Source of the DNA: Dehalococcoidia bacterium | GTDB taxonomy: Bacteria > Chloroflexota > Dehalococcoidia > Dehalococcoidales > W498 | NCBI GenBank assembly: GCA_011170285.1 | Contig: DUEE01000016.1 | Location: forward strand, 62,001 to 126,000 | Direction: 5' to 3' | DNA: 64,000 nt | Shown: one piece after another, positions 1 to 64,000 of the stretch | Numbering within the stretch: position 1 is the first letter of the stretch | Layout: each line of letters begins with the position of its first letter | Position numbers and translations under genes: made by a program | Notes under the pieces: generated by a model | What the model was told of the DNA's origin: nothing | Databases searched by the model: none | What the model saw: only the letters and a program-made list of their open reading frames with translations

Positions 1-784
1 CTTTGTGGCTTCTATCCTTTTCCCGTAAACCAAGAATGATAGGGACGGGGGTGAACCTGATCCATTCCCCTACACTGAGGGGGCGGCATACCTCAGCACC
101 TAGCCTTCCCAGCTCGACGTCCATATCCATGTTAGCAAAGGGGTCAATCGCGATGAAAAACTCACCAGTAATACCGATCTTTAATGGGATGGGTGGAGAC
201 ACTGTGGGTAAATTCTTGAGTGTTTGTAGATACTCTTGCCTTACTCGTTTAAGTTCTTGATGGTCAGCAGCGTTTTCAATGGCCTTAGTTCCATCTCTAT
301 GGATTCGGCTGACTTCTCCTCTGTCTCGCTCTACAGCCCGTTTCTTATGTACCATCTGCTCGAGTTCATGCAGCACATTCATTTTGGTCAGACCGAAGCG
401 GAGGCCTGTTATTACCTCCCGCAGCGGAGTCCCTCGGGTAATCCGTTTCACCATGTGCATTATACCAAGCTCTTGGCTTACCATCTCAAAATCGTAGCCT
501 AGCTCTCGTAGAATCGCTTCCTGAGCCTTGTGGTAATAGCCAAAGCGGCAACCATAGAGCCCCCCTGGCATTATTATAGTGTCCGCCCCTGATTCTAAGG
601 CCTCAATCATGTTGCCAAGGGAGAGTTTGAAGGGAAGGCAAACCATCTCCGGTGAGTATTTAACGCCCAAGGAGAGGGTGCGCTGACTTGTCGGTGGCGG
701 AACAACAACGCCAACATTCAGCCACTTAGCCATAGCAGCTATCCCTACATAGATATAGCCCATATGAGGAAAGGTTACCTGCAT
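1..784 (-). CDS. CoA-enzyme activase-like protein (COG3580 type), partial
   Basis: Reading the minus strand from ATG at 784-782 gives an open frame that runs off the left edge (about 261 codons seen). It opens MQVTFPHMGYIYVGIAAMAK and contains VVVPPPTSQRTLSLGVKYSP, CLPFKLSLGN and MPGGLYGCRFGYYHKAQE. These match the COG3580 proteins related to HgdB/BcrC-type 2-hydroxyacyl-CoA dehydratase subunits and activases. Family members contribute cysteines to an Fe-S cluster; one cysteine lies in CLPFK and one in GCRFGYY. The start overlaps the end of the upstream COG3581-like gene by 10 bp, so the two are translationally coupled and probably form one complex. The substrate is not known for this family, and the C-terminal part is outside the window. 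Confidence 0.8.
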   Translation of the reverse strand, partial: MQVTFPHMGYIYVGIAAMAKWLNVGVVVPPPTSQRTLSLGVKYSPEMVCLPFKLSLGNMIEALESGADTIIMPGGLYGCRFGYYHKAQEAILRELGYDFEMVSQELGIMHMVKRITRGTPLREVITGLRFGLTKMNVLHELEQMVHKKRAVERDRGEVSRIHRDGTKAIENAADHQELKRVRQEYLQTLKNLPTVSPPIPLKIGITGEFFIAIDPFANMDMDVELGRLGAEVCRPLSVGEWIRFTPVPIILGLREKDRSHK

Positions 785-1776
785 GACTCTGCCTGTATCC
801 TCCTCTTTCTGTATATCATATCAAGGAAGGCTTCTAGTCGAGTAACTATACCAGCTTCAGCAGTGTGCTCCTCTAGGGTAAGGCTCATAAAAGGAGTAGT
901 CTTTAGCCTGCTAGCTTGACGACGCACCATATCCATCATTAGCGAATCAGGTCCGCAACCAAAGGCCATTATGCCAATAATACCATCTACTCCATTTTGT
1001 AGATAGTGTCCTCCAGCACCGACAACCTCTTCTTCATATGTCCAATAGGCTCTGCCCACTAATCTGGCGGTGGCTAATTGAAGCTCTTCTGCGCTGAGCA
1101 TCTCCGGGGTTAATACCCTATTATGAGCCTGCTCAAGCCGAGAAATAAAGCGGTGATTTATATGTTCATCATAGAGGAGATAGGGGTGACCAATGATGGC
1201 AATGGTGGCTCGGGTTGAACTTAGGTAGCTGGAATTTGCTTCTGCCTCAGGTATGCCTGATATTATTTCTATTGCCTGCGGCGGCGTTAAGTTATGGCTG
1301 GACATTAGCTCGTGGTAATTTAGGTGAGCTTGCCAGGCGGCTAGGCTGGCTTGCCTGACCTTAAATGGATTCCAAGTAAAATGTCGTCCCAGTTGGTAAA
1401 TGGCTTGATACAGCTTACGCTTCCCCTTATTAACGTCTACATCCATATCCAAGATAGGTGGCGATTCAGGGATAACTGCATTGGTCATATCAGGCAAGCC
1501 AAGAAACTTGGAGCAATTATAGACTTTGCTTTTCACACTGCGGATGGCAGGGATAAAAATATAGTCGCACTTTCCTACCAGGTAAAGAACATGACCCAAG
1601 AAAACCTTTACTGGCAAACAGGTATCAGCCACTACTCGTGACGAGCCTGATACCATCATGTCTTGAGTGGTTGGTGGTGAAACCACCACTTCTGCCCCCA
1701 ACTCCTCAAAGAAGCGCTTCCACACAGGGTAGTATTCGTAGTAGAGTAGAGCTCTGGGAATACCTATCCTAATCAT
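775..1776 (-). CDS. Acyl-CoA dehydratase activase-related protein (DUF2229/COG3581)
   Basis: The 333-residue protein starts MIRIGIPRALLYYEYYPVWK, the usual opening of DUF2229 proteins. Cysteines lie in ADTCLPVKVFLGH, VYNCSKFLGLPD and FGCGPDSLMMDM, positions typical of Fe-S ligands in this superfamily of ATP-dependent electron activators for 2-hydroxyacyl-CoA dehydratases and benzoyl-CoA reductases. It has no BadF-type ATPase domain, so it would need a separate activase, which may lie left of the window. Its ATG overlaps the stop of the M20 gene (ATGA) and its 3' end overlaps the COG3580-type gene by 10 bp, so all three form a tight operon. The exact reaction cannot be read from the sequence. 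Confidence 0.82.
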   Translation of the reverse strand: MIRIGIPRALLYYEYYPVWKRFFEELGAEVVVSPPTTQDMMVSGSSRVVADTCLPVKVFLGHVLYLVGKCDYIFIPAIRSVKSKVYNCSKFLGLPDMTNAVIPESPPILDMDVDVNKGKRKLYQAIYQLGRHFTWNPFKVRQASLAAWQAHLNYHELMSSHNLTPPQAIEIISGIPEAEANSSYLSSTRATIAIIGHPYLLYDEHINHRFISRLEQAHNRVLTPEMLSAEELQLATARLVGRAYWTYEEEVVGAGGHYLQNGVDGIIGIMAFGCGPDSLMMDMVRRQASRLKTTPFMSLTLEEHTAEAGIVTRLEAFLDMIYRKRRIQAESCR

Positions 1777-2981
1777 TTATTTTGCTCAAACTCTTCTTTA
1801 ACCCTGATAACTATTTCGGGATTGGCTACCAAGTCAACAACAGTCATGGCTAGAGCTTTGGCGGCATCAAGCATCCCTTGAATACCTGCCTCTGAGGCAG
1901 CCGCCGAGGCAAATTGGGGAGAATGGGCTACTACTTCCACTGGGGCTATGGCTACGAAAGGGTGGATGCTGGGAACTAGCTGACTAACATTACCCATATC
2001 GGTGCTACCAAAGAATTTATTGGGGTCAAGGGCTTCTACCTTGCGTCCCAGAGATTGCATGTTTTGAGTAAATAGCTGAGCTAGAATTAGATTATTACGC
2101 AGGGGAGCATAGCGTATTTCCCCCCACCTATATTCTAGGCGAGCACCACTAGCCGTGGCAGCTCCGATAAAGCAATTCAGAACCTTCTGTTTCAATTCAT
2201 CAAGATAGTTATCATCCTCAGCACGTATCAGAAAGCTTCCAGCACTGTGAGACGGGACGATATTAGCCGCCTCCCCACCATCGGTAATAATACCGTGGAT
2301 GCGAGCTTTATTCTTAATGTGTTGCCTGAGCGAATTTATGGCGACGAATGAGTTTATCATTGCCTCTAGAGCATTAATTCCAGCTTCTGGTCGAGATGCG
2401 GAGTGAGCTGCCTTGCCAAAAAATTCGACCTCTAGAGCTAGGCAGGCAAGGGCTCGGGTAATGGCGACATCACATACTCCTGGGTGCACCATCATAGCCA
2501 TATCCACATTATCAAAGGCTCTCCTCTCAGCCATTATTGCTTTGCCTCCATATTGCTCCTCAGCCGGTGTCCCAATGACCATTATACTACCCCCGAACCG
2601 GTCTGTAGCTAGCTTAGAAGCTACACCGGCACCAATGGCACAGGCAGCTATTAAATTATGACCGCAGGCGTGACCAAGATTAGGTAGGGCATCATACTCA
2701 GCCAGAATAGCAATAGCCGGTTTGCCTTGTCCATAGCTCCCCCTGAAAGCAGTGGGTAGCTCACAGATGCCCCTTTCTATAGAGAAACCATTTTCCTCCA
2801 GGTACTGGGTTAACCAGGTGCTTGCCTTAACCTCTTGGAAAGCTAGTTCAGGGTTAGCATGGATTATTAGGCTTAGCTCACTGAGTTGGTGATGGCGAGC
2901 GTCTATTCCACCTATGACTTGAGCCTTTAGTTTTTCTATATCCAAATTCTCTCCATTCTGAGGATAGCTTTCTAATAGCAC
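1773..2981 (-). CDS. M20-family amidohydrolase (PM20D2/AbgB-like)
   Basis: A 402-residue cytoplasmic zinc amidohydrolase. The metal-binding signature LGHACGHNLIAA lies near residue 105, PAEEQYGGKAIM holds the catalytic glutamates, and MVHPG follows. Length and motifs fit the M20D branch that cleaves N-acyl or aminoacyl amides such as p-aminobenzoyl-glutamate; the substrate is not determinable here. The frame begins at a GTG (2981), but a TATAAT hexamer lies only 2 bp upstream of it. TTG at 2945, preceded by GGAGA at a normal distance, would shorten the protein by 12 residues and may be the true start. It is the first gene of the three-gene minus operon and overlaps the next gene by 4 bp. Confidence 0.85.
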   Translation of the reverse strand: MLLESYPQNGENLDIEKLKAQVIGGIDARHHQLSELSLIIHANPELAFQEVKASTWLTQYLEENGFSIERGICELPTAFRGSYGQGKPAIAILAEYDALPNLGHACGHNLIAACAIGAGVASKLATDRFGGSIMVIGTPAEEQYGGKAIMAERRAFDNVDMAMMVHPGVCDVAITRALACLALEVEFFGKAAHSASRPEAGINALEAMINSFVAINSLRQHIKNKARIHGIITDGGEAANIVPSHSAGSFLIRAEDDNYLDELKQKVLNCFIGAATASGARLEYRWGEIRYAPLRNNLILAQLFTQNMQSLGRKVEALDPNKFFGSTDMGNVSQLVPSIHPFVAIAPVEVVAHSPQFASAAASEAGIQGMLDAAKALAMTVVDLVANPEIVIRVKEEFEQNK

Positions 2982-3089
2982 TCATTATAGCTTAATGTAA
3001 CTAGGATTTCTAGGCTTTAACACCCTGTCCTCAGGGGAAGGCTTGACTCTCTACTTGAAAATAATTAAACTAATAATAGAGGAAACAAG

Positions 3090-3323
3090 ATGCCGATTTA
3101 TGAGTATGTTTGCTCCGTTTGTAATCTAAAGTTCTAGCTGCTACGAATGATAAGTCAGGCTAGTGAGGGAGCTTCCTGCCCTCGCTGCCAAAACAATGCT
3201 AAACGGGTATTCTCCATATTCTCCTCCTTTACCACAGATGAAAGCGGACTAACTACGCATATAGCTGGCAACAACCCCTGTTCTAGCTGCAGTGCCTTTA
3301 GTTGCGATAGCTGCCATCTTTAA
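3090..3323 (+). pseudogene. FmdB-family zinc-ribbon protein with one in-frame TAG
   Basis: The frame from ATG 3090 reads MPIYEYVCSVCNLKF, then TAG (3135-3137), then continues LLRMISQASEGASCPRCQN to a TAA at 3321-3323, 77 codons in all. The first cysteine pair (CSVC) lies before the stop and the second (CPRC) after it, followed by a C-terminal cysteine-rich tail (CSSCSAFSCDSCH). FmdB regulators usually have FELLR here, so the TAG probably replaced GAG by a single base change. A usable Shine-Dalgarno (AGAGG) precedes the ATG and there is no other lesion, so the gene died recently or is read through. Confidence 0.8.
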
Positions 3324-3328
3324 TTAAG

Positions 3329-4043
3329 GTGGGATATGCTAGCCGGATGTCAGCCAAGGTAGATAGCTCCGCCGTTCAGGATGGCTAGCCGCTCTACCAC
3401 CATAGCTTCTCGTTTAATACCAGTGGCTCATGGGCAGTGGTTCAGCAGGGAATGAATGAAGCTAACCGCTATGCCCGCCGCTACCGCTGGCTGGGTGAAG
3501 CAGTCAATAGCTTTGTCAACGAGTCCCACTCTGCCATCCTGTCCCAGGCAAGGGGACAGGCACTAAATCTGGTTGCCAGTGAGAGCAACCCCGCCCGAAC
3601 TACTATCACGGATATAGCCACTAACCAAAAGCCAGAGCATATCTTGTCCGACTTAAAAATTGGTAACTCTGAACCTACCTCCCCATCACTATCAAAGCAC
3701 CAATGACCTCCACACCGATAGCCTAAGTCGGATTCTGTTAAGTACCTATGAGTGCCAGCTGCAGGACTGTGAGCAGTTGCTAGGGCTAAAGGGAGTAGGA
3801 CCCAAGACCATCCGTGCCCTGAGCCTTATTTCCGAGCTGGTCTACGGGGTGGCTCCCAGCTACCGAGACCCCGCCCGCTACAGCTTCACCCACGGCGGTA
3901 AGGATGGCATCCCCTACCCCGTTGACCGCCAGACCTACGACCAGTCAATCGAGCTACTCTCCAAAGCCATCCACAAAACCAAACTTGGTGTTAGAGAGAA
4001 AAATGAGGCGATGGGTAGGTTGGAGAGGGTGAGGATAGAATAG
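3329..4043 (+). pseudogene. DUF763 protein, 5'-truncated and frameshifted
   Basis: Three pieces of one DUF763 protein can be joined. Codons from 3332 give GYASRMSAKVDSSAVQDG, then TAG at 3386. The same frame continues PLYHHSFSFNTSGSWAVVQQ to about 3655. The frame then changes at an A5 run (3655-3659), continuing LVTLNLPPHHYQS and GVGPKTIRALSLISELVYG, then FTHGGKDGIPYPVDRQTYD to the stop at 4043. The conserved helix-hairpin-helix-like GVGPKT and the HGGKDG/PVDR blocks are intact, but the N-terminal half of the usual protein of about 400 residues is missing. One nonsense codon, one probable single-base deletion and a 5' truncation make it non-functional. DUF763 has no assigned function. Confidence 0.8.
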
Positions 4044-4094
4044 TTAAGATTATAGTTTGAATCCTCTTTGGGGAACGGATTGGCTATTTCCAAA

Positions 4095-4124
4095 TCTGAC
4101 AGATGAAAGATAATTTGCTATAAT
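4095..4124 (+). promoter_or_regulatory. Promoter for the PIN-domain gene
   Basis: An extended -10 TGCTATAAT (4116-4124) is preceded 18 bp upstream by a poor -35-like TCTGAC (4095-4100). The predicted transcript would start near 4131 and carry a leader of about 75 nt before the ATG at 4205. Confidence 0.45.
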
Positions 4125-4204
4125 TAGATTGGGCGTATGGAAAGTTTGCTTATTTGGATGTTAAACGCTATAGCTTATTATTTTGAGTAAGGCGGTTTAG
4201 TGGT

Positions 4205-6235
4205 ATGAACGCATTTGAGGATATTACACGAAAAAGGTCTATGCTCCTAACTGCCAGAATGCGCTTCTCTCCTCAGATCCAGCCAGTGAAGGAAACTGCT
4301 ATAGACAAAATAATCGAGCAAATCTTATTTTTTGTGACCCCTACTGAAAAAGGCTTAAGCGTAGAAGAAATACAATATATCTTTTCTTCTGGAAGTGTTG
4401 GTTACGCAATTAGCTCTTCTGATGTGGAGAATTCCTGCAAACGGCTGGGCAGAAAACAAAGAATTGTGCCACAACAAAAGGGAGACCTTGAACTGTATAG
4501 ATTGTCGGAGAAGGCCAGCCGTGAGCTTGGTGGGACGCATCATCGAACCGAAGTCCGCTTTAATTCTGTTGTAAATAGGCTTTTTAAGAATGCGAAAGAA
4601 GGAGCTTCTGCATTTAGGGCTCCTTTTTTGAAACTCCTGTGTATCATCTTTTCGCAACTTGCAGAGGAATATGTCCGCGTAATTAAAGGGGACATTAAGG
4701 CCGACGAGTTCTTATCCTTCCCATTTGTTTCCTCCGCTTTGAAGGAGGTCAAGAAAGAGTTCGTTTCAATTGACGGCTCCCTTTTTGAGAGTGCTACCCT
4801 ATCTTTCTTTCGAGATAGCGATCCAGAATATGATGCCATAAAATGGAATATGGTGCAGAATTATTATATTGCAAAAGCACTTGGCTTAGACCCTGGCGGC
4901 GTTCTCTTGTCCAAGGAAGCATTCGGGCACGCAATATTCTATCTGGATACTAACATCATAATCGAAGCCCTAGAACCAAAAGACAGGTATCATAAGAGCT
5001 TTCTGGCTTTTAATAAAGCATGTAAGCAACTGGGTATTACCCTAAAGGTATGCCAAATTTCACTCGATGAGCTACGAAACTGGCTTGCGTATCAGCGTGA
5101 ACTCATGGAAAAAGTCATTGACCAGATCCCGGATGAGGCAGCATCAGAGGTGAGCTCCATCTTTTACGAAATCTACTGTGAAAAGAAAAGAGCAGGTGAA
5201 GCTATTAGCGTTGGTGAATTCTTTACAAGTTTCGACTCCCCAATGGATCAGCTGAAAGGTCTCTTTGAAGTGGAATTGGAAGACGATATATGGTTTGATG
5301 AAGCAAAAAACAAAGCAGAGGCTATAACCTTTGCTGAAACTTTAAGGTCCAAATTTTTCGCTATGCGTAGGCGTTACAAATCGCGGGGGGCTGCTATTCG
5401 CGATGCTCTGTTGCTCCTTTGGCTTCAAAAATTGAGAGAGGAAAATGGCGATAATATTTGGCTAATTACTACGGATACATCTCTTCCCACATGTCCACCG
5501 CCAAACGCTTCTTCAGGGTCACTTGCTATCACTTTGGATGCAATCTTGCAATGGATTTCGACAATGGTTGTTCCAGAAGATGCAGTAGCTGACTTCACAA
5601 GTATATTTGCAGAGATGCTAAAATACCGACTTCTACCACAGGACAGGATTTTTGATTTGGAGGATTTTCTAATATTCCACGAAATGCACCTGTCATGTAA
5701 GGAACTGCCAGCAGAAGATGTTGAGAACTGCATTCGATATATTAGGGTTAATGCCCCTATGCTTGACCCCTCAGACCCGGCTGATAGAGAAAAGCTTGCT
5801 TACGAAGTATCCAAATTCTTCGCTGATCCCGGGAGGAAATACAAACAGGAAATAGCAAGGCTGGAAGCCAAGAAAGACGAGGTTGAGCAAGAATATAAAA
5901 AGGACCTTGAGGAGCGCGATGGAAAAATTGAAGAACTGGAGAGAAAATTTTCGGAATATTCGGAAAAGACCGGAAAAGAGTCTCTGAGAAGATCGGCACA
6001 GCTTAGGCTAGGCATTACTACAATCGTATTCCTAGTGTTGGAAGGTTTAGTCGTTATTCTTGCCAGCCAGTATGGTGAAGGGTCAAATCTATTCCAAAAA
6101 GTATTGAACTCGTGGTATTTTCTGGTCGGAGGGTTTGCAATAACTATCGCGCTGGGTTGGTTTTTTCTTGGGAAGAAAAGACTCGAAGCTCTTGGCTGGT
6201 CATTCACGAAAATATTTAGGTCTGGAATGTCATAA
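4205..6235 (+). CDS. Large PIN-domain protein with C-terminal coiled coil and two membrane helices
   Basis: A 676-residue protein that I do not recognise as a named family. Residues about 25-110 look like a winged-helix segment. A PIN-like nuclease core begins at FYLDTNIIIEAL (Asp248, Glu254), has an acidic SLDELRNWL block, and ends with WLITTDTSLPT (Asp424), giving the spaced acidic residues expected of a metal-dependent RNase. Charged residues about 540-600 form a coiled coil, followed by two hydrophobic helices (ITTIVFLVLEGLVVILAS and WYFLVGGFAITIALGWFFLG) near the C-terminus. This predicts a membrane-tethered cytoplasmic nuclease. It is a single gene beside two pseudogenes, with no small antitoxin neighbour. 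A defence or stress-RNase role is plausible but is inference. Confidence 0.75.
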   Translation: MNAFEDITRKRSMLLTARMRFSPQIQPVKETAIDKIIEQILFFVTPTEKGLSVEEIQYIFSSGSVGYAISSSDVENSCKRLGRKQRIVPQQKGDLELYRLSEKASRELGGTHHRTEVRFNSVVNRLFKNAKEGASAFRAPFLKLLCIIFSQLAEEYVRVIKGDIKADEFLSFPFVSSALKEVKKEFVSIDGSLFESATLSFFRDSDPEYDAIKWNMVQNYYIAKALGLDPGGVLLSKEAFGHAIFYLDTNIIIEALEPKDRYHKSFLAFNKACKQLGITLKVCQISLDELRNWLAYQRELMEKVIDQIPDEAASEVSSIFYEIYCEKKRAGEAISVGEFFTSFDSPMDQLKGLFEVELEDDIWFDEAKNKAEAITFAETLRSKFFAMRRRYKSRGAAIRDALLLLWLQKLREENGDNIWLITTDTSLPTCPPPNASSGSLAITLDAILQWISTMVVPEDAVADFTSIFAEMLKYRLLPQDRIFDLEDFLIFHEMHLSCKELPAEDVENCIRYIRVNAPMLDPSDPADREKLAYEVSKFFADPGRKYKQEIARLEAKKDEVEQEYKKDLEERDGKIEELERKFSEYSEKTGKESLRRSAQLRLGITTIVFLVLEGLVVILASQYGEGSNLFQKVLNSWYFLVGGFAITIALGWFFLGKKRLEALGWSFTKIFRSGMS

Positions 6236-6337
6236 CCATGAGATAACCTCCCTCTCTTGTTAAGCCTACGACAAATCAAACCCCCGCAAAAGTTATGTTT
6301 TTCCCTTATTGAAGAAGCCTTTTGCTTTATTGATATA

Positions 6338-7051
6338 TCAAGACATTACTTTACTTCTGCTAAACCATAAATAACCCCCAGCCACCCCACCCAAGATTAT
6401 AGCCAGTCCTGCGGTTATACCAGCACAGAACATGGTCGCATCATACCAGAAGCCCCGGGGGAAGAGCATTATCAGGTAGTCTTTGGTCGGGTCAAGCTGC
6501 CATAGCTCATTGGTGAAGCTGATGAGGTGAAACTGGTAAAATAGACGGTCAAAACCTAATAGCGTGCCTAATCCTATAGCCAGCATCAAGGCAAGCGTAA
6601 TACCACCTCCACCAACCACCCCCCGCGTCAGCCACCGCCAATATCTTCTCTTGCGCCATAAGAGGCAAACCCCGACATAAGCTAGAGCATAAATCAGCGT
6701 GCCCAATAAAACCCAATAATCTAGCCAAATTAGACTTTTAACATCCTTGAGGTGAATTACCTCTTTCTCATTAAATAGCTCAAACGGCTCGCCATCCTTC
6801 ACCGCCGTAAGGCTGATATACTCCTCATTAGAGTTAAAGTAACTAATTAGCTCGGAGGCTGCTTTCTCTAGCTCTGAATCAGCCAAACCGGTAGTCCGGC
6901 TGACATTGTATTTACTAAAGCCATAGTTATACAACCAGTGGCTATTTACTGCCCAGCCGATGCTTACTGAGAGTAACAGAATGGGTAGGCAGAGCGTAAA
7001 AACCCACTTAGTGGCAATGCCAAGAATTTTCAACCTTTTATATATCCCCAC
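6338..7051 (-). CDS. Integral membrane protein, TIGR01906/DUF1461 family
   Basis: A 237-residue protein with an N-terminal membrane helix (WVFTLCLPILLLSVSIGWAV), an extracytoplasmic segment with HLKDVKSLI (residues about 35-105), then helices at LGTLIYALAYVGVCLLW, GGITLALMLAIGLGTLLG and FCAGITAGLAIILGGVAGGY. The layout and the HxxDVK motif fit DUF1461 membrane proteins, whose biochemical role is unknown. Members in Gram-positives include the Lit-type lipoprotein acyltransferase, but this copy is not close enough by eye to assign that activity. It stands alone on the minus strand, with repeat-rich DNA on its 5' side. Confidence 0.75.
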   Translation of the reverse strand: MGIYKRLKILGIATKWVFTLCLPILLLSVSIGWAVNSHWLYNYGFSKYNVSRTTGLADSELEKAASELISYFNSNEEYISLTAVKDGEPFELFNEKEVIHLKDVKSLIWLDYWVLLGTLIYALAYVGVCLLWRKRRYWRWLTRGVVGGGGITLALMLAIGLGTLLGFDRLFYQFHLISFTNELWQLDPTKDYLIMLFPRGFWYDATMFCAGITAGLAIILGGVAGGYLWFSRSKVMS

Positions 7052-7151
7052 TGGCTCGTATCCAGATTTTACACTGTCAGGGCTAAAAAGAGTAGTATTC
7101 TATCTACCTCATTCCCTTAGGTTTTCTTACTTGGAAACCCACCCCCTTTAT

Positions 7152-7177
7152 CCCCCTCCCTTGGTAAAGGGAGGGGG
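7152..7177. repeat. Dispersed GC-rich palindromic repeat, copy 1 (core)
   Basis: An 11-bp perfect inverted repeat CCCCCTCCCTT / AAGGGAGGGGG with loop GGTA. It is followed at about 7204-7226 by the module AGAGGCGACTCTGTCGACC, which recurs beside copy 4 near 20966. It sits in the non-coding stretch between the DUF1461 gene and dnaE. Confidence 0.85.
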
Positions 7178-7490
7178 AATTATATGTAAGAGAGGCTCCG
7201 CTCACCAGAGGCGACTCTGTCGACCTCTCTTTGACTCTCCTTACGATATCTCCTCCTTCAAAGGAGAGAGGGGAAGATATCTGACATGGGGGTTTCCAGG
7301 TTGTCTAATAAGTCCAAAAACCACGATTTTTTGAAGCTAAGCATTTTCCCGCTCAAAGCTACAGTAGTAGCTTTTTGGACAGCCTATTTCGCCCCTCTTA
7401 AACTCCCCAAATACTATTCTGAGAAGAGTGAGTACAACAAACCTGGTAAGGCAAAAACCTTTTAATTGAGGCTGCTTATTGAGGGTAGTT

Positions 7491-7551
7491 TGAAGGGGCG
7501 TTAGCCCCTTCAAAAATAATTACACCCCCTTCCCTTAATAAGGGAAGGGGG
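7491..7551. repeat. Dispersed palindromic repeat, copy 2 (two hairpins)
   Basis: Two consecutive palindromes: a 9-bp hairpin TGAAGGGGC/GCCCCTTCA (7491-7512) and the core CCCCCTTCCCTTA/TAAGGGAAGGGGG (7525-7551, 13-bp arms around one base). The core is followed by GTCAGGGGGATAGGT, which also follows copy 4. No gene is visible in the rest of 7052-7684 apart from the dnaE promoter. Confidence 0.85.
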
Positions 7552-7648
7552 TCAGGGGGATAGGTCACCATATTAAATAATGGATAAAAACCTTATCTAT
7601 TTCGGTGGTAAATCCAACCTTGAAAGAATACGCAAGAAACCAGCCCTG

Positions 7649-7657
7649 TGTTATAAT
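7649..7657 (+). promoter_or_regulatory. Extended -10 promoter for dnaE
   Basis: TGTTATAAT, an extended -10 with the consensus TATAAT at 7652-7657, lies 27 bp upstream of the ATG at 7685. No good -35 is visible at 16-18 bp. Transcription would start near 7664, after the upstream in-frame ATG at 7580, which supports 7685 as the real dnaE start. Confidence 0.6.
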
Positions 7658-7684
7658 TATTTAAATGCTGAGTTAGAAGGTGCC

Positions 7685-10600
7685 ATGTTTACCCACCTCC
7701 ATGTCCATACCGAATATAGCCTGCTTGATGGCATGTGCCGTATCCCCCAACTGGTTGCCAGAGCCAAAGAGCTGGGGATGGATAGCCTGGCGATAACTGA
7801 CCATGGTGTTATGTATGGTGTTATGGAGTTTTACTTGGCAGCCAAGGAAGCCGGCATAAAGCCTATTATCGGCTGCGAGGTTTATGTCGCTCAAAACAGT
7901 CGCTTCGACCGTAATGCCAGCGATAGGAAGAACTACCACCTTACTCTACTAGCTAAAAATCAGACCGGATACCGGAATCTAATTCAGCTCACCACCAAAG
8001 CACACCTTGAGGGTTTTTATTATAAGCCAAGGATGGATAAGGAGCTTTTTGAGCAATATCACCATGGTCTTATTGCTCTCTCTGGCTGCGTTGGCGGTGA
8101 GGTTCCCCATCTCATCTTAGAAGGGCACCTTCAGGAAGCAAAACAGGCTGCCTTGTGGTATAAGCAAACATTTGGCGATTTCTACCTGGAAATACAGAGA
8201 CATCCTACCCCTGAGCTGGAGCAGATAAACCAGCATCTTATCCCTATGAGTAGTGAGCTGGATATACCACTGGTGGCTACCAATGATGTCCACTATGTCA
8301 ACCGGGAGGATGTTTCTGCTCATGACCTGCTGCTGTGTATTGGCACTAACTCTTCTATCCATGATGAGAAGAGAATGAGAATGGCAGGTGACTTCTTCTA
8401 CCTAAGAAGCCCACAGGAGATGGCAGAGCTATTCAAAGATATCCCTCAAGCGCTGGAGAGCACCGAGCTTGTTGCTGAAATGTGCAACCTAAAGATTGAG
8501 TTTGGGCGTCTCCACCTACCCGAGATAGACCTATCTGAAGGCAAAACGGCTGACCAGTTCCTAACTGAACTGTGTCATCAGGGTTTATATCAACACTATC
8601 CCCAGCCTACCCCAGAAGTACAGGAGCGACTCAACCATGAACTGGAGGTAATAAGACAGACTCAGTTCGCCAACTACTTCCTTGTTGTCTGGGATATCAT
8701 CTCCTTCGCCAAGGAACACAATATTCTGTTCGGGGTTAGAGGTAGTGCTGCTGCTAGTATTGTCCTGCACTGCCTGGGTATTACCGAGGTTGATCCTGTT
8801 CAAAATAAGCTGGTCTTTGAGCGTTTTCTTAATGTGGAGCGCAAGGAGATGCCAGATATAGATTTGGATTTTGAAGACAACCGCCGTGATGAGGTTATCT
8901 CTTATGTATCACGGAAATACGGACACGACCATGTCGCCCAGATAATTACTTTCGGCACATTAGGCGCCAGGGCAGCCATCAGGGATGTGGGTCGGGCCCT
9001 AGGTATGCCCTATAGTGATGTTGACCGTGTAGCCAAGCTGGTGCCATTTGCCCCAAGTATGACCCTAGAAAGAGCCCTGAGCGAGAACAATGAACTGCAC
9101 AATATTTACTATGATGATGCCACAGTTCGCAATCTGGTTGACTCAGCCCGAAGAATAGAGGGTATTGCTCGTCATGCCAGCACTCATGCCGCCGGCATAG
9201 TCATATCTAAAGAGCCTCTCACCAGGTATGTCCCGCTACAGCAGGTAAGCAAGGGTAACGGCGAGACTATGGTTATGACCCAGTTCACTATGGATGATAT
9301 TGCCCGGATTGGACTACTAAAGATGGACTTCCTTGGATTAGGCAACCTCACCATCCTGGGTAAGGCCAAGGAGATTATCCTCGATAACTGTGGCATTAAT
9401 ATTAACCTGCACCATATTCCTATGGCTGATGCCAAGACCTTTGAGCTACTTTCCTCAGGGGAAACGGCTGGCGTGTTTCAGTTAGAGGGGGCTGGCATGC
9501 GCCGCTACATCAAGGAGCTTAAACCAACCTCCTTCAGCGATATTGCGGCTATGATTGCCCTGTATCGCCCTGGTCCTATGGAGCACATCCCTACCTTCAT
9601 TAAAGCTAAGCACGGCATTGAGCCAATCCGCTACCCCCACCCCGCACTATCAAACCTCCTTGAGGAAACCTATGGGGTGATTGTATATCAGGAACAGGTG
9701 CTATTTATTGTTCAGGCTCTCGCTGGCTACAGCCTGGGGGAGGCTGACATCTTCCGCAAGGCAATGGGTAAGAAGATTCCAGAGGTTATGAAGAAAGAAA
9801 GGCGTAACTTTGTTGCTAAAGCCAGGAAGAATGGATACTCGGCTGAGGTAGCCGCTGAAGTCTTCAATCTAATTGAACCCTTCGCTGGCTATGCCTTCAA
9901 TAAGGCTCATAGTGTAAGTTATGCTCTTATTGCCTATCAAACCGCTTACCTCAAGGCAAACTATCCGGTAGAATATATGACTTCTTTCCTACTTACCAAT
10001 GCTGACCAGTCAGAGAAAGTAGCTACTGCGGTTGCTGAATGCCGCCGCCTGGGCATTACCGTGATGCCACCTGACATAAACCGCAGTCAAGCCAGCTTCT
10101 CTATAGAAAAGGACGCTAAAGATAATACTTCAGCCATTCGCTTTGGGCTAGCCGATATTAAGAATGTTGGACCAGGGGCTATAGAGTCTATTATTACCGA
10201 GCGAACTAAAGGAGGCGAATTCGAATCCATAGAGGACTTATGCCGTCGTTGTGACCTACGCGGTATGAACAGGCGAGTGCTAGAAAGCCTGATTAAGGCT
10301 GGAGCCCTGGACTCCTTGGGTAGCCGTGGCACTTTACTCCATAACACCAATCGTATCCTTTCCCTAGCTCAGCGGGAGCAGCGCCTCCGAGAAACAGGGC
10401 AGTCTACTATGTTCGATCTGTGGGGTGAGGTAACACCAGCTCCTCTACCTAGCCTTGAACTGGCACCCTCCGATATTTCTGATAGGGAGAAGGGTACTTG
10501 GGAGAGAGAATTGATGGGGGTTAGTCTTTCCGAGCCCCCTTTCAGCCCAACAGCCAAGGGGACAGATGCAAAAAACATTTTCTGCGGTCAGATTGATGCC

Positions 10601-11200
10601 GAATTGGTGGGGCAAAACATTGTTGTCGCTGGCAGGGTCGCTTCGGTTCGTTACCTCTTCACTAGGGGTAATAAAGCCTTCGCCAGTACCATTCTTACAG
10701 ATTTTAGTGGCGAGGTTGAGATTATGGTCTGGCCCAAGGTCTATACCAGTAGTAAAGACCTGTGGCAGGAAGGTAATGAATTAGTGGTTGAGGGTAAGGT
10801 AAGGCTAAGAGATGACCGAGTTCAGCTAAACTGTGACAATGTGGGCCGTTACCAGTCACTAGCCCAAGGTGAAGAGGTTGTTACATCTCAACCCAGTGAA
10901 GCCGCGGTGGTAGCTGAAGAGACCACGGCCTACACGACACCAGCCAAGGGTCGCCGACTGGTAATAAGCATCAGTCAGACCGGTGATGAGGCTAGTGATA
11001 TAGCCTATCTACATAAACTGATTGATACCCTCGGAGAATTCCCGGGACAGGACGAGGTGAACCTCTGCGTTATCAATGAAGAAAAGGTTATTAACCTCAA
11101 GCTGTCCAATGTGTATACTAACTATTGCCCAGAACTTTATCAGCGGCTAGTAGAGTTGGTAGGAGAAGAGGGGCTGAGGCTAGAACCCCTTGCTCCATAG
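7685..11200 (+). CDS. dnaE: DNA polymerase III alpha subunit
   Basis: The replicative polymerase, 1171 residues from ATG 7685, the normal DnaE length. An N-terminal PHP domain begins MFTHLHVHTEYSLLDG and keeps its histidines (ITDHGVMYGV). The polymerase active site PDIDLDFEDNRRDE contributes Asp391, Asp393 and Asp395. The helix-hairpin-helix and OB-fold regions follow (VVAGRVASVRYLFTRG, then EVEIMVWPKVY). ATG 7685 has AGAAGG 5 bp upstream and a well-placed extended -10. The in-frame ATG at 7580 would add 35 atypical residues and lies upstream of that promoter. There is no intein and no obvious missing catalytic residue. The RadC-family gene follows after 32 bp and may be co-transcribed. Confidence 0.97.
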   Translation: MFTHLHVHTEYSLLDGMCRIPQLVARAKELGMDSLAITDHGVMYGVMEFYLAAKEAGIKPIIGCEVYVAQNSRFDRNASDRKNYHLTLLAKNQTGYRNLIQLTTKAHLEGFYYKPRMDKELFEQYHHGLIALSGCVGGEVPHLILEGHLQEAKQAALWYKQTFGDFYLEIQRHPTPELEQINQHLIPMSSELDIPLVATNDVHYVNREDVSAHDLLLCIGTNSSIHDEKRMRMAGDFFYLRSPQEMAELFKDIPQALESTELVAEMCNLKIEFGRLHLPEIDLSEGKTADQFLTELCHQGLYQHYPQPTPEVQERLNHELEVIRQTQFANYFLVVWDIISFAKEHNILFGVRGSAAASIVLHCLGITEVDPVQNKLVFERFLNVERKEMPDIDLDFEDNRRDEVISYVSRKYGHDHVAQIITFGTLGARAAIRDVGRALGMPYSDVDRVAKLVPFAPSMTLERALSENNELHNIYYDDATVRNLVDSARRIEGIARHASTHAAGIVISKEPLTRYVPLQQVSKGNGETMVMTQFTMDDIARIGLLKMDFLGLGNLTILGKAKEIILDNCGININLHHIPMADAKTFELLSSGETAGVFQLEGAGMRRYIKELKPTSFSDIAAMIALYRPGPMEHIPTFIKAKHGIEPIRYPHPALSNLLEETYGVIVYQEQVLFIVQALAGYSLGEADIFRKAMGKKIPEVMKKERRNFVAKARKNGYSAEVAAEVFNLIEPFAGYAFNKAHSVSYALIAYQTAYLKANYPVEYMTSFLLTNADQSEKVATAVAECRRLGITVMPPDINRSQASFSIEKDAKDNTSAIRFGLADIKNVGPGAIESIITERTKGGEFESIEDLCRRCDLRGMNRRVLESLIKAGALDSLGSRGTLLHNTNRILSLAQREQRLRETGQSTMFDLWGEVTPAPLPSLELAPSDISDREKGTWERELMGVSLSEPPFSPTAKGTDAKNIFCGQIDAELVGQNIVVAGRVASVRYLFTRGNKAFASTILTDFSGEVEIMVWPKVYTSSKDLWQEGNELVVEGKVRLRDDRVQLNCDNVGRYQSLAQGEEVVTSQPSEAAVVAEETTAYTTPAKGRRLVISISQTGDEASDIAYLHKLIDTLGEFPGQDEVNLCVINEEKVINLKLSNVYTNYCPELYQRLVELVGEEGLRLEPLAP

Positions 11201-11232
11201 TGCTACAATATGCAACCAGGGAAAACTCTAAA

Positions 11233-12000
11233 ATGCCTTCAGGTGATACATTACCGGGACATAGAAAAAGACTGCGGGAGAAGTTCAGTAGGTCGGGTCT
11301 GGCTGGCTTTCACGACTACGAGATTATTGAATTGCTCCTGAGCTTGGGCACGCCGCGCCAGGACTGTAAACAGCAGGCAAAAGAAGCCATCAAAAAATTC
11401 AAAACTCTGCGTGGAGTGCTGGAGGCTCCCCCTGAGGAGTTACAGCAAATAGATGGTATCGGTGCCCATAGTGCCTTTGGCATCAAGCTGATGCAGGAAG
11501 TAGCCAGGGAGTTTCTTAAAGAGAAAATTGTTGATAAGCCCATTTATAAATCCTCACAGGAGATCTTTGATTACCTATACCATTCAATGCGAGACCTCAA
11601 GAAAGAGGTGTTCAAGGTTATTTATCTAAATAGTCAGAATCAGATTATTGAAGCACAAGACCTCTTTAAAGGCACCATAAATAGCAGCTCAATCTCCAAC
11701 CGTGAGGTTATTGAAGGTGCCATTAAATATAACGCTGCCTCGCTAATTTTCGTTCATAACCACCCTTCAGGCAACCCTGAGCCCAGCCAGAGTGATAAGG
11801 AAATAACCAGAGGCTTGGTTTATGCCGGAAGCATCATGCGGATTAAGGTTTTAGACCATATTATCATCGGCGATAATAGGTACTTTAGCTTCGCTGGGGA
11901 GGGACTGATTGAGGAATATGAACTGGATTTCTTTAACTCGAAAGTAAGAGGAGCTTCCGAGGCTAAACGAAGACCCACAGCTAAGCTATTTAACTCCTAA
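11233..12000 (+). CDS. radC: RadC-family JAMM-domain protein
   Basis: A 255-residue protein with an N-terminal helix-hairpin-helix (LQQIDGIGAHSAFGIKL, residues about 73-90) and a C-terminal JAMM metalloprotease-like domain carrying HNHPSGNPEPSQSD (His175, His177 and the trailing Asp as zinc ligands). The RadC family is widespread; its historical link to DNA repair is unsettled. ATG 11233 has an AGGGA element 10 bp upstream. A longer frame from 11125 would overlap dnaE by 75 bp with low-complexity, arginine-rich sequence, so I reject it. It lies just downstream of dnaE in the same direction. Confidence 0.9.
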   Translation: MPSGDTLPGHRKRLREKFSRSGLAGFHDYEIIELLLSLGTPRQDCKQQAKEAIKKFKTLRGVLEAPPEELQQIDGIGAHSAFGIKLMQEVAREFLKEKIVDKPIYKSSQEIFDYLYHSMRDLKKEVFKVIYLNSQNQIIEAQDLFKGTINSSSISNREVIEGAIKYNAASLIFVHNHPSGNPEPSQSDKEITRGLVYAGSIMRIKVLDHIIIGDNRYFSFAGEGLIEEYELDFFNSKVRGASEAKRRPTAKLFNS

Positions 12001-12149
12001 CTTCATTAGCGCTGATAGCCACAAGCACAACAACTTGTTGTCCCAATGGTATTAGTTTTATCCGTACATATGTCTGCTCTTATTCAGATAGGTTGCAATT
12101 TTGAAGTGTGGTGTATGTTTGGCTTTGAGTTCGGTTCACAATGACAGCC

Positions 12150-12228
12150 GCTTCTTATCATTGCGAGCCAAAGTTGCGAGGAACCAAGTGACCAAGCAGG
12201 AAGCGAACCAATCTCATGATTGATTCGG
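12150..12228. repeat. TCATTGCGAG-type interspersed repeat, copy 1
   Basis: The block from TTATCATTGCGAGCC to GAAGCGAACCAATCTCATGATTG resembles the widespread bacterial intergenic repeat that begins TGTCATTGCGAGGA and ends in GCAATCTC. Two shorter inverse matches to the same core lie near 51034-51043 and 58089-58099. It occupies most of the gap between the RadC gene and the response-regulator operon. Confidence 0.6.
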
Positions 12229-12320
12229 CACTTCAGGGTCTTCTCTATATACTTACTATACCCGTAACCCAAAAACTGTATAGTATGTCCTGGACACCGC
12301 ACAATAGGGGCTTGACTTTT

Positions 12321-12375
12321 TTAATGGACTATGATAGACATTGAGCATCTTTAATAGACTCTAATAGTCTGTGAG
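12321..12375. promoter_or_regulatory. Tandem 25-bp direct repeat, candidate operator of the signalling operon
   Basis: Two copies (12321-12345 and 12351-12375) agree at 19 of 25 positions (TTAATrGACTmTrATAG..) with a spacing of exactly 30 bp, close to three helical turns. The second copy holds a perfect inverted repeat AGACT-CTAAT-AGTCT. A -35-like TTGACT (12312-12317) abuts the first copy, with a poor -10 candidate 17 bp on. This is the expected layout for paired binding of a dimeric regulator upstream of the first gene of the operon. Confidence 0.45.
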
Positions 12376-12454
12376 TAACAAGCATCTGTTGTCAGAAGCA
12401 CACAGAGCGAGGTCAGTATATAAGAATATGCTGGTCAAAGAAAGGAGGTAACCG

Positions 12455-13054
12455 ATGGTTAACCAAAAGCCCAGTATCCTGATTGTTGATGACGAACAGG
12501 TGGTATGTGACCTTCTCAATGACGACCTCAGTGAGCGGGGCTATCTATGCACTTCAGTTCTCAACGGTAAGGATGCTCTCGCTAAACTAGCAACCAAGGA
12601 TTTTGATGTGGTTTTGCTGGATATTAGGCTACCTGGAATGTCCGGTATGGAGGTGCTACGGGAGATATGGTTAAATCATGGCAATACGGCAACCATCATG
12701 ATAACTGCTATTAACGATGTTAATACCGCTGTTGAGGCTATGAAGCTGGGGGCTGCAGACTATCTGGTTAAACCATTTGACCTTAATAGAGTAGCTACCA
12801 GCATACGCACCGCCGTAGAAAGCAGGCAGGCTGCTAAAAAAGCCTCTACTGAAATGGGGGCTATCGCCCGTGGCGTAGAGGCACAATTTGACCCGTTTTC
12901 CGTTTTATCAAGGACGGTGACCGACAGAACTATTGAGATTGCCCGGCAGCTTAACGTAGCTGACGAAGAAATTCAGAGGTGGGCAGCAGCAAAAGCAGTG
13001 GTTGATTCCGAGAGGAACAAAATAATCAAGCCTAGACCAAACAAATCCAAGTAA
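12455..13054 (+). CDS. Response regulator with unidentified helical output region
   Basis: 199 residues. An N-terminal receiver domain has the acidic pair in ILIVDDEQ, the phosphorylation Asp in VVLLDIRLPG (about residue 56), Thr/Ser in IMITAI and Lys in YLVKPFD. Residues 125-199 are a helical tail with no recognisable DNA-binding domain (HTH, winged helix or Fis). It may act by protein contact or on the HTH-receiver protein encoded next. The Shine-Dalgarno AAAGGAGGT is almost perfect, predicting strong translation. It is the first gene of a five-gene operon that ends in a histidine kinase, the likely cognate phosphodonor. Confidence 0.9.
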   Translation: MVNQKPSILIVDDEQVVCDLLNDDLSERGYLCTSVLNGKDALAKLATKDFDVVLLDIRLPGMSGMEVLREIWLNHGNTATIMITAINDVNTAVEAMKLGAADYLVKPFDLNRVATSIRTAVESRQAAKKASTEMGAIARGVEAQFDPFSVLSRTVTDRTIEIARQLNVADEEIQRWAAAKAVVDSERNKIIKPRPNKSK

Positions 13055-13144
13055 ACTTCACTTGTCCAAGAATAGGGGTATCAAGGGTTACATATATACA
13101 AACCAAAGTCCAGTGAGTACCGGAATTGAGCGAAGGAAGGCAAT

Positions 13145-13690
13145 ATGACAGAACTTATGATTGTTCAGGAAGTGGCTGATTATTTGCGGGTCACCGAGAA
13201 GACCATATATAGGCTACTAAAGCGGCGTAGCATCCCGGCAACCAAGGTAGGACATCAGTGGAGATTCAGCAAGGACTCAATTGATGGGTGGCTGCAACAA
13301 AGCTCAATCGTGACAAAGGCAAATATCCTTGTCGTCGACGATGAGGAGACGATTCGTTTATTGTTTCAGGAAACGCTGGAGGAGCTGGGACACTCAGTGA
13401 TAACTGCTGAGACTGGTTCTGAAGGACTGGAATTGGTGAAGCAAAGTGATTTTGACCTGGTTTTTCTTGACCTCAAGATGATGGGAATGGATGGTGCCAC
13501 GCTTTTTAAGCATATAAAAACCATCAAGCCCACATTACCAGTAACTATAATAACCGGTTATCCTGAGAGTGATATAATGGCGCAGGCACTGGCTCACAGT
13601 CCTTTTGGAATTATGAATAAACCCTTCGGTGAAGCCGACATTATTACGGCTGTCAACACTTTTCTTCGAATTACCAGGCAGCAATTTTAA
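13145..13690 (+). CDS. Excisionase-type HTH fused to a C-terminal receiver domain
   Basis: 181 residues in an inverted order compared with ordinary response regulators. Residues 1-55 are an excisionase/MerR-like helix-turn-helix (VQEVADYLRVTEKTIYRLLK, then VGHQWRFSKDSIDGWL). Residues 60-181 are a complete receiver with ILVVDDEE, the phospho-acceptor Asp in LVFLDLKM, Thr in TIITGY and Lys in IMNKPFG. GAAGGAAGG precedes the ATG. It is probably the DNA-binding output of the operon, and phosphorylation of the C-terminal receiver would modulate the N-terminal HTH. The gap of 90 bp from the first regulator could hold a secondary promoter, but none is convincing. Confidence 0.9.
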   Translation: MTELMIVQEVADYLRVTEKTIYRLLKRRSIPATKVGHQWRFSKDSIDGWLQQSSIVTKANILVVDDEETIRLLFQETLEELGHSVITAETGSEGLELVKQSDFDLVFLDLKMMGMDGATLFKHIKTIKPTLPVTIITGYPESDIMAQALAHSPFGIMNKPFGEADIITAVNTFLRITRQQF

Positions 13691-13725
13691 TGCGTTTTTA
13701 CACTAATTATAGTGTTTGAGGCAGT

Positions 13726-14448
13726 ATGAGCTTTAGTAAGAAACTAATGCAGACTTATTTTAATATTGCTTATAATCAAGTGTATGATTTTACCACTGCC
13801 CGACTCAATCGTTATCGCAAGTTACAGGAGAGATGTGTTGGTAAGCTTGAGCTCAAGGACAATGACAAAGTACTATGCGTAGGTATTGGTACTGGCAATG
13901 AAATCCTTCATATCTTGGGAATAAGCAGAAATGTTAGCATCACAGGGGTGGATTATTCTAGTGCAGCACTTCGTAAGGCGCACAAGAAAGCATTGAGATT
14001 GGGTAAGGAAATCGAGTTGCTTCTTATGGATGCACGGAAGTTTGAATTTGCCGCAAGTAGCTTTGACAAGGTACTATGCTTTCATGTCATGGACTTCATA
14101 CCGGAGAACACGGAAGTCACCAGCGAGATTCTTCGAGTGCTGAAGAAGGGAGGGCAATTTGTAATAACCTATCCATCAGGCAAGGAAGGTCCAAAGTTAG
14201 GATTCAATCTACTGAAAGAAGGTATTCATCATTATGTCGATTCGGGTAAGCACCGTATCAGAGCCTCTTTGAAATTCGTAACACAAATGGTGGGGGGAAT
14301 TGTCTACCTGCCCCTTCTTTTCCGTCCAAAGAAAGGATTCTATTCACGCAGCCAACTAGAAGCAATAATCACTGAATCAACGACTGGGGATTTTCGAATA
14401 GAGGAGGACACTGTCTATCAAGATTTTATAGTCTACGGTAAAAAATAA
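13726..14448 (+). CDS. SAM-dependent class I methyltransferase
   Basis: 240 residues with a Rossmann SAM-binding motif VLCVGIGTGNEILHI (about residues 48-62), an acidic motif II around ITGVDYSSAALRKAH, motif DKVLCFHVMDFIP, and the RVLKKGGQFVITYPSG strand typical of UbiE/Methyltransf_11 enzymes. The C-terminal third (residues about 170-240) is longer and more basic than a minimal methyltransferase. The substrate is unknown. It lies 35 bp after a regulator gene and 22 bp before a GH3 enzyme inside the signalling operon, so a small-molecule or fatty-acyl acceptor is more plausible than rRNA, but that is inference. Confidence 0.88.
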   Translation: MSFSKKLMQTYFNIAYNQVYDFTTARLNRYRKLQERCVGKLELKDNDKVLCVGIGTGNEILHILGISRNVSITGVDYSSAALRKAHKKALRLGKEIELLLMDARKFEFAASSFDKVLCFHVMDFIPENTEVTSEILRVLKKGGQFVITYPSGKEGPKLGFNLLKEGIHHYVDSGKHRIRASLKFVTQMVGGIVYLPLLFRPKKGFYSRSQLEAIITESTTGDFRIEEDTVYQDFIVYGKK

Positions 14449-14470
14449 AGAATTGAAAGGGGATAATCAA

Positions 14471-16075
14471 ATGCTTTCCGAGGACAAGTATTTCCAGACC
14501 TTGACCCAAGCTGAACTGTGGCAAAGGTATTGTGGTTTTCTCGACCTGTCTATCGATGAATTCATAGCAATCCAGAAGGAACTCTTAATGGACCAGATAG
14601 AGCGGGTAGCTGATAGTACATTGGGTAAGAAGATTATGGGTAACCGGAAGCCGAAAACAGTGGAAGAATTTCGCCAAATGGTGCCCTTAACTACCTATGA
14701 AGACTACGAGCCGCACCTAAGTGAGCAGCGAGAGGATGTCCTGGCGGTTAAACCTTATTTCTGGTGCCATTCCACTGGTAGAGGGGGACAATTTAAATGG
14801 GTTCCCCATGGTCCCGAGAATGTTGAAAAAGCAGTTAAGCGCTATATCTCAACCATGATTCTATCCACATGTGAAAACAAAGGGGAGATTAACATTGCAC
14901 CAGGTTTTAAATTACTGGTAATTTTTGCCCCCCCACCCTATACATCAGGTAGCATAATTACCATGTTTGCTGAGCGATTATCTGTAAATATAATGCCACC
15001 TCCTAATCAAATCGAGACTCTGGGGATGCAGGCGGCAATTAAGAAAGGATTTGAGATTGCTCTTAAAGATGGGGTAGAGGTCATCGGTGCCCTAGCCAGT
15101 GTTCTGGTGAAAATGGGAGAGGCAATGAGCCAGCAGGCGCGTGGTATGAAATTATCTGTGTCTATGCTGCACCCAAAAGTGATTCGGCGTTTATTGAAGG
15201 CTTGGTTACGTAGCAAGATTGAGAAAAGGGCAATCCTACCTAAAGACATATGGCAAGCTAAGGGCATAATAGTCGGTGGTCTGGACACGGCTATTTACAG
15301 AGACGACGTGGCTCATTATTGGGGTAACTACCCGTCTGAACACTACGGTGGCACAGAGGGGCTTGTTTACGCTTTGCACAGCTGGACTAAAAAGGGGCTG
15401 ATATTTGTCCCTGATCTTTTGTTTCTCGAATTTTTACCATATGATGAAGTCCTTAAGCTACAGGAGGATAAAAACTACCAGCCTACCACTATTCTCCTTA
15501 ACGAAGTTGAAGAAGGGAAATTATATGAGGTCATTATCACACAGTTATACGGAATGCCGCTGCTTAGGTATAGGCTGGGAGATATCATTAAGGTTATCGT
15601 CAAGAGAGACGAAGAGGCTGGCATAGACCTTCCTCATATAGCCTTTCAGCGTAGAGTTGGTGAATTGATTGAGCTTGCCGGTCTAGCCCGATTGGATGAA
15701 AAGACGCTGTGGAAAGCAATTTCTAGTACCGGAATAAAGTACGCCGACTGGGTAGCCTGTAAGGAATACGACCGTAATCAGGCATTTCTTCGCATTTACC
15801 TTGAGCTAAATGAGGAGATAAAAACCTCTCAGGTAGCGAGCATGATTGATGAGCAGCTCAAGATAGTTGATACGGATTACAAGGATATTGATTCTTATCT
15901 AGGCTTACAACCAGTAAGAGTAACCCGTCTTTCACCGGGAACATTCCAACATTACACAGAAGAAAGAATAAAGGAAGGCGCCAGTATAGCCCACCTGAAA
16001 CCCACTCATATTAACCCTGATGAGACAATCATAAAACAACTTCTTAAACTAAGTGATACAAGTAGTGAGCAATGA
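14471..16075 (+). CDS. GH3-family acyl-adenylating enzyme
   Basis: 534 residues of the GH3 branch of the adenylate-forming superfamily. Members activate a carboxylic acid with ATP and usually conjugate it to an amino acid or other amine. Visible motifs: phosphate-binding STGRGGQFKWVPHG (Ser101), YGGTEGLVYA (Tyr292, the A5-like YxxTEx motif) and YRLGD (Tyr367), followed by a C-terminal domain around residues 410-520. ATG 14471 has AAAGGGG 8 bp upstream; an earlier in-frame TTG at 14453 lies before that site and is less likely. The 3' end overlaps the histidine kinase start (ATGA). Its natural acid and amine substrates are unknown. Confidence 0.88.
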   Translation: MLSEDKYFQTLTQAELWQRYCGFLDLSIDEFIAIQKELLMDQIERVADSTLGKKIMGNRKPKTVEEFRQMVPLTTYEDYEPHLSEQREDVLAVKPYFWCHSTGRGGQFKWVPHGPENVEKAVKRYISTMILSTCENKGEINIAPGFKLLVIFAPPPYTSGSIITMFAERLSVNIMPPPNQIETLGMQAAIKKGFEIALKDGVEVIGALASVLVKMGEAMSQQARGMKLSVSMLHPKVIRRLLKAWLRSKIEKRAILPKDIWQAKGIIVGGLDTAIYRDDVAHYWGNYPSEHYGGTEGLVYALHSWTKKGLIFVPDLLFLEFLPYDEVLKLQEDKNYQPTTILLNEVEEGKLYEVIITQLYGMPLLRYRLGDIIKVIVKRDEEAGIDLPHIAFQRRVGELIELAGLARLDEKTLWKAISSTGIKYADWVACKEYDRNQAFLRIYLELNEEIKTSQVASMIDEQLKIVDTDYKDIDSYLGLQPVRVTRLSPGTFQHYTEERIKEGASIAHLKPTHINPDETIIKQLLKLSDTSSEQ

Positions 16076-18600
16076 CAGACATTCTTTCTAATCCGTCTTA
16101 TTTCCTACCGCCACTGATTGGTGTAGCCATTACCCTTGGTCTTATCATAATGGCGCTCCTCTGGTCTCGCCGGGATTTCAGCACATGGGTATTTTGCGGT
16201 TTTCTGGGCAGCATAATAATATATAATCTAGTTATTTTTTTTATGAGGGGAAGCCCTGATGCACATAGCGCTCTTCTCTGGGAGAAGGTGTTGGGTGTCC
16301 CATCCCTTGCTATATTTTACTTGTATTATCACTTCACACTTATATACACCAATAACAGCGGGCAGAGGTATATTATTCGTGCCTGTTACTTGCTTCTGAT
16401 ATTGGTTGCTATCATCAGCCCCACGGACCTGTTAGTGAAAGAGATGACGGTTGAGACTTATGGGTATGCTCCCATTTTAGGCCCGTTGAGTTATCCCCTG
16501 TTTGCCACTATTCCCCTTGTGCTATTCGCGGGAGCGTATAATTTGATGAAGGCTTATAAATTATCCCCCTGGCGCGAAGAAAGAAGGCGTCTCATCTTGC
16601 TCATCGTTGGCATGATATTTCCTCTCATTGGATTAGCCTTAGACAGTTATAGCAATTTACCCCCAATGGCTATCTGGGGCAATTTGATACTCTCGATTAT
16701 CTGTACCACAGCCATACTAAAGTACAACCTGATAGAAATTCGTTTTGTTGTTCGGAAAAGCCTGGTTTACGTTCTCGTAAGTGCTGTCGTGGCCATCCCC
16801 TACGTGGGAGGACTTTATTTACTCTTTAACATATTCGGAAATGGGATCATTCCCTGGTGGCTGCATATTATCGCTCTGTTACTTCTGGCTATAGTTCTGC
16901 GACCTCTTTACGGTTGGGCGCAACATTTGGTGGACAGGGCGTTCTTCCGTGATAGATATGATTACCTCAAAGCGCTTGAGCAGTTCAGCCACCAGGCTCA
17001 AAGTATCTTGAACCTAGAGAGGTTAGGCTCCAACATGGTTAAGTTAATTAGTGGTGCATTTAGGACCTCAAGCGCCTGCCTCTTACTCATGTCTGAAGAC
17101 AGCGGTGGTTTTGTGATGGTGTCTTGTATCGGTTTGGAGAACCCTCTTTCTGGAACTGTGCTAAGTGACCAAAGTCTTCTTGTCAAATGGTTAAAGCTTC
17201 ACCCAGATACCCTGTCTTCTGAAGACCTTGCCATGATTCCTCAGTTACGGAGCCTTTCGCTCGCAGAAAAGACTAATCTAGAACGAATGGGGGCAAAACT
17301 TTGTGTGCCAATCAGAAATCACCAAGGTCAACTCTCTGGTATACTGGTTTTGGGGCAGAAGCTTTCTCAACAGCCCTATTCCAGTGAAGATAGGCAGTTG
17401 CTTGTGACCGTGAGTAGTCAGATGGCAATGACCCTCGAGAACGCAGAGCTATATGAAGAAAGAAGAAAGTCAGAGGAGGCACTGCTGGAGTCGGAGGAAA
17501 AACTATATCTTACGATCGAGTCTATGGTGGATGGAATTACAGTCTGTGACCTGAATGGGAATATCCAGCAGGTGAACCATGCTGTCGTTCGAATGCACTG
17601 CTATGATAGTAAGCAGGAACTTATTGGGCGAAGCATCTTTGAGCTTGTAGCTGAGAGGGACAAGGCCAAGGCTGTGGAGACGCTGCGGAGAACGCTAGAG
17701 AACGGACATTCAAAAAAGATTGAGTTGACATTCTTAAAAAGGGATGTAGGCGGATTTCCTGTGGAATTGAGTGCTGCTGTCCTCAAAGATGCCTCGGGTA
17801 ATTACACAGGATTCGTTGCCGTTACTGAGGACATCACCGAGCGCAAGCAGGGAGAGGAAAGGGAGAAGCATCTGCAGCAGCAGCTTTATCTGTCTAGTCG
17901 CTTGGCTGCTATTGGGGAGCTAGCTGCCGGTGTTGCCCACGAGATAAACAACCCTCTCACCGGGATAATAGGATTTTCTCAGCGCCTGTTGAGAAAAAGC
18001 ACTGACGAGAAAGTCAGACAGGATTCAGAAAGAATACATAGTGAGGCTCAGCGGGCAGCCAAGATAGTACAGAACCTCCTTACCTTTGCCCGCCGCCATG
18101 AATCAAAGAAGGAATATTCGAATATTAATGATATTTTGCAGAAGACTCTGGAATTAAGGGCTTACGAACTGAAAACAAGCAACATTGAAGTTGTAACCGA
18201 CCTTGCCCCGAGTCTTCCCAAGACTGAAGCCGACTTCCAACAGATTGAGGAGGTTTTCCTAAACATCGTTATCAATGCCGAGCGGGCTATTATTGAGACA
18301 AAGAGCGAGGGAAAATTGACCATCCAAACTCAGGAGGTGGGAGACTATATCAGAGTCTCGTTCACTGACAATGGTCATGGTATTCCAGCCGAACACCTGG
18401 ATCAGCTCTTTGACCCCTTCTTCACCACCCGAGGTGAAAGAGGTGGCACCGGTTTGGGGCTAAGTATCTGTCATGGTATTGTGGTAGACCATGGCGGTAG
18501 GATTTATACTAGAAGTGAACCGGGACAAGGGGCCACTTTCATTGTTGAATTGCCGGTGATAACTGAAGAGGTGGAAAAGAGCGAAATTGTAGAGGAATAG
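16072..18600 (+). CDS. Multi-pass membrane sensor histidine kinase (7TM-GAF-PAS-HisKA-HATPase)
   Basis: 842 residues. Seven N-terminal membrane helices (residues about 8-220, HisKA_7TM type) are followed by two more (LVYVLVSAVVAIPYVGGLYL and HIIALLLLAIVLRPLYGW). A GAF domain lies at about 300-465, a PAS domain at about 475-600 (VCDLNGNIQQVNHAVVRMH), a HisKA domain with the phospho-acceptor in LAAGVAHEINNPLTG (His623), and an HATPase_c domain with NIVINAERA, FTDNGHGIP and GGTGLGLSIC. The membrane part looks like a ligand-sensing module rather than a simple two-helix sensor. It is the last gene of the operon, translationally coupled by a 4-bp overlap to the GH3 gene. A palindromic repeat follows and may end transcription. 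Confidence 0.93.
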   Translation: MTDILSNPSYFLPPLIGVAITLGLIIMALLWSRRDFSTWVFCGFLGSIIIYNLVIFFMRGSPDAHSALLWEKVLGVPSLAIFYLYYHFTLIYTNNSGQRYIIRACYLLLILVAIISPTDLLVKEMTVETYGYAPILGPLSYPLFATIPLVLFAGAYNLMKAYKLSPWREERRRLILLIVGMIFPLIGLALDSYSNLPPMAIWGNLILSIICTTAILKYNLIEIRFVVRKSLVYVLVSAVVAIPYVGGLYLLFNIFGNGIIPWWLHIIALLLLAIVLRPLYGWAQHLVDRAFFRDRYDYLKALEQFSHQAQSILNLERLGSNMVKLISGAFRTSSACLLLMSEDSGGFVMVSCIGLENPLSGTVLSDQSLLVKWLKLHPDTLSSEDLAMIPQLRSLSLAEKTNLERMGAKLCVPIRNHQGQLSGILVLGQKLSQQPYSSEDRQLLVTVSSQMAMTLENAELYEERRKSEEALLESEEKLYLTIESMVDGITVCDLNGNIQQVNHAVVRMHCYDSKQELIGRSIFELVAERDKAKAVETLRRTLENGHSKKIELTFLKRDVGGFPVELSAAVLKDASGNYTGFVAVTEDITERKQGEEREKHLQQQLYLSSRLAAIGELAAGVAHEINNPLTGIIGFSQRLLRKSTDEKVRQDSERIHSEAQRAAKIVQNLLTFARRHESKKEYSNINDILQKTLELRAYELKTSNIEVVTDLAPSLPKTEADFQQIEEVFLNIVINAERAIIETKSEGKLTIQTQEVGDYIRVSFTDNGHGIPAEHLDQLFDPFFTTRGERGGTGLGLSICHGIVVDHGGRIYTRSEPGQGATFIVELPVITEEVEKSEIVEE

Positions 18601-18669
18601 CCTGTCCGCAGATAGATATGGTTTTTAAGAGTGTGGAAAAGAGACGAAGTCTCTCTTATATAACTAATT

Positions 18670-18694
18670 CCCCCTCCCTTATAAAGGGAGGGGG
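18670..18694. repeat. Dispersed palindromic repeat, copy 3
   Basis: A perfect 11-bp inverted repeat CCCCCTCCCTT-ATA-AAGGGAGGGGG, followed by GGGGGAGGGTTA. It lies between two converging genes (histidine kinase on plus, ogt on minus), where it could act as a bidirectional terminator-like hairpin, although no T-run follows. Confidence 0.85.
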
Positions 18695-18744
18695 ACAAAG
18701 GGGGAGGGTTACCTAATAAAAACCTAAAGAGGTAAGGTAATACT

Positions 18745-19269
18745 TTATCCAATACTGGTACCAAGTTCTAGATTAAGCAGATAATACTTCCAATCCAGTC
18801 CACCACTATAGCCACCGAGCCTGCTATCATTGGCTACTATCCGGTGACAGGGTACAATAATGGGTAGTGGGTTATTACCAAGCGCCTGTCCCACTGCACG
18901 TGCTGCTAGTGGTTTTTTAATTTGGTCAGCCACCCAGGCGTAACTCCTGGTCTCACCATATGGGATAAGCCTGGTTATTCCCCATACCTCACGCTGAAAT
19001 GCGGTAGCCCGGGAGAGGTCAAGCTCATCAGGGAAGGTTATCTTATGACCTCTGAAATAAAGCCGCAGGCGTTCCATTAAGTCCTGGAATAGGTGGGGAG
19101 ACCAGGTGGAATCATTTATGTCGCCTAACAGTTGTTGTACTTCCCCGGCTGAAGGCTGAGGCAGGGTGGTGCGCAGCAACCCCCTTACCGAGCCCAATAT
19201 CCCCACCCAACCCATATCAGTATTGAAAGTAGTATATTTTAGCCTTCCCGCCATAAAGTTGGTCGCCAT
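18745..19269 (-). CDS. ogt: Methylated-DNA-protein-cysteine methyltransferase
   Basis: 174 residues. The C-terminal domain contains IVPCHRIVA with the alkyl-accepting Cys, preceded by GETRSYAWVAD (DNA-binding helix region) and followed by GGYSGGLDWKYYLL. It removes O6-alkyl groups from guanine in a single-use reaction. The N-terminal part is a short Ogt-type domain, and there is no AdaA domain. Six bases separate it from hpf, so it is probably the last gene of the zinc-ribbon/comF/hpf/ogt transcript. Confidence 0.92.
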   Translation of the reverse strand: MATNFMAGRLKYTTFNTDMGWVGILGSVRGLLRTTLPQPSAGEVQQLLGDINDSTWSPHLFQDLMERLRLYFRGHKITFPDELDLSRATAFQREVWGITRLIPYGETRSYAWVADQIKKPLAARAVGQALGNNPLPIIVPCHRIVANDSRLGGYSGGLDWKYYLLNLELGTSIG

Positions 19270-19275
19270 CTCTGC

Positions 19276-19821
19276 TTAACCTAGCTCAGGCTCAATCAGA
19301 CCGTAGTCGCCATCCTTCCGCTGGTATAACAGGTTAAGTTCCTCAGTATCGGCATTAAGGAACAGGAAGAAATCATGACCCAAAAGCTCCATCTGGTCGG
19401 TGGCTTCAGCCACTGACATTGGCTTAATGGCAAAACGCTTAACCCTCACCACATTTCGGGCAGGTGGTAATGTCTCTACTTCTTCGCTGAATTCACCTCG
19501 GGCCAACGAGCGGCCTCTCCCCTTGTCATATAGTTTCCCCTTGTAGTGCTCGATTTGCCGCTCCATAACCTCGGCTACCTTATCAACGGCAGTGAATAGG
19601 TCTTGCCCTCTCTCCTCACCGCGAAGCAGGGTGCCGCTACTATGTAGAGTTACCTGCACTACGAAGTGCTGCTGGGGAGACCTTGTCTTTTCTTCAGAGA
19701 TTTCTACCCTTGAGTTTATAATATTGGGTAGGTGGCGGTTTAGCCTACCCAGTTTGTGCTTAATGTAACGGTGCACCTCCGGTGACAGGTCCATATTCTT
19801 ACCTGTTATCTGTAACTCCAT
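19276..19821 (-). CDS. hpf: Long-form ribosome hibernation promoting factor
   Basis: 181 residues. An N-terminal S30AE/RaiA domain (MELQITGKNMDLSPEVHRYI to about residue 100) binds the 30S decoding centre. A short linker follows, then the conserved C-terminal dimerisation domain (FAIKPMSVAEATDQMELLGH, then FLNADTEELNLLYQRKDGDY). This two-domain form drives 100S ribosome dimers in stationary phase. The start ATG lies 24 bp after comF in the same direction. Confidence 0.95.
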   Translation of the reverse strand: MELQITGKNMDLSPEVHRYIKHKLGRLNRHLPNIINSRVEISEEKTRSPQQHFVVQVTLHSSGTLLRGEERGQDLFTAVDKVAEVMERQIEHYKGKLYDKGRGRSLARGEFSEEVETLPPARNVVRVKRFAIKPMSVAEATDQMELLGHDFFLFLNADTEELNLLYQRKDGDYGLIEPELG

Positions 19822-19844
19822 CTATTTACACTCCTAATAAGTAA

Positions 19845-20555
19845 TCAAATCTCCCTAGCCAGTACTAGCCCCCAAACCGTGGTAGCTCCGGCTGCTTTTA
19901 GCGCCATAGCACAGGCATCAAGGGTAGCCCCAGAGGTGGAGACATCGTCTATCAGTAGCACTTGCTTATCCCGTAGCCTGTGGTCACGACAGGTAAAAGC
20001 ACTTTCTACATTGCTCCGCCGTTCATCCACGGTTGATGCTCTAGCCTGGGGAGATGCGTGCCGCTGCCGGGTGAGGCAATCATCTGCTACCGGTAAGTTG
20101 ATGAGCTTGCCTAGCTCCCGAGCCAGCAGGCGGGATTGATTATAGCCACGCTCCTTGAGTCGCTTCTGATGTAATGGCACCGGCACCATAACTTCTCCGG
20201 GTACCGGGTTAGTGAGCAGATAATCCTGCAATAATCCACCCAAGGGTTGAGCCAGGGCTCTAAGGTTCCGGTACTTTAGCTGATGGATGGCCTGGCGCAT
20301 TACCCCGTCAAACCGAAATGGGGAACGAATGCCATCTATCTCTGCCTGCCAGCCAACACAACTGGGGCAAAGTATACCGCTGGGTTGAGGCCTACCACAT
20401 CGGGGACAAAGCGGAGGCATAATCCGAGGTAGCGACTGACAACAAGACTGGCAAAGGAAATCACCCTCTCTCCCACAGCCGATACACCACCTGGGAAACA
20501 AAAAGTCAAGTGCTACCCCCTTGAGTTTAGCTACCCGAGGAAGCACATTTATCAC
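19845..20555 (-). CDS. comF: ComF-family phosphoribosyltransferase-like protein
   Basis: 236 residues. An N-terminal double zinc ribbon (CIGCG, CQSC, CPRCG, CPSC) is followed by a phosphoribosyltransferase fold whose PRPP-binding loop VLLIDDVSTSGATLDACA lies near residue 197. ComF proteins assist DNA uptake and processing during natural transformation in some bacteria; the catalytic activity is unproven. It lies 25 bp downstream of a small zinc-ribbon gene and upstream of hpf. Confidence 0.92.
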   Translation of the reverse strand: MINVLPRVAKLKGVALDFLFPRWCIGCGREGDFLCQSCCQSLPRIMPPLCPRCGRPQPSGILCPSCVGWQAEIDGIRSPFRFDGVMRQAIHQLKYRNLRALAQPLGGLLQDYLLTNPVPGEVMVPVPLHQKRLKERGYNQSRLLARELGKLINLPVADDCLTRQRHASPQARASTVDERRSNVESAFTCRDHRLRDKQVLLIDDVSTSGATLDACAMALKAAGATTVWGLVLAREI

Positions 20556-20580
20556 CCATAATCTAAAGTTTCAGGATATT

Positions 20581-20793
20581 CTAGCGGGGGCGGACATTAT
20601 GGAGTGCCCCACTCATAATGGGTTCATTAATATAGACATCGCCATTCCTGATTTTCAGGTTGAAGCCGCAATCAGGATTGGTACAGACCCATGCTTTATA
20701 ATGAATAGCTGCCCCTTGACTACCGAAGTCAGACAGGGGCACCAGGTCTCCAGAGTTACACTTTTGGCACTTTGGAAAAATAAATTGTTCCAC
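20581..20793 (-). CDS. Small zinc-ribbon protein
   Basis: A 70-residue protein starting at GTG 20793, chosen because GGGAGGTGG lies 6-7 bp upstream; the longer frame to 20913 would run through the promoter. Zinc ligands are CQKC near the N-terminus and CTNPDC about 35 residues later, and the intervening region contains AAIHYKAWVC. No named family is recognised; a nucleic-acid or protein-binding ribbon is the best description. It is the first gene of the comF-hpf-ogt operon, with a strong promoter directly upstream. Confidence 0.7.
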   Translation of the reverse strand: MEQFIFPKCQKCNSGDLVPLSDFGSQGAAIHYKAWVCTNPDCGFNLKIRNGDVYINEPIMSGALHNVRPR

Positions 20794-20827
20794 GAGGTCC
20801 ACCTCCCACCTAAATTGATTTGTCCAC

Positions 20828-20856
20828 AGTATACACAAAGTAGTGGCTGTTGACAA
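20828..20856 (-). promoter_or_regulatory. Sigma-70-type promoter of the zinc ribbon-comF-hpf-ogt operon
   Basis: On the minus strand TTGTCA (20856-20851) and TATACT (20833-20828) are separated by exactly 17 bp. Transcription would start near 20821, giving a leader of about 28 nt to the GTG at 20793. Confidence 0.75.
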
Positions 20857-20962
20857 GGGTTTCTGCTCATTCAGCAGGTTAGTGGCACATCTCCTGTTCC
20901 CTAAATATGGCATAATTGATTATAGAATGCTTCCCCTAATCAGGGATATAATTTATTAGCCT

Positions 20963-21167
20963 CACCTCGCTAGAGGCGACTCTGTCGACCCCTTAATCCC
21001 CTCTCCGAGTCGAGTCTGCGACCTCTCCTCGCACAAGGCGAGTCGCCTCAGGATGCTTCCTAATGAGAGGGGGAAGAGACTTTAGAGAGGGGCTTCGCCC
21101 CTCTCTTACCTACACTCCCCCTTCCCTTATTAAGGGAAGGGGGTCAGGGGGATAGGTTGACAAACGA
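20963..21167. repeat. Dispersed palindromic repeat, copy 4 (long mosaic)
   Basis: The longest copy. It has an AGAGGCGACTCTGTCGACC module (also beside copy 1), a CTCGCACAAGGCGAGTCGCC module (also in copy 5), a 10-bp hairpin AGAGAGGGGC-TTC-GCCCCTCTCT (21084-21106) and the core CCCCCTTCCCTTA/TAAGGGAAGGGGG (21117-21143), then GTCAGGGGGATAGGT as in copy 2. It lies between divergent genes and so is not simply a terminator. Confidence 0.8.
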
Positions 21168-21281
21168 CCTCAATCAGAGGTTATCTATCAAGAAAAATTT
21201 GGGGAGGTGGAGCCGCTTCCAAATCACCAAATACCAAAATATGTGTTACAATTGACCTTTAATAGAGAGAATAGACAGCTT

Positions 21282-21779
21282 ATGATTCGTGAGTGCCAGC
21301 CAAGTGACATTAACCGAATATATTTAATCATCAACGAGGCAGCCCAAGCCTATGAAGGCGTTATACCCGCTGACTGCTACCACCAGCCCTATATGCCTAT
21401 TGATGAGCTTGAGCGGGAAATGAAGCGTATGACCTTCTTTGGCTGGGAGGTAAATGGAGAGCTTGTCGGGGTAATGGGATTTGAGCCGATTAAGGATGTT
21501 ACCCTCATCCGCCATGCCTATGTATTACCCCAGTGGCAAAGACAGGGAATAGGTAGTAAACTGTTAAATAACCTTAGGGGTCTGGTTACCACTTCTCGCA
21601 TGCTGGTGGGAACATGGGGTGATGCTAAATGGGCGATTGATTTCTACCAAAGGCACGGCTTCAGCCTCTTGCCCAGCAAGGATGAGCTACTGAAAACCTA
21701 CTGGGACATCCCCCACCGCCAGATACAAACCTCGGTGGTGCTGGGGGTAGATATGAAATCTCACTCTGTCAGCTACTAA
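21282..21779 (+). CDS. GNAT-family N-acetyltransferase
   Basis: 165 residues from ATG 21282 (MIRECQPSDINRIYLII). The acetyl-CoA-binding motif A is ALVLP-like: HAYVLPQWQRQGIGSKLLNNL carries the Q/RxxGxG/A signature, followed by WAIDFYQRHGF (motif B). The substrate is unknown. An extended -10 TGTTACAAT lies about 30 bp upstream of ATG 21282. The in-frame GTG at 21207 overlaps its own purine-rich Shine-Dalgarno-like sequence and is less likely. The last 11 bp overlap the converging gene on the minus strand. Confidence 0.85.
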   Translation: MIRECQPSDINRIYLIINEAAQAYEGVIPADCYHQPYMPIDELEREMKRMTFFGWEVNGELVGVMGFEPIKDVTLIRHAYVLPQWQRQGIGSKLLNNLRGLVTTSRMLVGTWGDAKWAIDFYQRHGFSLLPSKDELLKTYWDIPHRQIQTSVVLGVDMKSHSVSY

Positions 21780-22104
21780 CAGGTTCTACCTGCGTCACAT
21801 CGAAGACTAGCTCTTTTCCGTCTGCTACATGCAGACAGCCGTGAACGATGAAACTGTTATCTTTTTCAAATGACCAACGGTCAAGCTCCTGCTGGGTCTT
21901 GAACTTAAGGTACTTAACCCGCCCTTTGCGTGGATACAGAGACACCGTTAAGTATTTTGCGAATGGGGAGTAATTAGCCTTCGTCAATCCTTCTGTATCT
22001 ATGATAGCATAGACTCGACCCTGCACAATTACCCTCTTGCCTCGTTTCTCAATAACAGAACAATCCTGTGGTATTCGTTCGCCACTACAGACTGGGCATG
22101 CCAT
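21769..22104 (-). CDS. Conserved hypothetical protein with N-terminal CxxC
   Basis: A 111-residue protein beginning MACPVCSGERIPQDCSVIEK. The ATG at 22104 is chosen because GGAGG lies 8 bp upstream; a GTG three codons earlier overlaps that site. A single CPVC pair with a later Cys suggests half a zinc site. The rest is a mixed beta-rich domain with many lysines (GRVKYLKFKTQQELDRWSFE) and no family I recognise. It lies 18 bp upstream of mtaB in the same direction, so it is probably co-transcribed. It overlaps the GNAT gene tail-to-tail by 11 bp. Confidence 0.65.
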   Translation of the reverse strand: MACPVCSGERIPQDCSVIEKRGKRVIVQGRVYAIIDTEGLTKANYSPFAKYLTVSLYPRKGRVKYLKFKTQQELDRWSFEKDNSFIVHGCLHVADGKELVFDVTQVEPVSS

Positions 22105-22122
22105 GTTAAGCACCTCCGTCTA

Positions 22123-23364
22123 TTACACCCCATCCCCTCTGACTTCTACCAGCTTTACCGGTAATAGCCTATTGGCTAAATCCTCACTACTTCTAGCATA
22201 CACCTTTATATAGTTATCGGTGAGACCGGACCAGACGCCGTTAGACCGCTTCTCCCACAATACGGGCATAGTCTTGCCTAAGAACCGTTGTCTAAAATTC
22301 TCAGCGCTTTCTCTGGCTAGAGCCAGCATCCGCTGGCTTCGCTCCCTTTTGACTTTATCGCCAACCGGCTGGGGCATCCGGGCAGCTTCAGTTCCCGGGC
22401 GGGGTGAGAAGGGGAAGACATGAATCCGGGCAAACTCAAGCTGCTGGCAAAGCTGATAGCTCTGCTCAAACTCTGCCGAAGTCTCACCGGGGAAACCGAC
22501 TATAATATCAGTGGTGATAGCCGCCTCAGGCACCAGAGACCTAATTAAAGATACTGCCTTCTGATAGTCGCTTACTGAGTAGCGCCGTTTCATCCGGTTG
22601 AGCACCCCGTCACTACCACTCTGGAGGGACAGGTGAAAGTGACGGCATAGCCTCCCGTCACTCCACAACTCGATAAGCTCGGGGGAGATTTCCTGGGGCT
22701 GGAGAGAGGATAGCCTTAACCTGGTTATATCAGTCTCAGCTAAGATATTCTCCAGTAATCCTCTTAGATTAACCCCATCGTATCTATATGAGCCAATCTC
22801 AGTCCCGGTTAATACCACCTCTTTATAGCCATCACTAATCCGGTGTCTGACCTCGGCAACAACCTGGTTAAAAGGCAGGCTCTTCTCCCCGCCCCGGACT
22901 AGGGGTACAATGCAGTAGGAGCAAAAGCTATCGCAACCATCCTGAACCTTGATGAAGGCACGAGTCCTGAAACCAGCACCATAATTGGTAGTTGAATCCT
23001 GTTGAATATGGGCTGAATTGCTTATGAGACCAGACTCTTCCAGCAGCCGTAGTAGGTGTGGCTTTGCCTCATTGCCCAAGACAAGACTAACCCCCTCAAT
23101 CTGAGCCAGCTCCTGGGGCACTCGCTCAGCATAACAGCCGGTAGCCACCAGCCGGGCGTCAGGATTCCGCCAATGTGCCAGCCTGAGCCAGTGACGGGAT
23201 TTGCGGTCGGCAATATGAGTAACCGTGCAGGTATTTAGTATATAGACATCAGCCGTATCAGTTGGAGATACCAGCCTGTACCCCGCCTCAGCCAATTGTC
23301 GGGCTAAGAGCTCCATCTCAGCTTGATTAACCTTACAGCCTAGGCTATCCAAGGCAACCCTCAT
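22123..23364 (-). CDS. mtaB: tRNA t6A37 methylthiotransferase MtaB
   Basis: 413 residues from ATG 23364 (MRVALDSLGCKVNQAEMELL), the typical MtaB opening. An N-terminal UPF0004 domain with three cysteines (GCKVNQ, NTCTVT, TGCYAE) binds one Fe-S cluster. The radical-SAM cluster is DGCDSFCSYCIVP (CxxxCxxC), and a TRAM domain ends the protein. It adds a methylthio group to t6A37 in ANN-decoding tRNAs. The frame is open upstream to a GTG at 23388; ATG 23364 is preferred by family alignment and a GGGG element 9 bp upstream. Confidence 0.93.
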   Translation of the reverse strand: MRVALDSLGCKVNQAEMELLARQLAEAGYRLVSPTDTADVYILNTCTVTHIADRKSRHWLRLAHWRNPDARLVATGCYAERVPQELAQIEGVSLVLGNEAKPHLLRLLEESGLISNSAHIQQDSTTNYGAGFRTRAFIKVQDGCDSFCSYCIVPLVRGGEKSLPFNQVVAEVRHRISDGYKEVVLTGTEIGSYRYDGVNLRGLLENILAETDITRLRLSSLQPQEISPELIELWSDGRLCRHFHLSLQSGSDGVLNRMKRRYSVSDYQKAVSLIRSLVPEAAITTDIIVGFPGETSAEFEQSYQLCQQLEFARIHVFPFSPRPGTEAARMPQPVGDKVKRERSQRMLALARESAENFRQRFLGKTMPVLWEKRSNGVWSGLTDNYIKVYARSSEDLANRLLPVKLVEVRGDGV

Positions 23365-23432
23365 ACTTTTATACCCCATATTCGCCACATCAGTCTCAAC
23401 TTGAACCTATTTATTAACCCCATTACCTTTAT

Positions 23433-23530
23433 CCCCTTCCCCTCGCACAAGGCGAGTTGCCCCAGGAGACTTAGCAAGTGGAAGGGGAAGGGGAAGGATT
23501 ATTTCTATAGAGGGGCTTCGCCCCTCTATA
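23433..23530. repeat. Dispersed palindromic repeat, copy 5
   Basis: Outer arms CCCCTTCCCC (23433-23442) and GGGGAAGGGG (23484-23493) enclose the CTCGCACAAGGCGAG module shared with copy 4. They are followed by a perfect 11-bp hairpin TATAGAGGGGC-TTC-GCCCCTCTATA (23506-23530). The order of core and small hairpin is reversed relative to copies 2 and 4. It lies between divergent mtaB and fabF. Confidence 0.75.
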
Positions 23531-23672
23531 AATCCCTTACTAATCAGCCTTTCTCACTCCGAAATTGACTATCCGTCTCACAGGCATTATACTTTTGGTA
23601 TTCTCATCCGGTCAAATAAAAATTACCCTTGCCCATAAGATGAGGCTATGGTGAAAATTATTTAACCTTATT

Positions 23673-24959
23673 ATGGGATGGATTGGGGGAGTGGAGTTGA
23701 TAAATAATCTTAATAACAGAGTGGTGGTTACTGGTATGGGGGTTTTGTGCCCACTTGGTGTTAATGCCTCCACAACCTGGGAAGCTCTTATCGCTGGCAA
23801 GTCTGGTATTGACTACATCACCCTATTTGATGCTGAGTCCCTTGAAACCAAGATTGCCGGCGAGGTAAAAGGGTTTGAGCCCACCGATTATATCAACCGC
23901 AAGGATGCCCGCCGTATGGATCGCTTCGCCCAACTGACAGTAGCCGCCAGTCTTCAGGCGGTGGAGCAATCAGGAATCCAAATTAACTCCGCAAACCAAG
24001 ACAACATTGGTATCATAGTTGGCAGTGGGATTGGCGGTCTAACCACCCTATTTGAGCAGACCCGGGTGCTATTAGAAAAGGGACCAAACAAGGTAAGCCC
24101 CTTCCTAGTCCCAATGATGATATCTGATATGGCGGCTGCCCAGGTATCTATTACGCTGGGAGTGAAGGGACCAAATCTGTGCACTACATCGGCTTGCTCC
24201 AGCGGTTCAGATGCTATCGGGGTTGGTTATGAACTTATTAAGCGAGGTGATACCCAGGCGGTGATAGCCGGTGGCAGTGAGGCAATAATCAACCCAATAG
24301 GTATTAGCGCTTTCAGTGCCCTCAAAGCTATCTCAACCAGAAACAGCGAGCCACAGTTAGCCTCCCGACCCTTTGATGCTGAGCGTGATGGTTTTGTCAT
24401 CAGTGAAGGTTCTGGTCTTCTTATCTTGGAAAATCTTGCTCATGCCCAGAAGCGAGGGGCTAACATTCTGGCTGAAGTGGTAGCTTACGGAGCCAGTGCT
24501 GACGCCTACCATATTACCCAACCAGATGAAAACGGAAAGGGTGCGGCTAAGGCAATGCAGGTAGCTCTTGATAAAGCAGGTATCATCACTGCTGAAATTG
24601 ACTATATTAACGCTCACGGCACATCCACACAACTAAACGACAAGACGGAGACTATGGCGATAAAGATTGTATTTGGGGATAATGCCTATAAAGTGCCAAT
24701 AAGTTCCACCAAGTCTATGATGGGACATCTGATAGGCGGTGCCGGTGCTGTTGAGGCGGCAATATGTATTATGGTTATACAGTATGGCTTAATACCGCCG
24801 ACGATAAACCTTACTCACCCCGACCCTGAATGCGATTTAGATTATGTGCCTAATGTAGCCCGCCAAGCCAAAGTTAACACCGTCCTGTCCAGCTCTTTCG
24901 GTTTTGGTGGACATAACTCAGTTCTAGTCTTTCGACAATATTCTGAGGCAGTAGGTTGA
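23673..24959 (+). CDS. fabF: 3-oxoacyl-ACP synthase II
   Basis: 428 residues from ATG 23673, or about 420 from TTG 23697, which has GGGGGAG 5 bp upstream and may be the real start since ATG 23673 lacks a Shine-Dalgarno. The condensing-enzyme triad is complete: Cys in CTTSACSSGSDAIG, His in NAHGTSTQLND and His in MMGHLIGGAGAVE. It elongates acyl-ACP with malonyl-ACP in type II fatty-acid synthesis. No other fab genes are adjacent; the frame runs straight into recJ with a 4-bp overlap, an unusual partner. A related beta-ketoacyl synthase role cannot be excluded. Confidence 0.93.
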   Translation: MGWIGGVELINNLNNRVVVTGMGVLCPLGVNASTTWEALIAGKSGIDYITLFDAESLETKIAGEVKGFEPTDYINRKDARRMDRFAQLTVAASLQAVEQSGIQINSANQDNIGIIVGSGIGGLTTLFEQTRVLLEKGPNKVSPFLVPMMISDMAAAQVSITLGVKGPNLCTTSACSSGSDAIGVGYELIKRGDTQAVIAGGSEAIINPIGISAFSALKAISTRNSEPQLASRPFDAERDGFVISEGSGLLILENLAHAQKRGANILAEVVAYGASADAYHITQPDENGKGAAKAMQVALDKAGIITAEIDYINAHGTSTQLNDKTETMAIKIVFGDNAYKVPISSTKSMMGHLIGGAGAVEAAICIMVIQYGLIPPTINLTHPDPECDLDYVPNVARQAKVNTVLSSSFGFGGHNSVLVFRQYSEAVG

Positions 24960-26638
24960 GCCATAGCTATTGGAATCTGCTGCCGCCAACTCCAGAGAAA
25001 CATCTGGCTGACGCTTCGGCTTTTACCCCATTAATAGCTCAGCTTTTATATAATCGGGGTTTTACTGAGCCATCTCAGTTAGAACTGTTCATCACTGGCG
25101 ATAAACGCCTGTCAAGTAATCCCTTCCTGCTACCTGATATGCACCAGGCCGTAGCCAGGATTTACCAGGCTTTGCTTTCCGGGGAAAACATTGCTATCTA
25201 TGGCGACTTTGATGTCGATGGCATTACCTCCACTGCCTTACTAGTCCAGGGACTATCAAGCCTTAATGGTAAGACCACCCCCTATATACCGCATCGGTTG
25301 ACTGAAGGACGTGGACTTAAAACAGCCGCCTTGAAGAACCTTTACCGGCAAGGCATTAGCCTAGTAATTACCGTTGATTGCGGAATTACTGCTATATCCG
25401 AGGTTGAAAAGGTAAAAAGTATGGGGCTTGATGTCATTATTACTGACCACCACACGCCTCTGCCCGAACTCCCACCAGCCATTGCTATTGTTAATCCCAA
25501 ATTGTCCGGCTCAAACTACCCCTTTTCAGAACTAGCTGGTGTCGGGGTAGCCTTCAAGCTCCTTCAAGCTCTGTTTCAGGGCATTGGCAGAGAGAAGCAA
25601 TTGGACGAACTAATGGACCTGGTTGCCTTGGGAACCGTGGCTGATATGATGCCACTATTAGGGGAAAACCGATACCTAGTAAAAGAAGGACTGAAGCTAA
25701 TTAATACCAGCCCTCGACTCGGAGTGGGGAAAATGATAACCCAAGCTGGATTGAACATTGGCAGCCTTGACTCAGAAAGTATCTCTTGGGTTATAGCCCC
25801 GCGGTTAAATGCTGCCGGGAGACTAGCCCATGCCATGACCGGCTATAAACTTCTAATGACAGACTCGCCACAAGAAGCACAAGAAATAACAATATGGCTG
25901 GAAGAAAAAAACGCTGAACGGCAAAGGCTGACCACTAATACCCTAGCCAAGGCTAGGGAGCAAGTACTAGCTCAAGGTATTTTGCCGCTTCTGGTAGCCA
26001 GCGATAAAGACTATCCGATGGGAATCGCCGGATTGATAGCCGGTAGGTTATCCCAAGAATTCTACCGTCCGACTATTGTTGTTAGAATCGGCGACAAGAT
26101 AAGTAGCGCTAGCTGTCGCAGTATTCCTGAGTTTAATATGATACTCGCCCTCAATCAGTGCCGCCATCTCTTATCTGAATTCGGTGGACACCCTCAGGCA
26201 GCCGGTTTTTCTCTGCCAACAACTAATTTGCCTCAACTCCAGCAAACGCTGTTACAGTTGGCAACCACACAGCTAGCTGGGGTTGACCTTCGTCCCCGCC
26301 TTGATATTGATGCCGAGTTCACTCTGCCTGCCCTTAGCGGGGACATTTTTAAAACCATCCAACAGCTAGCTCCCTTTGGTAAGGGGAACCCAATACCTAC
26401 TTTCCTCAGTCGTGGGGTAGAGGTTGTTGACTACTACACTATGGGCAGCGAAGGAGAACACCTAAGGCTGAAATTGAAACAAGAAGATACAGTGTGGGAC
26501 GGAGTGGGTTTCAGATTAGGTAATTACTTGGCTGAGGTATCTTCGCCCATTGACATCGTGTATAACCTAGAAATAGACCACTGGGGTGGAGAGGAGAGGC
26601 TCAGGCTCAATATCCTGGACTTTACCCCAGCTAGCTAA
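24956..26638 (+). CDS. recJ: Single-stranded-DNA-specific exonuclease RecJ
   Basis: 560 residues. The DHH phosphoesterase core is intact: IYGDFDVDGITSTALL, ITVDCGIT and ITDHHTPLPE supply the metal-binding Asp and His residues. DHHA1 features follow (SEFGGHPQAAGFSLP), then an OB-like C-terminal domain. It degrades ssDNA 5' to 3' in recombination and mismatch repair. The start is a TTG overlapping the fabF stop (TTGA), so translation is coupled. Confidence 0.94.
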   Translation: MSHSYWNLLPPTPEKHLADASAFTPLIAQLLYNRGFTEPSQLELFITGDKRLSSNPFLLPDMHQAVARIYQALLSGENIAIYGDFDVDGITSTALLVQGLSSLNGKTTPYIPHRLTEGRGLKTAALKNLYRQGISLVITVDCGITAISEVEKVKSMGLDVIITDHHTPLPELPPAIAIVNPKLSGSNYPFSELAGVGVAFKLLQALFQGIGREKQLDELMDLVALGTVADMMPLLGENRYLVKEGLKLINTSPRLGVGKMITQAGLNIGSLDSESISWVIAPRLNAAGRLAHAMTGYKLLMTDSPQEAQEITIWLEEKNAERQRLTTNTLAKAREQVLAQGILPLLVASDKDYPMGIAGLIAGRLSQEFYRPTIVVRIGDKISSASCRSIPEFNMILALNQCRHLLSEFGGHPQAAGFSLPTTNLPQLQQTLLQLATTQLAGVDLRPRLDIDAEFTLPALSGDIFKTIQQLAPFGKGNPIPTFLSRGVEVVDYYTMGSEGEHLRLKLKQEDTVWDGVGFRLGNYLAEVSSPIDIVYNLEIDHWGGEERLRLNILDFTPAS

Positions 26639-26806
26639 GCCACGGGAGACACAGGTATATTCTACGCTATCTTGAAAACGGCATTCCTTACAATCATACT
26701 TGGGATGATGACGACTATAACGCCGTGGCAGGGCATCGAAGATCAGTAAGGTAATTAATTCGCCCTTTTGTAAACTGACTGACGACTCTCGCCAGGAATC
26801 TGGTCT
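26567..26806 (-). CDS. Possible small cysteine-containing protein, doubtful
   Basis: A minus-strand open frame covers the gap after recJ and reads LQKGELITLLIFDALPRRYS, then HHPKYDCKECRFQDSVEYTC, before ending inside the recJ 3' end. The CKEC pair with a following Cys and the protein-like composition make it look more like a gene or gene remnant than noise. There is no convincing start codon or Shine-Dalgarno, and the last 70 bp overlap recJ. No family is recognised. Confidence 0.2.
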   Translation of the reverse strand, partial: RPDSWRESSVSLQKGELITLLIFDALPRRYSRHHPKYDCKECRFQDSVEYTCVSRGLASWGKVQDIEPEPLLSTPVVYF

Positions 26807-26829
26807 TCTGGTAGAATGAGAATATAATA

Positions 26830-27312
26830 ATGGGAACCATAGCACTAACCATTCTTTGCTCTGTCCTTATGGTGGTTGGTTTAGTTGGTGTGGTTTTACC
26901 GCTCCTGCCCGGGATTCCTCTATCCTGGCTGGGTCTATTTATTTACGCACTGGGTACTGGCTTTGAGAGAGTATCCATTGCAACAGTCGTTGTCTTTTTC
27001 ATTTTAACCGTACTTACTTTAGTTCTGGATTTTGCAGCTCCTATGTTGGGAGCTAGAAAATATCGGGCGAGTAAATTCGGCGTCTTTGGTGCTTTTATCG
27101 GGTTCACGATAGGAATCTTCGTGCTTGGTTTTTGGGGAATCATTCTGGGTCCCTTCATTGGTGCTGTTCTAGGAGAATTGATAGCCAGAAGGAAACCAAA
27201 ACAGGCACTCGTGTCGGCGCTCGGTGCCTTTTTAGGTTTTGTAGCGGGCACTCTGTTTAAGATAATTGTTATTCTCATTATGGCTGGGTTCTTCATTGCT
27301 TCCTTGTTTTAG
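26830..27312 (+). CDS. DUF456 membrane protein
   Basis: 160 residues, almost entirely hydrophobic, with about four membrane helices rich in small residues. It carries the DUF456 hallmarks VVGLVGVVLPLLPGIPLSWL and a glycine-rich GAFIGFTIGIFVLGFWGIIL followed by GPFIGAVLGELIA. The glycine repeats resemble glycine-zipper packing. Function is unknown. The ATG follows an AT-rich TATAATA element directly, and no strong Shine-Dalgarno is visible. Confidence 0.85.
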   Translation: MGTIALTILCSVLMVVGLVGVVLPLLPGIPLSWLGLFIYALGTGFERVSIATVVVFFILTVLTLVLDFAAPMLGARKYRASKFGVFGAFIGFTIGIFVLGFWGIILGPFIGAVLGELIARRKPKQALVSALGAFLGFVAGTLFKIIVILIMAGFFIASLF

Positions 27313-27606
27313 AGGAGATGAAAAGGCAAGAGGCGTGACTTTAATTTTCGGAGATAATAAGAGTGCACAATGTGGCACTGCCAGTAACCAAACGCCAAAG
27401 GGTGTAATAGGTAACGAATCAAGCTATTGTGACCGCAAACATTTTGAAAATGACTTATACAGTTTTGTTAAGCAATTGGTACAGGTCTTTCCCAATTCTA
27501 TTTTTCTAAAGTACAATGATTACCCAAAGCGGGGTCTTTTAGCGTCTCATAGATATTGCCTCAAACGACACCAAACCACGATAGTAAGCAGAAAGAGTTT
27601 AAATTA
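27313..27606. other. Non-coding gap before the MFS gene
   Basis: Nothing convincing is seen in these 294 bp. Short open frames exist in several phases, but none has a Shine-Dalgarno or protein-like composition. Confidence 0.5.
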
Positions 27607-28845
27607 ATGCCTTCTATGGGAAGACGATTCTCAAGATTAACTTCAAGCTTTGGCCAATCTTTACTGGTGCGATTCGAGAATAGGATATGGGTTATCGCCA
27701 TACTTAATCTCATTGCTGCATCTGGCTTTTCACTGAGCATTCCTTTCCTCTCCCTATACCTGTATCAGGAACGTGACATATCTATGACCCTAGTGGGAAC
27801 AATTATCCTAGTCGGTGGAATTTTTGCTGCTGTTACTCACTTGGTAGGAGGAGACCTTTCAGACAAAATAGGGCGTCGCCAGATTCTGCTTATTGCCATC
27901 GGTAGTAGGGTGCTCACATATTCTGGGATGGCAATATTAATTGGTTTTTCAGCTCCGATATGGGCAATTTCCTCAGTCTACATAGTTGGACAGGCGGTAG
28001 GGATGATGGCTCGTCCCGTACTCTCAGCAATGGTGGTTGACCTTGTCCCAAAGGAGCGTCTGACTGAGACCTATGGGCTCCTGCGTGTAGCGTTGAACTT
28101 GGGTTGGGCAGTAGGGCCAGCAGCAGGAGGTTATCTGGCTACTTTCTTGCCTTATTCCTGGCTTTTCGCGGTGGCAGCCTTAATAACCGTTCTTGGTTTT
28201 GTATTTGTCTTATTTTTTCTACGAGAATCCTTTCACAAGACCACGGAGCAAATAGAACCACATGGAGTACTTTCCGTTGCCCACGATCGAACTTTTCTGA
28301 TATTTATCGGGTTGAACTTTTTGGTGTTATTGGTAGCGGGGCAGATGATGAGCACCCTCTCCATTTTCACTGTGGCTCACATGGGGTTTTCAACAGCGCA
28401 ATATGGACTGCTACTCACTGCCAATGGCTTAGTGGTGATATTGTTTCAGTACCCAGTGGCACTCAAAGTTAGTGGGATGGTTAAATCCAAAGTCCTCATT
28501 TTAGGTAGTCTCCTTTATGGAATTGGTTACCTATTTTTTAGCTGGATTGGAAGTTTCGCTTTGGCCATTTCGGCTATGGTAGTACTCACGTTGGGAGAGA
28601 TTATCTTTTCACCTGTGGCCCTTTCAGTAGTGGGTGAACTTTCCCCTGAAAGGCATCGGGGTCGGTATATGGGCTTCTATGAACTGGGTCATACATTAGG
28701 TTTTACTGCTGGACCATTATTAGGAGGATTATTACTTGACTCTTTCCCAACCGATGCCTGGCCTGTCTGGGCGGTAATAGCTTTTATCGCATTACTTGCC
28801 GGAATGGGGTTCTACTGGATGGACAGGAAACACTCTATCAATTAG
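27607..28845 (+). CDS. Major facilitator superfamily transporter
   Basis: 412 residues from ATG 27607 with 12 predicted membrane helices. The MFS motif A between helices 2 and 3 is present as GGDLSDKIGRRQILL, and a central loop follows LFFLRESFHKTTEQ (around residue 205). The pattern fits the drug/multidrug efflux DHA1 type, but the substrate is not predictable. An upstream TTG at 27556 would add 17 residues with poor sequence. It stands alone and is followed by about 200 bp of regulatory DNA. Confidence 0.88.
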   Translation: MPSMGRRFSRLTSSFGQSLLVRFENRIWVIAILNLIAASGFSLSIPFLSLYLYQERDISMTLVGTIILVGGIFAAVTHLVGGDLSDKIGRRQILLIAIGSRVLTYSGMAILIGFSAPIWAISSVYIVGQAVGMMARPVLSAMVVDLVPKERLTETYGLLRVALNLGWAVGPAAGGYLATFLPYSWLFAVAALITVLGFVFVLFFLRESFHKTTEQIEPHGVLSVAHDRTFLIFIGLNFLVLLVAGQMMSTLSIFTVAHMGFSTAQYGLLLTANGLVVILFQYPVALKVSGMVKSKVLILGSLLYGIGYLFFSWIGSFALAISAMVVLTLGEIIFSPVALSVVGELSPERHRGRYMGFYELGHTLGFTAGPLLGGLLLDSFPTDAWPVWAVIAFIALLAGMGFYWMDRKHSIN

Positions 28846-28913
28846 ATGGTAGTAAATAGCAAGCATTTCGTAATCACTAAAAACGCTGACTTTGTCAATA
28901 GTTGACTACATAT

Positions 28914-28942
28914 TTGCAAAATGGGTTGCTTTGGTGTATGAT
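28914..28942 (+). promoter_or_regulatory. Promoter for the zinc ribbon-bS21-RRM group
   Basis: TTGCAA (28914-28919), a 17-bp spacer and TATGAT (28937-28942). Transcription would start near 28949, leaving a leader of about 100 nt before the ATG at 29052. Confidence 0.6.
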
Positions 28943-29051
28943 ATATCAAGTAGTTGCAGTTTAGGTTGTTGCATACTTGAATTACATCATCTTTCCCTAA
29001 GTTTTGGATGACCGAACTCTAACTAAAATAAAGAAGAGAGGAGGTCATCCA

Positions 29052-29351
29052 ATGAGTTTCCAGGACAAGAATCTCCAGTGTTCCGATTGTGGGGCTACTT
29101 TCACTTTCAGCGTTGAGGAACAAGAGTTTTTCCAATCCAGAGGCTATGTTAATGAGCCAAAGCGCTGTCCCTCATGCCGTCAGGCAAGGAAGTCAGAGCG
29201 TTACGGCAACAGTAGCTATGGATCCAGACGCGAGATGTTTCCCGCGGTATGCGCCGAGTGCGGCAAGGATACCGAAGTACCCTTCAGACCCCGCGGTGAT
29301 AAGCCGGTTTACTGTAGTGATTGCTACCGCAAAGTTAGACTGAGTAGGTAA
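29052..29351 (+). CDS. Double zinc-ribbon protein, paralogue A
   Basis: 99 residues with four CxxC pairs arranged as two zinc ribbons: CSDCG...CPSCR (residues 10-45) and CAECG...CSDCY (residues 70-95). EQEFFQSRGYVNEPKRCP and VPFRPRGDKPVYC are shared closely with the paralogue encoded at 33645-33941. Such small ribbons probably bind RNA or the translation machinery, but no function is established. GAGAGGAGG precedes the ATG. It is followed by bS21 and an RRM protein, suggesting an RNA-related role. Confidence 0.85.
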   Translation: MSFQDKNLQCSDCGATFTFSVEEQEFFQSRGYVNEPKRCPSCRQARKSERYGNSSYGSRREMFPAVCAECGKDTEVPFRPRGDKPVYCSDCYRKVRLSR

Positions 29352-29369
29352 TACTCGGTTTTGATCTCA

Positions 29370-29409
29370 GGACATACATGGGCTGAGAATAATTGGCCCG
29401 TGTATGTCC
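29370..29409 (+). promoter_or_regulatory. Stem-loop in the bS21 leader
   Basis: Arms GGACATACATGGGC (29370-29383) and GCCCGTGTATGTCC (29396-29409) pair over 14 bp with one G-U, around a 12-nt loop. No T-run follows, so it is not a typical terminator. It lies 20 nt upstream of the rpsU ATG, which has no visible Shine-Dalgarno, making a translational or mRNA-stability control element likely. Confidence 0.6.
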
Positions 29410-29429
29410 CTAGAATGTGTTGGTGTATT

Positions 29430-29615
29430 ATGTCGTTGCAAGTTTCTATACGTGAAGGTGAATCACAAGATTCTCTTTTGCGTCGCTTTCAAAGGATGGT
29501 GCAAATGAGTGGGGTTCTGCGCGAGGCAAAGTCCCACCGTCATTTTTTATCCAAGGGAGAGATGGCACGCCAGAAAGCACAAAAGAGCGCTAGAAGAAGG
29601 CGCCGCTACGGGTAA
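29430..29615 (+). CDS. rpsU: Small-subunit ribosomal protein bS21
   Basis: 61 residues, MSLQVSIREGESQDSLLRRF to a basic RRRRRYG tail, the usual bS21 size and charge. bS21 binds the 30S platform near the anti-Shine-Dalgarno end of 16S rRNA. The ATG has no recognisable Shine-Dalgarno; a 14-bp stem-loop ends 20 nt upstream, which may let bS21 availability feed back on its own translation. It sits between a zinc-ribbon and an RRM gene. Confidence 0.88.
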   Translation: MSLQVSIREGESQDSLLRRFQRMVQMSGVLREAKSHRHFLSKGEMARQKAQKSARRRRRYG

Positions 29616-29721
29616 ATCAGAAAGCAACCAATAAGTTAATGTTTCTGGTCGAACTCAGCATAGGTACTTAAGGCGAGGCAGTCGGCGCAGGGTTACCAAA
29701 TTAAGCAAAAGGAGCATTAAT

Positions 29722-30012
29722 ATGAATATCTATGTGGGTAACTTATCCTCTGAGGTAACTGAGGAGGACTTACGGCAAGAATTTGAGGCTTTTGGCGAAG
29801 TGACATCGGTAAACATGATAACAGACAAGTATAGTGGGAGACCCAGGGGGTTCGGGTTTGTTGAGATGGCATCAGTGTCTGAAGGTCAAGCCGCAATTAC
29901 TGCCCTCAACGGAAAAACACTGAAAGAACGAACACTTAATGTGAATGCGGCTCGCCCTCGTACTGAGAGGAGAGAAGGTGGGTTTAACAAAGGAAGGCAG
30001 GGAAGATATTAA
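29722..30012 (+). CDS. RRM-type RNA-binding protein
   Basis: 96 residues: a single RNA-recognition motif (residues 1-78) with RNP2 IYVGNL and RNP1 RGFGFVEM, then a short basic, Gly/Arg-rich tail ending GGFNKGRQGRY. Bacterial stand-alone RRM proteins of this layout are often cold-induced and act as RNA chaperones. A clear AAAAGGAG precedes the ATG. It follows rpsU by 106 bp in the same direction. Confidence 0.92.
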   Translation: MNIYVGNLSSEVTEEDLRQEFEAFGEVTSVNMITDKYSGRPRGFGFVEMASVSEGQAAITALNGKTLKERTLNVNAARPRTERREGGFNKGRQGRY

Positions 30013-30119
30013 ACTGCCAGTCGTGAGCTATTATATCCTTGAGATGTGTGACAGTAAGCCAAGTTGTTCGACCAACAGATAGAATAGAGGCTTGGTAGGA
30101 ATTCTACTCTCAGCCAGCA

Positions 30120-30929
30120 TTACCCCCCCTGTACCCACCGTGTCCTATAAGCCAGTAAAGGTATGGTGATGGCGAGGACTATTATGCCTATCACCTGAGC
30201 CTGATGAAAGCCAAGGAGAAAGGGCGTCCCCTCACGCAGGAAATCGATTCCTATACGCCACAGGGAGTATAGACTAAGATAGACGAGAAATAACGAGCCA
30301 TCAGGCTTAAAACGCCCCCTCAATTTAAGTAATACCACAAAAACTATTAGACAGAATATAAGCTCATAGACCTGCGTGGGGTGAACAGCTACCCCTAGAG
30401 GAGCAAAACTAGCGGGGTGAGTATAGATAACACCCCAGGGAAGAGAAGTTTCTACCCCATAGCAGCAACCGTTTATAGTGCAGCCGACTCTGCCTATAGC
30501 CTGGGCTAATATGACACCCGGCGCCAACAAATCAGCCACATAACCAAACTTAAAATGGCTAAACCTACTATAAACCCAGATGCCCAGGACAGCACCTAAA
30601 ACAGCGCCATAAATAGTCAGACCGCCACCACTAAGAATCTGCCCCGGGTGTTGGGTGTAGTCAACTATATGATTAACAAGTTCAGGGTGCAGTTTTGATA
30701 TGACTATATAATCAACAACATGGAGCAACTTGGATATCACTACCCCTGAGAGAATGCCTACCAGAGCCCCAGTGAAAATAGTATCGTTGGAAATAGTAGC
30801 CCCTCTCTTTACCTCTCGCAACATCCACAAAACTATCGCCAGAACTGCCAGGGCAACCATAATACCATACCATCTGACACTCATTGAGCCGATGGTGAAG
30901 GCTACGGGATTGATGCCTATCTCAATCAT
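30120..30929 (-). CDS. lgt: Prolipoprotein diacylglyceryl transferase
   Basis: 269 residues with about seven membrane helices. The Lgt signature IGRVGCTINGCCYGVET is present, along with the N-terminal SVRWYG motif. It transfers diacylglycerol from phosphatidylglycerol to the lipobox Cys of preprolipoproteins, the first step of lipoprotein maturation at the membrane. The gene is a single unit; its 3' end converges with the RRM gene. Confidence 0.95.
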   Translation of the reverse strand: MIEIGINPVAFTIGSMSVRWYGIMVALAVLAIVLWMLREVKRGATISNDTIFTGALVGILSGVVISKLLHVVDYIVISKLHPELVNHIVDYTQHPGQILSGGGLTIYGAVLGAVLGIWVYSRFSHFKFGYVADLLAPGVILAQAIGRVGCTINGCCYGVETSLPWGVIYTHPASFAPLGVAVHPTQVYELIFCLIVFVVLLKLRGRFKPDGSLFLVYLSLYSLWRIGIDFLREGTPFLLGFHQAQVIGIIVLAITIPLLAYRTRWVQGG

Positions 30930-30995
30930 TATTCCCCCAAGAAATTGAATTTATCTGACAACCCTATCCCCTTTTATCTAGCCACTACAAATGAT

Positions 30996-33320
30996 TTACC
31001 AAGGGTCATCAACTAGCAACCCTTCCAGCAGCACCTGGGCTGCCTTTTTATCCAGAGGCTTATTATTATTGCCGCACTTGGGTGACTGGATGCAACTAGG
31101 GCAACCTTCCTGACACGGGCACTCTGAAATGGAATTCAGTGTAGCTTGCCACAGTTCCTCTATTATGTCAAAACCCTTCTCGGTAATGCCGATGCCACCA
31201 GGATAGCCATCGTAGATAAAAATCTGGGCTTTTCCGGTATCGGGGTGGAAGGGCGTAGATACGCCGCCAATATCATTGCGGTCACAAAGCGCAAACAAGG
31301 GAAGCATAGCTATAGCTGCATGCTCAGCAGCATGTAATCCCCCGGCAATGTCCAGTTGCTCCTTGACCAGTCGAGCCATAGTCTCAGGCGGTAGGTCAAA
31401 CCACAGGGCTAAGGTAGAAAAATGCTGAGGCGGCAGGTCAAGAGATTCCTCACTAATTACCTCCTCAGTGAATTGTGCCTTCTTCTTGAAGCCAACCACG
31501 GTAGTAGTAATCTCCACCTCACCCAAGTATACCTTTGCCTTTCGGCAGCTTTTATCACGGATTACCCTGACAATATGTAAGTCAGTGATTTCCTTAGCTT
31601 GAGTATAGTAGGAAGCAGTGGTCGGCATAGCATAGGCAGTTCGGCTAGCCAGGTCAAGCTCGGTAACCAGATAGGATTCTCCCTGATGAAGGTAGATAGC
31701 ACCGGGATGTATCTGAAAAAAGGCAACACTAGCCTCTACCGTCTCCAGTAAGCAACCAGTTGAGGCATCCATAAGGGTAAAGCTCTCCCCAGAAGTAGAA
31801 CGAATATTGATACTTTGAGCCGGGTAGGCGACAGTTGGTGAAAGATACCATTTCCTAATACGCTTCCTGAGTATGCCCTGCGCCTCTATCCCTGCCCTTT
31901 CTTGGATGAAGGTAGAGCCAAAAAACTTCTCATCAGCACTCCTTAGTGGTAACTCCCAAGCCGCACACAGGAGATGGGCTCTTAAAATGTAGGGATTAGC
32001 CGGGTTAACCAGGGTATTCTCAACGCTTTTGTGAAAGAAGGAATCAGGGTGACGCATAAAATACTGGTCTAACGGATTATCCAGACCAATAAGAAAACTC
32101 AGTGACTCGTCTCTACCTCGACCACTCCTACCTGCCTGCTGCCAGGTACTGGCAATACTGCCCGGATAGCCAGTAAGCACCGTAGCCTCCAAATCACCAA
32201 TGTCTATACCTAACTCTAAAGCGGTAGTAGCCACCACGCCTAGAAGTTCACCAGCAAATAGCTCCTGCTCTATTTGACGCCGTTCTTGGGGAAGATAACC
32301 AGCCCGATAAGCCTTGATTTGATTTGCCAGCGCTGGGTTAGCTTCGGCTAACCTCTGTCTTGAGTAGGTATAAATAAGTTCAGTCAGCCGACGACTACGG
32401 GCAAAGGTTAGACTGCGGATATTACGGCTCACTAACTCGGTAAACAAACTTGTGGCTTCACTATTAGCGCTACGCCGAATACTCCTAGCCTCGTCTATGA
32501 TTGGGGGATTCCAGAAGACAAAGTCCTTTCTACCATGAGGGGAGCCATCATTGTCAACCACCACGAATGGTAAACCTGCCAGTCTTTCGGCATGCTCACC
32601 AGGATTAGCTATAGTAGCTGAACAGAAGATGAACTGGGGGTTTGAGCCATATAAATTGCACAAGCGGCGCAGGCGACGCAGTATACAGGCTACATGAGAA
32701 CCAAAAACGCCACGGTAGGTATGGGTTTCATCTACCACCACATACCTCAAGTGCTTTAATAACCTTGACCAGGCTTGATGATTAGGTAATATACCAATAT
32801 GGAGCATATCTGGATTGGTAAGTATTATCCTGGCTCGCTTTCTTATCTCGGGTCGTTCAGCCTGTGGGGTATCACCATCAAAGGTGGCAAATTCCTCTGG
32901 CTTAAATAGACCAGGGCAAAATAGCTCCCGTAAGCTACGCAATTGGTCCTGGGCTAGGGCTTTGGTGGGGAAGAGGTAAAGGGCATAACTACACTTTTCA
33001 GTTAAAATCGCCTCCAGTACGGCGATGTTATAGCATAGTGTCTTTCCGCTGGCACTTGCAGTTACCACTATCACATTATTGCCCTGTTGGGCATTATTCA
33101 CTGCCTCAGTCTGGTGAGAATAAAGGGGAAACATCCCCTGCTCATTGAGGCAATTTTGAAGACTGCTAGCCAGAGGCTTGTCTAATTCTCCACAGTTTGC
33201 ATCACGAGGTGGGATATGCTCAATATGAGCAATCTGACCGCTATAATTAGGCTGAGTTGTAAGATAATTGAGGAAGGCTGAGGTATCCATTATGGCTATC
33301 GTCAAATTTACCGGAATCAA
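30996..33320 (-). CDS. mrfA: MrfA-like DEAD/DEAH helicase with DUF1998 zinc domain
   Basis: 774 residues. Walker A ASASGKTLCYN, DEAH box as VVDETHTYRG, motif III FCSATIANP and the C-terminal helicase motif VI QQAGRSGRGRDE are intact. A four-Cys zinc site CPCQEGCPSCIQSPKC lies near residue 745 in the DUF1998 region. MrfA-type helicases (Hrq1/YprA family) repair mitomycin-type DNA damage in Bacillus. The frame starts at a TTG overlapping the DUF503 stop (TTGA); ATG 33290 is an alternative. It probably forms a two-gene unit with the DUF503 gene. Confidence 0.9.
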   Translation of the reverse strand: MIPVNLTIAIMDTSAFLNYLTTQPNYSGQIAHIEHIPPRDANCGELDKPLASSLQNCLNEQGMFPLYSHQTEAVNNAQQGNNVIVVTASASGKTLCYNIAVLEAILTEKCSYALYLFPTKALAQDQLRSLRELFCPGLFKPEEFATFDGDTPQAERPEIRKRARIILTNPDMLHIGILPNHQAWSRLLKHLRYVVVDETHTYRGVFGSHVACILRRLRRLCNLYGSNPQFIFCSATIANPGEHAERLAGLPFVVVDNDGSPHGRKDFVFWNPPIIDEARSIRRSANSEATSLFTELVSRNIRSLTFARSRRLTELIYTYSRQRLAEANPALANQIKAYRAGYLPQERRQIEQELFAGELLGVVATTALELGIDIGDLEATVLTGYPGSIASTWQQAGRSGRGRDESLSFLIGLDNPLDQYFMRHPDSFFHKSVENTLVNPANPYILRAHLLCAAWELPLRSADEKFFGSTFIQERAGIEAQGILRKRIRKWYLSPTVAYPAQSINIRSTSGESFTLMDASTGCLLETVEASVAFFQIHPGAIYLHQGESYLVTELDLASRTAYAMPTTASYYTQAKEITDLHIVRVIRDKSCRKAKVYLGEVEITTTVVGFKKKAQFTEEVISEESLDLPPQHFSTLALWFDLPPETMARLVKEQLDIAGGLHAAEHAAIAMLPLFALCDRNDIGGVSTPFHPDTGKAQIFIYDGYPGGIGITEKGFDIIEELWQATLNSISECPCQEGCPSCIQSPKCGNNNKPLDKKAAQVLLEGLLVDDPW

Positions 33321-33610
33321 AAAACGGGTAGAATCTCAATTTCATAATTGAGCATCTCTACCTCAAACCGACCATTATTAATGAAGTCTACTACCTTTGA
33401 CAGGACTTCATTACTATACCGCTTATCATTACTTACGCAACAAATACCCAAAGTAGCCAATTGCCATAGATTCTGATCGTCAACCTCAGCCACAGAAACA
33501 TTGAATTTGCTTCTGACACGGGTAGTAATGGACTTCACCACCCGCCGCTTACCCTTGAGAGACAGATTTTCAGGTAAACGAAGTGCAATCCTACACACGC
33601 CAACATGCAT
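33317..33610 (-). CDS. DUF503 (YlxP-like) protein
   Basis: 97 residues, MHVGVCRIALRLPENLSLKG, with the conserved KGKRRVVKSI and FNVSVAEVDDQNLWQ blocks of DUF503. In many bacteria it is encoded beside rbfA in the nusA-infB operon. Here it is separated from that operon by about 14 kb and is instead coupled to the MrfA-like helicase. Function is unknown. Confidence 0.88.
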   Translation of the reverse strand: MHVGVCRIALRLPENLSLKGKRRVVKSITTRVRSKFNVSVAEVDDQNLWQLATLGICCVSNDKRYSNEVLSKVVDFINNGRFEVEMLNYEIEILPVF

Positions 33611-33644
33611 AGCCTAAATAGTTGCCACTAATCTAACAGAAAAC

Positions 33645-33941
33645 TTATTGGAGATTTTCTTTCTGCTTAGCGTAGCACTCACGGCAATATACGGGGCGTC
33701 CTTCCCTAGGCTCAAAGGGAACTGTAGTTTCTGTGCCACACTCAGCACAGATTACAGTATACATCTGTCGTGGCTGATTATAACTACCACGACGCTCCCT
33801 TCGTCGAGTCGCCCGGCATTCCGGACACCTGCTAGGTTCATTTTGCAAGCCACGGGATAAATAGAACTCCTGCTCACCAACAGTAAAGACGAAGTTCTGC
33901 CCGCAATCACGGCACACCAGAGTTTTGTCTTCCAGGGCCAC
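33645..33941 (-). CDS. Double zinc-ribbon protein, paralogue B
   Basis: 98 residues, starting at GTG with AAAGGAGG 7 bp upstream. The four CxxC pairs (CRDCG, CPECR, CAECG, CRECY) and the linking NEPSRCPECRATRRRER and PVYCRECY blocks match paralogue A closely. It is transcribed divergently from rpsO, from a promoter carrying a perfect palindrome over its -10 region. The role is unknown; its position beside rpsO-pnp again suggests RNA or translation. Confidence 0.85.
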   Translation of the reverse strand: MALEDKTLVCRDCGQNFVFTVGEQEFYLSRGLQNEPSRCPECRATRRRERRGSYNQPRQMYTVICAECGTETTVPFEPREGRPVYCRECYAKQKENLQ

Positions 33942-34076
33942 AACTGCACCTCCTTTAACTTTGTTATCCCCCTTGTTTTCGGTGCAATCTCCCGGCTACA
34001 AAACCCTTGCCGAATTGCTTGGTCGTAGGCTAAGCAGAGTTTGAGTTTAGAAACAACACTGAACCAAGGTATCAAC

Positions 34077-34115
34077 TATAGTATTTACTATACCCCCTGT
34101 GAGTGACAAAGTCAA
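34077..34115 (-). promoter_or_regulatory. Promoter with palindromic operator for zinc-ribbon paralogue B
   Basis: On the minus strand TTGACT (34115-34110) and TATAGT (34092-34087) are 17 bp apart. A perfect palindrome TATAGTA-TT-TACTATA (34077-34092) covers the -10 and the predicted start site, the position expected for a repressor operator. Confidence 0.65.
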
Positions 34116-34154
34116 GGTTAAAAACATGTCAAGGCTAAAAACAGTCCACACAAA

Positions 34155-34183
34155 TTTACAGCCAACTAGACTTATGCTATAAT
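34155..34183 (+). promoter_or_regulatory. Promoter of rpsO-pnp
   Basis: TTTACA (34155-34160), a 17-bp spacer and TATAAT (34178-34183) with an extended TGC. Transcription starts near 34190, giving a leader of about 56 nt that could hold the usual bS15 autoregulatory structure; I cannot identify it by eye. Confidence 0.75.
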
Positions 34184-34245
34184 CGGTTGATTTGTGAAAC
34201 AGTTAATGTTTGGTATAGTAGTCAGGAATATAAGAGGAGTATAAT

Positions 34246-34509
34246 TTGTACAAAGAGGAAAAGACGGAAATCATAAACAAATATCAGTCTCGTGAAGGAG
34301 ATACAGGCTCAACCGAGGTTCAGGTAGCTTTGCTCACAGAAAGGATAAACCAATTGACAGCGCACATGGCCGCTAATCGACATGACTACCACACACAACG
34401 CGGTTTACTTAAGCTGGTAGGTCAGAGGAGAAGGCTATTAGCTTACCTGAGCAGAGAAGATGTCGGTCGGTATCGCAGCCTAATTAGCAGGCTTGGGCTA
34501 CGCAAGTAA
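34246..34509 (+). CDS. rpsO: Small-subunit ribosomal protein bS15
   Basis: 87 residues. Starts at TTG with GAGGAG 6 bp upstream. The conserved [20 protein letters not shown]-x7-D ([16 protein letters not shown]) and [12 protein letters not shown] motifs of bS15 are all present. It binds the central domain of 16S rRNA and organises the 30S platform. Followed after 17 bp by pnp, the classic rpsO-pnp pair. Confidence 0.97.
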
Positions 34510-34526
34510 GTTAGACGGGAGGAACA

Positions 34527-36698
34527 TTGATAGAATCCCAATCTTTTGAGTGTGATGTTGGCGGTAGAAGGCTCATTATAGACACGGGAAAGCTTGCCGG
34601 GCAGGCTAGTGGAGCGGTAGCTGTGCGCTATGGTGACACTATGGTTCTGGTTACGGTTTGCATCAGGAGTGAGCCACGAGAAGGGATAGATTTTTTGCCA
34701 CTAACTGTGGACTACGAAGAACGACTATATGCTGCTGGTAAAATCCCGGGTGGCTTTATTAGAAGAGAAGGGCGTCCCACCCAGGAGGCAATCTTGGCCT
34801 GCCGACTTACTGACCGTCCGCTACGCCCACTTTTACCCAAGGCGTGGCGTCAGGATATTCAGCTTATAGCTACTGTCCTTTCCGCCGACCAAGAAAATGC
34901 ACCAGACATATTGGCTGTTATTGGTAGCTCGGCTGCCCTATCAATATCAGAAGTACCGTTTGGAGGTCCAGTAAGCGCTGTCCATGTTGGCTATATTGAT
35001 GGTGAGCTGGTGTTAAATCCAACATTGATTCAGCTTGAAAGCAGCCAGCTTAACTTAGTGGTGGCTAGTATTAAGCAAGCGATAGTGATGGTAGAGGCAG
35101 GAGCCCGGGAGGTCTCAGAAGATACTGTAATTCAGGCAATTGAATTTGGGCACAAGGCAAACCAGGATATTATTGAACTCCAAGAGCAACTGCAGAAAGC
35201 TTGCGGTAAAACTAAAAAGGAAGTTCCAATCATTGAGATTAATCCCGAGGTACTCTCAGCTATCTCGCCAATGGTTAATGGCAGGCTTACTGAAGCTTTA
35301 AGCCAATCTGAGAAGTTACAGCGAGAAGAGGGACTGCGTAGGCTAGAGAAAGAACTTATAGCCAGTTTAGGGGAATCATTCCCTGAACAGGATATAGTTT
35401 CTGCTTTTGGGGCGATGGTTAGGGATGAAATAAGGACTAACATCCTGGATAAGGGAAAGCGTATTGATGGTCGCAGTTTGACAGATGTCCGATCCATCAG
35501 CTGTGAAATAGGGCTTTTACCCCGTACCCACGGCTCAGCTCTATTCACTCGTGGTCAAACGCAAGTACTGACAATTACCACTCTGGGTTCTATCAATATG
35601 GAGCAGCAACTTGATGGACTAGGTATAGAGGAAACTAAACGTTTCATTCACCACTACAATTTCCCTCCCTTCTCCAGCGGTGAGGTGAGCCGCATAGGTA
35701 CACCCGGTCGCCGTGAAATCGGGCACGGTGCCCTAGTCGAGAGGGCTATCACACCAGTGCTACCTAAGGATGAAGATTTTCCTTATACTATTCGCCTCGT
35801 TTCAGAGGTCCTGAGCTCCAGTGGTAGTACATCTATGGCTAGTACCTGCGCCTCAAGCCTATCCCTAATGGATGCTGGGATACCTATTAAGGCAGCCGTA
35901 GCCGGGGTAGCTATGGGTTTGGTCTCTGGTGACAAAGGGGACTACGCTGTTCTAACTGATATTCAGGGCATAGAGGATGCTTATGGTGATATGGACTTTA
36001 AGGTAGCCGGTACTGATAAAGGTATTACTGCTCTCCAGCTAGATACCAAACTTAAGGGCATAAACCCAGAAATTTTGCTGAAGACGCTAGATCAAGCTAG
36101 GGAAGCTCGCCTATTAATCCTCGAGAAAATGGGGCAGACTATTAGCTCCAATCGACCTGAGGTCAGCCCCTATGCGCCGCGAATGTATAAAATAATGATT
36201 AACCCTGATAAAATTGGTAGCGTAATCGGCACCGGGGGCAAAACAATCAGGGCAATTACCGCTGAGACTGAAGTAACTATTGATATTGACAATGATGGTA
36301 CCGTGATTATTGGCTCACCTAATGAGAAATCAGCTCGTAGAGCCATTGAAATCATTGAAAGTTTAACTAAAGAGGTTGAAGTTGGTAGCATCTATACCGG
36401 GAAAGCAACCCGTTTACTAGACTTCGGGGCTATGGTAGAAATTCTCCCTGGTAAAGAAGGCTTAGTTCACATCAGCGAACTGGCTGACTATCGAGTACCC
36501 AAGGTTGAGGATGTAATTAAAGTAGGCGATGAGGTTATGGTTAAGGTGATTAGTATTGATAATCTGGGTAGGATAAACCTGTCCCGACGGGCCGTGTTCG
36601 AAAAGCTTTCTCAGATGCCTGAAGCTAAGACAAAGGATTCACTGGCTGTAGACTACCCATTTAAAAAACGCCAGGCTCCCTCACCTAGAAATAGGTAG
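34527..36698 (+). CDS. pnp: Polyribonucleotide nucleotidyltransferase (PNPase)
   Basis: 723 residues from a TTG with GGGAGG 5 bp upstream. Two RNase PH domains (residues about 10-140 and 320-460) carry FLPLTVDYEERLYAAGKIPG and the second-domain LRTHGSALFTRGQTQVL-like block. A KH domain with VIGTGGKTIRAI lies at about 555-615, and an S1 domain (EGLVHISELADYRV) follows. It degrades RNA phosphorolytically from the 3' end in the cytoplasm. Confidence 0.97.
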   Translation: MIESQSFECDVGGRRLIIDTGKLAGQASGAVAVRYGDTMVLVTVCIRSEPREGIDFLPLTVDYEERLYAAGKIPGGFIRREGRPTQEAILACRLTDRPLRPLLPKAWRQDIQLIATVLSADQENAPDILAVIGSSAALSISEVPFGGPVSAVHVGYIDGELVLNPTLIQLESSQLNLVVASIKQAIVMVEAGAREVSEDTVIQAIEFGHKANQDIIELQEQLQKACGKTKKEVPIIEINPEVLSAISPMVNGRLTEALSQSEKLQREEGLRRLEKELIASLGESFPEQDIVSAFGAMVRDEIRTNILDKGKRIDGRSLTDVRSISCEIGLLPRTHGSALFTRGQTQVLTITTLGSINMEQQLDGLGIEETKRFIHHYNFPPFSSGEVSRIGTPGRREIGHGALVERAITPVLPKDEDFPYTIRLVSEVLSSSGSTSMASTCASSLSLMDAGIPIKAAVAGVAMGLVSGDKGDYAVLTDIQGIEDAYGDMDFKVAGTDKGITALQLDTKLKGINPEILLKTLDQAREARLLILEKMGQTISSNRPEVSPYAPRMYKIMINPDKIGSVIGTGGKTIRAITAETEVTIDIDNDGTVIIGSPNEKSARRAIEIIESLTKEVEVGSIYTGKATRLLDFGAMVEILPGKEGLVHISELADYRVPKVEDVIKVGDEVMVKVISIDNLGRINLSRRAVFEKLSQMPEAKTKDSLAVDYPFKKRQAPSPRNR

Positions 36699-36719
36699 CG
36701 CTATTATAAGGGTTAAGTT

Positions 36720-37523
36720 ATGAAGTCAATAAGGGTAGTCGTTCACGGTGCATTAGGTAGAATGGGGCGAGAGGTGATTAATGCCCTATGTCACGAACCT
36801 GAGATGCAGATAGTAGGGGCTGTAGATTTAAAGGCTGCTGAGGATTACCTGCCTTTACCCGATGACTCTGGCACTGTGCCCGTTTCTTCTAATCTGGACT
36901 ATATTCTCACCACTTGCCAGCCTGATGTGCTAGTAGATTTCACCACGGCCAAGGCTATTATGCTGGCAGTGCTTACTGCCACTAAGCATAATGTCAACTT
37001 GGTGATAGGAACTACAGGGTTAACCGCTGATGAACTTAGTGAGATTGACCGATTAGCAATAGAGCACAAGGTTGGGGCGGTAGTAGCTCCAAACTTTTCT
37101 TTAGGCGCAGTGCTAATGATGCATCTAGCCAAGGTAGCCGCCAAATACCTTGACTATGCCGAAATTATAGAACTACACCACCACCAAAAAACTGACTCTC
37201 CATCAGGAACTGCCCTCTCTACAGCCAAAGCAATGGCAGCAGCCAGAGGTAAACCGTTTTACCACCTCTTACCACAAGAGAAGAGGCCGGGTAGCCGAGG
37301 AGAGCAAGTCGAGGGGGTTACTATTCATAGTATCCGCCTACCTGGTCTACTGGCACATCAAGAGGTCATCTTGGGAGGGCCAGGTCAAACACTAATCATA
37401 CGCCATGATACCATCAGTCGAGAATGCTATATGCCAGGCGTTATTCTAGCCACTAAAGATGTGGCCAAACACAAAGGGCTAGTCTATGGTTTAGATACTC
37501 TACTCGGTTTACAGGAGGAGTAA
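36720..37523 (+). CDS. dapB: 4-hydroxy-tetrahydrodipicolinate reductase
   Basis: 267 residues. N-terminal dinucleotide-binding GALGRMGREVI; substrate-binding HHHQKTDSPSGTA (about residue 155) with the catalytic His and Lys. It reduces HTPA to tetrahydrodipicolinate in lysine/meso-DAP synthesis. It is the first of three dap-pathway genes; its stop overlaps the asd ATG by 1 bp (TAATG). Confidence 0.96.
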   Translation: MKSIRVVVHGALGRMGREVINALCHEPEMQIVGAVDLKAAEDYLPLPDDSGTVPVSSNLDYILTTCQPDVLVDFTTAKAIMLAVLTATKHNVNLVIGTTGLTADELSEIDRLAIEHKVGAVVAPNFSLGAVLMMHLAKVAAKYLDYAEIIELHHHQKTDSPSGTALSTAKAMAAARGKPFYHLLPQEKRPGSRGEQVEGVTIHSIRLPGLLAHQEVILGGPGQTLIIRHDTISRECYMPGVILATKDVAKHKGLVYGLDTLLGLQEE

Positions 37524-38548
37524 TGAAGGGGTACAAAGTGGCCATTGTTGGTGCCACTGGGTTGGTAGGACAGGAATTCATTAAGATATTAGAAGAACGC
37601 AGCTTCCCTATGTTATCTATTTGCCCCTTAGCCTCAGACCGCTCGGCAGGAAAGAAATTATTTATCAATCACCGGGAGGTTGAAGTTAAGGAGACTGTTT
37701 CTGAGTCTTTCGAGGGAATAGATATTGCCCTTTTCTCCGCTGGCGCTGAGACTAGCCGCCATTTCTCACCAATAGCCGCTCAAGCGGGAGCCACAGTTAT
37801 TGATAATAGCTCTGCTTTCAGAGGGCATTCTGATGTTCCCCTGATAGTGCCCGAGGTCAATCCCGAAGATATAAAATGGCATAAGGGGATTATAGCTAAT
37901 CCAAATTGCTCCACTATTCAAATGGTGGTGGCTCTATACCCATTACACAAAGTTAACCTTATCAAGCGCATTGTCGTTGGTACCTATCAAGCAGTGTCAG
38001 GCACCGGTTCAGCAGCAATAGGAGAACTAACGACACAAGCCAAGCAAGTTCTGGAGGGGCAGAGCACTATCCCCCATGTTTACCCTCACCAAATAGCCTT
38101 TAATGTCCTGCCAGAAATAGATGTTTTCCTGGACAACGGCTATACTAAGGAAGAGTGGAAACTGGTGGAAGAAACAAGAAAGATAATGCATGCTGATGAT
38201 ATAGCTATTTCGGCTACTTGTGTGCGAGTTCCAGTATTTACCGGACATAGTGAGGCGATTCATATAGAATTCTCCCGACCGATGTCCCCCGATGAAGCAC
38301 GACGCATTCTTGCCCAAGCCCCAGGGGTTAAGTTATTAGATGACCCGACTATTAGTCTTTATCCTCAGCCGTGGTCAGCGGCTGGCTGCGATGAGGTTTT
38401 TGTGGGACGTATTCGTCGGGATGCTTCCCACTCTAATGGTTTAACTATGTGGGTTGTTAGCGATAATCTGCGTAAGGGGGCTGCCCTAAACGCAGTCCAG
38501 ATTGCTGAAGAAATGACTAAAAGAGGATGGATACATCCTGGGGGGTAG
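37523..38548 (+). CDS. asd: Aspartate-semialdehyde dehydrogenase
   Basis: 341 residues. NADP-binding VGATGLVGQEFIKIL, catalytic Cys in NPNCSTIQM (about residue 130) and His in the RVPVFTGHSEAIH region. It makes aspartate semialdehyde, the entry point to lysine, threonine and methionine synthesis. Start and stop are tightly coupled to dapB and dapA (1-bp overlap and 3-bp gap). Confidence 0.96.
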   Translation: MKGYKVAIVGATGLVGQEFIKILEERSFPMLSICPLASDRSAGKKLFINHREVEVKETVSESFEGIDIALFSAGAETSRHFSPIAAQAGATVIDNSSAFRGHSDVPLIVPEVNPEDIKWHKGIIANPNCSTIQMVVALYPLHKVNLIKRIVVGTYQAVSGTGSAAIGELTTQAKQVLEGQSTIPHVYPHQIAFNVLPEIDVFLDNGYTKEEWKLVEETRKIMHADDIAISATCVRVPVFTGHSEAIHIEFSRPMSPDEARRILAQAPGVKLLDDPTISLYPQPWSAAGCDEVFVGRIRRDASHSNGLTMWVVSDNLRKGAALNAVQIAEEMTKRGWIHPGG

Positions 38549-38551
38549 AAA

Positions 38552-39442
38552 ATGAAAAAGTTTGGGCGATTGCTAACGGCAATGGTAACACCCTTTGATA
38601 GCCGAGGGATGGTTGATTACGAACAAGCGAAGAAATTAGCTTTGGCTCTGCTCGACTCAGGAAGTGAAGGTTTGGTGGTCGTGGGCACAACTGGAGAATC
38701 CCCCACCCTTACCCGAGAGGAGGAGATGAGCCTTTTTGCTGAGGTTAGATCAACAGTGGGTGAGCGAGGGTCAGTGATAGCTGGCACGGGTAGTAATAGC
38801 ACCACTGAAGCCCTAGAGGCGACTAAAGGAGCAGAGAGGATAGGGGTTGATGCCTGCCTATTAGTCGTCCCCTACTATAATAAACCTACTCAAGAAGGCT
38901 TATACCAGCACTTTAAGACTATTGCGCAGGGCACTAATTTACCCTGTATCCTTTATAATGTACCGTCACGCACCGTTACTAGCCTATCAGCCGAAACCGT
39001 CATCAAGCTAAGCCACATAGATAATATTATCGGGGTAAAGGAAGCCAGCAGTAATCTAGGCGCAATTTCCAAGATTATCAGCGAGGCAAGGGAAGATTTC
39101 CTCGTCTGGAGTGGTAATGATAGTGACACCCTACCTATACTAGCCCTGGGCGGCTACGGGGTGATTAGCGTTGCCTCTCATCTGGTTGGTAACCAAATCA
39201 AGGAAATGATTGATAGTTTTACCACTGGTAAAATGGATAAGGCCGCCGAGATACACCGCCACCTTCTGCCTCTGGTTAATGCCCTATTTATTGTTTCCAA
39301 CCCTGTCCCAGTTAAGTATGCCCTTAACTATGTTGGCTTTAATGTCGGTAAGACGCGCCTGCCCCTCACCGAGCTTGATGAAAAATCAGCCACTATCATC
39401 AAAGACACCTTGAAAAACTACCACATTGACCTGCGGGTATAG
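38552..39442 (+). CDS. dapA: 4-hydroxy-tetrahydrodipicolinate synthase
   Basis: 296 residues of the TIM-barrel DHDPS family: GTTGESPTLTREE for pyruvate binding, catalytic Tyr in LYNVPSRT (about residue 134) and the Schiff-base Lys in IIGVKEASSN (about 162). It condenses pyruvate with aspartate semialdehyde. It is the last gene of the dapB-asd-dapA unit; no clear terminator follows. Confidence 0.96.
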   Translation: MKKFGRLLTAMVTPFDSRGMVDYEQAKKLALALLDSGSEGLVVVGTTGESPTLTREEEMSLFAEVRSTVGERGSVIAGTGSNSTTEALEATKGAERIGVDACLLVVPYYNKPTQEGLYQHFKTIAQGTNLPCILYNVPSRTVTSLSAETVIKLSHIDNIIGVKEASSNLGAISKIISEAREDFLVWSGNDSDTLPILALGGYGVISVASHLVGNQIKEMIDSFTTGKMDKAAEIHRHLLPLVNALFIVSNPVPVKYALNYVGFNVGKTRLPLTELDEKSATIIKDTLKNYHIDLRV

Positions 39443-39636
39443 GCGGGAACTACTGTCCTGCGACACCCTGATTAAAAGATACAGGCGTATTGTCCCACCT
39501 CGTGAATAATAGTAACTCTAAGTAAGTGCCATTGCGTCTGAAATTTAGCTACGTTCTATACCTCGTAGTACCTTTCTGTACTTTTCCGTGTGCAGAAGTT
39601 CGTTAGCAAAAATATTAGCAAAAGAATACTACTTTG

Positions 39637-39903
39637 TTATTCTGAGGAGCCTTTTTGGGTTTTGCTAGGTCTTTCAGGATAATAATTGATATTCCTGCAT
39701 ATATCATCAATTATTCGATGTAAGCTCTCATCGTCAATCATGAGGCGAACCTGCTCAACTACCTGGTCTGGAATGTTAGTTGTGAAACTCAAATAATTCA
39801 ACCCATCTTGCCTATGGCGAGTATCCACATCATCGACATATAATATTGGCAGATTGTTATTAATATAAATTTCCTTAGGTATTTCTTCCTCTTTAGTTGG
39901 CAT
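39637..39903 (-). CDS. Small third protein of the MqsRA-like module (DUF3467-like)
   Basis: 88 residues. ILYVDDVDTRHRQDGLNYLS, then FTTNIPDQVVEQVRLMIDDE and IIDDICRNINYYPE resemble by layout the small DUF3467 proteins (a beta strand with YVxxV, a central IP/NP turn and a C-terminal helical VxRxxxS-like part), but I am not certain. It overlaps the antitoxin-like gene by 11 bp, so it belongs to the same transcript. It is too short and unlike SecB to be the chaperone of known MqsRAC systems. Confidence 0.6.
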   Translation of the reverse strand: MPTKEEEIPKEIYINNNLPILYVDDVDTRHRQDGLNYLSFTTNIPDQVVEQVRLMIDDESLHRIIDDICRNINYYPERPSKTQKGSSE

Positions 39904-40450
39904 AATTGTACTCCTTTGGGTTTACGTGGATTCCTTTAGCGAATGGGCTTCCAGATTTTATTGTCCTTGGGTAACGGTCATAAACTGGTGAGACTCTGAC
40001 AGGTATAGTATCCTTCAGGTATTCTGTAAAGAGGCTATAACCATGAAAATACAATGGGAACCGACCATCACCGGTTTTCTTATAATGCTGGACAGATTGT
40101 TTAAGATAGACAGTAAGTCCACAGATTTTGGTCTGGTAAATAAAGCCGTGATTTATGCGACGGTTCTTGTGAAGTGCTTGGCGAGAGATACCGAGTATTG
40201 AGGCAGTCTCAGCAGCACTGATAAAATCACTGATGGGAAACTGGCTTAATATTTCGCGAATACGCTTGTTTCTTTCTGACTCGATTGCTTGAGCCATTGC
40301 TTCAGAATAAAGTATATTCTCACACTTATCACACTGATAATACTGAACTCCTTGGATAATAATTTTTCCTACATATGGGTCAACTAGTTCGTAGTTTCCA
40401 GACTTTTCCATATAAATTCCGCCACATTCTAAACAATTCATTTTATCCAT
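39893..40450 (-). CDS. MqsA-like antitoxin (YgiT zinc finger plus HTH), extended
   Basis: 185 residues. An N-terminal YgiT-type zinc finger (CLECGG...YYQCDKCENILYSE, residues 4-50) is followed by a helix-turn-helix (ETASILGISRQALHKNRRI, about residues 80-100). This is the MqsA layout, but MqsA is about 130 residues. The extra C-terminal 80 residues (AFGVPI-free, ending in VYDRYPRTIKSG) have no recognised domain. It lies 9 bp after the toxin-like gene, the MqsR-then-MqsA order, and would be expected to neutralise the toxin and repress the promoter. Confidence 0.75.
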   Translation of the reverse strand: MDKMNCLECGGIYMEKSGNYELVDPYVGKIIIQGVQYYQCDKCENILYSEAMAQAIESERNKRIREILSQFPISDFISAAETASILGISRQALHKNRRINHGFIYQTKICGLTVYLKQSVQHYKKTGDGRFPLYFHGYSLFTEYLKDTIPVRVSPVYDRYPRTIKSGSPFAKGIHVNPKEYNYAN

Positions 40451-40459
40451 CCAATTAAT

Positions 40460-40798
40460 TTATTTTTCATGAAAACTATTAATTACAAGAAATTTAGATT
40501 TATCATCAATATAAAAATGGGTGTATATTTTTTCCCCATTAATGGTTGCTTTATAGAAATCTAGAGCTACTCCAGCTTTTAATTTAGAAACGTCAGTTTT
40601 GTGAAAGTGTTTTGGCTGTAACTTCTTATAAGCATCCTCTATGTCAGACAAGCCCCAACCGAACTGCTGGTCAGCATCTCTTTCAGCATTAGAGTTAATT
40701 AATACCTGACCATTATTTATTTTTTGGATGACTTCCGCTAACTGGTAATGGCTTTTAGTATATGAGCGTCTTCCTGGCTTTCTTTTTGGTCGTGTCAT
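40460..40798 (-). CDS. MqsR-like mRNA interferase toxin
   Basis: 112 residues from ATG 40798. The order YTKSHYQLAEVIQKINNGQV, then FGWGLSDIEDAYKKLQPKHF with HKTD, and a terminal YTHFYIDDKSKFLVINSFHE match the MqsR/RelE-like fold (LSDI...L.P.HFxKt...VISFh). MqsR-type toxins cut mRNA in a ribosome-independent way. I rate the family assignment as likely, not certain. A longer frame to 40825 lies inside the promoter and is not favoured. The ATG itself overlaps the -10 of a consensus promoter. Confidence 0.7.
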   Translation of the reverse strand: MTRPKRKPGRRSYTKSHYQLAEVIQKINNGQVLINSNAERDADQQFGWGLSDIEDAYKKLQPKHFHKTDVSKLKAGVALDFYKATINGEKIYTHFYIDDKSKFLVINSFHEK

Positions 40799-40825
40799 TA
40801 TAACATCAGCGTTGACGATTGTCAA
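40797..40825 (-). promoter_or_regulatory. Consensus promoter with palindromic operator at the toxin start
   Basis: On the minus strand a perfect TTGACA (40825-40820), 17-bp spacer and TATAAT (40802-40797). The palindrome TTGAC-N4-GTCAA (40812-40825) covers the -35. The toxin ATG is the last base pair of the -10 plus GAC, so a transcript from here would start inside the toxin frame. Confidence 0.75.
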
Positions 40826-40918
40826 CCAATCCTATAAATTTGATTTGAATATAATCTACACCTTAAATTAGTTTGTGCAATATCTTAAATTTGTGATATT
40901 TGACTATTAACACACTGG

Positions 40919-42247
<1,329 letters not shown>

Positions 42248-42271
42248 CTACATAAAAACAGGTTAAAATGA

Positions 42272-42931
42272 CTACTTAATCTTTGTTTGTTGCCATACAT
42301 AAAGTAATCTCTGACCGACAGTGATAAAGCTAAATACGGCTATAATAGCTAAGGCAATAACTAAGGCGTAAGCAACCTGATGTAGCAAAAGACCTAGCGC
42401 CAGCACAATGACCCTCTCGGCTCGAGTAAATAATCCCACCCGACAATCCAGACCTAAGGCTTCCGCCCTAGCCTTAACATAGCTTACTAACAGTGAACCA
42501 ACCAAGGCGATACCAACCAATAAAATTGCCCATTCCTTGGTAAGCAAGGTAAATGAAGACTGTTCTCCTGTGAGTAGGAATAGGGCTAAGATGCCGAGTA
42601 GCATTACTGACTCAGATAAACGGTCAAGGGTAGAGTCAAGGACAGCGCCGAAATGAGTAGTCTGATTCCTGTGACGAGCCAGTGCTCCATCCAGAATATC
42701 AAAAAAACCGGCTAGTAACACTACCAAGCCAGCGGCAAAAAGGTATCCGGTAATAATAAATGCCGTAGAACCAACAGCTAGTAAAAAACCAAACCAGGTT
42801 ATGGCGTTAGGTGTTATAGATGTCCTCGCCAGAATCCGCACCGCTGGTTGGGTCAGATAATAGCTTACAACCTTACGAACTTCAGATAATTTTACCATTG
42901 ACCATTGCTTCTCTGGGATAACACTGTCCAA
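42272..42931 (-). CDS. CDP-alcohol phosphatidyltransferase (probable phosphatidylinositol-phosphate synthase)
   Basis: 219 residues with about six membrane helices. The CDP-OH-P catalytic motif is complete: DGALARHRNQTTHFGAVLDS followed by TLDR (D-G-x2-A-R-x8-G-x3-D-x3-D). Family members condense CDP-diacylglycerol with an alcohol phosphate. Because the neighbours encode inositol-3-phosphate synthase and a PimA-like glycosyltransferase, inositol-1-phosphate is the likely acceptor; this is inferred from context. It follows the glycosyltransferase gene by 14 bp. Confidence 0.87.
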   Translation of the reverse strand: MDSVIPEKQWSMVKLSEVRKVVSYYLTQPAVRILARTSITPNAITWFGFLLAVGSTAFIITGYLFAAGLVVLLAGFFDILDGALARHRNQTTHFGAVLDSTLDRLSESVMLLGILALFLLTGEQSSFTLLTKEWAILLVGIALVGSLLVSYVKARAEALGLDCRVGLFTRAERVIVLALGLLLHQVAYALVIALAIIAVFSFITVGQRLLYVWQQTKIK

Positions 42932-42945
42932 GTTGTTTTTCTCCC

Positions 42946-44118
42946 TTAAACCGAGGTTGACATAGCCTCAAATTCTGGGAATCGTTTTTTCCGGGGAGGT
43001 TCACTAAGCAGTCTAACATAGTAGTCTAATACCCTTTGGGCAATGTGTTCCCATCCATAATCCGCAGCTTTAACTCTGCCCCTAGCTCCCATCTCCTGCC
43101 GAAGTGATTCACTAGCCATAAGAGTAATTAGAGCCTGGGCTAACATTCCCTCATGTTTAGGTGGTACCAGCAGTCCCTCAACACCGTGAGTTACCAGGCT
43201 GGCATAACCTTCTATATTTGAGGCAACAATCGGTTTACCCATAGCCATAGCCTCAAGCAAAATAATACCAAAGCTTTCCCGGCCAGTGGCTGGTGCACAA
43301 AAAATGTCGGCTGTCCTATAATATCTAGGTAATTCATCATAGGAAACATGACCAACAAAAACAACATCTTTTGAGCCACTACGCTTAACCTGCTTCTCAT
43401 ACTTACTACGCAGTCTGGTACCAGGACCAACTATAATAAGCCGCGAGTTAGGAATTTCTTGTTTAACTCTCTTATAAGCCTTAAGCAAATAGTTCACACC
43501 CTTCCGTTTTTCCAGACGACCAACAAACAAAATATTCACCTTCCCGTCACAGAATTCATCAATTGGCGATACATTGGGAGAAAAATGGTTTAAATCTATG
43601 CCATTAGGGATAATAGTGTAGTATCCAGACACATACTTACTGGCAAACTCCATGGCTGGCTTTGACACTGCAATCCTGCCGTGGAGCTTGTGAACCCGCC
43701 TGCGTATCATCCAAGTACTGATAGGCTTACCCCAGTTATAGCCGGGCTTGCCCTGGCAAGCATGAAAGGTGCCTACATTTGCTGTGTTAGAGAACCGAAG
43801 TACGGCACTACATAGCATAGGCATAAAAGGTTCATGAAGGTGAATAATATCAAAGTTTTCTTCATCTAGTACCGCCTTTATTCTAGAGGCTAGCCTGAGT
43901 GATATGGTAACGCGAATAATAGAACCACTAGCTGGAATGGGTCGAGGTTTGCCTATAGGTATGAACTTATCACCAAAGTCAGGAACCACTGCAGATGCGG
44001 GAGCAATGACCTTCACCTCGTGACCCATCTTGGTAAACTGATGCTCTAGTGCAGAAATATGATTGGCAACACCGCCTGGGTAAGCAAAGTCATAAGGGGA
44101 GACCAATGCTATCTTCAT
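42946..44118 (-). CDS. GT4-family glycosyltransferase, PimA-like
   Basis: 390 residues with a GT-B fold. N-terminal YPGGVANHISALEHQFTKMG, acceptor-side HLHEPFMP, and the GT4 signature ESFGIILLEAMAMGKPIVAS with the nucleotide-sugar Glu pair. The opening and the HLHEP motif are shared with PimA, the GDP-mannose:phosphatidylinositol mannosyltransferase. In this cluster it probably mannosylates phosphatidylinositol. A second mannosyltransferase and the PatA-type acyltransferase are not encoded beside it. Confidence 0.87.
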   Translation of the reverse strand: MKIALVSPYDFAYPGGVANHISALEHQFTKMGHEVKVIAPASAVVPDFGDKFIPIGKPRPIPASGSIIRVTISLRLASRIKAVLDEENFDIIHLHEPFMPMLCSAVLRFSNTANVGTFHACQGKPGYNWGKPISTWMIRRRVHKLHGRIAVSKPAMEFASKYVSGYYTIIPNGIDLNHFSPNVSPIDEFCDGKVNILFVGRLEKRKGVNYLLKAYKRVKQEIPNSRLIIVGPGTRLRSKYEKQVKRSGSKDVVFVGHVSYDELPRYYRTADIFCAPATGRESFGIILLEAMAMGKPIVASNIEGYASLVTHGVEGLLVPPKHEGMLAQALITLMASESLRQEMGARGRVKAADYGWEHIAQRVLDYYVRLLSEPPRKKRFPEFEAMSTSV

Positions 44119-44146
44119 TCGTAGCTGCTAAACCTTCCCCACAGAT

Positions 44147-45232
44147 TTACTCAGAAGCTGGCTGCTCACCAGTAATGAACTCTTCCACCATCTGGCGAGC
44201 TTCGTCATCGGTATATTGAATAGGCGGTGATTTCATAAAGTAGGCAGAGGGAGCTACCAATACCCCCCCGAGTCCTCGGTCGAGGGCAAGTTTACCGCAT
44301 CTTATAGCATCAATAACTACCCCGGCTGAATTAGGGCTGTCCCACACCTCAAGTTTTAACTCCAGGTTCAGAGGTACATCACCAAAGGTTCGCCCTTCCA
44401 TTTTAATATGGCAAAACTTACGGTCATCCAGCCAGCGGACATAGTCACTAGGACCGACATAGATGTTATCCGGGTCAAGCTGGTAGTCCAGTTGCGATGT
44501 AACCGAGGTAGTTTTAGATATCCTCTTCGACTCAAGGCGCTCGCGCTCTAACATATTATAGAAATCCATGTTACCACCAAAGTTCAATTGATAAGTTCGC
44601 TCTAATTTAACCCCACGGTCTCTAAACAGCCGAGTAAGGACGCGGTGGACAATGGTGGCTCCAACCTGAGATTTTATATCATCACCAATAACGGGAAGCC
44701 CTCTTTCAGTAAAGCGCTCCTGCCAATACTTCTCTCGAGCGATAAAAACTGGGATACAGTTGATAAAGCCACAGCCAGCCGTCAGCGCCTGCTCAATGTA
44801 CCACTTGGTTGCCTCTTCACTACCAACCGGCAAATAGTTAATCACTATGTCGGTTTGGGTTTCCTTGAGGATTTGAACTATGTCGGCTGTTGGACCTGGC
44901 GCCTTCTCAATAATTTGAGACAGATACTTGCCTAAACCATCATGGGTCATACCCCGCTGAACCTTAATCCCAGTAGCCGGTACCTCACAAAATTTAAAGG
45001 TATTATTAGGCTGAGTAAAAATTACCTGCGCCAAGTCTTTGCCAACTTTATTCTTATCAATATCAATGGCAGCTACGAAATTAATATCGCTTATGTGGTA
45101 TCCCCCCAGATTAACATGCATAAGCCCGGGCACAAATTCAGTCTCTTTCGCCTTCTTATAGTAGTAAACACCCTGAACCAATGATGAGGCGCAATTACCC
45201 ACCCCTATTATGGCTACATTTATATTACCCAA
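44147..45232 (-). CDS. ino1: Inositol-3-phosphate synthase
   Basis: 361 residues, starting at a TTG ([20 protein letters not shown]). The NAD-binding GVGNCASSL and the [29 protein letters not shown] and [12 protein letters not shown] blocks match the actinobacterial/archaeal-type Ino1 family. It isomerises glucose-6-phosphate to inositol-3-phosphate for inositol lipids. It is first in the inositol-lipid operon, 28 bp before the glycosyltransferase. Confidence 0.95.
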
Positions 45233-45328
45233 GACTTATCCGCTCTCCTTTCTAATAACAGAAAAGGCTACCGTGGTTATCCTACTTATGTTATTTTTGG
45301 ATGTCAACATAAAGGATTAAATTATTGC

Positions 45329-45596
45329 CGCACTTTTATTAAGGGTGAGGACTGGGATAATTTAGCCTTTACTAGTATAGAGCTTAACCGCATTCCTGCC
45401 CAAGCCGTCGCCGAAACAGCAAAAAAAGCTAAAGCACTAGAAATTGTAGTGTGGTGATTCATGGTGAAACAATCCTAGAATCAGTTGAAAAGGACACCCC
45501 CCAACCTCTACTCATAGCCCCCAGGTTAACGTCTTATCTCACCCTGGTCTTCTGAGCCCTGAGGAAGCCAAATTAGAACTGCTAACGGCATCTTAA
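45329..45596 (+). pseudogene. Remnant of a PHP-domain phosphoesterase (histidinol-phosphatase-like)
   Basis: Three frames joined give one PHP-like sequence: FIKGEDWDNLAFTSIELNRI then AQAVAETAKKAKALEIVV (to about 45455); after a shift VVIHGETILESVEKDTPQPLLIAP; after another shift VNVLSHPGLLSPEEAKLELL to a stop at 45594. The VHGETI..PVE and LSHPGL elements are typical of the C-terminal half of PHP phosphoesterases. Both ends are missing and at least two frameshifts are present. Confidence 0.65.
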
Positions 45597-45784
45597 TAAG
45601 AATTAGTACCCAAAAAGGTCACTAATTTACTAATGAATGCATCGTCCTTTCAGTCCAACAAACAAGAGCTAATCTAAATCCTAGCTCTGATGTCCATATC
45701 TTTAACTGATACTGATTGCTATCAACCCCGTGAAATCAACTGCTAACTCAGATTGTGGAAAATATAGTTTTTCAACGGTTCAAA

Positions 45785-45925
45785 TTAGCCTTGACCAATT
45801 CTAAATACTTTAGTCCCACATGCAGGGCAGAGCCCCCGTGTAGCTGGTCTACCATTTTTAAGGATAACCTTTTGAGGATCCTTTATCTCTACCTTCTTTC
45901 TACACTTAAAACAATACGCTTGCAC
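45785..45925 (-). CDS. DUF5679 mini zinc-ribbon protein
   Basis: A 46-residue protein from GTG 45925: VQAYCFKCRKKVEIKDPQKV, then ILKNGRPATRGLCPACGTKV and FRIGQG. The CFKC and CPAC pairs form a zinc ribbon, and the KNGRPATRGLCP block is the DUF5679 hallmark. AGGAGG lies 9 bp upstream, and a promoter is present about 35 bp further on. The family is common in Chloroflexota and Actinobacteria; function is unknown. Convergent with the decayed PHP gene and upstream of nothing else on its strand. Confidence 0.85.
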   Translation of the reverse strand: MQAYCFKCRKKVEIKDPQKVILKNGRPATRGLCPACGTKVFRIGQG

Positions 45926-45956
45926 TTCTTGCCACCTCCTTTTTGGAATCGGTTGA

Positions 45957-45986
45957 ACTATATTCTAATTATAGGCAAGATGTCAA
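45957..45986 (-). promoter_or_regulatory. Promoter of the DUF5679 gene
   Basis: On the minus strand TTGACA (45986-45981), an 18-bp spacer and TATAGT (45962-45957), about 32 bp upstream of the GTG start. Confidence 0.6.
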
Positions 45987-46035
45987 GACCTTTTTAATTA
46001 ACTTTACTTGCCGAACACTGGATTTAAGTTATTTA

Positions 46036-46956
46036 TCAGCGATAAGAGGGTTGAAGAACTTTTTCTGGTTGCCATTGCCTTGCTACATGGTTGAAACGCA
46101 ACACGCCCAAAAAACATCCATCATGGGTGTAAACCCGGCAACGATTCTCAAAAGGAGGCGATGACGCCAGATTGTGCTCAAAGCAACCATTACTCAAAGC
46201 CAAGGAGCCCCCATTCTTTATAGTCCGTTCGGTAGCGTGGCTAACAATAATAGCTGTCCAATGTAAAAGCACGACATCTATAGGATGAATAAAGCGTTGC
46301 CAGTCGCCATAGCGACAGGCGTATTCAAGTTGAGGCATTGAAACTGCGTCCATTATATCAAAGAGACCACAGCGCAAGCGGGTTAGTCTTGTCAAATTAG
46401 CACCACAACCCAACGCTTGCCCTAAATCATGAGCTAGTGAGCGGATATAGGTGCCCTTACCGCATACTACTTCTATGGTGACTACTGGAGGTTGCCAATC
46501 TAGAAGCTCAATGAGGTGGATTCTAGTTAGCCTGCTTTTCCTCTCAACCTGAATTCCAGCCCGTGCCAATTGGTAAAGTCGCTTACCATGATGCTTCACT
46601 GCACTATACATGGGAGGGATCTGCGATATTAAACCACAGAACGAAGCAAGTGCTGCCTCCAACTGTTGTTGAGTAATCCCAGAGGGGTCTCCTTTTTGAA
46701 TAATCTTACCACTGGAATCATAGGTATCTGTAGACACACCCAGCTCAATCTGAGCCCGATAAATCTTAGTCGCATCTACCAAAAACTCAATGACTCGTGT
46801 TCCCTGACCGAGACAAATAGGTAAGACGCCTGTTGCCTCTGGGTCAAGAGTGCCGGCATGTCCAACGCGCCGCACTCCCGTCAGTCGTTTCACCGTAGCT
46901 ACAATGCTAAACGAGGTCTCACCCTGAGGCTTATTAATATTTAAAATTCCATCCAC
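46036..46956 (-). CDS. truB: tRNA pseudouridine-55 synthase
   Basis: 306 residues, starting at GTG (MDGILNINKPQGETSF). Catalytic Asp in RRVGHAGTLDPEATGVLPI, plus SCGKGTYIRSLAHDLG-like VVCGKGTYIRSLAHD. It forms pseudouridine at position 55 of tRNAs. It is the last gene of the nusA operon, 2 bp after rbfA. Confidence 0.96.
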   Translation of the reverse strand: MDGILNINKPQGETSFSIVATVKRLTGVRRVGHAGTLDPEATGVLPICLGQGTRVIEFLVDATKIYRAQIELGVSTDTYDSSGKIIQKGDPSGITQQQLEAALASFCGLISQIPPMYSAVKHHGKRLYQLARAGIQVERKSRLTRIHLIELLDWQPPVVTIEVVCGKGTYIRSLAHDLGQALGCGANLTRLTRLRCGLFDIMDAVSMPQLEYACRYGDWQRFIHPIDVVLLHWTAIIVSHATERTIKNGGSLALSNGCFEHNLASSPPFENRCRVYTHDGCFLGVLRFNHVARQWQPEKVLQPSYR

Positions 46957-46958
46957 AG

Positions 46959-47327
46959 CTAATGCCTATGCCGGTCAGGGGTACTGTCAATACTAACCTC
47001 ATCAATCAGCTTAAGCAGGTGGGCTCCCCGCTCAATAGAATCGTCCCACTGAAAGCTCAGTTCAGGAATACGACGTAATTTCAGACGCTTAGCCATCTCC
47101 TTACGAAAAAAACCCGAAGCGGCAGCTAATACGCTTAGCGTCTCTTGTTTTACTTCGCCGCTGCTGATGCGACTTATGAATATCTTGGCATATCTCAGGT
47201 CAGGTGAGGTGGAAACCTCGGTTACAGCAACAAAACTGCCAAGTCGTGGGTCTTTGACTTGGCGTTGAAGTAACTCACTAATTTCCTGGCGAATAAGATT
47301 GTTCACCCGTTCAATACGGCGTGTCAT
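46959..47327 (-). CDS. rbfA: Ribosome-binding factor A
   Basis: 122 residues with a KH-like fold. RRIERVNNLIRQEISELLQR and KDPRLGSFVAVTEVSTSPDL are conserved RbfA blocks. It assists 16S rRNA 5'-end maturation and cold adaptation. It lies 3 bp downstream of infB. Confidence 0.94.
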   Translation of the reverse strand: MTRRIERVNNLIRQEISELLQRQVKDPRLGSFVAVTEVSTSPDLRYAKIFISRISSGEVKQETLSVLAAASGFFRKEMAKRLKLRRIPELSFQWDDSIERGAHLLKLIDEVSIDSTPDRHRH

Positions 47328-47330
47328 AAT

Positions 47331-49163
47331 TCAGTCAGTTTTTTCCTTTCTGAAAAACTCCAGTATATCGCCAACTTGAAACTCATAAAAATCCTCGATG
47401 CCCACACCGCACTCATAGCCAGCAGCCGCTTCTTTAACATCGTCCTTAAACCGTCTCAGGCTGCCCACAATAGATTCGCACACTATTTGTTCTTGACGCT
47501 GCACCCTAACCGAGGCACCCCGCGTTATCTTACCTTCAGTAACATAGACACCGGCTACCTTCATCCTTTTTAAACCAGGAAAGATAGCCCTCACCTCAGC
47601 CCGCCCATCAATAACCTCTATATATGTGGGCTGTAACATACCTTTAAGAGCCTTGTCGACATCATCTACCAAATTGTAAATGACATTATAGTGACGGATA
47701 TTTATACCTTCCGTGTCAGCCAGTCGCCGTGCTCCTGGCTCAATACCGGTACCAAAACCAATAATAAGCCCCTTAGACGCAATAGCTAGCATAACATCGC
47801 TCTCAGTAACATTACCACTGGCACTGTGTATAATCCTGACCCGGACTTCCTCTGTCTCTAAATGCTCCAAAGAGCTTGTTATCGGTTCAATACTACCTTG
47901 AACATCAGTTTTGAGAATAACATTGAGCTCTTTTACCTGCCCGGCATTTATTTGGGTAAGGAGATTACTAAGACTCACCGAAGATCGTTGCTGCCTCTCT
48001 TGTTCGCACTTCTGTATCAAGGTCTGTACTTGGTGTTCGCCAGCTACAGCAGTCAGGGTATCCCCCGCTTGAGGCACATTATTTAAGCCAAGGGTTTTAA
48101 CCGGGGTAGCTGGCCCAGCCTTTTTCACCTGCTTACCCATATCATTAAACATTGCCTTTACCCTACCCCAAGTGGTCCCAACCACTATAGTATCACCCAG
48201 CCTCAAAGTTCCGGTATGAACTAGCACTGTAGCTAATGGTCCCTTCGTTTTATCCATCTCAGCTTCGATAACTACCCCAACCGCAGGACGAGAGGGGTTT
48301 GCCTCAAGATTCTCCACCTCAGCCACAACCAGAAGGTTTTCCAACAAGTCGGTGATGCCTATCTTTTCTTTAGCCGAAATTAAAACACAGACTGTATCAC
48401 CTCCCCACTCCTCAATAAGCAAGCCGACATCAGCTAGCTGCCGCTTAACCAGATCAGGGTTAGCTTCGGGCTTATCAATCTTATTTATAGCTACCACAAT
48501 AGGCACCTCAGCCGCCTTGGCATGGTCTATAGCTTCTAAAGTCTGTGGCATTACCCCATCATCAGCGGCTACTACCAAAATAGCAATATCGGTTACCTGG
48601 GCGCCACGAGCCCGTATCGCAGTAAAGGCTTCATGACCAGGTGTATCCAGGAAGGTAATCTTCTGTCCATTAATTTCCACCTGGTAAGCACCAATATGCT
48701 GAGTAATGCTACCTACTTCAGTGTCCATTACATTAGTTTGCCTGATAGCATCAAGTACTCTAGTCTTACCGTGATTAACATGCCCCATAATAGTAACTAC
48801 AGGAGGTCGTGACCGCAGACCGCCAAGTTCCCCATCTCGGAGCTGTTGATGCCGATTAGCTGCTCTAATAGTGCCAGCCAGTCTTTGAGCCGCCAGAGGC
48901 TTCGGCTGGACTTCGTGCCCAAGGTTTGTAGCTACAGCGGCCGCTGCTTCATACTTAATGACCTGGTTAATATTAGCCATAATGCCATTTCTCATCAGTT
49001 GCTTGATAATATCTATGGCACTTATCCTGAGGAGGTCAGCCAGCTGCCTCACACTTAAGGAGAGAGGAATCTCAATTAAATGTTTCTCCGGTGAGGACAA
49101 ACCCGCGCTACCTTCTTCGCCTGAATTTTGTGTAATTTCATCTGGTTTGCTCGCTCTTGCCAC
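47331..49163 (-). CDS. infB: Translation initiation factor IF-2
   Basis: 610 residues from GTG 49163 with AAGGAG 7-8 bp upstream. A short N-terminal domain is followed by the G domain: G1 [13 protein letters not shown]3 DTPGHEAF, G4 NKID. The C-terminal domains II-IV follow. The very long N-terminal extension of proteobacterial IF-2 is absent, giving the short form. It positions initiator tRNA on the 30S subunit. It lies 11 bp after ylxR. Confidence 0.97.
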
Positions 49164-49174
49164 TGATTAACTCC

Positions 49175-49486
49175 TTACGGGAAGTCTTTTTTGAACTTCT
49201 CAGCTTTGGCTGAGAAATACAGTTTATTAGCAGTCTTAATGAGCTGTTCCCGATTATCCTGGGTAACAGTAGTTCTCAAAGCATGCTCCAGCCGACCACC
49301 CTCTAGCCCAATTTCCCAGCACTCCTCTACCAAACATAAGTAAGCACCACGCCCCACTCTCTTGCCACTTGTATCAACCTTCACCTCCCCATCGGAAATA
49401 CGCACTAAACGAATTAACTGCCCTTTAGGTCTTATCTTACGACAAGCCACACATGTTCGCTGAGGTATATGCCTAGTAATCTTCAT
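49175..49486 (-). CDS. ylxR: YlxR-family protein (DUF448)
   Basis: 103 residues, MKITRHIPQRTCVACRKIRP with the DUF448 GRGAYLCLVEEC block. YlxR proteins bind RNA and act as nucleoid-associated regulators in some Firmicutes. The ATG at 49486 lies inside the nusA 3' end (14-bp overlap), indicating coupling. An earlier TTG would add six residues. Confidence 0.9.
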   Translation of the reverse strand: MKITRHIPQRTCVACRKIRPKGQLIRLVRISDGEVKVDTSGKRVGRGAYLCLVEECWEIGLEGGRLEHALRTTVTQDNREQLIKTANKLYFSAKAEKFKKDFP

Positions 49487-50888
49487 CACTTGTATCTGTA
49501 TCAATCTCTGACTCTCGGCGTAGCTTCCTCAGCTTGATGCCATCATCAGCGCTTTTCTTGTACTGATTGCCTTTCTTCTTCTTCTTCCTTGACTTAGCCT
49601 CAGGCTTAGTCGGTACCGATACTAAAATATCCTCAGCAAACCGGAGCTGAGGTTTTTCTATTGCTGCTTGTGATTCGAGCGGTTCCAAGGGAACCGCCTC
49701 AAGTGTTGATAGAGGCTTAGCCGCTTCTTCTGCCGGCTCGGTAAAGGCTGAAGTTGAATCAGCAGTAGCTGGTATTTCAGCAGGAAGCTCCTCACCAACC
49801 GTAGCCTCTTCCTCCTCCTCAACTAAAAGCTTAGCTTCTGCCAGCTTTTCTGCCTCAGCATCGGAAGCGCTCTTGATGTCAATTCGCCACCCGGTAAGTT
49901 TAGCCGCCAGTCTAACATTCTGCCCCTCTTTACCAATAGCTAATGAAAGCTGCTGATCAGGGACAACCGCAGTAGCTACCTCTTCCGCATCATCCAGATG
50001 AATATCTAATATCCGGGCTGGGCTAAGAGCATTGGTAATAAGGACAGAGGCATCCGGATCCCACATAACAACATCTATCCTTTCGCCGTTTAACTCGCTT
50101 ACAATATTCTGTATCCTGATGCCGCGCAAGCCAACACAGCAACCAACTGGGTCAACGCCCTCCTGACGGGTAGCTACAGCTACCTTACTGCGATAGCCAG
50201 CTTCACGAGCAATTGCCTTTATTTCCACTATCCCATTAAAAATCTCGGGAATCTCCAGCTCAAAAAGTCGGCGAAGTAAATCTGGGTGAGAACGTGACAC
50301 CACCAGTTGAGGTCCTTTGCCACTCCGGATCACCTCTAAAAGGTAAACCTTAAGCCTTTGACCTACCCGATACCTCTCATTACGCATCTGCTCCGCTGCT
50401 GGCAGTACTGCCTCTGTCCTGCCCAAATCGATAAACATCTGCCTATGTTCAATACGCTGGACTATACCGGTGATAACATCGCCTTCCTTACTAGTATATT
50501 CCTCAAATATGGCACTATGCTCTGCTTCATGAAGACGCTGCAAAATTACCTGTTTTGCCGTTTGAGCAGCGATGCGTCCAGCATTATGCGGTGTAGCTTC
50601 TACCTCAATAACCTCTCCAATCTGAGTGTCTGGCTTGATTTGGCGTGCTTCATCTAGCGATATGTCGCGGCGACTATCCGAGGGTAGCTCAACTACAATC
50701 TTCTCAGCCCATACTGTAACCCCGCCAGTAGAGGGGTTAATCTTAACCAAAATATTCTGGTTAGCAGCAAAATTATCTTTCCTGTAAGCCGATACCAGAG
50801 CTGCCTCTATGGCTTCAATAACTATCTCCTTGGATAGGTTTTTTTCAGCCGAGAGCTGGGTGATAGCAATTAGAAAATCACTCTTCAT
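49473..50888 (-). CDS. nusA: Transcription termination/antitermination factor NusA
   Basis: 471 residues. An N-terminal RNA-polymerase-binding domain (MKSDFLIAITQLSAEKNLSK) is followed by an S1 domain (GDVITGIVQRIEHRQMFIDLGR), KH1 (GVDPVGCCVGLRGIRIQNIV) and KH2 (AIGKEGQNVRLAAKLTGW). An acidic and then lysine-rich C-terminal tail of about 120 residues replaces the acidic repeats of E. coli. Unlike many genomes, no rimP gene precedes it. It has its own promoter and a leader with a terminator-like hairpin. Confidence 0.96.
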   Translation of the reverse strand: MKSDFLIAITQLSAEKNLSKEIVIEAIEAALVSAYRKDNFAANQNILVKINPSTGGVTVWAEKIVVELPSDSRRDISLDEARQIKPDTQIGEVIEVEATPHNAGRIAAQTAKQVILQRLHEAEHSAIFEEYTSKEGDVITGIVQRIEHRQMFIDLGRTEAVLPAAEQMRNERYRVGQRLKVYLLEVIRSGKGPQLVVSRSHPDLLRRLFELEIPEIFNGIVEIKAIAREAGYRSKVAVATRQEGVDPVGCCVGLRGIRIQNIVSELNGERIDVVMWDPDASVLITNALSPARILDIHLDDAEEVATAVVPDQQLSLAIGKEGQNVRLAAKLTGWRIDIKSASDAEAEKLAEAKLLVEEEEEATVGEELPAEIPATADSTSAFTEPAEEAAKPLSTLEAVPLEPLESQAAIEKPQLRFAEDILVSVPTKPEAKSRKKKKKGNQYKKSADDGIKLRKLRRESEIDTDTSDEDY

Positions 50889-50928
50889 CTCGGATTAAAA
50901 CCTCCAAATCTATTATTCCCCATACAGC

Positions 50929-50952
50929 AAAAAAGTGGGGATGAAACCCACT
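50929..50952 (-). terminator. Terminator-like hairpin in the nusA leader
   Basis: On the minus strand AAGTGGG-TTTCATC-CCCACTT folds into a 7-bp stem (8 with a G-U) followed by a run of T residues. It lies between the nusA promoter and the nusA ATG, about 40 nt before the gene, so it fits an attenuator rather than the end of an upstream gene. Confidence 0.65.
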
Positions 50953-50979
50953 TCACTAATTAACCTTCACTTTACAAAA

Positions 50980-51008
50980 AGTATATCACAATTAGGCTTG
51001 GGATGCAA
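50980..51008 (-). promoter_or_regulatory. Promoter of the nusA operon
   Basis: On the minus strand TTGCAT (51008-51003), a 17-bp spacer and TATACT (50985-50980). Transcription starts near 50973, giving a leader of about 85 nt before the nusA start. Confidence 0.7.
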
Positions 51009-51061
51009 GCTTTTGAAGAGGCTTTGGCTCACCCTCGCAATGACAAGGAAAAACGATGAGG

Positions 51062-51736
51062 TCAAGCTATTTTCATCCCAAAGTAGCAAATACTATTGAG
51101 GCAACATTGATGGCAAAGAGGATGGTTGCGGCAGACATTCTTACCCAGGCAAACCAGCAAGGCATGATATTCATTGAATAGCTGGGCATCAGCCGGCAGA
51201 TTATGCATAAAGAGATTTTGATAGGCAGTGTAGTTATTACTATCAGGGGCTAAACCAAGGCGACTAATGATACGACGGGTATAAGCGTCAATAACAAAAA
51301 CTGGCTTATTAGCAGCATATAGTATTATGGAGTCGGCTGTCTCCTGCCCAATGCCATAGACGGAAATAAGCTGTTGGTGGAGTGAGTCAATATTATTGGC
51401 AAATAGTTTACTAAGGTCATCATCATGGTGTTCTCCAAGCCAATGAGCCAATGACTTAAGCTTTAGTGACTTGGCGTTATAATAACCGCAGGGGCGAATA
51501 AGCCCAGCGACTTCGGGGAGGGTTAAGTGGCGTAGTGCTTCTGGTGATAGTACCTTGGCTGATTTTAGATTGGCTATAGCCTTCTCTACATTACCCCAGG
51601 CGGCAGATTGGGTAAGGATGGCACCAACTATTATCTCAAACGGCTCCTGCGCTGGCCACCAGTATTGAGGTCCATAACGAGCCATAAGTTGGTGGTAGAT
51701 GGTTAGTAGTGTTCGGCTAACAGATTGGTCATCCAT
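51062..51736 (-). CDS. Endonuclease III-like DNA glycosylase (MagIII type)
   Basis: 224 residues of the HhH-GPD superfamily with a C-terminal Fe-S loop CRNHPLCHQCCLNSIC (C-x5-C-x2-C-x5-C). The helix-hairpin-helix is SVYGIGQETADSIILYAANK. It carries Glu where endonuclease III has the catalytic Lys, and the Asp is in FVIDAYTRR. That makes it a monofunctional glycosylase of the MagIII (3-methyladenine) type rather than an AP lyase, by family knowledge. Its 5' end overlaps the trmO 3' end by 34 bp. Confidence 0.85.
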   Translation of the reverse strand: MDDQSVSRTLLTIYHQLMARYGPQYWWPAQEPFEIIVGAILTQSAAWGNVEKAIANLKSAKVLSPEALRHLTLPEVAGLIRPCGYYNAKSLKLKSLAHWLGEHHDDDLSKLFANNIDSLHQQLISVYGIGQETADSIILYAANKPVFVIDAYTRRIISRLGLAPDSNNYTAYQNLFMHNLPADAQLFNEYHALLVCLGKNVCRNHPLCHQCCLNSICYFGMKIA

Positions 51737-52185
51737 CGGGGTATTTCAGCATTAGTTACCGAATCATATCCTGGGATGTAGGGTTTTATATCAATTACCG
51801 GCGTGCCATCAATAGCATCAAGCCCTTCAACTTTTAATATATTACCCTGGCACTGCAATAGTCTAACTGTAGCTTTCCCCACCGGATTTGGTCTGTTTGG
51901 CGACCGGGTGGCAAAAAGTCCTACCGCGGGCAATTTCTGTTCACCCCTAGGGTGGACTTTGGTTGGCACTTGACCGGTAGCGGCAACCCCGTGCATCCAG
52001 TAGAGAATAATGATGTGGGAGAATTTCTCCAGTCCGTCTAGAGCCTCGGTTAAGGTGCTGTTAATTACTATGTCGGAAACGATTTTTTCCCAGTCGCTCC
52101 TGGCTGGTAATGCTTGCTTAATCCCATTTCTGACGATACCTATAGCTTTCAGGGTCATACTGGGTAGTTCACTAGTCATTTTCAA
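51703..52185 (-). CDS. trmO: tRNA t6A37 N6-methyltransferase TrmO (TsaA family)
   Basis: 160 residues of the TsaA/YaeB fold: GLFATRSPNRPNPVGKATVR (SAM/RNA-binding), FSHIIILYWMHG and GLDAIDGTPVIDIKPYIPGY. TrmO methylates t6A37 of threonine tRNA in E. coli. The extra C-terminal domain of the E. coli enzyme is absent. It overlaps the glycosylase gene by 34 bp in another frame. Confidence 0.9.
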   Translation of the reverse strand: MKMTSELPSMTLKAIGIVRNGIKQALPARSDWEKIVSDIVINSTLTEALDGLEKFSHIIILYWMHGVAATGQVPTKVHPRGEQKLPAVGLFATRSPNRPNPVGKATVRLLQCQGNILKVEGLDAIDGTPVIDIKPYIPGYDSVTNAEIPRWMTNLLAEHY

Positions 52186-52275
52186 TACTTCCTACTGGCA
52201 TTATAATAGCATATCTAAAACAAATGAAGAGAGGCTGCATTTCAAAACAGCCTCTTAGTTATTTCTGAAGTACAA

Positions 52276-53514
52276 TTATCCTAGTGGAGTAAGGGTTAAC
52301 AGCTTTTTAGCAATCTGCGGATACTTGGCTATAAAGAGCAATTCATCTTCAACGAGTGGTTTCTGTGACTCTACATTAGCATACCTTACCAGCTCTAGAA
52401 CTTCATTGGCCTCTTCTTTATTATTAAACGATACCTCTATCTTCCCCATCACATGGCTAAAACCTGATATCCCGCTATACTCTCCGGCACAGATTTCTCT
52501 CCCGGTGTACACGAACTCTGGTTCACCCCTGCCCAGTTCTTCATAACCATAAAGCTCATAGTTTTGCGGGTCTTTTAACACGCCGTCAGCGTGTATGCCG
52601 GATTCATGGGCAAAGGCATTAGAGCCAACCCCGGGCTGGTTTATTGGAATCGGCACACCAAAGGCGTAACTGGCAAACTTAGCTACCTTCCATGCCTTAG
52701 ATAAATCAACGGAGCCTGCTAATTGATATTCATCAGCAAACCCCTTTGATTTGGTCGCAGCTAGAATAGTCGCCACCAGGTCGGCATTCCCCGCCCTTTC
52801 CCCGAGACCGTTTAGGGTAGTATTGATATAGGCATCTTGTCCACCGTCTATAGCTCCTTTAGCTCCAGCAATAGAATTGCCCACAGCCATCCCCAGGTCA
52901 CCATGGCAATGCTGTTCAATAGCCATGCCGACATTTTCAGCCAATGCCTTGATAGTTTCATAAATAGTGAAGGGGTTATCATAACCGAGGGTATCACAGT
53001 ACCTGAATCTATCAGCCCCGTGTTCTTTGGCGGCAAGTCCGAATTTGATAAGGAAATCCAGGTCTGTCCTTGAGGCATCTTCGGCGTTGACACCTATGCT
53101 CTCAGCGCCAAGAGCCCGAGCGGCATCAACTGCCTCGACCATACAATTTATAATGTCCTCCCTTGTCTTCCTCCCTTGGAACTTGCCTTTAATCATCTGG
53201 TCTGATGTGGATATTGAGAGATTGAGATGGCGGATATTAGGTACCAGCTTAAAAGCTGACTCTACATCACTGGCGATGGCTCTTATCCATCCTTCCAAAC
53301 GCATAGGATGCAGGACCCCCATCTCAGCTAGTTCCAGGTTGGCTTGTAGGTAAATGGATTCGTGCCTAGTGGTGGGGAAGCCAAACTCGGATTGAAAGAC
53401 CCCCATTTCATTCAGATAAATATTTATCAAGGTTTTTTCAAGCTTGGATAAACCAAGCCTCGCTGTCTGCACTCCATCCCTATTGGTTACATCAAGAAAA
53501 TAAATCTTAGGCAT
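52276..53514 (-). CDS. Homocitrate/isopropylmalate-synthase-like enzyme, candidate Re-citrate synthase
   Basis: 412 residues of the DRE-TIM family: VTNRDGVQTARLG at the N-terminus (N-RDG in place of DGE), metal-binding EQHCHGDLGMAVGNSIA, and NTTLNGLGERAGNA. A short C-terminal segment without the long LeuA regulatory domain follows. Such proteins are annotated as homocitrate synthases, but in Dehalococcoides a homologue is the experimentally defined Re-citrate synthase. No leu or lysine-AAA genes are adjacent. The activity is thus open between acetyl-CoA plus oxaloacetate and acetyl-CoA plus 2-oxoglutarate. A single gene. Confidence 0.85.
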   Translation of the reverse strand: MPKIYFLDVTNRDGVQTARLGLSKLEKTLINIYLNEMGVFQSEFGFPTTRHESIYLQANLELAEMGVLHPMRLEGWIRAIASDVESAFKLVPNIRHLNLSISTSDQMIKGKFQGRKTREDIINCMVEAVDAARALGAESIGVNAEDASRTDLDFLIKFGLAAKEHGADRFRYCDTLGYDNPFTIYETIKALAENVGMAIEQHCHGDLGMAVGNSIAGAKGAIDGGQDAYINTTLNGLGERAGNADLVATILAATKSKGFADEYQLAGSVDLSKAWKVAKFASYAFGVPIPINQPGVGSNAFAHESGIHADGVLKDPQNYELYGYEELGRGEPEFVYTGREICAGEYSGISGFSHVMGKIEVSFNNKEEANEVLELVRYANVESQKPLVEDELLFIAKYPQIAKKLLTLTPLG

Positions 53515-53920
53515 AATCTTACTCCTGTTGAAGGTTTAACGGGGATAACTGATAATAACATACAATTATTATCTTCAGCAAGTATGTGTTCCCATTCATG
53601 TGATGGGTGACACATCCTCCTTCCTCGAACACTATCCCCACTGCTTCAGTAACTCAATTAAAAATTACGCTCCAACTATATTGCCCCAAGGGCAGTTGCA
53701 AGACGCAATACCTGAAGAACGACCATTATATCCCTTGACCTCAGATGGGTCAGGGTTACCCATATATCAAATATCAGTAAAATCTATAACCGCGCGGTTT
53801 GTCAGAGCTTAACGATATGCACGATAGCGGCATATAGATTTTCTTATCTGTTGCCAAAGTTGCGCATTATATTGGCACTTGAATGATTTGATTACCCCAA
53901 GCGCACCTATGAGTTATAAC
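53515..53920. other. Non-coding gap
   Basis: About 400 bp with only short frames lacking Shine-Dalgarno or protein-like sequence. No repeat, tRNA or clear hairpin is seen. Confidence 0.5.
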
Positions 53921-54166
53921 TTAAAACACACCACCGCCGATGATGAGCCTTATAGTCCCAATAAGTAATGCTACTGCGCACAATATTAGCCCAGCGATAC
54001 TGAGCCCCCTATTCTCCTTGGCAGTAGCGATGGCTACTATACTTATGATGAGCCCCACCCCTGCAATGGGAATTACGCCCCAGTTCATCCACCCTAGGAA
54101 CGGTAGTAGTCCAATGAACATTCCTATTATGCTGATGATACCGAGAATAAGACTTACGATACCCAT
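53921..54166 (-). CDS. Small membrane protein (DUF4190-like)
   Basis: 81 residues with two to three hydrophobic helices (MGIVSLILGIISIIGMFIGL and IPIAGVGLIISIVAIATAKE, then LSIAGLILCAVALLIGTIRL), the layout of DUF4190 proteins. Function is unknown. GGAGGGTTTTC lies before the ATG. A single gene. Confidence 0.75.
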   Translation of the reverse strand: MGIVSLILGIISIIGMFIGLLPFLGWMNWGVIPIAGVGLIISIVAIATAKENRGLSIAGLILCAVALLIGTIRLIIGGGVF

Positions 54167-54330
54167 GAAAACCCTCCTATCTAAATATCTTCAAATGGTC
54201 TTATCTTACATATTATTACATATTCTGCCGTTTGTCTATCTATCGTACTTTGTTTTGGGCCACTGCGCTTGGCTCAACTGCTGTGCTAGAATAGGCATAT
54301 TAGGCTGCTATTATCAATTACGGGAGAACT

Positions 54331-56025
54331 GTGGAAGAACTAGGGCTTGGTCTTGACTTAATTATTGTCTTAGCTATAGCTATAGCTGGGGGTATGTTAG
54401 CCCGCCGATTGAGGCTGCCCATCATCTTAGGCTATTTGGTGGGGGGTATTGCCGTCGGTCCCTACGGCTTTGGCTTAGTTCATGACCTGGAGACAATCCA
54501 TACCTTGGCTACCATCGGGGTAATCCTGCTCTTATTTACCCTGGGGCTTGAATTCTCCTTAGGCGAACTCAAGAGAATGGGCAAGGTCGCCATTTTGGGT
54601 GGCATAGCTCAGATATTACTTACGGCAGCAGTAGGCTTAGCTTTAGGCAAACTATTGGGCTGGGAAATGCTTGAAGCTATCTTCTTTGGCTTTCTCATTG
54701 CTCTTAGTAGCACCATGATTGTGCTTAAAACCCTTATGGAGCGGGGCGAGCTTGACTCGGGGCACGGTCGGGTTATGATAGGAATTCTTCTGGTGCAAGA
54801 CCTGAGCCTGGTGCCCTTGATGATAATCTTGCCCGCTATGGGTGGTGTAGGTGGTGAATTGTGGTTGCCTCTGGGAATAGCCATTCTTAAGGCGCTGCTT
54901 TTTATTGGGGTGATGCTGGTTCTGGGTATATGGGGACTACCCTGGCTACTAGGTCGAGTGGCCGGGGGGCGTTCCAGGGAGCTGTTCCTGCTAACTGTAG
55001 TCACCCTGTGTTTGGTGGCAGCTCTTGGCGCTTACTTCTTTGGTTTGTCTGCCGCCATTGGTGCTTTTATTGGCGGTTTGCTGATTGGTCAATCAGCATT
55101 CGCCCGTCAGGCTTTTGCTGATATTGTCCCCCTGCGCGATACCTTCGGTGCCCTCTTTTTCGTTTCCCTGGGCATGCTCGCTGACCCCAGCTTTGTAGTG
55201 GAGAATCCAATCGTTATCACCATAGTGGTAATAGCCATAATTGTAGTTAAATTTATCATTTGCTCCCTTATTCCTTGGTTCTTCGGTTACAGCCCCAAGA
55301 CAATACTTTTTGTCGGTATGGGACTTATACAGATAGGTGAGTTCAGCTTTGTCCTGGCTGGGATGGGATTGGAAGCCGACATCATCTCACAAGATATTTA
55401 CTCTGTCACATTAACCAGTGCCATCATCACTATGGTGCTGACCCCTTTTGCTTTAAGTTTTGCTTCGCGCCTTTATCGCCGGCTCAGCCAGGGAGAGAGA
55501 CTAGGCAGGCTAATAGCATCCCGCCTTGACCCAGGTTGGGAGAGTCAGCAATACAAGCTATCAGGTCATGCTGTAATTTGCGGGCACGGTCGAGTTGGAA
55601 TAAGCCTGGCAAGGGTTCTAGAGCGGCGGAATATTTCCTACCTGGTGATTGACATAGACCCCCAGGTCATCTCAGGTTTACATTCCCGGGGGATTCCCTG
55701 TATCTACGGAGATGCCAGTAATCCTGAGATACTCACCCATGCTCAGCTAAAGAAGGCACGTGTTCTTATTTGCACCTTCCCTGATTTTATGGCTGTCGAA
55801 TTAACCACCCGAAATGCCCTGAGAATCAACCCCAAGCTTGATATAGTGGCTCGGGTTCATGATGATGCTGATGCTAAACTGCTAAAAGGCATTGGTGTTT
55901 CTGAATTGGTCTGCCCTGAGTTTGAAGCCAGCCTGGAGATAACCCGCCATACTCTGCACCGGCTTGGCTTAACCAGCCTTGAGATTCAACATATCCTTAG
56001 CGGTCTCAGGGAAGGCAAAGGCTAG
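54331..56025 (+). CDS. CPA2-family cation:proton antiporter with TrkA-N domain (KefB-like)
   Basis: 564 residues starting at GTG with GGGAGA upstream. About 12 membrane helices (residues 5-385) include LGYLVGGIAVGPYGFGL, LEFSLGELKRMGKVAILGG and QDLSLVPLMIILP. A cytoplasmic RCK/TrkA-N domain follows with VICGHGRVGISLARVLERR and YGDASNPEILTHA, which binds NAD(H). It probably exchanges K+ or Na+ for protons in pH or potassium homeostasis. argC follows after about 55 bp, but no functional link is apparent. Confidence 0.92.
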   Translation: MEELGLGLDLIIVLAIAIAGGMLARRLRLPIILGYLVGGIAVGPYGFGLVHDLETIHTLATIGVILLLFTLGLEFSLGELKRMGKVAILGGIAQILLTAAVGLALGKLLGWEMLEAIFFGFLIALSSTMIVLKTLMERGELDSGHGRVMIGILLVQDLSLVPLMIILPAMGGVGGELWLPLGIAILKALLFIGVMLVLGIWGLPWLLGRVAGGRSRELFLLTVVTLCLVAALGAYFFGLSAAIGAFIGGLLIGQSAFARQAFADIVPLRDTFGALFFVSLGMLADPSFVVENPIVITIVVIAIIVVKFIICSLIPWFFGYSPKTILFVGMGLIQIGEFSFVLAGMGLEADIISQDIYSVTLTSAIITMVLTPFALSFASRLYRRLSQGERLGRLIASRLDPGWESQQYKLSGHAVICGHGRVGISLARVLERRNISYLVIDIDPQVISGLHSRGIPCIYGDASNPEILTHAQLKKARVLICTFPDFMAVELTTRNALRINPKLDIVARVHDDADAKLLKGIGVSELVCPEFEASLEITRHTLHRLGLTSLEIQHILSGLREGKG

Positions 56026-56080
56026 TATAAATTTATAGCCAGCTTGTGATAAAATGCTCCAAGCTGCAGTCAGGTGGAAA

Positions 56081-57121
56081 ATGAGCAAAAGCAGGGTAGG
56101 CATTATCAATGTTACTGGTTACGCCGGTGTTGAGCTGGCAAGACTGCTGTATCAACATCCAGAAGTGGAGCTTACCTCAGTTACCGGGCGGAGTGCTGCC
56201 GGGCAAAAATTGGGCAAGGTTTTTCCCCATTTGTCTTGTATAGACCTGACTATTGAAACCGAGCTGGTGGAAGCTGATTTGGTCTTCTCAGCTATGCCCC
56301 ATAGGGAGAGTGCCAAGGAGGTCATACCGTTGCTCAACCGTGGTATTAAAGTAGTAGATATTAGTGCCGATTTCAGACTGAAGGATGACGCCGAATACTT
56401 GAGCTGGTATGGTTTTACTCACCCTGCCCCGCAACTACTTGAACAAGCGGTGTATGGTCTAACCGAGCTATACCGGTCTCAGGTTGCCTCTGCCCAACTG
56501 GTAGCTAACCCTGGCTGCTACCCCACCGGGGCTATTCTGGCTTTAGCCCCGGCAGTTAAGGAGGGGCTAATTGAGCCTGACATTATTTTTGATAGCAAGT
56601 CTGGTGTTTCTGGAGCCGGCAGAACCCTAAGTGCGCAAAGTCATTTCTCAGAAGCCAATGAAGATGCTGCTGCTTATGCCTTAGAAGGACATAGACATCT
56701 GCCTGAGATTATTCAGGAGCTAAAGAGGATTCGTCCTGAACAACCGCCCTCGGTTACCTTTGTCCCCCATCTGATACCGATGACCAGGGGAATATTAACT
56801 ACCGGCTACGCATCCTTAGCCCCAGGCAAGTTTGCTGCTGGCAAAAAAGGAGGAGAAGACATAAGGCAGCTTTACCTGGATTTCTATAAGGATGAGTCCT
56901 TTGTCAAGGTGGTAGAATTACCCCCCCACACCAAGCACACCCGGGGGAACAACCTTTGTCTCATTCATCCTACTATTGACCACAGGACAGGAAATCTCAT
57001 TGTTATTAGCTGTATTGACAACCTGGTCAAGGGAGCAGCGGGACAAGCCATCCAGAATATGAACCTTATGCTTGGCTTACCCGAAACTACTGGGCTTGAG
57101 GCACTGGCGGTTTATCCTTGA
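56081..57121 (+). CDS. argC: N-acetyl-gamma-glutamyl-phosphate reductase
   Basis: 346 residues from ATG 56081, the normal ArgC length. NADP-binding GIINVTGYAGVELARLLY, catalytic Cys in VANPGCYPTGAIL (about residue 148) and His in PPHTKHTRGNN. It is the third step of arginine synthesis. The earlier in-frame ATG at 56054 overlaps an extended -10-like TGTGATAAAAT and would add nine atypical residues. AGGTGG precedes ATG 56081. No other arg genes are adjacent. Confidence 0.94.
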   Translation: MSKSRVGIINVTGYAGVELARLLYQHPEVELTSVTGRSAAGQKLGKVFPHLSCIDLTIETELVEADLVFSAMPHRESAKEVIPLLNRGIKVVDISADFRLKDDAEYLSWYGFTHPAPQLLEQAVYGLTELYRSQVASAQLVANPGCYPTGAILALAPAVKEGLIEPDIIFDSKSGVSGAGRTLSAQSHFSEANEDAAAYALEGHRHLPEIIQELKRIRPEQPPSVTFVPHLIPMTRGILTTGYASLAPGKFAAGKKGGEDIRQLYLDFYKDESFVKVVELPPHTKHTRGNNLCLIHPTIDHRTGNLIVISCIDNLVKGAAGQAIQNMNLMLGLPETTGLEALAVYP

Positions 57122-57139
57122 AATACTATCCCCCAAATT

Positions 57140-57400
57140 GAGTCCTGGTAGGCTTAGCTTATGGCTTCTCCATCTCAATTCCGTTAAGTAAAATGTAGTC
57201 AAACATTGTACCTGTGTATTCCCTGCGTTCCAGGTAAAATAATGCCCTTATATTTGTCCCCCCAATAGCTCTTCCCTAATAATGAATGCCCCTTCGGCAG
57301 CCTCTTTGGCTACTCAAGCCTGTCGCCTCACCTTTCGCATCTTTCCAAATTTGTAGAGATTAGTCGGCAGCCTCTCATTAATCTCCGGGATTCCGGATAG
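57140..57400 (-). pseudogene. Decayed protein-coding fragments, family unknown
   Basis: On the minus strand the gap between argC and the VTT gene holds protein-like pieces in shifting frames: EINERLPTNLYKFGKMRKVR, then VAKEAAEGAFIIREELLG, then ALFYLERREYTGTMFDYILL ending NGIEMEKP-stop. The last piece resembles the C-terminus of a VOC/glyoxalase-type protein, but this is weak. Stops and frame changes separate the parts. Confidence 0.25.
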
Positions 57401-57401
57401 G

Positions 57402-58022
57402 TTAGCCAAAGTATGGTAATATAGTTTCCCACCCCCAGGCAGCAGCCAGGACGATACCTACATATAGTATGGTTCTGCCTAACCAGCATGCCAGCAAGAA
57501 TTTCCACAGAGGAAAGCGAAGGACTCCAGCGGCTATTCCAACTAGGTCAAAAAAGAAGGGGACTATTGACAAGATGAAGATAGCTAATACTCCCCATCGC
57601 CTCAACCTCTCCACCAGCCTATTATATAGATTCACCCTTTGTACAATCCCTTGTCCACTATAGCCTAGCATATAGCCGGTCATCTCCCCGATACCTGCCC
57701 CCACCCCACCAGCCAGCCCCACAATGATTGAACCAAGCGGTCCGGTATCGGGGTAGAGGGTAACACCTATAGCCGAAAGTATCGGTAGCACCGGGGCAGC
57801 TAGAATGACAGCAGCATTCCCAATTAGACTGATAAGGAAAGCACCCCAATAGGCATAGTTTTTCAGTTCGGCCAGCCTTTCTGGGTGGCATCCGTAAATA
57901 AGAAATATACCGACCGTAATAGCTATAACAAAGGCCAGGGTTAATAAGGGAATGACTCTCTTCTTTAGCCAGTCCCTCTTTACAATCTCGGCTTGCTTAT
58001 CGTTATTAATTATCCTACCCAT
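57402..58022 (-). CDS. VTT-domain (SNARE-associated/DedA-like) membrane protein
   Basis: 206 residues from ATG 58022. An N-terminal helix (VIPLLTLAFVIAITVGIFLI) is followed by the VTT core: AVILAAPVLPILSAIGVTLY, GAGIGEMTGYMLGYSGQGI and FFFDLVGIAAGVLRFPLWKF. Such proteins are implicated in lipid scrambling or membrane homeostasis. The frame is open 37 codons further upstream, but that region overlaps a TGCTACAAT extended -10 and a repeat, so the shorter start is chosen. Confidence 0.85.
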   Translation of the reverse strand: MGRIINNDKQAEIVKRDWLKKRVIPLLTLAFVIAITVGIFLIYGCHPERLAELKNYAYWGAFLISLIGNAAVILAAPVLPILSAIGVTLYPDTGPLGSIIVGLAGGVGAGIGEMTGYMLGYSGQGIVQRVNLYNRLVERLRRWGVLAIFILSIVPFFFDLVGIAAGVLRFPLWKFLLACWLGRTILYVGIVLAAAWGWETILPYFG

Positions 58023-58181
58023 CTTGTCTTCTGAGCATTGTAGCATATCATAGTTTAGACTGGTGATATAGTAACCGCAGAAACACACTCCTCGCAATGA
58101 CATTATTGTTCTGGAAATTGCGTCAGTAGCCAATGCATTGTATACTTTAGCTTAATCTAATAGATAAATAGCTAGCCTGGG

Positions 58182-59222
58182 ATGGTGGTATTGGTGAAGA
58201 CTAAAGATTTTGACTATTTCTTGCCCTCAGAACTAATTGCTCAAACCCCCGTTGAACCTAGAGACCAATCACGACTTATGGTTCTAAATCGCAGTGATGG
58301 TTCAATAAAGCACCACCAGTTTTTTGAAATAACTGATTATTTACGAGCTGGTGATGTCTTGGTATTTAATAATAGCCGTGTTATCCCAGCCCGCCTTAAG
58401 GGGAGAAAGGTTGATAGCGGTGGTAGGGTAGAGATACTGTTACTGTGTCGGCTTGATACTAATATTTGGGAGGCGCTAGTTAAGCCTGGTAAGCGGGTTA
58501 ATACTGGCACCAGGGTTGAGATAACAAATGAGGGTGCGGCTAAGGTTTTGGCTGAAGTAATCGGGCTACGGCAGGATGGGATAAAGGTGATAAGCTTCTC
58601 TGATGAGACACAATTGCCAGAGCTAGGCGAGATTCCATTGCCTCCATATATACATGTTCCATTAGCTCATCCCGGGCGTTATCAGACGACCTTTGCTAGT
58701 GTTGCCGGCAGCGTGGCAGCACCCACCGCTGGGTTACATTTCACCCCGGAACTACTTACTAATATAGAACAGAAGGGAGTTCAATGTTTGTTTGTTACCC
58801 TCCATGTGGGGCTTGACACCTTCCGACCGGTTAGAGAGGATGACCCGCTTGAGCATCCCATTTACAGGGAGTATGGGATACTAGCTCAGGAGGTAGCCAG
58901 TCAGTTATCTCAGGCTAAGGTGGAAGGGCGCAGAGTTATTTGTGTTGGCACCACTACGGTAAGAATTGTAGAGCAAGCGGCTCAGGTCAGTAACTCACTT
59001 CCTATGGAGCCGTTTGATGGCTGGGTAAGTTTGTTCATATTGCCCGGATATCAGTTCCGTGTGGTGGACGCCCTTATTACAAATTTCCATCTGCCAAAGT
59101 CAACGCTACTGATGCTGGTTACTGCCTTTGCTCATAGATATTTTGTTAACCGGTCCTATAAGGAAGCAATAGCTTCAAACTACCGTTTCTATAGCTTTGG
59201 CGATGCTATGCTGATTTTATAG
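58182..59222 (+). CDS. queA: S-adenosylmethionine:tRNA ribosyltransferase-isomerase
   Basis: 346 residues of the QueA family: FDYFLPSELIAQTPVEPRDQ, VFNNSRVIPARLKG, PLPPYIH and PTAGLHFTPELL are conserved. It makes epoxyqueuosine from preQ1-modified tRNA. Start at ATG 58182; GTG 58194 is an alternative. No other queuosine genes are in the window. It is followed by a small Smr gene and tRNA-His, itself a queuosine-modified tRNA. Confidence 0.95.
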   Translation: MVVLVKTKDFDYFLPSELIAQTPVEPRDQSRLMVLNRSDGSIKHHQFFEITDYLRAGDVLVFNNSRVIPARLKGRKVDSGGRVEILLLCRLDTNIWEALVKPGKRVNTGTRVEITNEGAAKVLAEVIGLRQDGIKVISFSDETQLPELGEIPLPPYIHVPLAHPGRYQTTFASVAGSVAAPTAGLHFTPELLTNIEQKGVQCLFVTLHVGLDTFRPVREDDPLEHPIYREYGILAQEVASQLSQAKVEGRRVICVGTTTVRIVEQAAQVSNSLPMEPFDGWVSLFILPGYQFRVVDALITNFHLPKSTLLMLVTAFAHRYFVNRSYKEAIASNYRFYSFGDAMLIL

Positions 59223-59304
59223 CACCAACAGACTTTTCTTGAACTTTTTTTAATTGCTCTGTCTCTATTTCTAGTGGTAAAATCATCAGGGAGTATTAGT
59301 TAGT

Positions 59305-59562
59305 ATGTATAAGGGCAATACCGTAAATGAGGTGCACCTTCGTCATCTCACTGTAGACGAAGCACTGCTAAAGCTAGATGAATATCTAAACGATGCCTTT
59401 ATGAGCGGTTTGTACCAGGTTAGGGTAATTCACGGTAAGGGAACAGGCACTCTGCGCCAGGTAGTCCGTGAGCTGCTCGCCAAACACCCACTGGTTAAAT
59501 CATACCGTCCAGGTGCTTATGGAGAAGGGGGCGCCGGAGTTACTATAGTAGAGCTAGACTAA
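59305..59562 (+). CDS. Stand-alone Smr-domain protein
   Basis: 85 residues, essentially only an Smr domain: VHLRHLTVDEALLKLDEYL (the first motif, with H in place of the usual G of LRG), VRVIHGKGTGTLRQVVREL and GEGGAGVTIVELD. Smr domains are nucleases or nucleic-acid binders, best known at the MutS2 C-terminus and in ribosome rescue. No MutS2 portion is present. The gene ends 40 bp before the tRNA-His promoter. Confidence 0.9.
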   Translation: MYKGNTVNEVHLRHLTVDEALLKLDEYLNDAFMSGLYQVRVIHGKGTGTLRQVVRELLAKHPLVKSYRPGAYGEGGAGVTIVELD

Positions 59563-59579
59563 TAGTAGGTACCTCCTCA

Positions 59580-59608
59580 TTGAAAGAACAAGGGTTTTTC
59601 GCTATAAT
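59580..59608 (+). promoter_or_regulatory. Promoter of tRNA-His
   Basis: TTGAAA (59580-59585), a 17-bp spacer and TATAAT (59603-59608), 16 bp upstream of the tRNA. Confidence 0.75.
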
Positions 59609-59624
59609 ATCCACACTATCTATG

Positions 59625-59701
59625 GTGAGTGTCGCCTAGTGGTCTAAGGCGCCAGGTTGTGGCCCTGGAGAACGAGGGTTCAAATCCCTCCACTCACCCC
59701 A
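59625..59701 (+). tRNA. tRNA-His (GTG)
   Basis: The cloverleaf is complete: acceptor GTGAGTG pairs with CACTCAC; anticodon stem CCAGG/CCTGG encloses the loop TTGTGGC with anticodon GTG at 59659-59661; the T-loop is GGTTCAAATCC. The extra G-1 (59624) faces C73, the tRNA-His identity element, and CCA is encoded. It has its own promoter. Confidence 0.95.
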
Positions 59702-59706
59702 ATTAA

Positions 59707-59735
59707 GGCACCTATAGCTCAGTGGACATCGTCTT
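59707..59735 (+). pseudogene. tRNA-Arg 5' fragment, copy 1
   Basis: GGCACCTATAGCTCAGTGGACATCGTCTT matches the 5' half of the fragment at 60759-60797, apart from a short internal deletion (GAGCAT). The D-arm is recognisable, but the anticodon arm and 3' half are missing. Confidence 0.5.
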
Positions 59736-59867
59736 TTGGGCATGTACATTTAGCTCTGTAGAAAAGGGTGGGATTATTCTACCCCACCTGAGACTCCCAT
59801 TAGCAACAAATCTCTTGTTTACTCTGTGTGAGAGAAGGGTATTAGTAATAGTGAATACAGCCTGGTT

Positions 59868-60545
59868 TCAGCTGAGAGAGATTAATCCCGCCTTCAGAGC
59901 TATCACTACCGATTCAGTGCGGTCATTGGCATTCAGCTTTATCATAATTGAGGAGATGTGATTCTTGATGGTTTGTTCACTAATGTTGAGTTCAGCCGCA
60001 ATCTGCTTGTTACTGTAGCCTTGGGCTATATTATTGACGATTTCTATCTCTCGCGTCGTTAGCTGAGCTTTTGCAGTTTCAACTTCCCTCTTTCCAGACA
60101 GGCGTCGAAACCGGCGTAGTACCCAATCGGCTATTTCAGGTTGACTGGAAAGAGTTTCATATATAGGATACTCATCACGAGCTACACGCCTCACGATATC
60201 AGCTAGATAGTCACCGCTGATTTCCTTGCCTAGATAAGCGGCGACTTGTGTGGCAAGCATCTGGACGAGCTGTTCCTCACTGAGATTCGAAGAAAGTGCA
60301 ATCACACCAACACTAGGTAACACCCGTGTTAGTCTGCGAATTAAGCTCATGCCACTGTCAGAGGGAGCATCCATATCCACAATCACCACATCAGGTGGCA
60401 TAACCTCAATAGCTATAGCCCAGCCAGTGACTGCAGCCTGACCTACAACTTGAATATCCTCCATACTGGAGAGCCAATACCTTATGCCATCTACCAACAG
60501 AGGTTGCTGACTAAATGTGAAAACCTTTATCTTCTGCTCACTCAT
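59868..60545 (-). CDS. LuxR-type response regulator with atypical receiver
   Basis: 225 residues from ATG 60545. An N-terminal receiver-like domain has the phospho-Asp position in VVIVDMDAPS (about residue 54), but the usual N-terminal acidic pair is replaced (VFTFSQQPL), so metal-dependent phosphorylation is doubtful. A C-terminal LuxR HTH follows with LTTREIEIVNNIAQGYSNKQ and NISEQTIKNHISSI. It may respond to a ligand or partner rather than phosphorylation. No kinase is adjacent. It sits alone between two tRNA-Arg remnants. Confidence 0.88.
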   Translation of the reverse strand: MSEQKIKVFTFSQQPLLVDGIRYWLSSMEDIQVVGQAAVTGWAIAIEVMPPDVVIVDMDAPSDSGMSLIRRLTRVLPSVGVIALSSNLSEEQLVQMLATQVAAYLGKEISGDYLADIVRRVARDEYPIYETLSSQPEIADWVLRRFRRLSGKREVETAKAQLTTREIEIVNNIAQGYSNKQIAAELNISEQTIKNHISSIMIKLNANDRTESVVIALKAGLISLS

Positions 60546-60718
60546 ATCACTTAGCTTAAGCATAGCACAGCAAGAAGCTAGTTTCAACAAGTTATAAGCT
60601 TTGAGCTATCAAATCATAGACTGATTTGTGATATTCTCGTTCTCATTACATCGGCCTTTAGCCAGCCAGCTTTTTAAGTGTTGTTAGCGGTAACATTTGG
60701 CGAGGAAGAGACTGAGCG

Positions 60719-60748
60719 TTGCCCTTCGTATTACTTATCGGGTATAAT
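60719..60748 (+). promoter_or_regulatory. Residual promoter of the decayed tRNA-Arg
   Basis: TTGCCC (60719-60724), an 18-bp spacer and TATAAT (60743-60748), 10 bp upstream of the tRNA fragment, the same arrangement as at tRNA-His. Confidence 0.55.
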
Positions 60749-60758
60749 TTCACTACGT

Positions 60759-60797
60759 GCGCCTATAGCTCAGCGGACAGAGCATCGGTCTTCGGAG
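60759..60797 (+). pseudogene. tRNA-Arg (TCG) 5' half, copy 2
   Basis: The sequence runs from GCGCCTATAGCTCAGCGG through GGTCTTCGGAG: a normal acceptor 5' strand, D-arm and anticodon region of a tRNA-Arg with anticodon TCG. After the anticodon loop it diverges, and no T-arm or matching acceptor 3' strand follows within reach (a later CCAGGCAC is a poor partner). It is probably what remains after integration or deletion in the tRNA gene. Confidence 0.6.
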
Positions 60798-61059
60798 GAT
60801 GAGCCAGGCACGGCGTTCCATATAGTCTGAGATGGTTACGCTGTCCGCTCCGACCCCCCAACCTACGATGAGACACAGCTAACCACAAAGGCTACCACCG
60901 ACGGGAAGCGGCACGGGGAGCGGCAAAATACCAGCTACGGTTTGAGCGTGAGCCTATGAAGTGTTTAGTTGTTGCTGACTACACATTTTGACGAAGCGAG
61001 CCAATTTACGAAAGCTAAACTCCTTCTTTCCTATTGCCAAATTATCCGAACGTTTTATA

Positions 61060-61068
61060 TGCTATAAT
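61060..61068 (+). promoter_or_regulatory. Extended -10 immediately upstream of the 61076 gene
   Basis: TGCTATAAT ends 7 bp before the ATG at 61076, so the transcript would be leaderless or nearly so. The same TATATGCTATAATTA context occurs upstream of the gene at 62769. Confidence 0.5.
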
Positions 61069-61075
61069 TACTCTA

Positions 61076-61660
61076 ATGGATACCTCTGATACCATAAGTT
61101 CTATCCTCGCTGTTCTTACTTTTCTTGGAATAATTGTGGCCTTAGTTTTGGGATTATGGTCAATACGTCAGACGAGGAATATGCAGAGGACACAGTATAG
61201 AGAAAATATCATAGATAATATATTAAATTGGTTATCCGATTATGCAGTATGTGAAGCAAAATATAATATATCAAACTTACAAGAGGAAAAGCAAGTTTCT
61301 AAAGACGCCGTAAGTGCCAAGTCATACTATTCCATAGTTGCAGGTAATAGAGCAAATGATTTTCTGAGTCTAAGAAGTAGAGGAATAATCCTAGCTGGAC
61401 ATTTCAAAGATAAAGAAGTCCTCTTACCTAAAACAATAAGCAAATTGAACAGCAAACTACAAATCCTAGCTGACATAAGTGACAAGTACCGCATTTCTTT
61501 CCTGGAATTACCTACCTTGCCTGCTGATTTCCCCAAAGTAACCGCTTTATTAAAAAGCTATAGAGGCGAAGTCGACAAAGTACACAAGAAGACACGGAAT
61601 TTCACGTCTACAATTATTAAAGAAGCCATCAAGCTTAAAGATGTGAATTCGTTCTTATAA
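61076..61660 (+). CDS. Hypothetical membrane-anchored protein
   Basis: 194 residues from ATG 61076. A short N-terminus and one membrane helix (ILAVLTFLGIIVALVLGLWS, residues about 9-30) are followed by a helical, lysine-rich cytoplasmic domain with SYYSIVAGNRANDFLSLRSR. No known motif is recognised. Its AT-rich codon use contrasts with the housekeeping genes, and it sits in the accessory stretch after tRNA-His. The predicted transcript starts at or next to the ATG. Confidence 0.55.
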   Translation: MDTSDTISSILAVLTFLGIIVALVLGLWSIRQTRNMQRTQYRENIIDNILNWLSDYAVCEAKYNISNLQEEKQVSKDAVSAKSYYSIVAGNRANDFLSLRSRGIILAGHFKDKEVLLPKTISKLNSKLQILADISDKYRISFLELPTLPADFPKVTALLKSYRGEVDKVHKKTRNFTSTIIKEAIKLKDVNSFL

Positions 61661-61777
61661 TGGCTTTTCCAACGTCCTGTTAGTTGTTTAGGACATAGGC
61701 ATTTCTGATTTCTTGTACTTACGATTGGCCGTCAGGGGAGAAGACTGCGAGTATTTTACCCAGAAGTCATCGTCAAG

Positions 61778-61832
61778 ACAAGGGGATTTCTCTACTGGTT
61801 GAACTGACTCCTGAGTGACGTTAGGCTAATAA
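61778..61832. repeat. 55-bp direct repeat, left copy
   Basis: It runs ACAAGGGGATTTCTCTACTG through TGACGTTAGGCTAATAA. The right copy at 62483-62536 differs by five substitutions and one single-base indel. Confidence 0.75.
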
Positions 61833-61948
61833 GGCAGCCTAACTCCATTACGTGCATCAATACTCCGATGACACTTTTTGAGAAATAGTTTTTGGGTGAA
61901 CAGTTAAAGAGGTTGCCTCCTCGTTTACCACAATATATTGAAGTAAGC

Positions 61949-61977
61949 TTGACTAAGATAACTAGATATGGTATAAT
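61949..61977 (+). promoter_or_regulatory. Promoter of the mini GIY-YIG-like gene
   Basis: TTGACT (61949-61954), a 17-bp spacer and TATAAT (61972-61977). The transcript would carry a leader of about 155 nt. Confidence 0.65.
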
Positions 61978-62058
61978 ACAAGTAAATAAGGATCTAGAAA
62001 GGTGGGGGACTGTATATCGAGTAGTTATTAACTTTTATCTTGATCTCGTTGTCAGAAG

Positions 62059-62086
62059 ACCTCCCGAAAAGGAGGTTATTTTATTT
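62059..62086 (+). promoter_or_regulatory. Leader hairpin with alternative pairing to the Shine-Dalgarno
   Basis: ACCTCC-CGAAAA-GGAGGT (62059-62076) forms a small stem followed by TATTTTATTT, which resembles a weak terminator. The same ACCTCC can pair instead with GGAGGT at 62127-62132, the Shine-Dalgarno of the downstream gene. Confidence 0.5.
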
Positions 62087-62140
62087 AACAATAACTTAAG
62101 GTTGTCTCGTAAGTCACTGGTAAAAAGGAGGTGATTATAG

Positions 62141-62341
62141 ATGGGAAAACCTAGAGATTGGTACACCTACCAATTCAAGCGGGGTAATAAAGTACTGCAC
62201 GGTGGAATCTCTCAAGAACCGGACCGTCGAGAAGGAGAACATCAAAGGCAAATTGACCCCAAAGGACACATTACAGTGGTAGGTAATGCCAAAACAGAGG
62301 AAGGTGCTAGAAAATGGGAAAAGGATAACGGATATAGCTAG
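62141..62341 (+). CDS. Mini GIY-YIG-like protein
   Basis: 66 residues. DWYTYQFKRGNKVLHGGISQ followed by EPDRREGEHQRQIDPKGH and VVGNAKTEEGARKWEKDNGY fits the first beta hairpin, the R-x-EH helix and the ALxxE-type C-terminal helix of GIY-YIG nucleases (YTY for GIY, HGGI for YIG, Arg and Glu-His retained). The catalytic C-terminal Glu may be in the KTEEGA segment. The Shine-Dalgarno AAAGGAGGTGAT is complementary to the 16S 3' end over 12 nt. A 12-bp stem-loop follows the gene. Activity is unproven. Confidence 0.6.
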   Translation: MGKPRDWYTYQFKRGNKVLHGGISQEPDRREGEHQRQIDPKGHITVVGNAKTEEGARKWEKDNGYS

Positions 62342-62348
62342 ACCTTCA

Positions 62349-62378
62349 GGGGGTAGGGAATTGCACTTCTCTACCCCC
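62349..62378 (+). terminator. Stem-loop after the mini GIY-YIG-like gene
   Basis: GGGGGTAGGGAA (62349-62360) pairs with TTCTCTACCCCC (62367-62378) over 12 bp, one of them G-U, around a 6-nt loop. Only scattered T residues follow, so it is a terminator-like hairpin or an mRNA 3'-end stabiliser. Confidence 0.55.
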
Positions 62379-62482
62379 ACCTCTCATCTTAATTATTCAT
62401 TATACCAGCTCGTGTCAATAACCTGCCCCCATAAAGGATTTCCTTTGGTCAGGCGAATATTTGGCTCTTATTCGTGTACGAT

Positions 62483-62536
62483 ACAAGGGGTTTCTCTACT
62501 GGCTGAACCGAGTCCTGGGTGACGTTAGGCTACTAA
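62483..62536. repeat. Direct repeat, right copy
   Basis: It runs ACAAGGGGTTTCTCTACTGG through TGACGTTAGGCTACTAA, about 705 bp from the left copy. In this copy the frame reads RGFLYWLNRVLGDVRLL, protein-like enough to suggest a shared gene fragment as the source. Confidence 0.75.
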
Positions 62537-62685
62537 ATTCGCTCGCTGCTCTAAGTGTCCAAGCTAACTTGTACTACTTACATATTCCGAAAAAAGCGCT
62601 AACTTTCACTAACCAACATTGATAGTCTTTTACGATTGCATATTAACAATCCATATCTAGAAATCATGCCTATTTCTAATATTCC

Positions 62686-62712
62686 TTGACAATACTATAT
62701 ATATGCTATAAT
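62686..62712 (+). promoter_or_regulatory. Promoter of the two-gene right-edge unit
   Basis: TTGACA (62686-62691) and an extended -10 TGCTATAAT (62704-62712) are 15 bp apart, short but with the extended -10 to compensate. The leader to ATG 62769 is about 50 nt with AGGAGGT near its end. Confidence 0.5.
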
Positions 62713-62768
62713 TATTCTAAAAGAAATTCATATCCATATACACAGTAATTATAGGAGGTTGATATCTC

Positions 62769-63233
62769 ATGGCTACTGCAAGAATAGAGTTCACTTTAGG
62801 AAGCATTACTTTTTCGGGAGAAGGCGAGGAGAATTGGCTTTCCACCCAACTTGACAAGATTATTGAAAAGGCACCTGACCTTATCAATATAGTGCCAGCA
62901 ATACAGGATACTGGTCAAACCAGAGCTGCTATTGTTGAACAGGGTCAAATTCTATCCGATGCTGCTATCGCTTCGCAGACATTACCTAATTTCCTCAAAT
63001 CAAAAGGTGCCACTGGAAAGGCACTTCATAAGTTCTTGGCTACCGCAATTTGGCTTCATGGGAAGGGGCTAAGTAGAATATCTACAAGCGATATAACCAA
63101 AGCATTGAAAGATAGCAATCAAAGTCGCTTGGTTAACCCTTCAGACTGTCTTAATAAGAACGTGAGTAAAGGTCTTATTGAGAAGGATGGGAAGCAGTTC
63201 TTCGTAACAGACGAAGGAAAGGCATCTATATAG
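62769..63233 (+). CDS. Hypothetical protein with C-terminal winged-helix-like region
   Basis: 154 residues. N-terminal ARIEFTLGSITFSGEGEENW and LSTQLDKIIEKAPDLINI look like a beta-strand/helix module. The C-terminal half (LHKFLATAIWLHGKGLSRIS, then DITKALKDSNQSRLVNPSDC, ending KDGKQFFVTDEGKAS) has the helix-helix-wing look of a winged helix. A good AGGAGG precedes the ATG. A HEPN-like gene follows after 13 bp, so they are one operon. The role is unknown; a regulator or sensor for the neighbour is a reasonable guess. Confidence 0.6.
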   Translation: MATARIEFTLGSITFSGEGEENWLSTQLDKIIEKAPDLINIVPAIQDTGQTRAAIVEQGQILSDAAIASQTLPNFLKSKGATGKALHKFLATAIWLHGKGLSRISTSDITKALKDSNQSRLVNPSDCLNKNVSKGLIEKDGKQFFVTDEGKASI

Positions 63234-63246
63234 AGCAACGATAATT

Positions 63247-64000
63247 ATGATAACCGCTGACCAAGCATTTATGTCTATACCTTATGGACTCCGAAAACCA
63301 TTAATCGAGGAGTACGGCAACATCGTAAACAACTATATGGAACGAAGATGGACACCATCTGAACTTAGTGGTGGCAGATTTTGTGAGGTTGTATACACCA
63401 TTCTTAATGGATTTTCATCAGGGAATTACGCTTCCTCTCCAATGAAGCCAGATAATTTTGTCGCTGCCTGTCGTAGACTAGAAACTGACGCCTCTAACCC
63501 TAGAAGCTTTCAGATATTAATTCCGAGGATTCTTCCTGCTCTATACGAGATTCGCAATAATAGAGGAGTTGGTCACGTTGGAGGTGATGTTGACCCTAAT
63601 CATATAGATGCGTCGGCAGTACTATCAATGACTAGCTGGATTATGGCTGAGCTAATAAGAATATTTCATAATATGCCAATCCATGACGCGCAGAAACTAG
63701 CTGATAGCCTAGTGGACCGCCGAACACCATTGGTATGGCAGTCGGGCGACATTCGCAGAGTTCTTAAACCTACCATGACCATGGGGAACCAGATACTTGT
63801 ATTGTTATCATCCTGTTCAACAGAAATAGCCACAGCTGACCTTCTACGCTGGATTGAACCTACTAACCGCTCATATTTCTATAGGCTTCTCCGAACTATG
63901 CACAGTTCACGTTTCATTGAGTTATCTTCTGATGGAACTTCTATTGAACTTCTACCACCTGGCACTGCAATCGTTGAACAACTAATTATTGACATGGGTC
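63247..64000 (+). CDS. HEPN/Abi_C-like protein, partial (runs off right edge)
   Basis: At least 251 codons from ATG 63247, with no stop before the edge. Residues about 95-125 contain LYEIRNNRGVGHVGGDVDP, an R-N-x5-H motif in the setting typical of HEPN RNases and of the Abi_C domain of abortive-infection proteins (RN..G.GH followed by a helix, ASAVLSMTSWIMAELIRIFH). A second region around residues 175-245 (ILVLLSSCSTEIATADLLRW and YRLLRTMHSSRFIELS) looks like a winged helix. The gene is incomplete here. A defence function is plausible but inferred. Confidence 0.6.
   Translation, partial: MITADQAFMSIPYGLRKPLIEEYGNIVNNYMERRWTPSELSGGRFCEVVYTILNGFSSGNYASSPMKPDNFVAACRRLETDASNPRSFQILIPRILPALYEIRNNRGVGHVGGDVDPNHIDASAVLSMTSWIMAELIRIFHNMPIHDAQKLADSLVDRRTPLVWQSGDIRRVLKPTMTMGNQILVLLSSCSTEIATADLLRWIEPTNRSYFYRLLRTMHSSRFIELSSDGTSIELLPPGTAIVEQLIIDMG

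Follow-up and report, generated by a model that had tools for sequence, protein, structure and literature searches.

A Putative Membrane-Anchored PIN Ribonuclease of a Rare, Horizontally Spread Family with a Possible Role in Phage Defense

A One-Gene Candidate Anti-Phage Effector

The window analyzed here, a stretch of 64,000 nucleotides from a Dehalococcoidia bacterium (contig DUEE01000016.1, positions 62,001 to 126,000), carries at positions 4205–6235 of its forward strand a gene whose product we are inclined, on balance, to regard as a horizontally spread, one-gene anti-phage effector, namely a membrane-anchored PIN ribonuclease. A role as a single-protein defense against phages is probable because some of its relatives adjoin restriction and other anti-virus genes. 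No published description of such an architecture was found in the titles and abstract beginnings searched, a corpus with no preprints and few subscription papers.

Organization of the Gene and Its Product

The gene is a genuine ORF of 676 amino acids with an ATG start and no internal stop, as the initial annotation had proposed, and is present as a single copy in the source genome (1.38 Mb, 27 contigs, 88% complete). A chance ORF is ruled out by its relatives and by the dN/dS ratio given below. The following features were delineated, in positions of the window:

4096..4124, +, possible own promoter of sigma-70 type (11/12 match, TG ahead of the -10)
4205..6235, +, whole gene for the membrane-tethered PIN protein (ORF and Pfam)
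4310..4516, +, winged-helix-like domain, about residues 36–104 (local pLDDT and weak profile matches)
4532..4924, +, helical linker, about residues 110–240 (alignment)
4940..5476, +, probable PIN core, residues 246–424 (PF16289, E 4.4e-6)
4946..4948, +, codon of D248, first PIN acid (identical 5/5 and 6/6)
5069..5071, +, codon of E289, second PIN acid (identical 5/5 and 6/6)
5402..5404, +, codon of D400, third PIN acid (identical 5/5 and 6/6)
5474..5476, +, codon of D424, fourth PIN acid (identical 5/5 and 6/6)
5594..5842, +, post-PIN region, residues 464–546 (alignment conservation)
5828..6007, +, long charged helix, about residues 542–601 (predicted; length differs among members)
6008..6064, +, membrane helix 1, residues 602–620 (Kyte-Doolittle 2.5)
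6116..6172, +, membrane helix 2, residues 638–656 (Kyte-Doolittle 1.8)
6173..6232, +, tail KKRLEALGW-FTKIF (kept in closer members)

Promoter matches in the region are at chance level, with four found for 4.2 expected. No terminator-like site was found at 3900–6500, and a tRNA was the only match in an Rfam scan.

The N-terminal winged helix proposed in the initial annotation agrees with a helix (residues 71–83) and two strands (87–92 and 95–100) that form a block with a pLDDT of 77–85 in an otherwise poor AlphaFold2 model, and with profile matches that are not significant (linker histone, E 0.47; MCM4_WHD, E 0.06 in one relative). Ahead of the PIN core, the linker keeps the motif FF...KWNxxQNYYxxKxLGxDP, and in most members the post-PIN region carries the motif DF...LPxEDxE...DRE...FFxDPxRKY. 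Residues 539–601 are 54% charged and predicted to be helical. This segment had been annotated as a coiled coil, a claim that was not borne out, as the heptad pattern in the charged helix preceding the membrane segments is not significant (p 0.74). Both C-terminal membrane helices were recovered by hydropathy. Because positive charges flank this hairpin on either side, the sequence suggests that both of its ends are cytoplasmic.

Assignment of the PIN Core and Conservation of Four Acidic Residues

Residues 246–424 match PIN_12 (PF16289) with 27.6 bits, for a curated cut-off of 32, and the protein matches PIN (PF01850) with an E of 0.015. The PIN scores of those other members that match are likewise below the cut-off (L005, E 3e-4; the member of genome G217, E 9e-4; L011, E 0.024), and L003 has no Pfam match to PIN at E 0.1 or better. 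AlphaFold2, run on three rows (the window protein, L002, and L005), yielded a pLDDT of 48.8 over the full length and 39.0 over the core, with no usable PIN model, and a profile search of solved structures returned nothing significant (best E 0.33). Because structure prediction failed, the assignment relies on the conserved acids and on profile matches under the thresholds, from which the window protein likely contains a PIN domain.

NCBIfam, PHROGs, and PADLOC do not recognize the protein over its full length and give only weak partial matches. With PADLOC 2.0.0, these are to PbeC (1.3e-5) within the charged helix, at residues 528–592, and to LmuB (0.002) over residues 350–593; no known anti-phage system in this collection matches most of the protein.

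Between residues 240 and 460, 4 of 35 acidic positions are invariant in an alignment of five members, and these are D248, E289, D400, and D424; over the whole alignment the count is 11 of 102. The sixth member (L040), with 18% identity, keeps the same four residues. The chance of this pattern is about 2e-5, a value valid only had all four residues been named in advance: D248 and D424 were so named in the initial annotation, and E289 and D400 were picked post hoc from the alignments. The spacing of the four acids fits a PIN active site whose third segment is longer than usual. Loss of metal-binding residues in homologs was looked for as evidence against the initial annotation, and no such loss was seen among the six members.

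A Rare Family

Five other members were identified. The closest, L002, comes from a metagenome-assembled genome (MAG) of the Desulfobacteraceae (G451) and is 85% identical to the window protein across its full length. L003/L006 (genome G135) and L011 (genome G944) are 41% and 39% identical, respectively, and L005, from a contig of a viral collection, is 28–29% identical. The L040 protein (genome G217), the most divergent, aligns over the PIN part with an hhalign probability of 97.1 (E 6.8e-11), and its N- and C-terminal parts are not reliably alignable to the other members. In all six, the PIN core is followed toward the C-terminus by hydrophobic helices. Four members have two clear membrane helices and L040 has three; L005 has one clear helix and one weak (second 1.36).

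The family is rare in every set surveyed; the sets overlap, and the threshold was E 1e-3 or 1e-5 depending on the survey. Wide single-copy conservation with housekeeping genes, an observation that would have spoken against the initial annotation, was not seen: among 61 relatives (E 1e-3), only the window itself carries the gene. At E 1e-5, we found the family in 2 of 400 genomes of the phylum sample, 2 of 158 of the class of G135, 1 of 395 of the phylum of G451, 1 of 85 of the class of G451, and 3 of 393 of the window's class, including one distant cousin fused to a SIR2-like domain. The widest profile, applied to the phylum of G451 (E 1e-3), retrieved 3 of 395: the member already identified there, one cousin fused to SIR2, and a short relic of the tail. 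Protein searches of plasmids and phages gave no match. Searches of viral contigs returned the contig of L005 alone, with one search empty, and a single-protein scan of genome contigs, which reaches close relatives only, returned L002 alone. We did not count as members the distant, SIR2-fused proteins of G1038 and G673 or the tail relic of G643. The latter is a 38-aa ORF (L043, 1504–1620) that contains only the final hydrophobic segment and the tail.

Neighborhoods of the PIN Genes

The genes next to the PIN gene differ among the six loci. In three members, a strong defense gene lies on the same strand at a distance of at most 141 bp; the set is small and includes one locus from a virus collection. 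At L005, the order is hsdM, a small ORF, hsdS, and hsdR, followed after 31 bp by the PIN gene on the same strand; Mu-like phage genes (Mu-transpos_C and Phage_Mu_F) adjoin the PIN gene on the other strand. At L040, a gene for a type IIG-like restriction-methylase of 1076 aa precedes the PIN gene by 141 bp, also on the same strand. At L002, nucleotidyltransferase and schlafen AlbA_2 genes lie upstream of the PIN gene, and 139 bp downstream is a gene for a helicase-PLD protein (MkoA, 2.4e-55; MkoC, 8.5e-39), which we liken to the Mokosh layout. Also upstream of this PIN gene, short ORFs at 7322–7653 look, by eye, similar to the terminal part of the transketolase gene located at 3323–5344; they are perhaps a duplication left by the insertion of the genes between.

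At L006, a RiboL-PSP HEPN gene without a PADLOC match is found 1.3 kb from the PIN gene on the other strand, in surroundings with Replic_Relax and actin-like genes and, by eye, phage-tail genes. The L011 copy has lost its first residues, cut by an IS630-like transposase gene located at its start, and the housekeeping gene RsfS lies about 2.6 kb further. No defense neighbor was found for the window copy. One of ten nearby proteins in the window matches PADLOC (1e-5), apparently through a generic receiver domain, and neither the lit-like gene nor the DUF763 pieces that flank the PIN gene have a PADLOC match.

Horizontal Transfer and the Insertion Site

Sequence comparison indicates that the PIN gene is mobile and horizontally spread. 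DnaE of the window is 84% identical to that of the same-genus genome G001 and 44% identical to that of the Desulfobacteraceae MAG carrying L002, the source of the closest PIN homolog. (A second DnaE-like polymerase of the window's genome, G000:C16:29830-32859, is 38% identical to the window DnaE encoded at 7580–11200.) Within the genus, the search covered G001 alone, and no PIN gene turned up there. At the corresponding site, G001 is about 2.1 kb shorter than the window, and the left and right neighbors are conserved with 74–87% DNA identity. Three further features describe this site:

4036..6353, no strand, stretch without counterpart at the same G001 site (about 232 unmatched bases in G001)
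3437..4043, +, decayed DUF763 gene beside the insertion (two overlapping frames, profile positions 154–319 only)
3090..3323, +, decayed zinc-ribbon gene (in-frame stop)

DNA homology between the window and L002 starts about 45 bp ahead of the ATG and ends just short of the stop codon, and no repeats flanking the inserted stretch were found. The two PIN genes differ with a dS of 0.21 and a dN/dS of 0.36; the gene is therefore kept under selection. A binning error is ruled out on the window side by synteny with G001 and on the MAG side, within its class only, by the aconitase of the MAG contig, which in this within-class comparison is 84% identical to that of one genome, the next reaching at most 58%.

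The two dead genes noted early on near the PIN gene are the DUF763 pieces and the zinc-ribbon ORF with its in-frame stop. In G001, which lacks the PIN gene, DUF763 is a relic at this site too. The decay is therefore unconnected with the insertion, and the neighboring dead genes probably have no share in the proposed function. Near the position of the single broken zinc-ribbon copy of the window, G001 carries intact zinc-ribbon ORFs, with three zinc-ribbon-like ORFs in succession (L025, 1988–2705), two of which were tested by Pfam. To the right of the insertion, the window encodes at 6338–7051 (−) a homolog of Lit-type lipoprotein transacylases (PF07314, E 1.6e-36; TIGR01906), and this gene is syntenic in G001. 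The segment 7100–7570 holds short intergenic sequences of a dispersed repeat family with about 30 other sites in the same genome (28–154 bases, 73–100% identity); these sequences also occur at several G001 sites.

Distant Cousins Fused to SIR2-Like Domains

In the proteins of G1038 and G673, a SIR2-like domain precedes the PIN-like region. SIR2_2 is matched with an E of 1.9e-20 in G1038, and in G673 with a sub-cut-off E of 9e-5 that covers the end of the domain only. The PIN-like region of the cousins was aligned by hhalign with probabilities of 79.8 (94 columns) and 95.1 (252 columns). By PADLOC, the SIR2 part of G1038 matches the LmuA and ThsA models. Neither protein has a strong C-terminal membrane helix. 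In the G673 alignment, the fourth PIN acid is not kept and the second perhaps not; in G1038, the later acids are unaligned and, by eye, changed. Because these cousins lose some of the PIN acids, a module of this kind can function even where PIN catalysis is lost, and their effector is more likely the SIR2 part. These data suggest that the PIN-bearing module may serve as a reusable part in defense. After the SIR2-fused gene of G673, a 239-aa protein is encoded (L044, 2510–3229) that resembles by eye the N-terminus of BREX PglZ and has no Pfam match.

Proposed Mode of Action and Alternatives

We propose that the C-terminal helical hairpin would anchor the protein in the inner membrane, with the winged-helix and PIN parts facing the cytoplasm, and that the PIN core would be an intact metal-dependent ribonuclease. 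In a healthy cell, this core may be silenced by the N-terminal and helical parts of the same chain, or else by a partner, for example a restriction system. Upon infection, it would be released and cut cellular or phage RNA, and phage production would stop; tRNA offers a precedent for the putative RNA target. The initial annotation had offered either defense or envelope-stress RNA cleavage. The former gained support from the neighborhoods of some relatives and from the mobility of the gene, and the latter had none of its own beyond the membrane helices.

In a variant that we consider possible but doubtful, the protein would be a second-line guard: the linked restriction enzyme would silence the membrane PIN nuclease, and a phage disabling this enzyme would release it, in a PrrC-like manner. 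PrrC itself, an HEPN RNase encoded in an hsdMSR neighborhood and silenced by the restriction-modification enzyme (as given in the accessible part of PMC3710099), is the precedent, and the positions of L005 and L040 directly after type I and type IIG restriction genes, respectively, agree with it. However, no adjacent restriction gene was seen for the other four members, the window's included, and solitary copies of this kind would have to respond to another trigger or to a distant restriction system. PrrC is, moreover, an ABC-ATPase fused to HEPN, which is a different fold. The protein might also act on the host's own RNA, as a housekeeping or stress RNase that would be the PIN counterpart of membrane-anchored RNA-decay enzymes. 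The membrane anchor, the purifying selection, and the possible own promoter are all compatible with such a function, but it is disfavored by a distribution as sparse as that observed (1/61, 2/400, and 1/395), by movement between distant lineages, and by the differing neighbors at the six loci, and we judge it unlikely.

Equally improbable in our view is a catalytically dead PIN domain used at the membrane for sensing or scaffolding. The SIR2-fused cousins, with their altered acids, provide a parallel, but all six members keep the four acids, and in the five-member alignment no other acid of the core is invariant. Least credible of all is a VapC-type toxin of a toxin-antitoxin pair, which the initial annotation had already set aside for want of a small partner. 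A PIN core with four acids is what such a toxin would have, but not 676 residues, extra domains, and membrane helices. The intergenic gaps leave no partner in the window (161 bp separate the PIN gene from the DUF763 relic upstream, and 102 bp from the lit-like gene downstream) or at L040 (141 and 26 bp), and at L005 only 31 bp lie upstream and an opposite-strand gene overlaps downstream. L002 and L006 do have room upstream of the PIN gene, with short ORFs present.

Beyond the preferred reading as a membrane-anchored anti-phage ribonuclease, we tentatively entertain a broader one. The six proteins may represent an undescribed family of one-gene membrane PIN ribonucleases, mobile as stand-alone genes or attached to defense loci, which would form a PIN counterpart of PrrC, killing or stalling the cell when first-line restriction fails, and whose module would be coupled to SIR2 in the cousins. 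A membrane-anchored, mobile PIN protein found behind two kinds of restriction system would raise the question of whether PIN enzymes guard restriction as PrrC does. A second question would be the reason for tying such a nuclease to the membrane.

Comparison with Known Systems

Like PIN_12 (PF16289) and the VapC-type PIN proteins (PF01850), the window protein has a probable PIN core with four spaced acids; it differs from both in adding a winged helix, a post-PIN region, a charged helix, and a membrane hairpin, and in having no antitoxin. In the ThsA/LmuA-type SIR2 defense proteins, the comparison concerns the SIR2-like domain that precedes the PIN-like region of the two distant cousins. The window protein has no Pfam match to SIR2, and the cousins, in contrast to the window family, do not keep all four PIN acids.

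Recent work has shown that single- and two-gene PIN systems act in phage defense without behaving as toxin-antitoxin pairs, with DS-3 and DS-5 as examples (accessible part of PMC13092281). DS-3, identified with DefensePredictor, is likewise a single PIN protein without antitoxin; we compared it by its description only. Mutation of its catalytic residues abolishes its phage defense, and its authors suggest auto-inhibition. Unlike in the window protein, the PIN domain of DS-3 is described as split between the N- and C-terminus, and the accessible part of the report mentions no membrane anchor (PMC13092281). DS-5 is similarly a PIN nuclease of phage defense that is likely not a toxin-antitoxin pair, but it consists of two proteins, the second with a DUF5830 and an AcrIF4-like domain (accessible part of PMC13092281).

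The anticodon nucleases PrrC and RloC are, like the proposed effector, large RNase effectors in phage defense (accessible parts of PMC3710099 and PMC2610378). They differ in combining HEPN with an ABC-ATPase, and no membrane anchor is mentioned in the accessible parts of these two sources; no Pfam match to ABC-ATPase or HEPN was found in the window protein or in three scanned members. PrrC is linked to type I restriction genes, according to the accessible part of PMC3710099, and the PIN family is linked to restriction genes in two of its six members.
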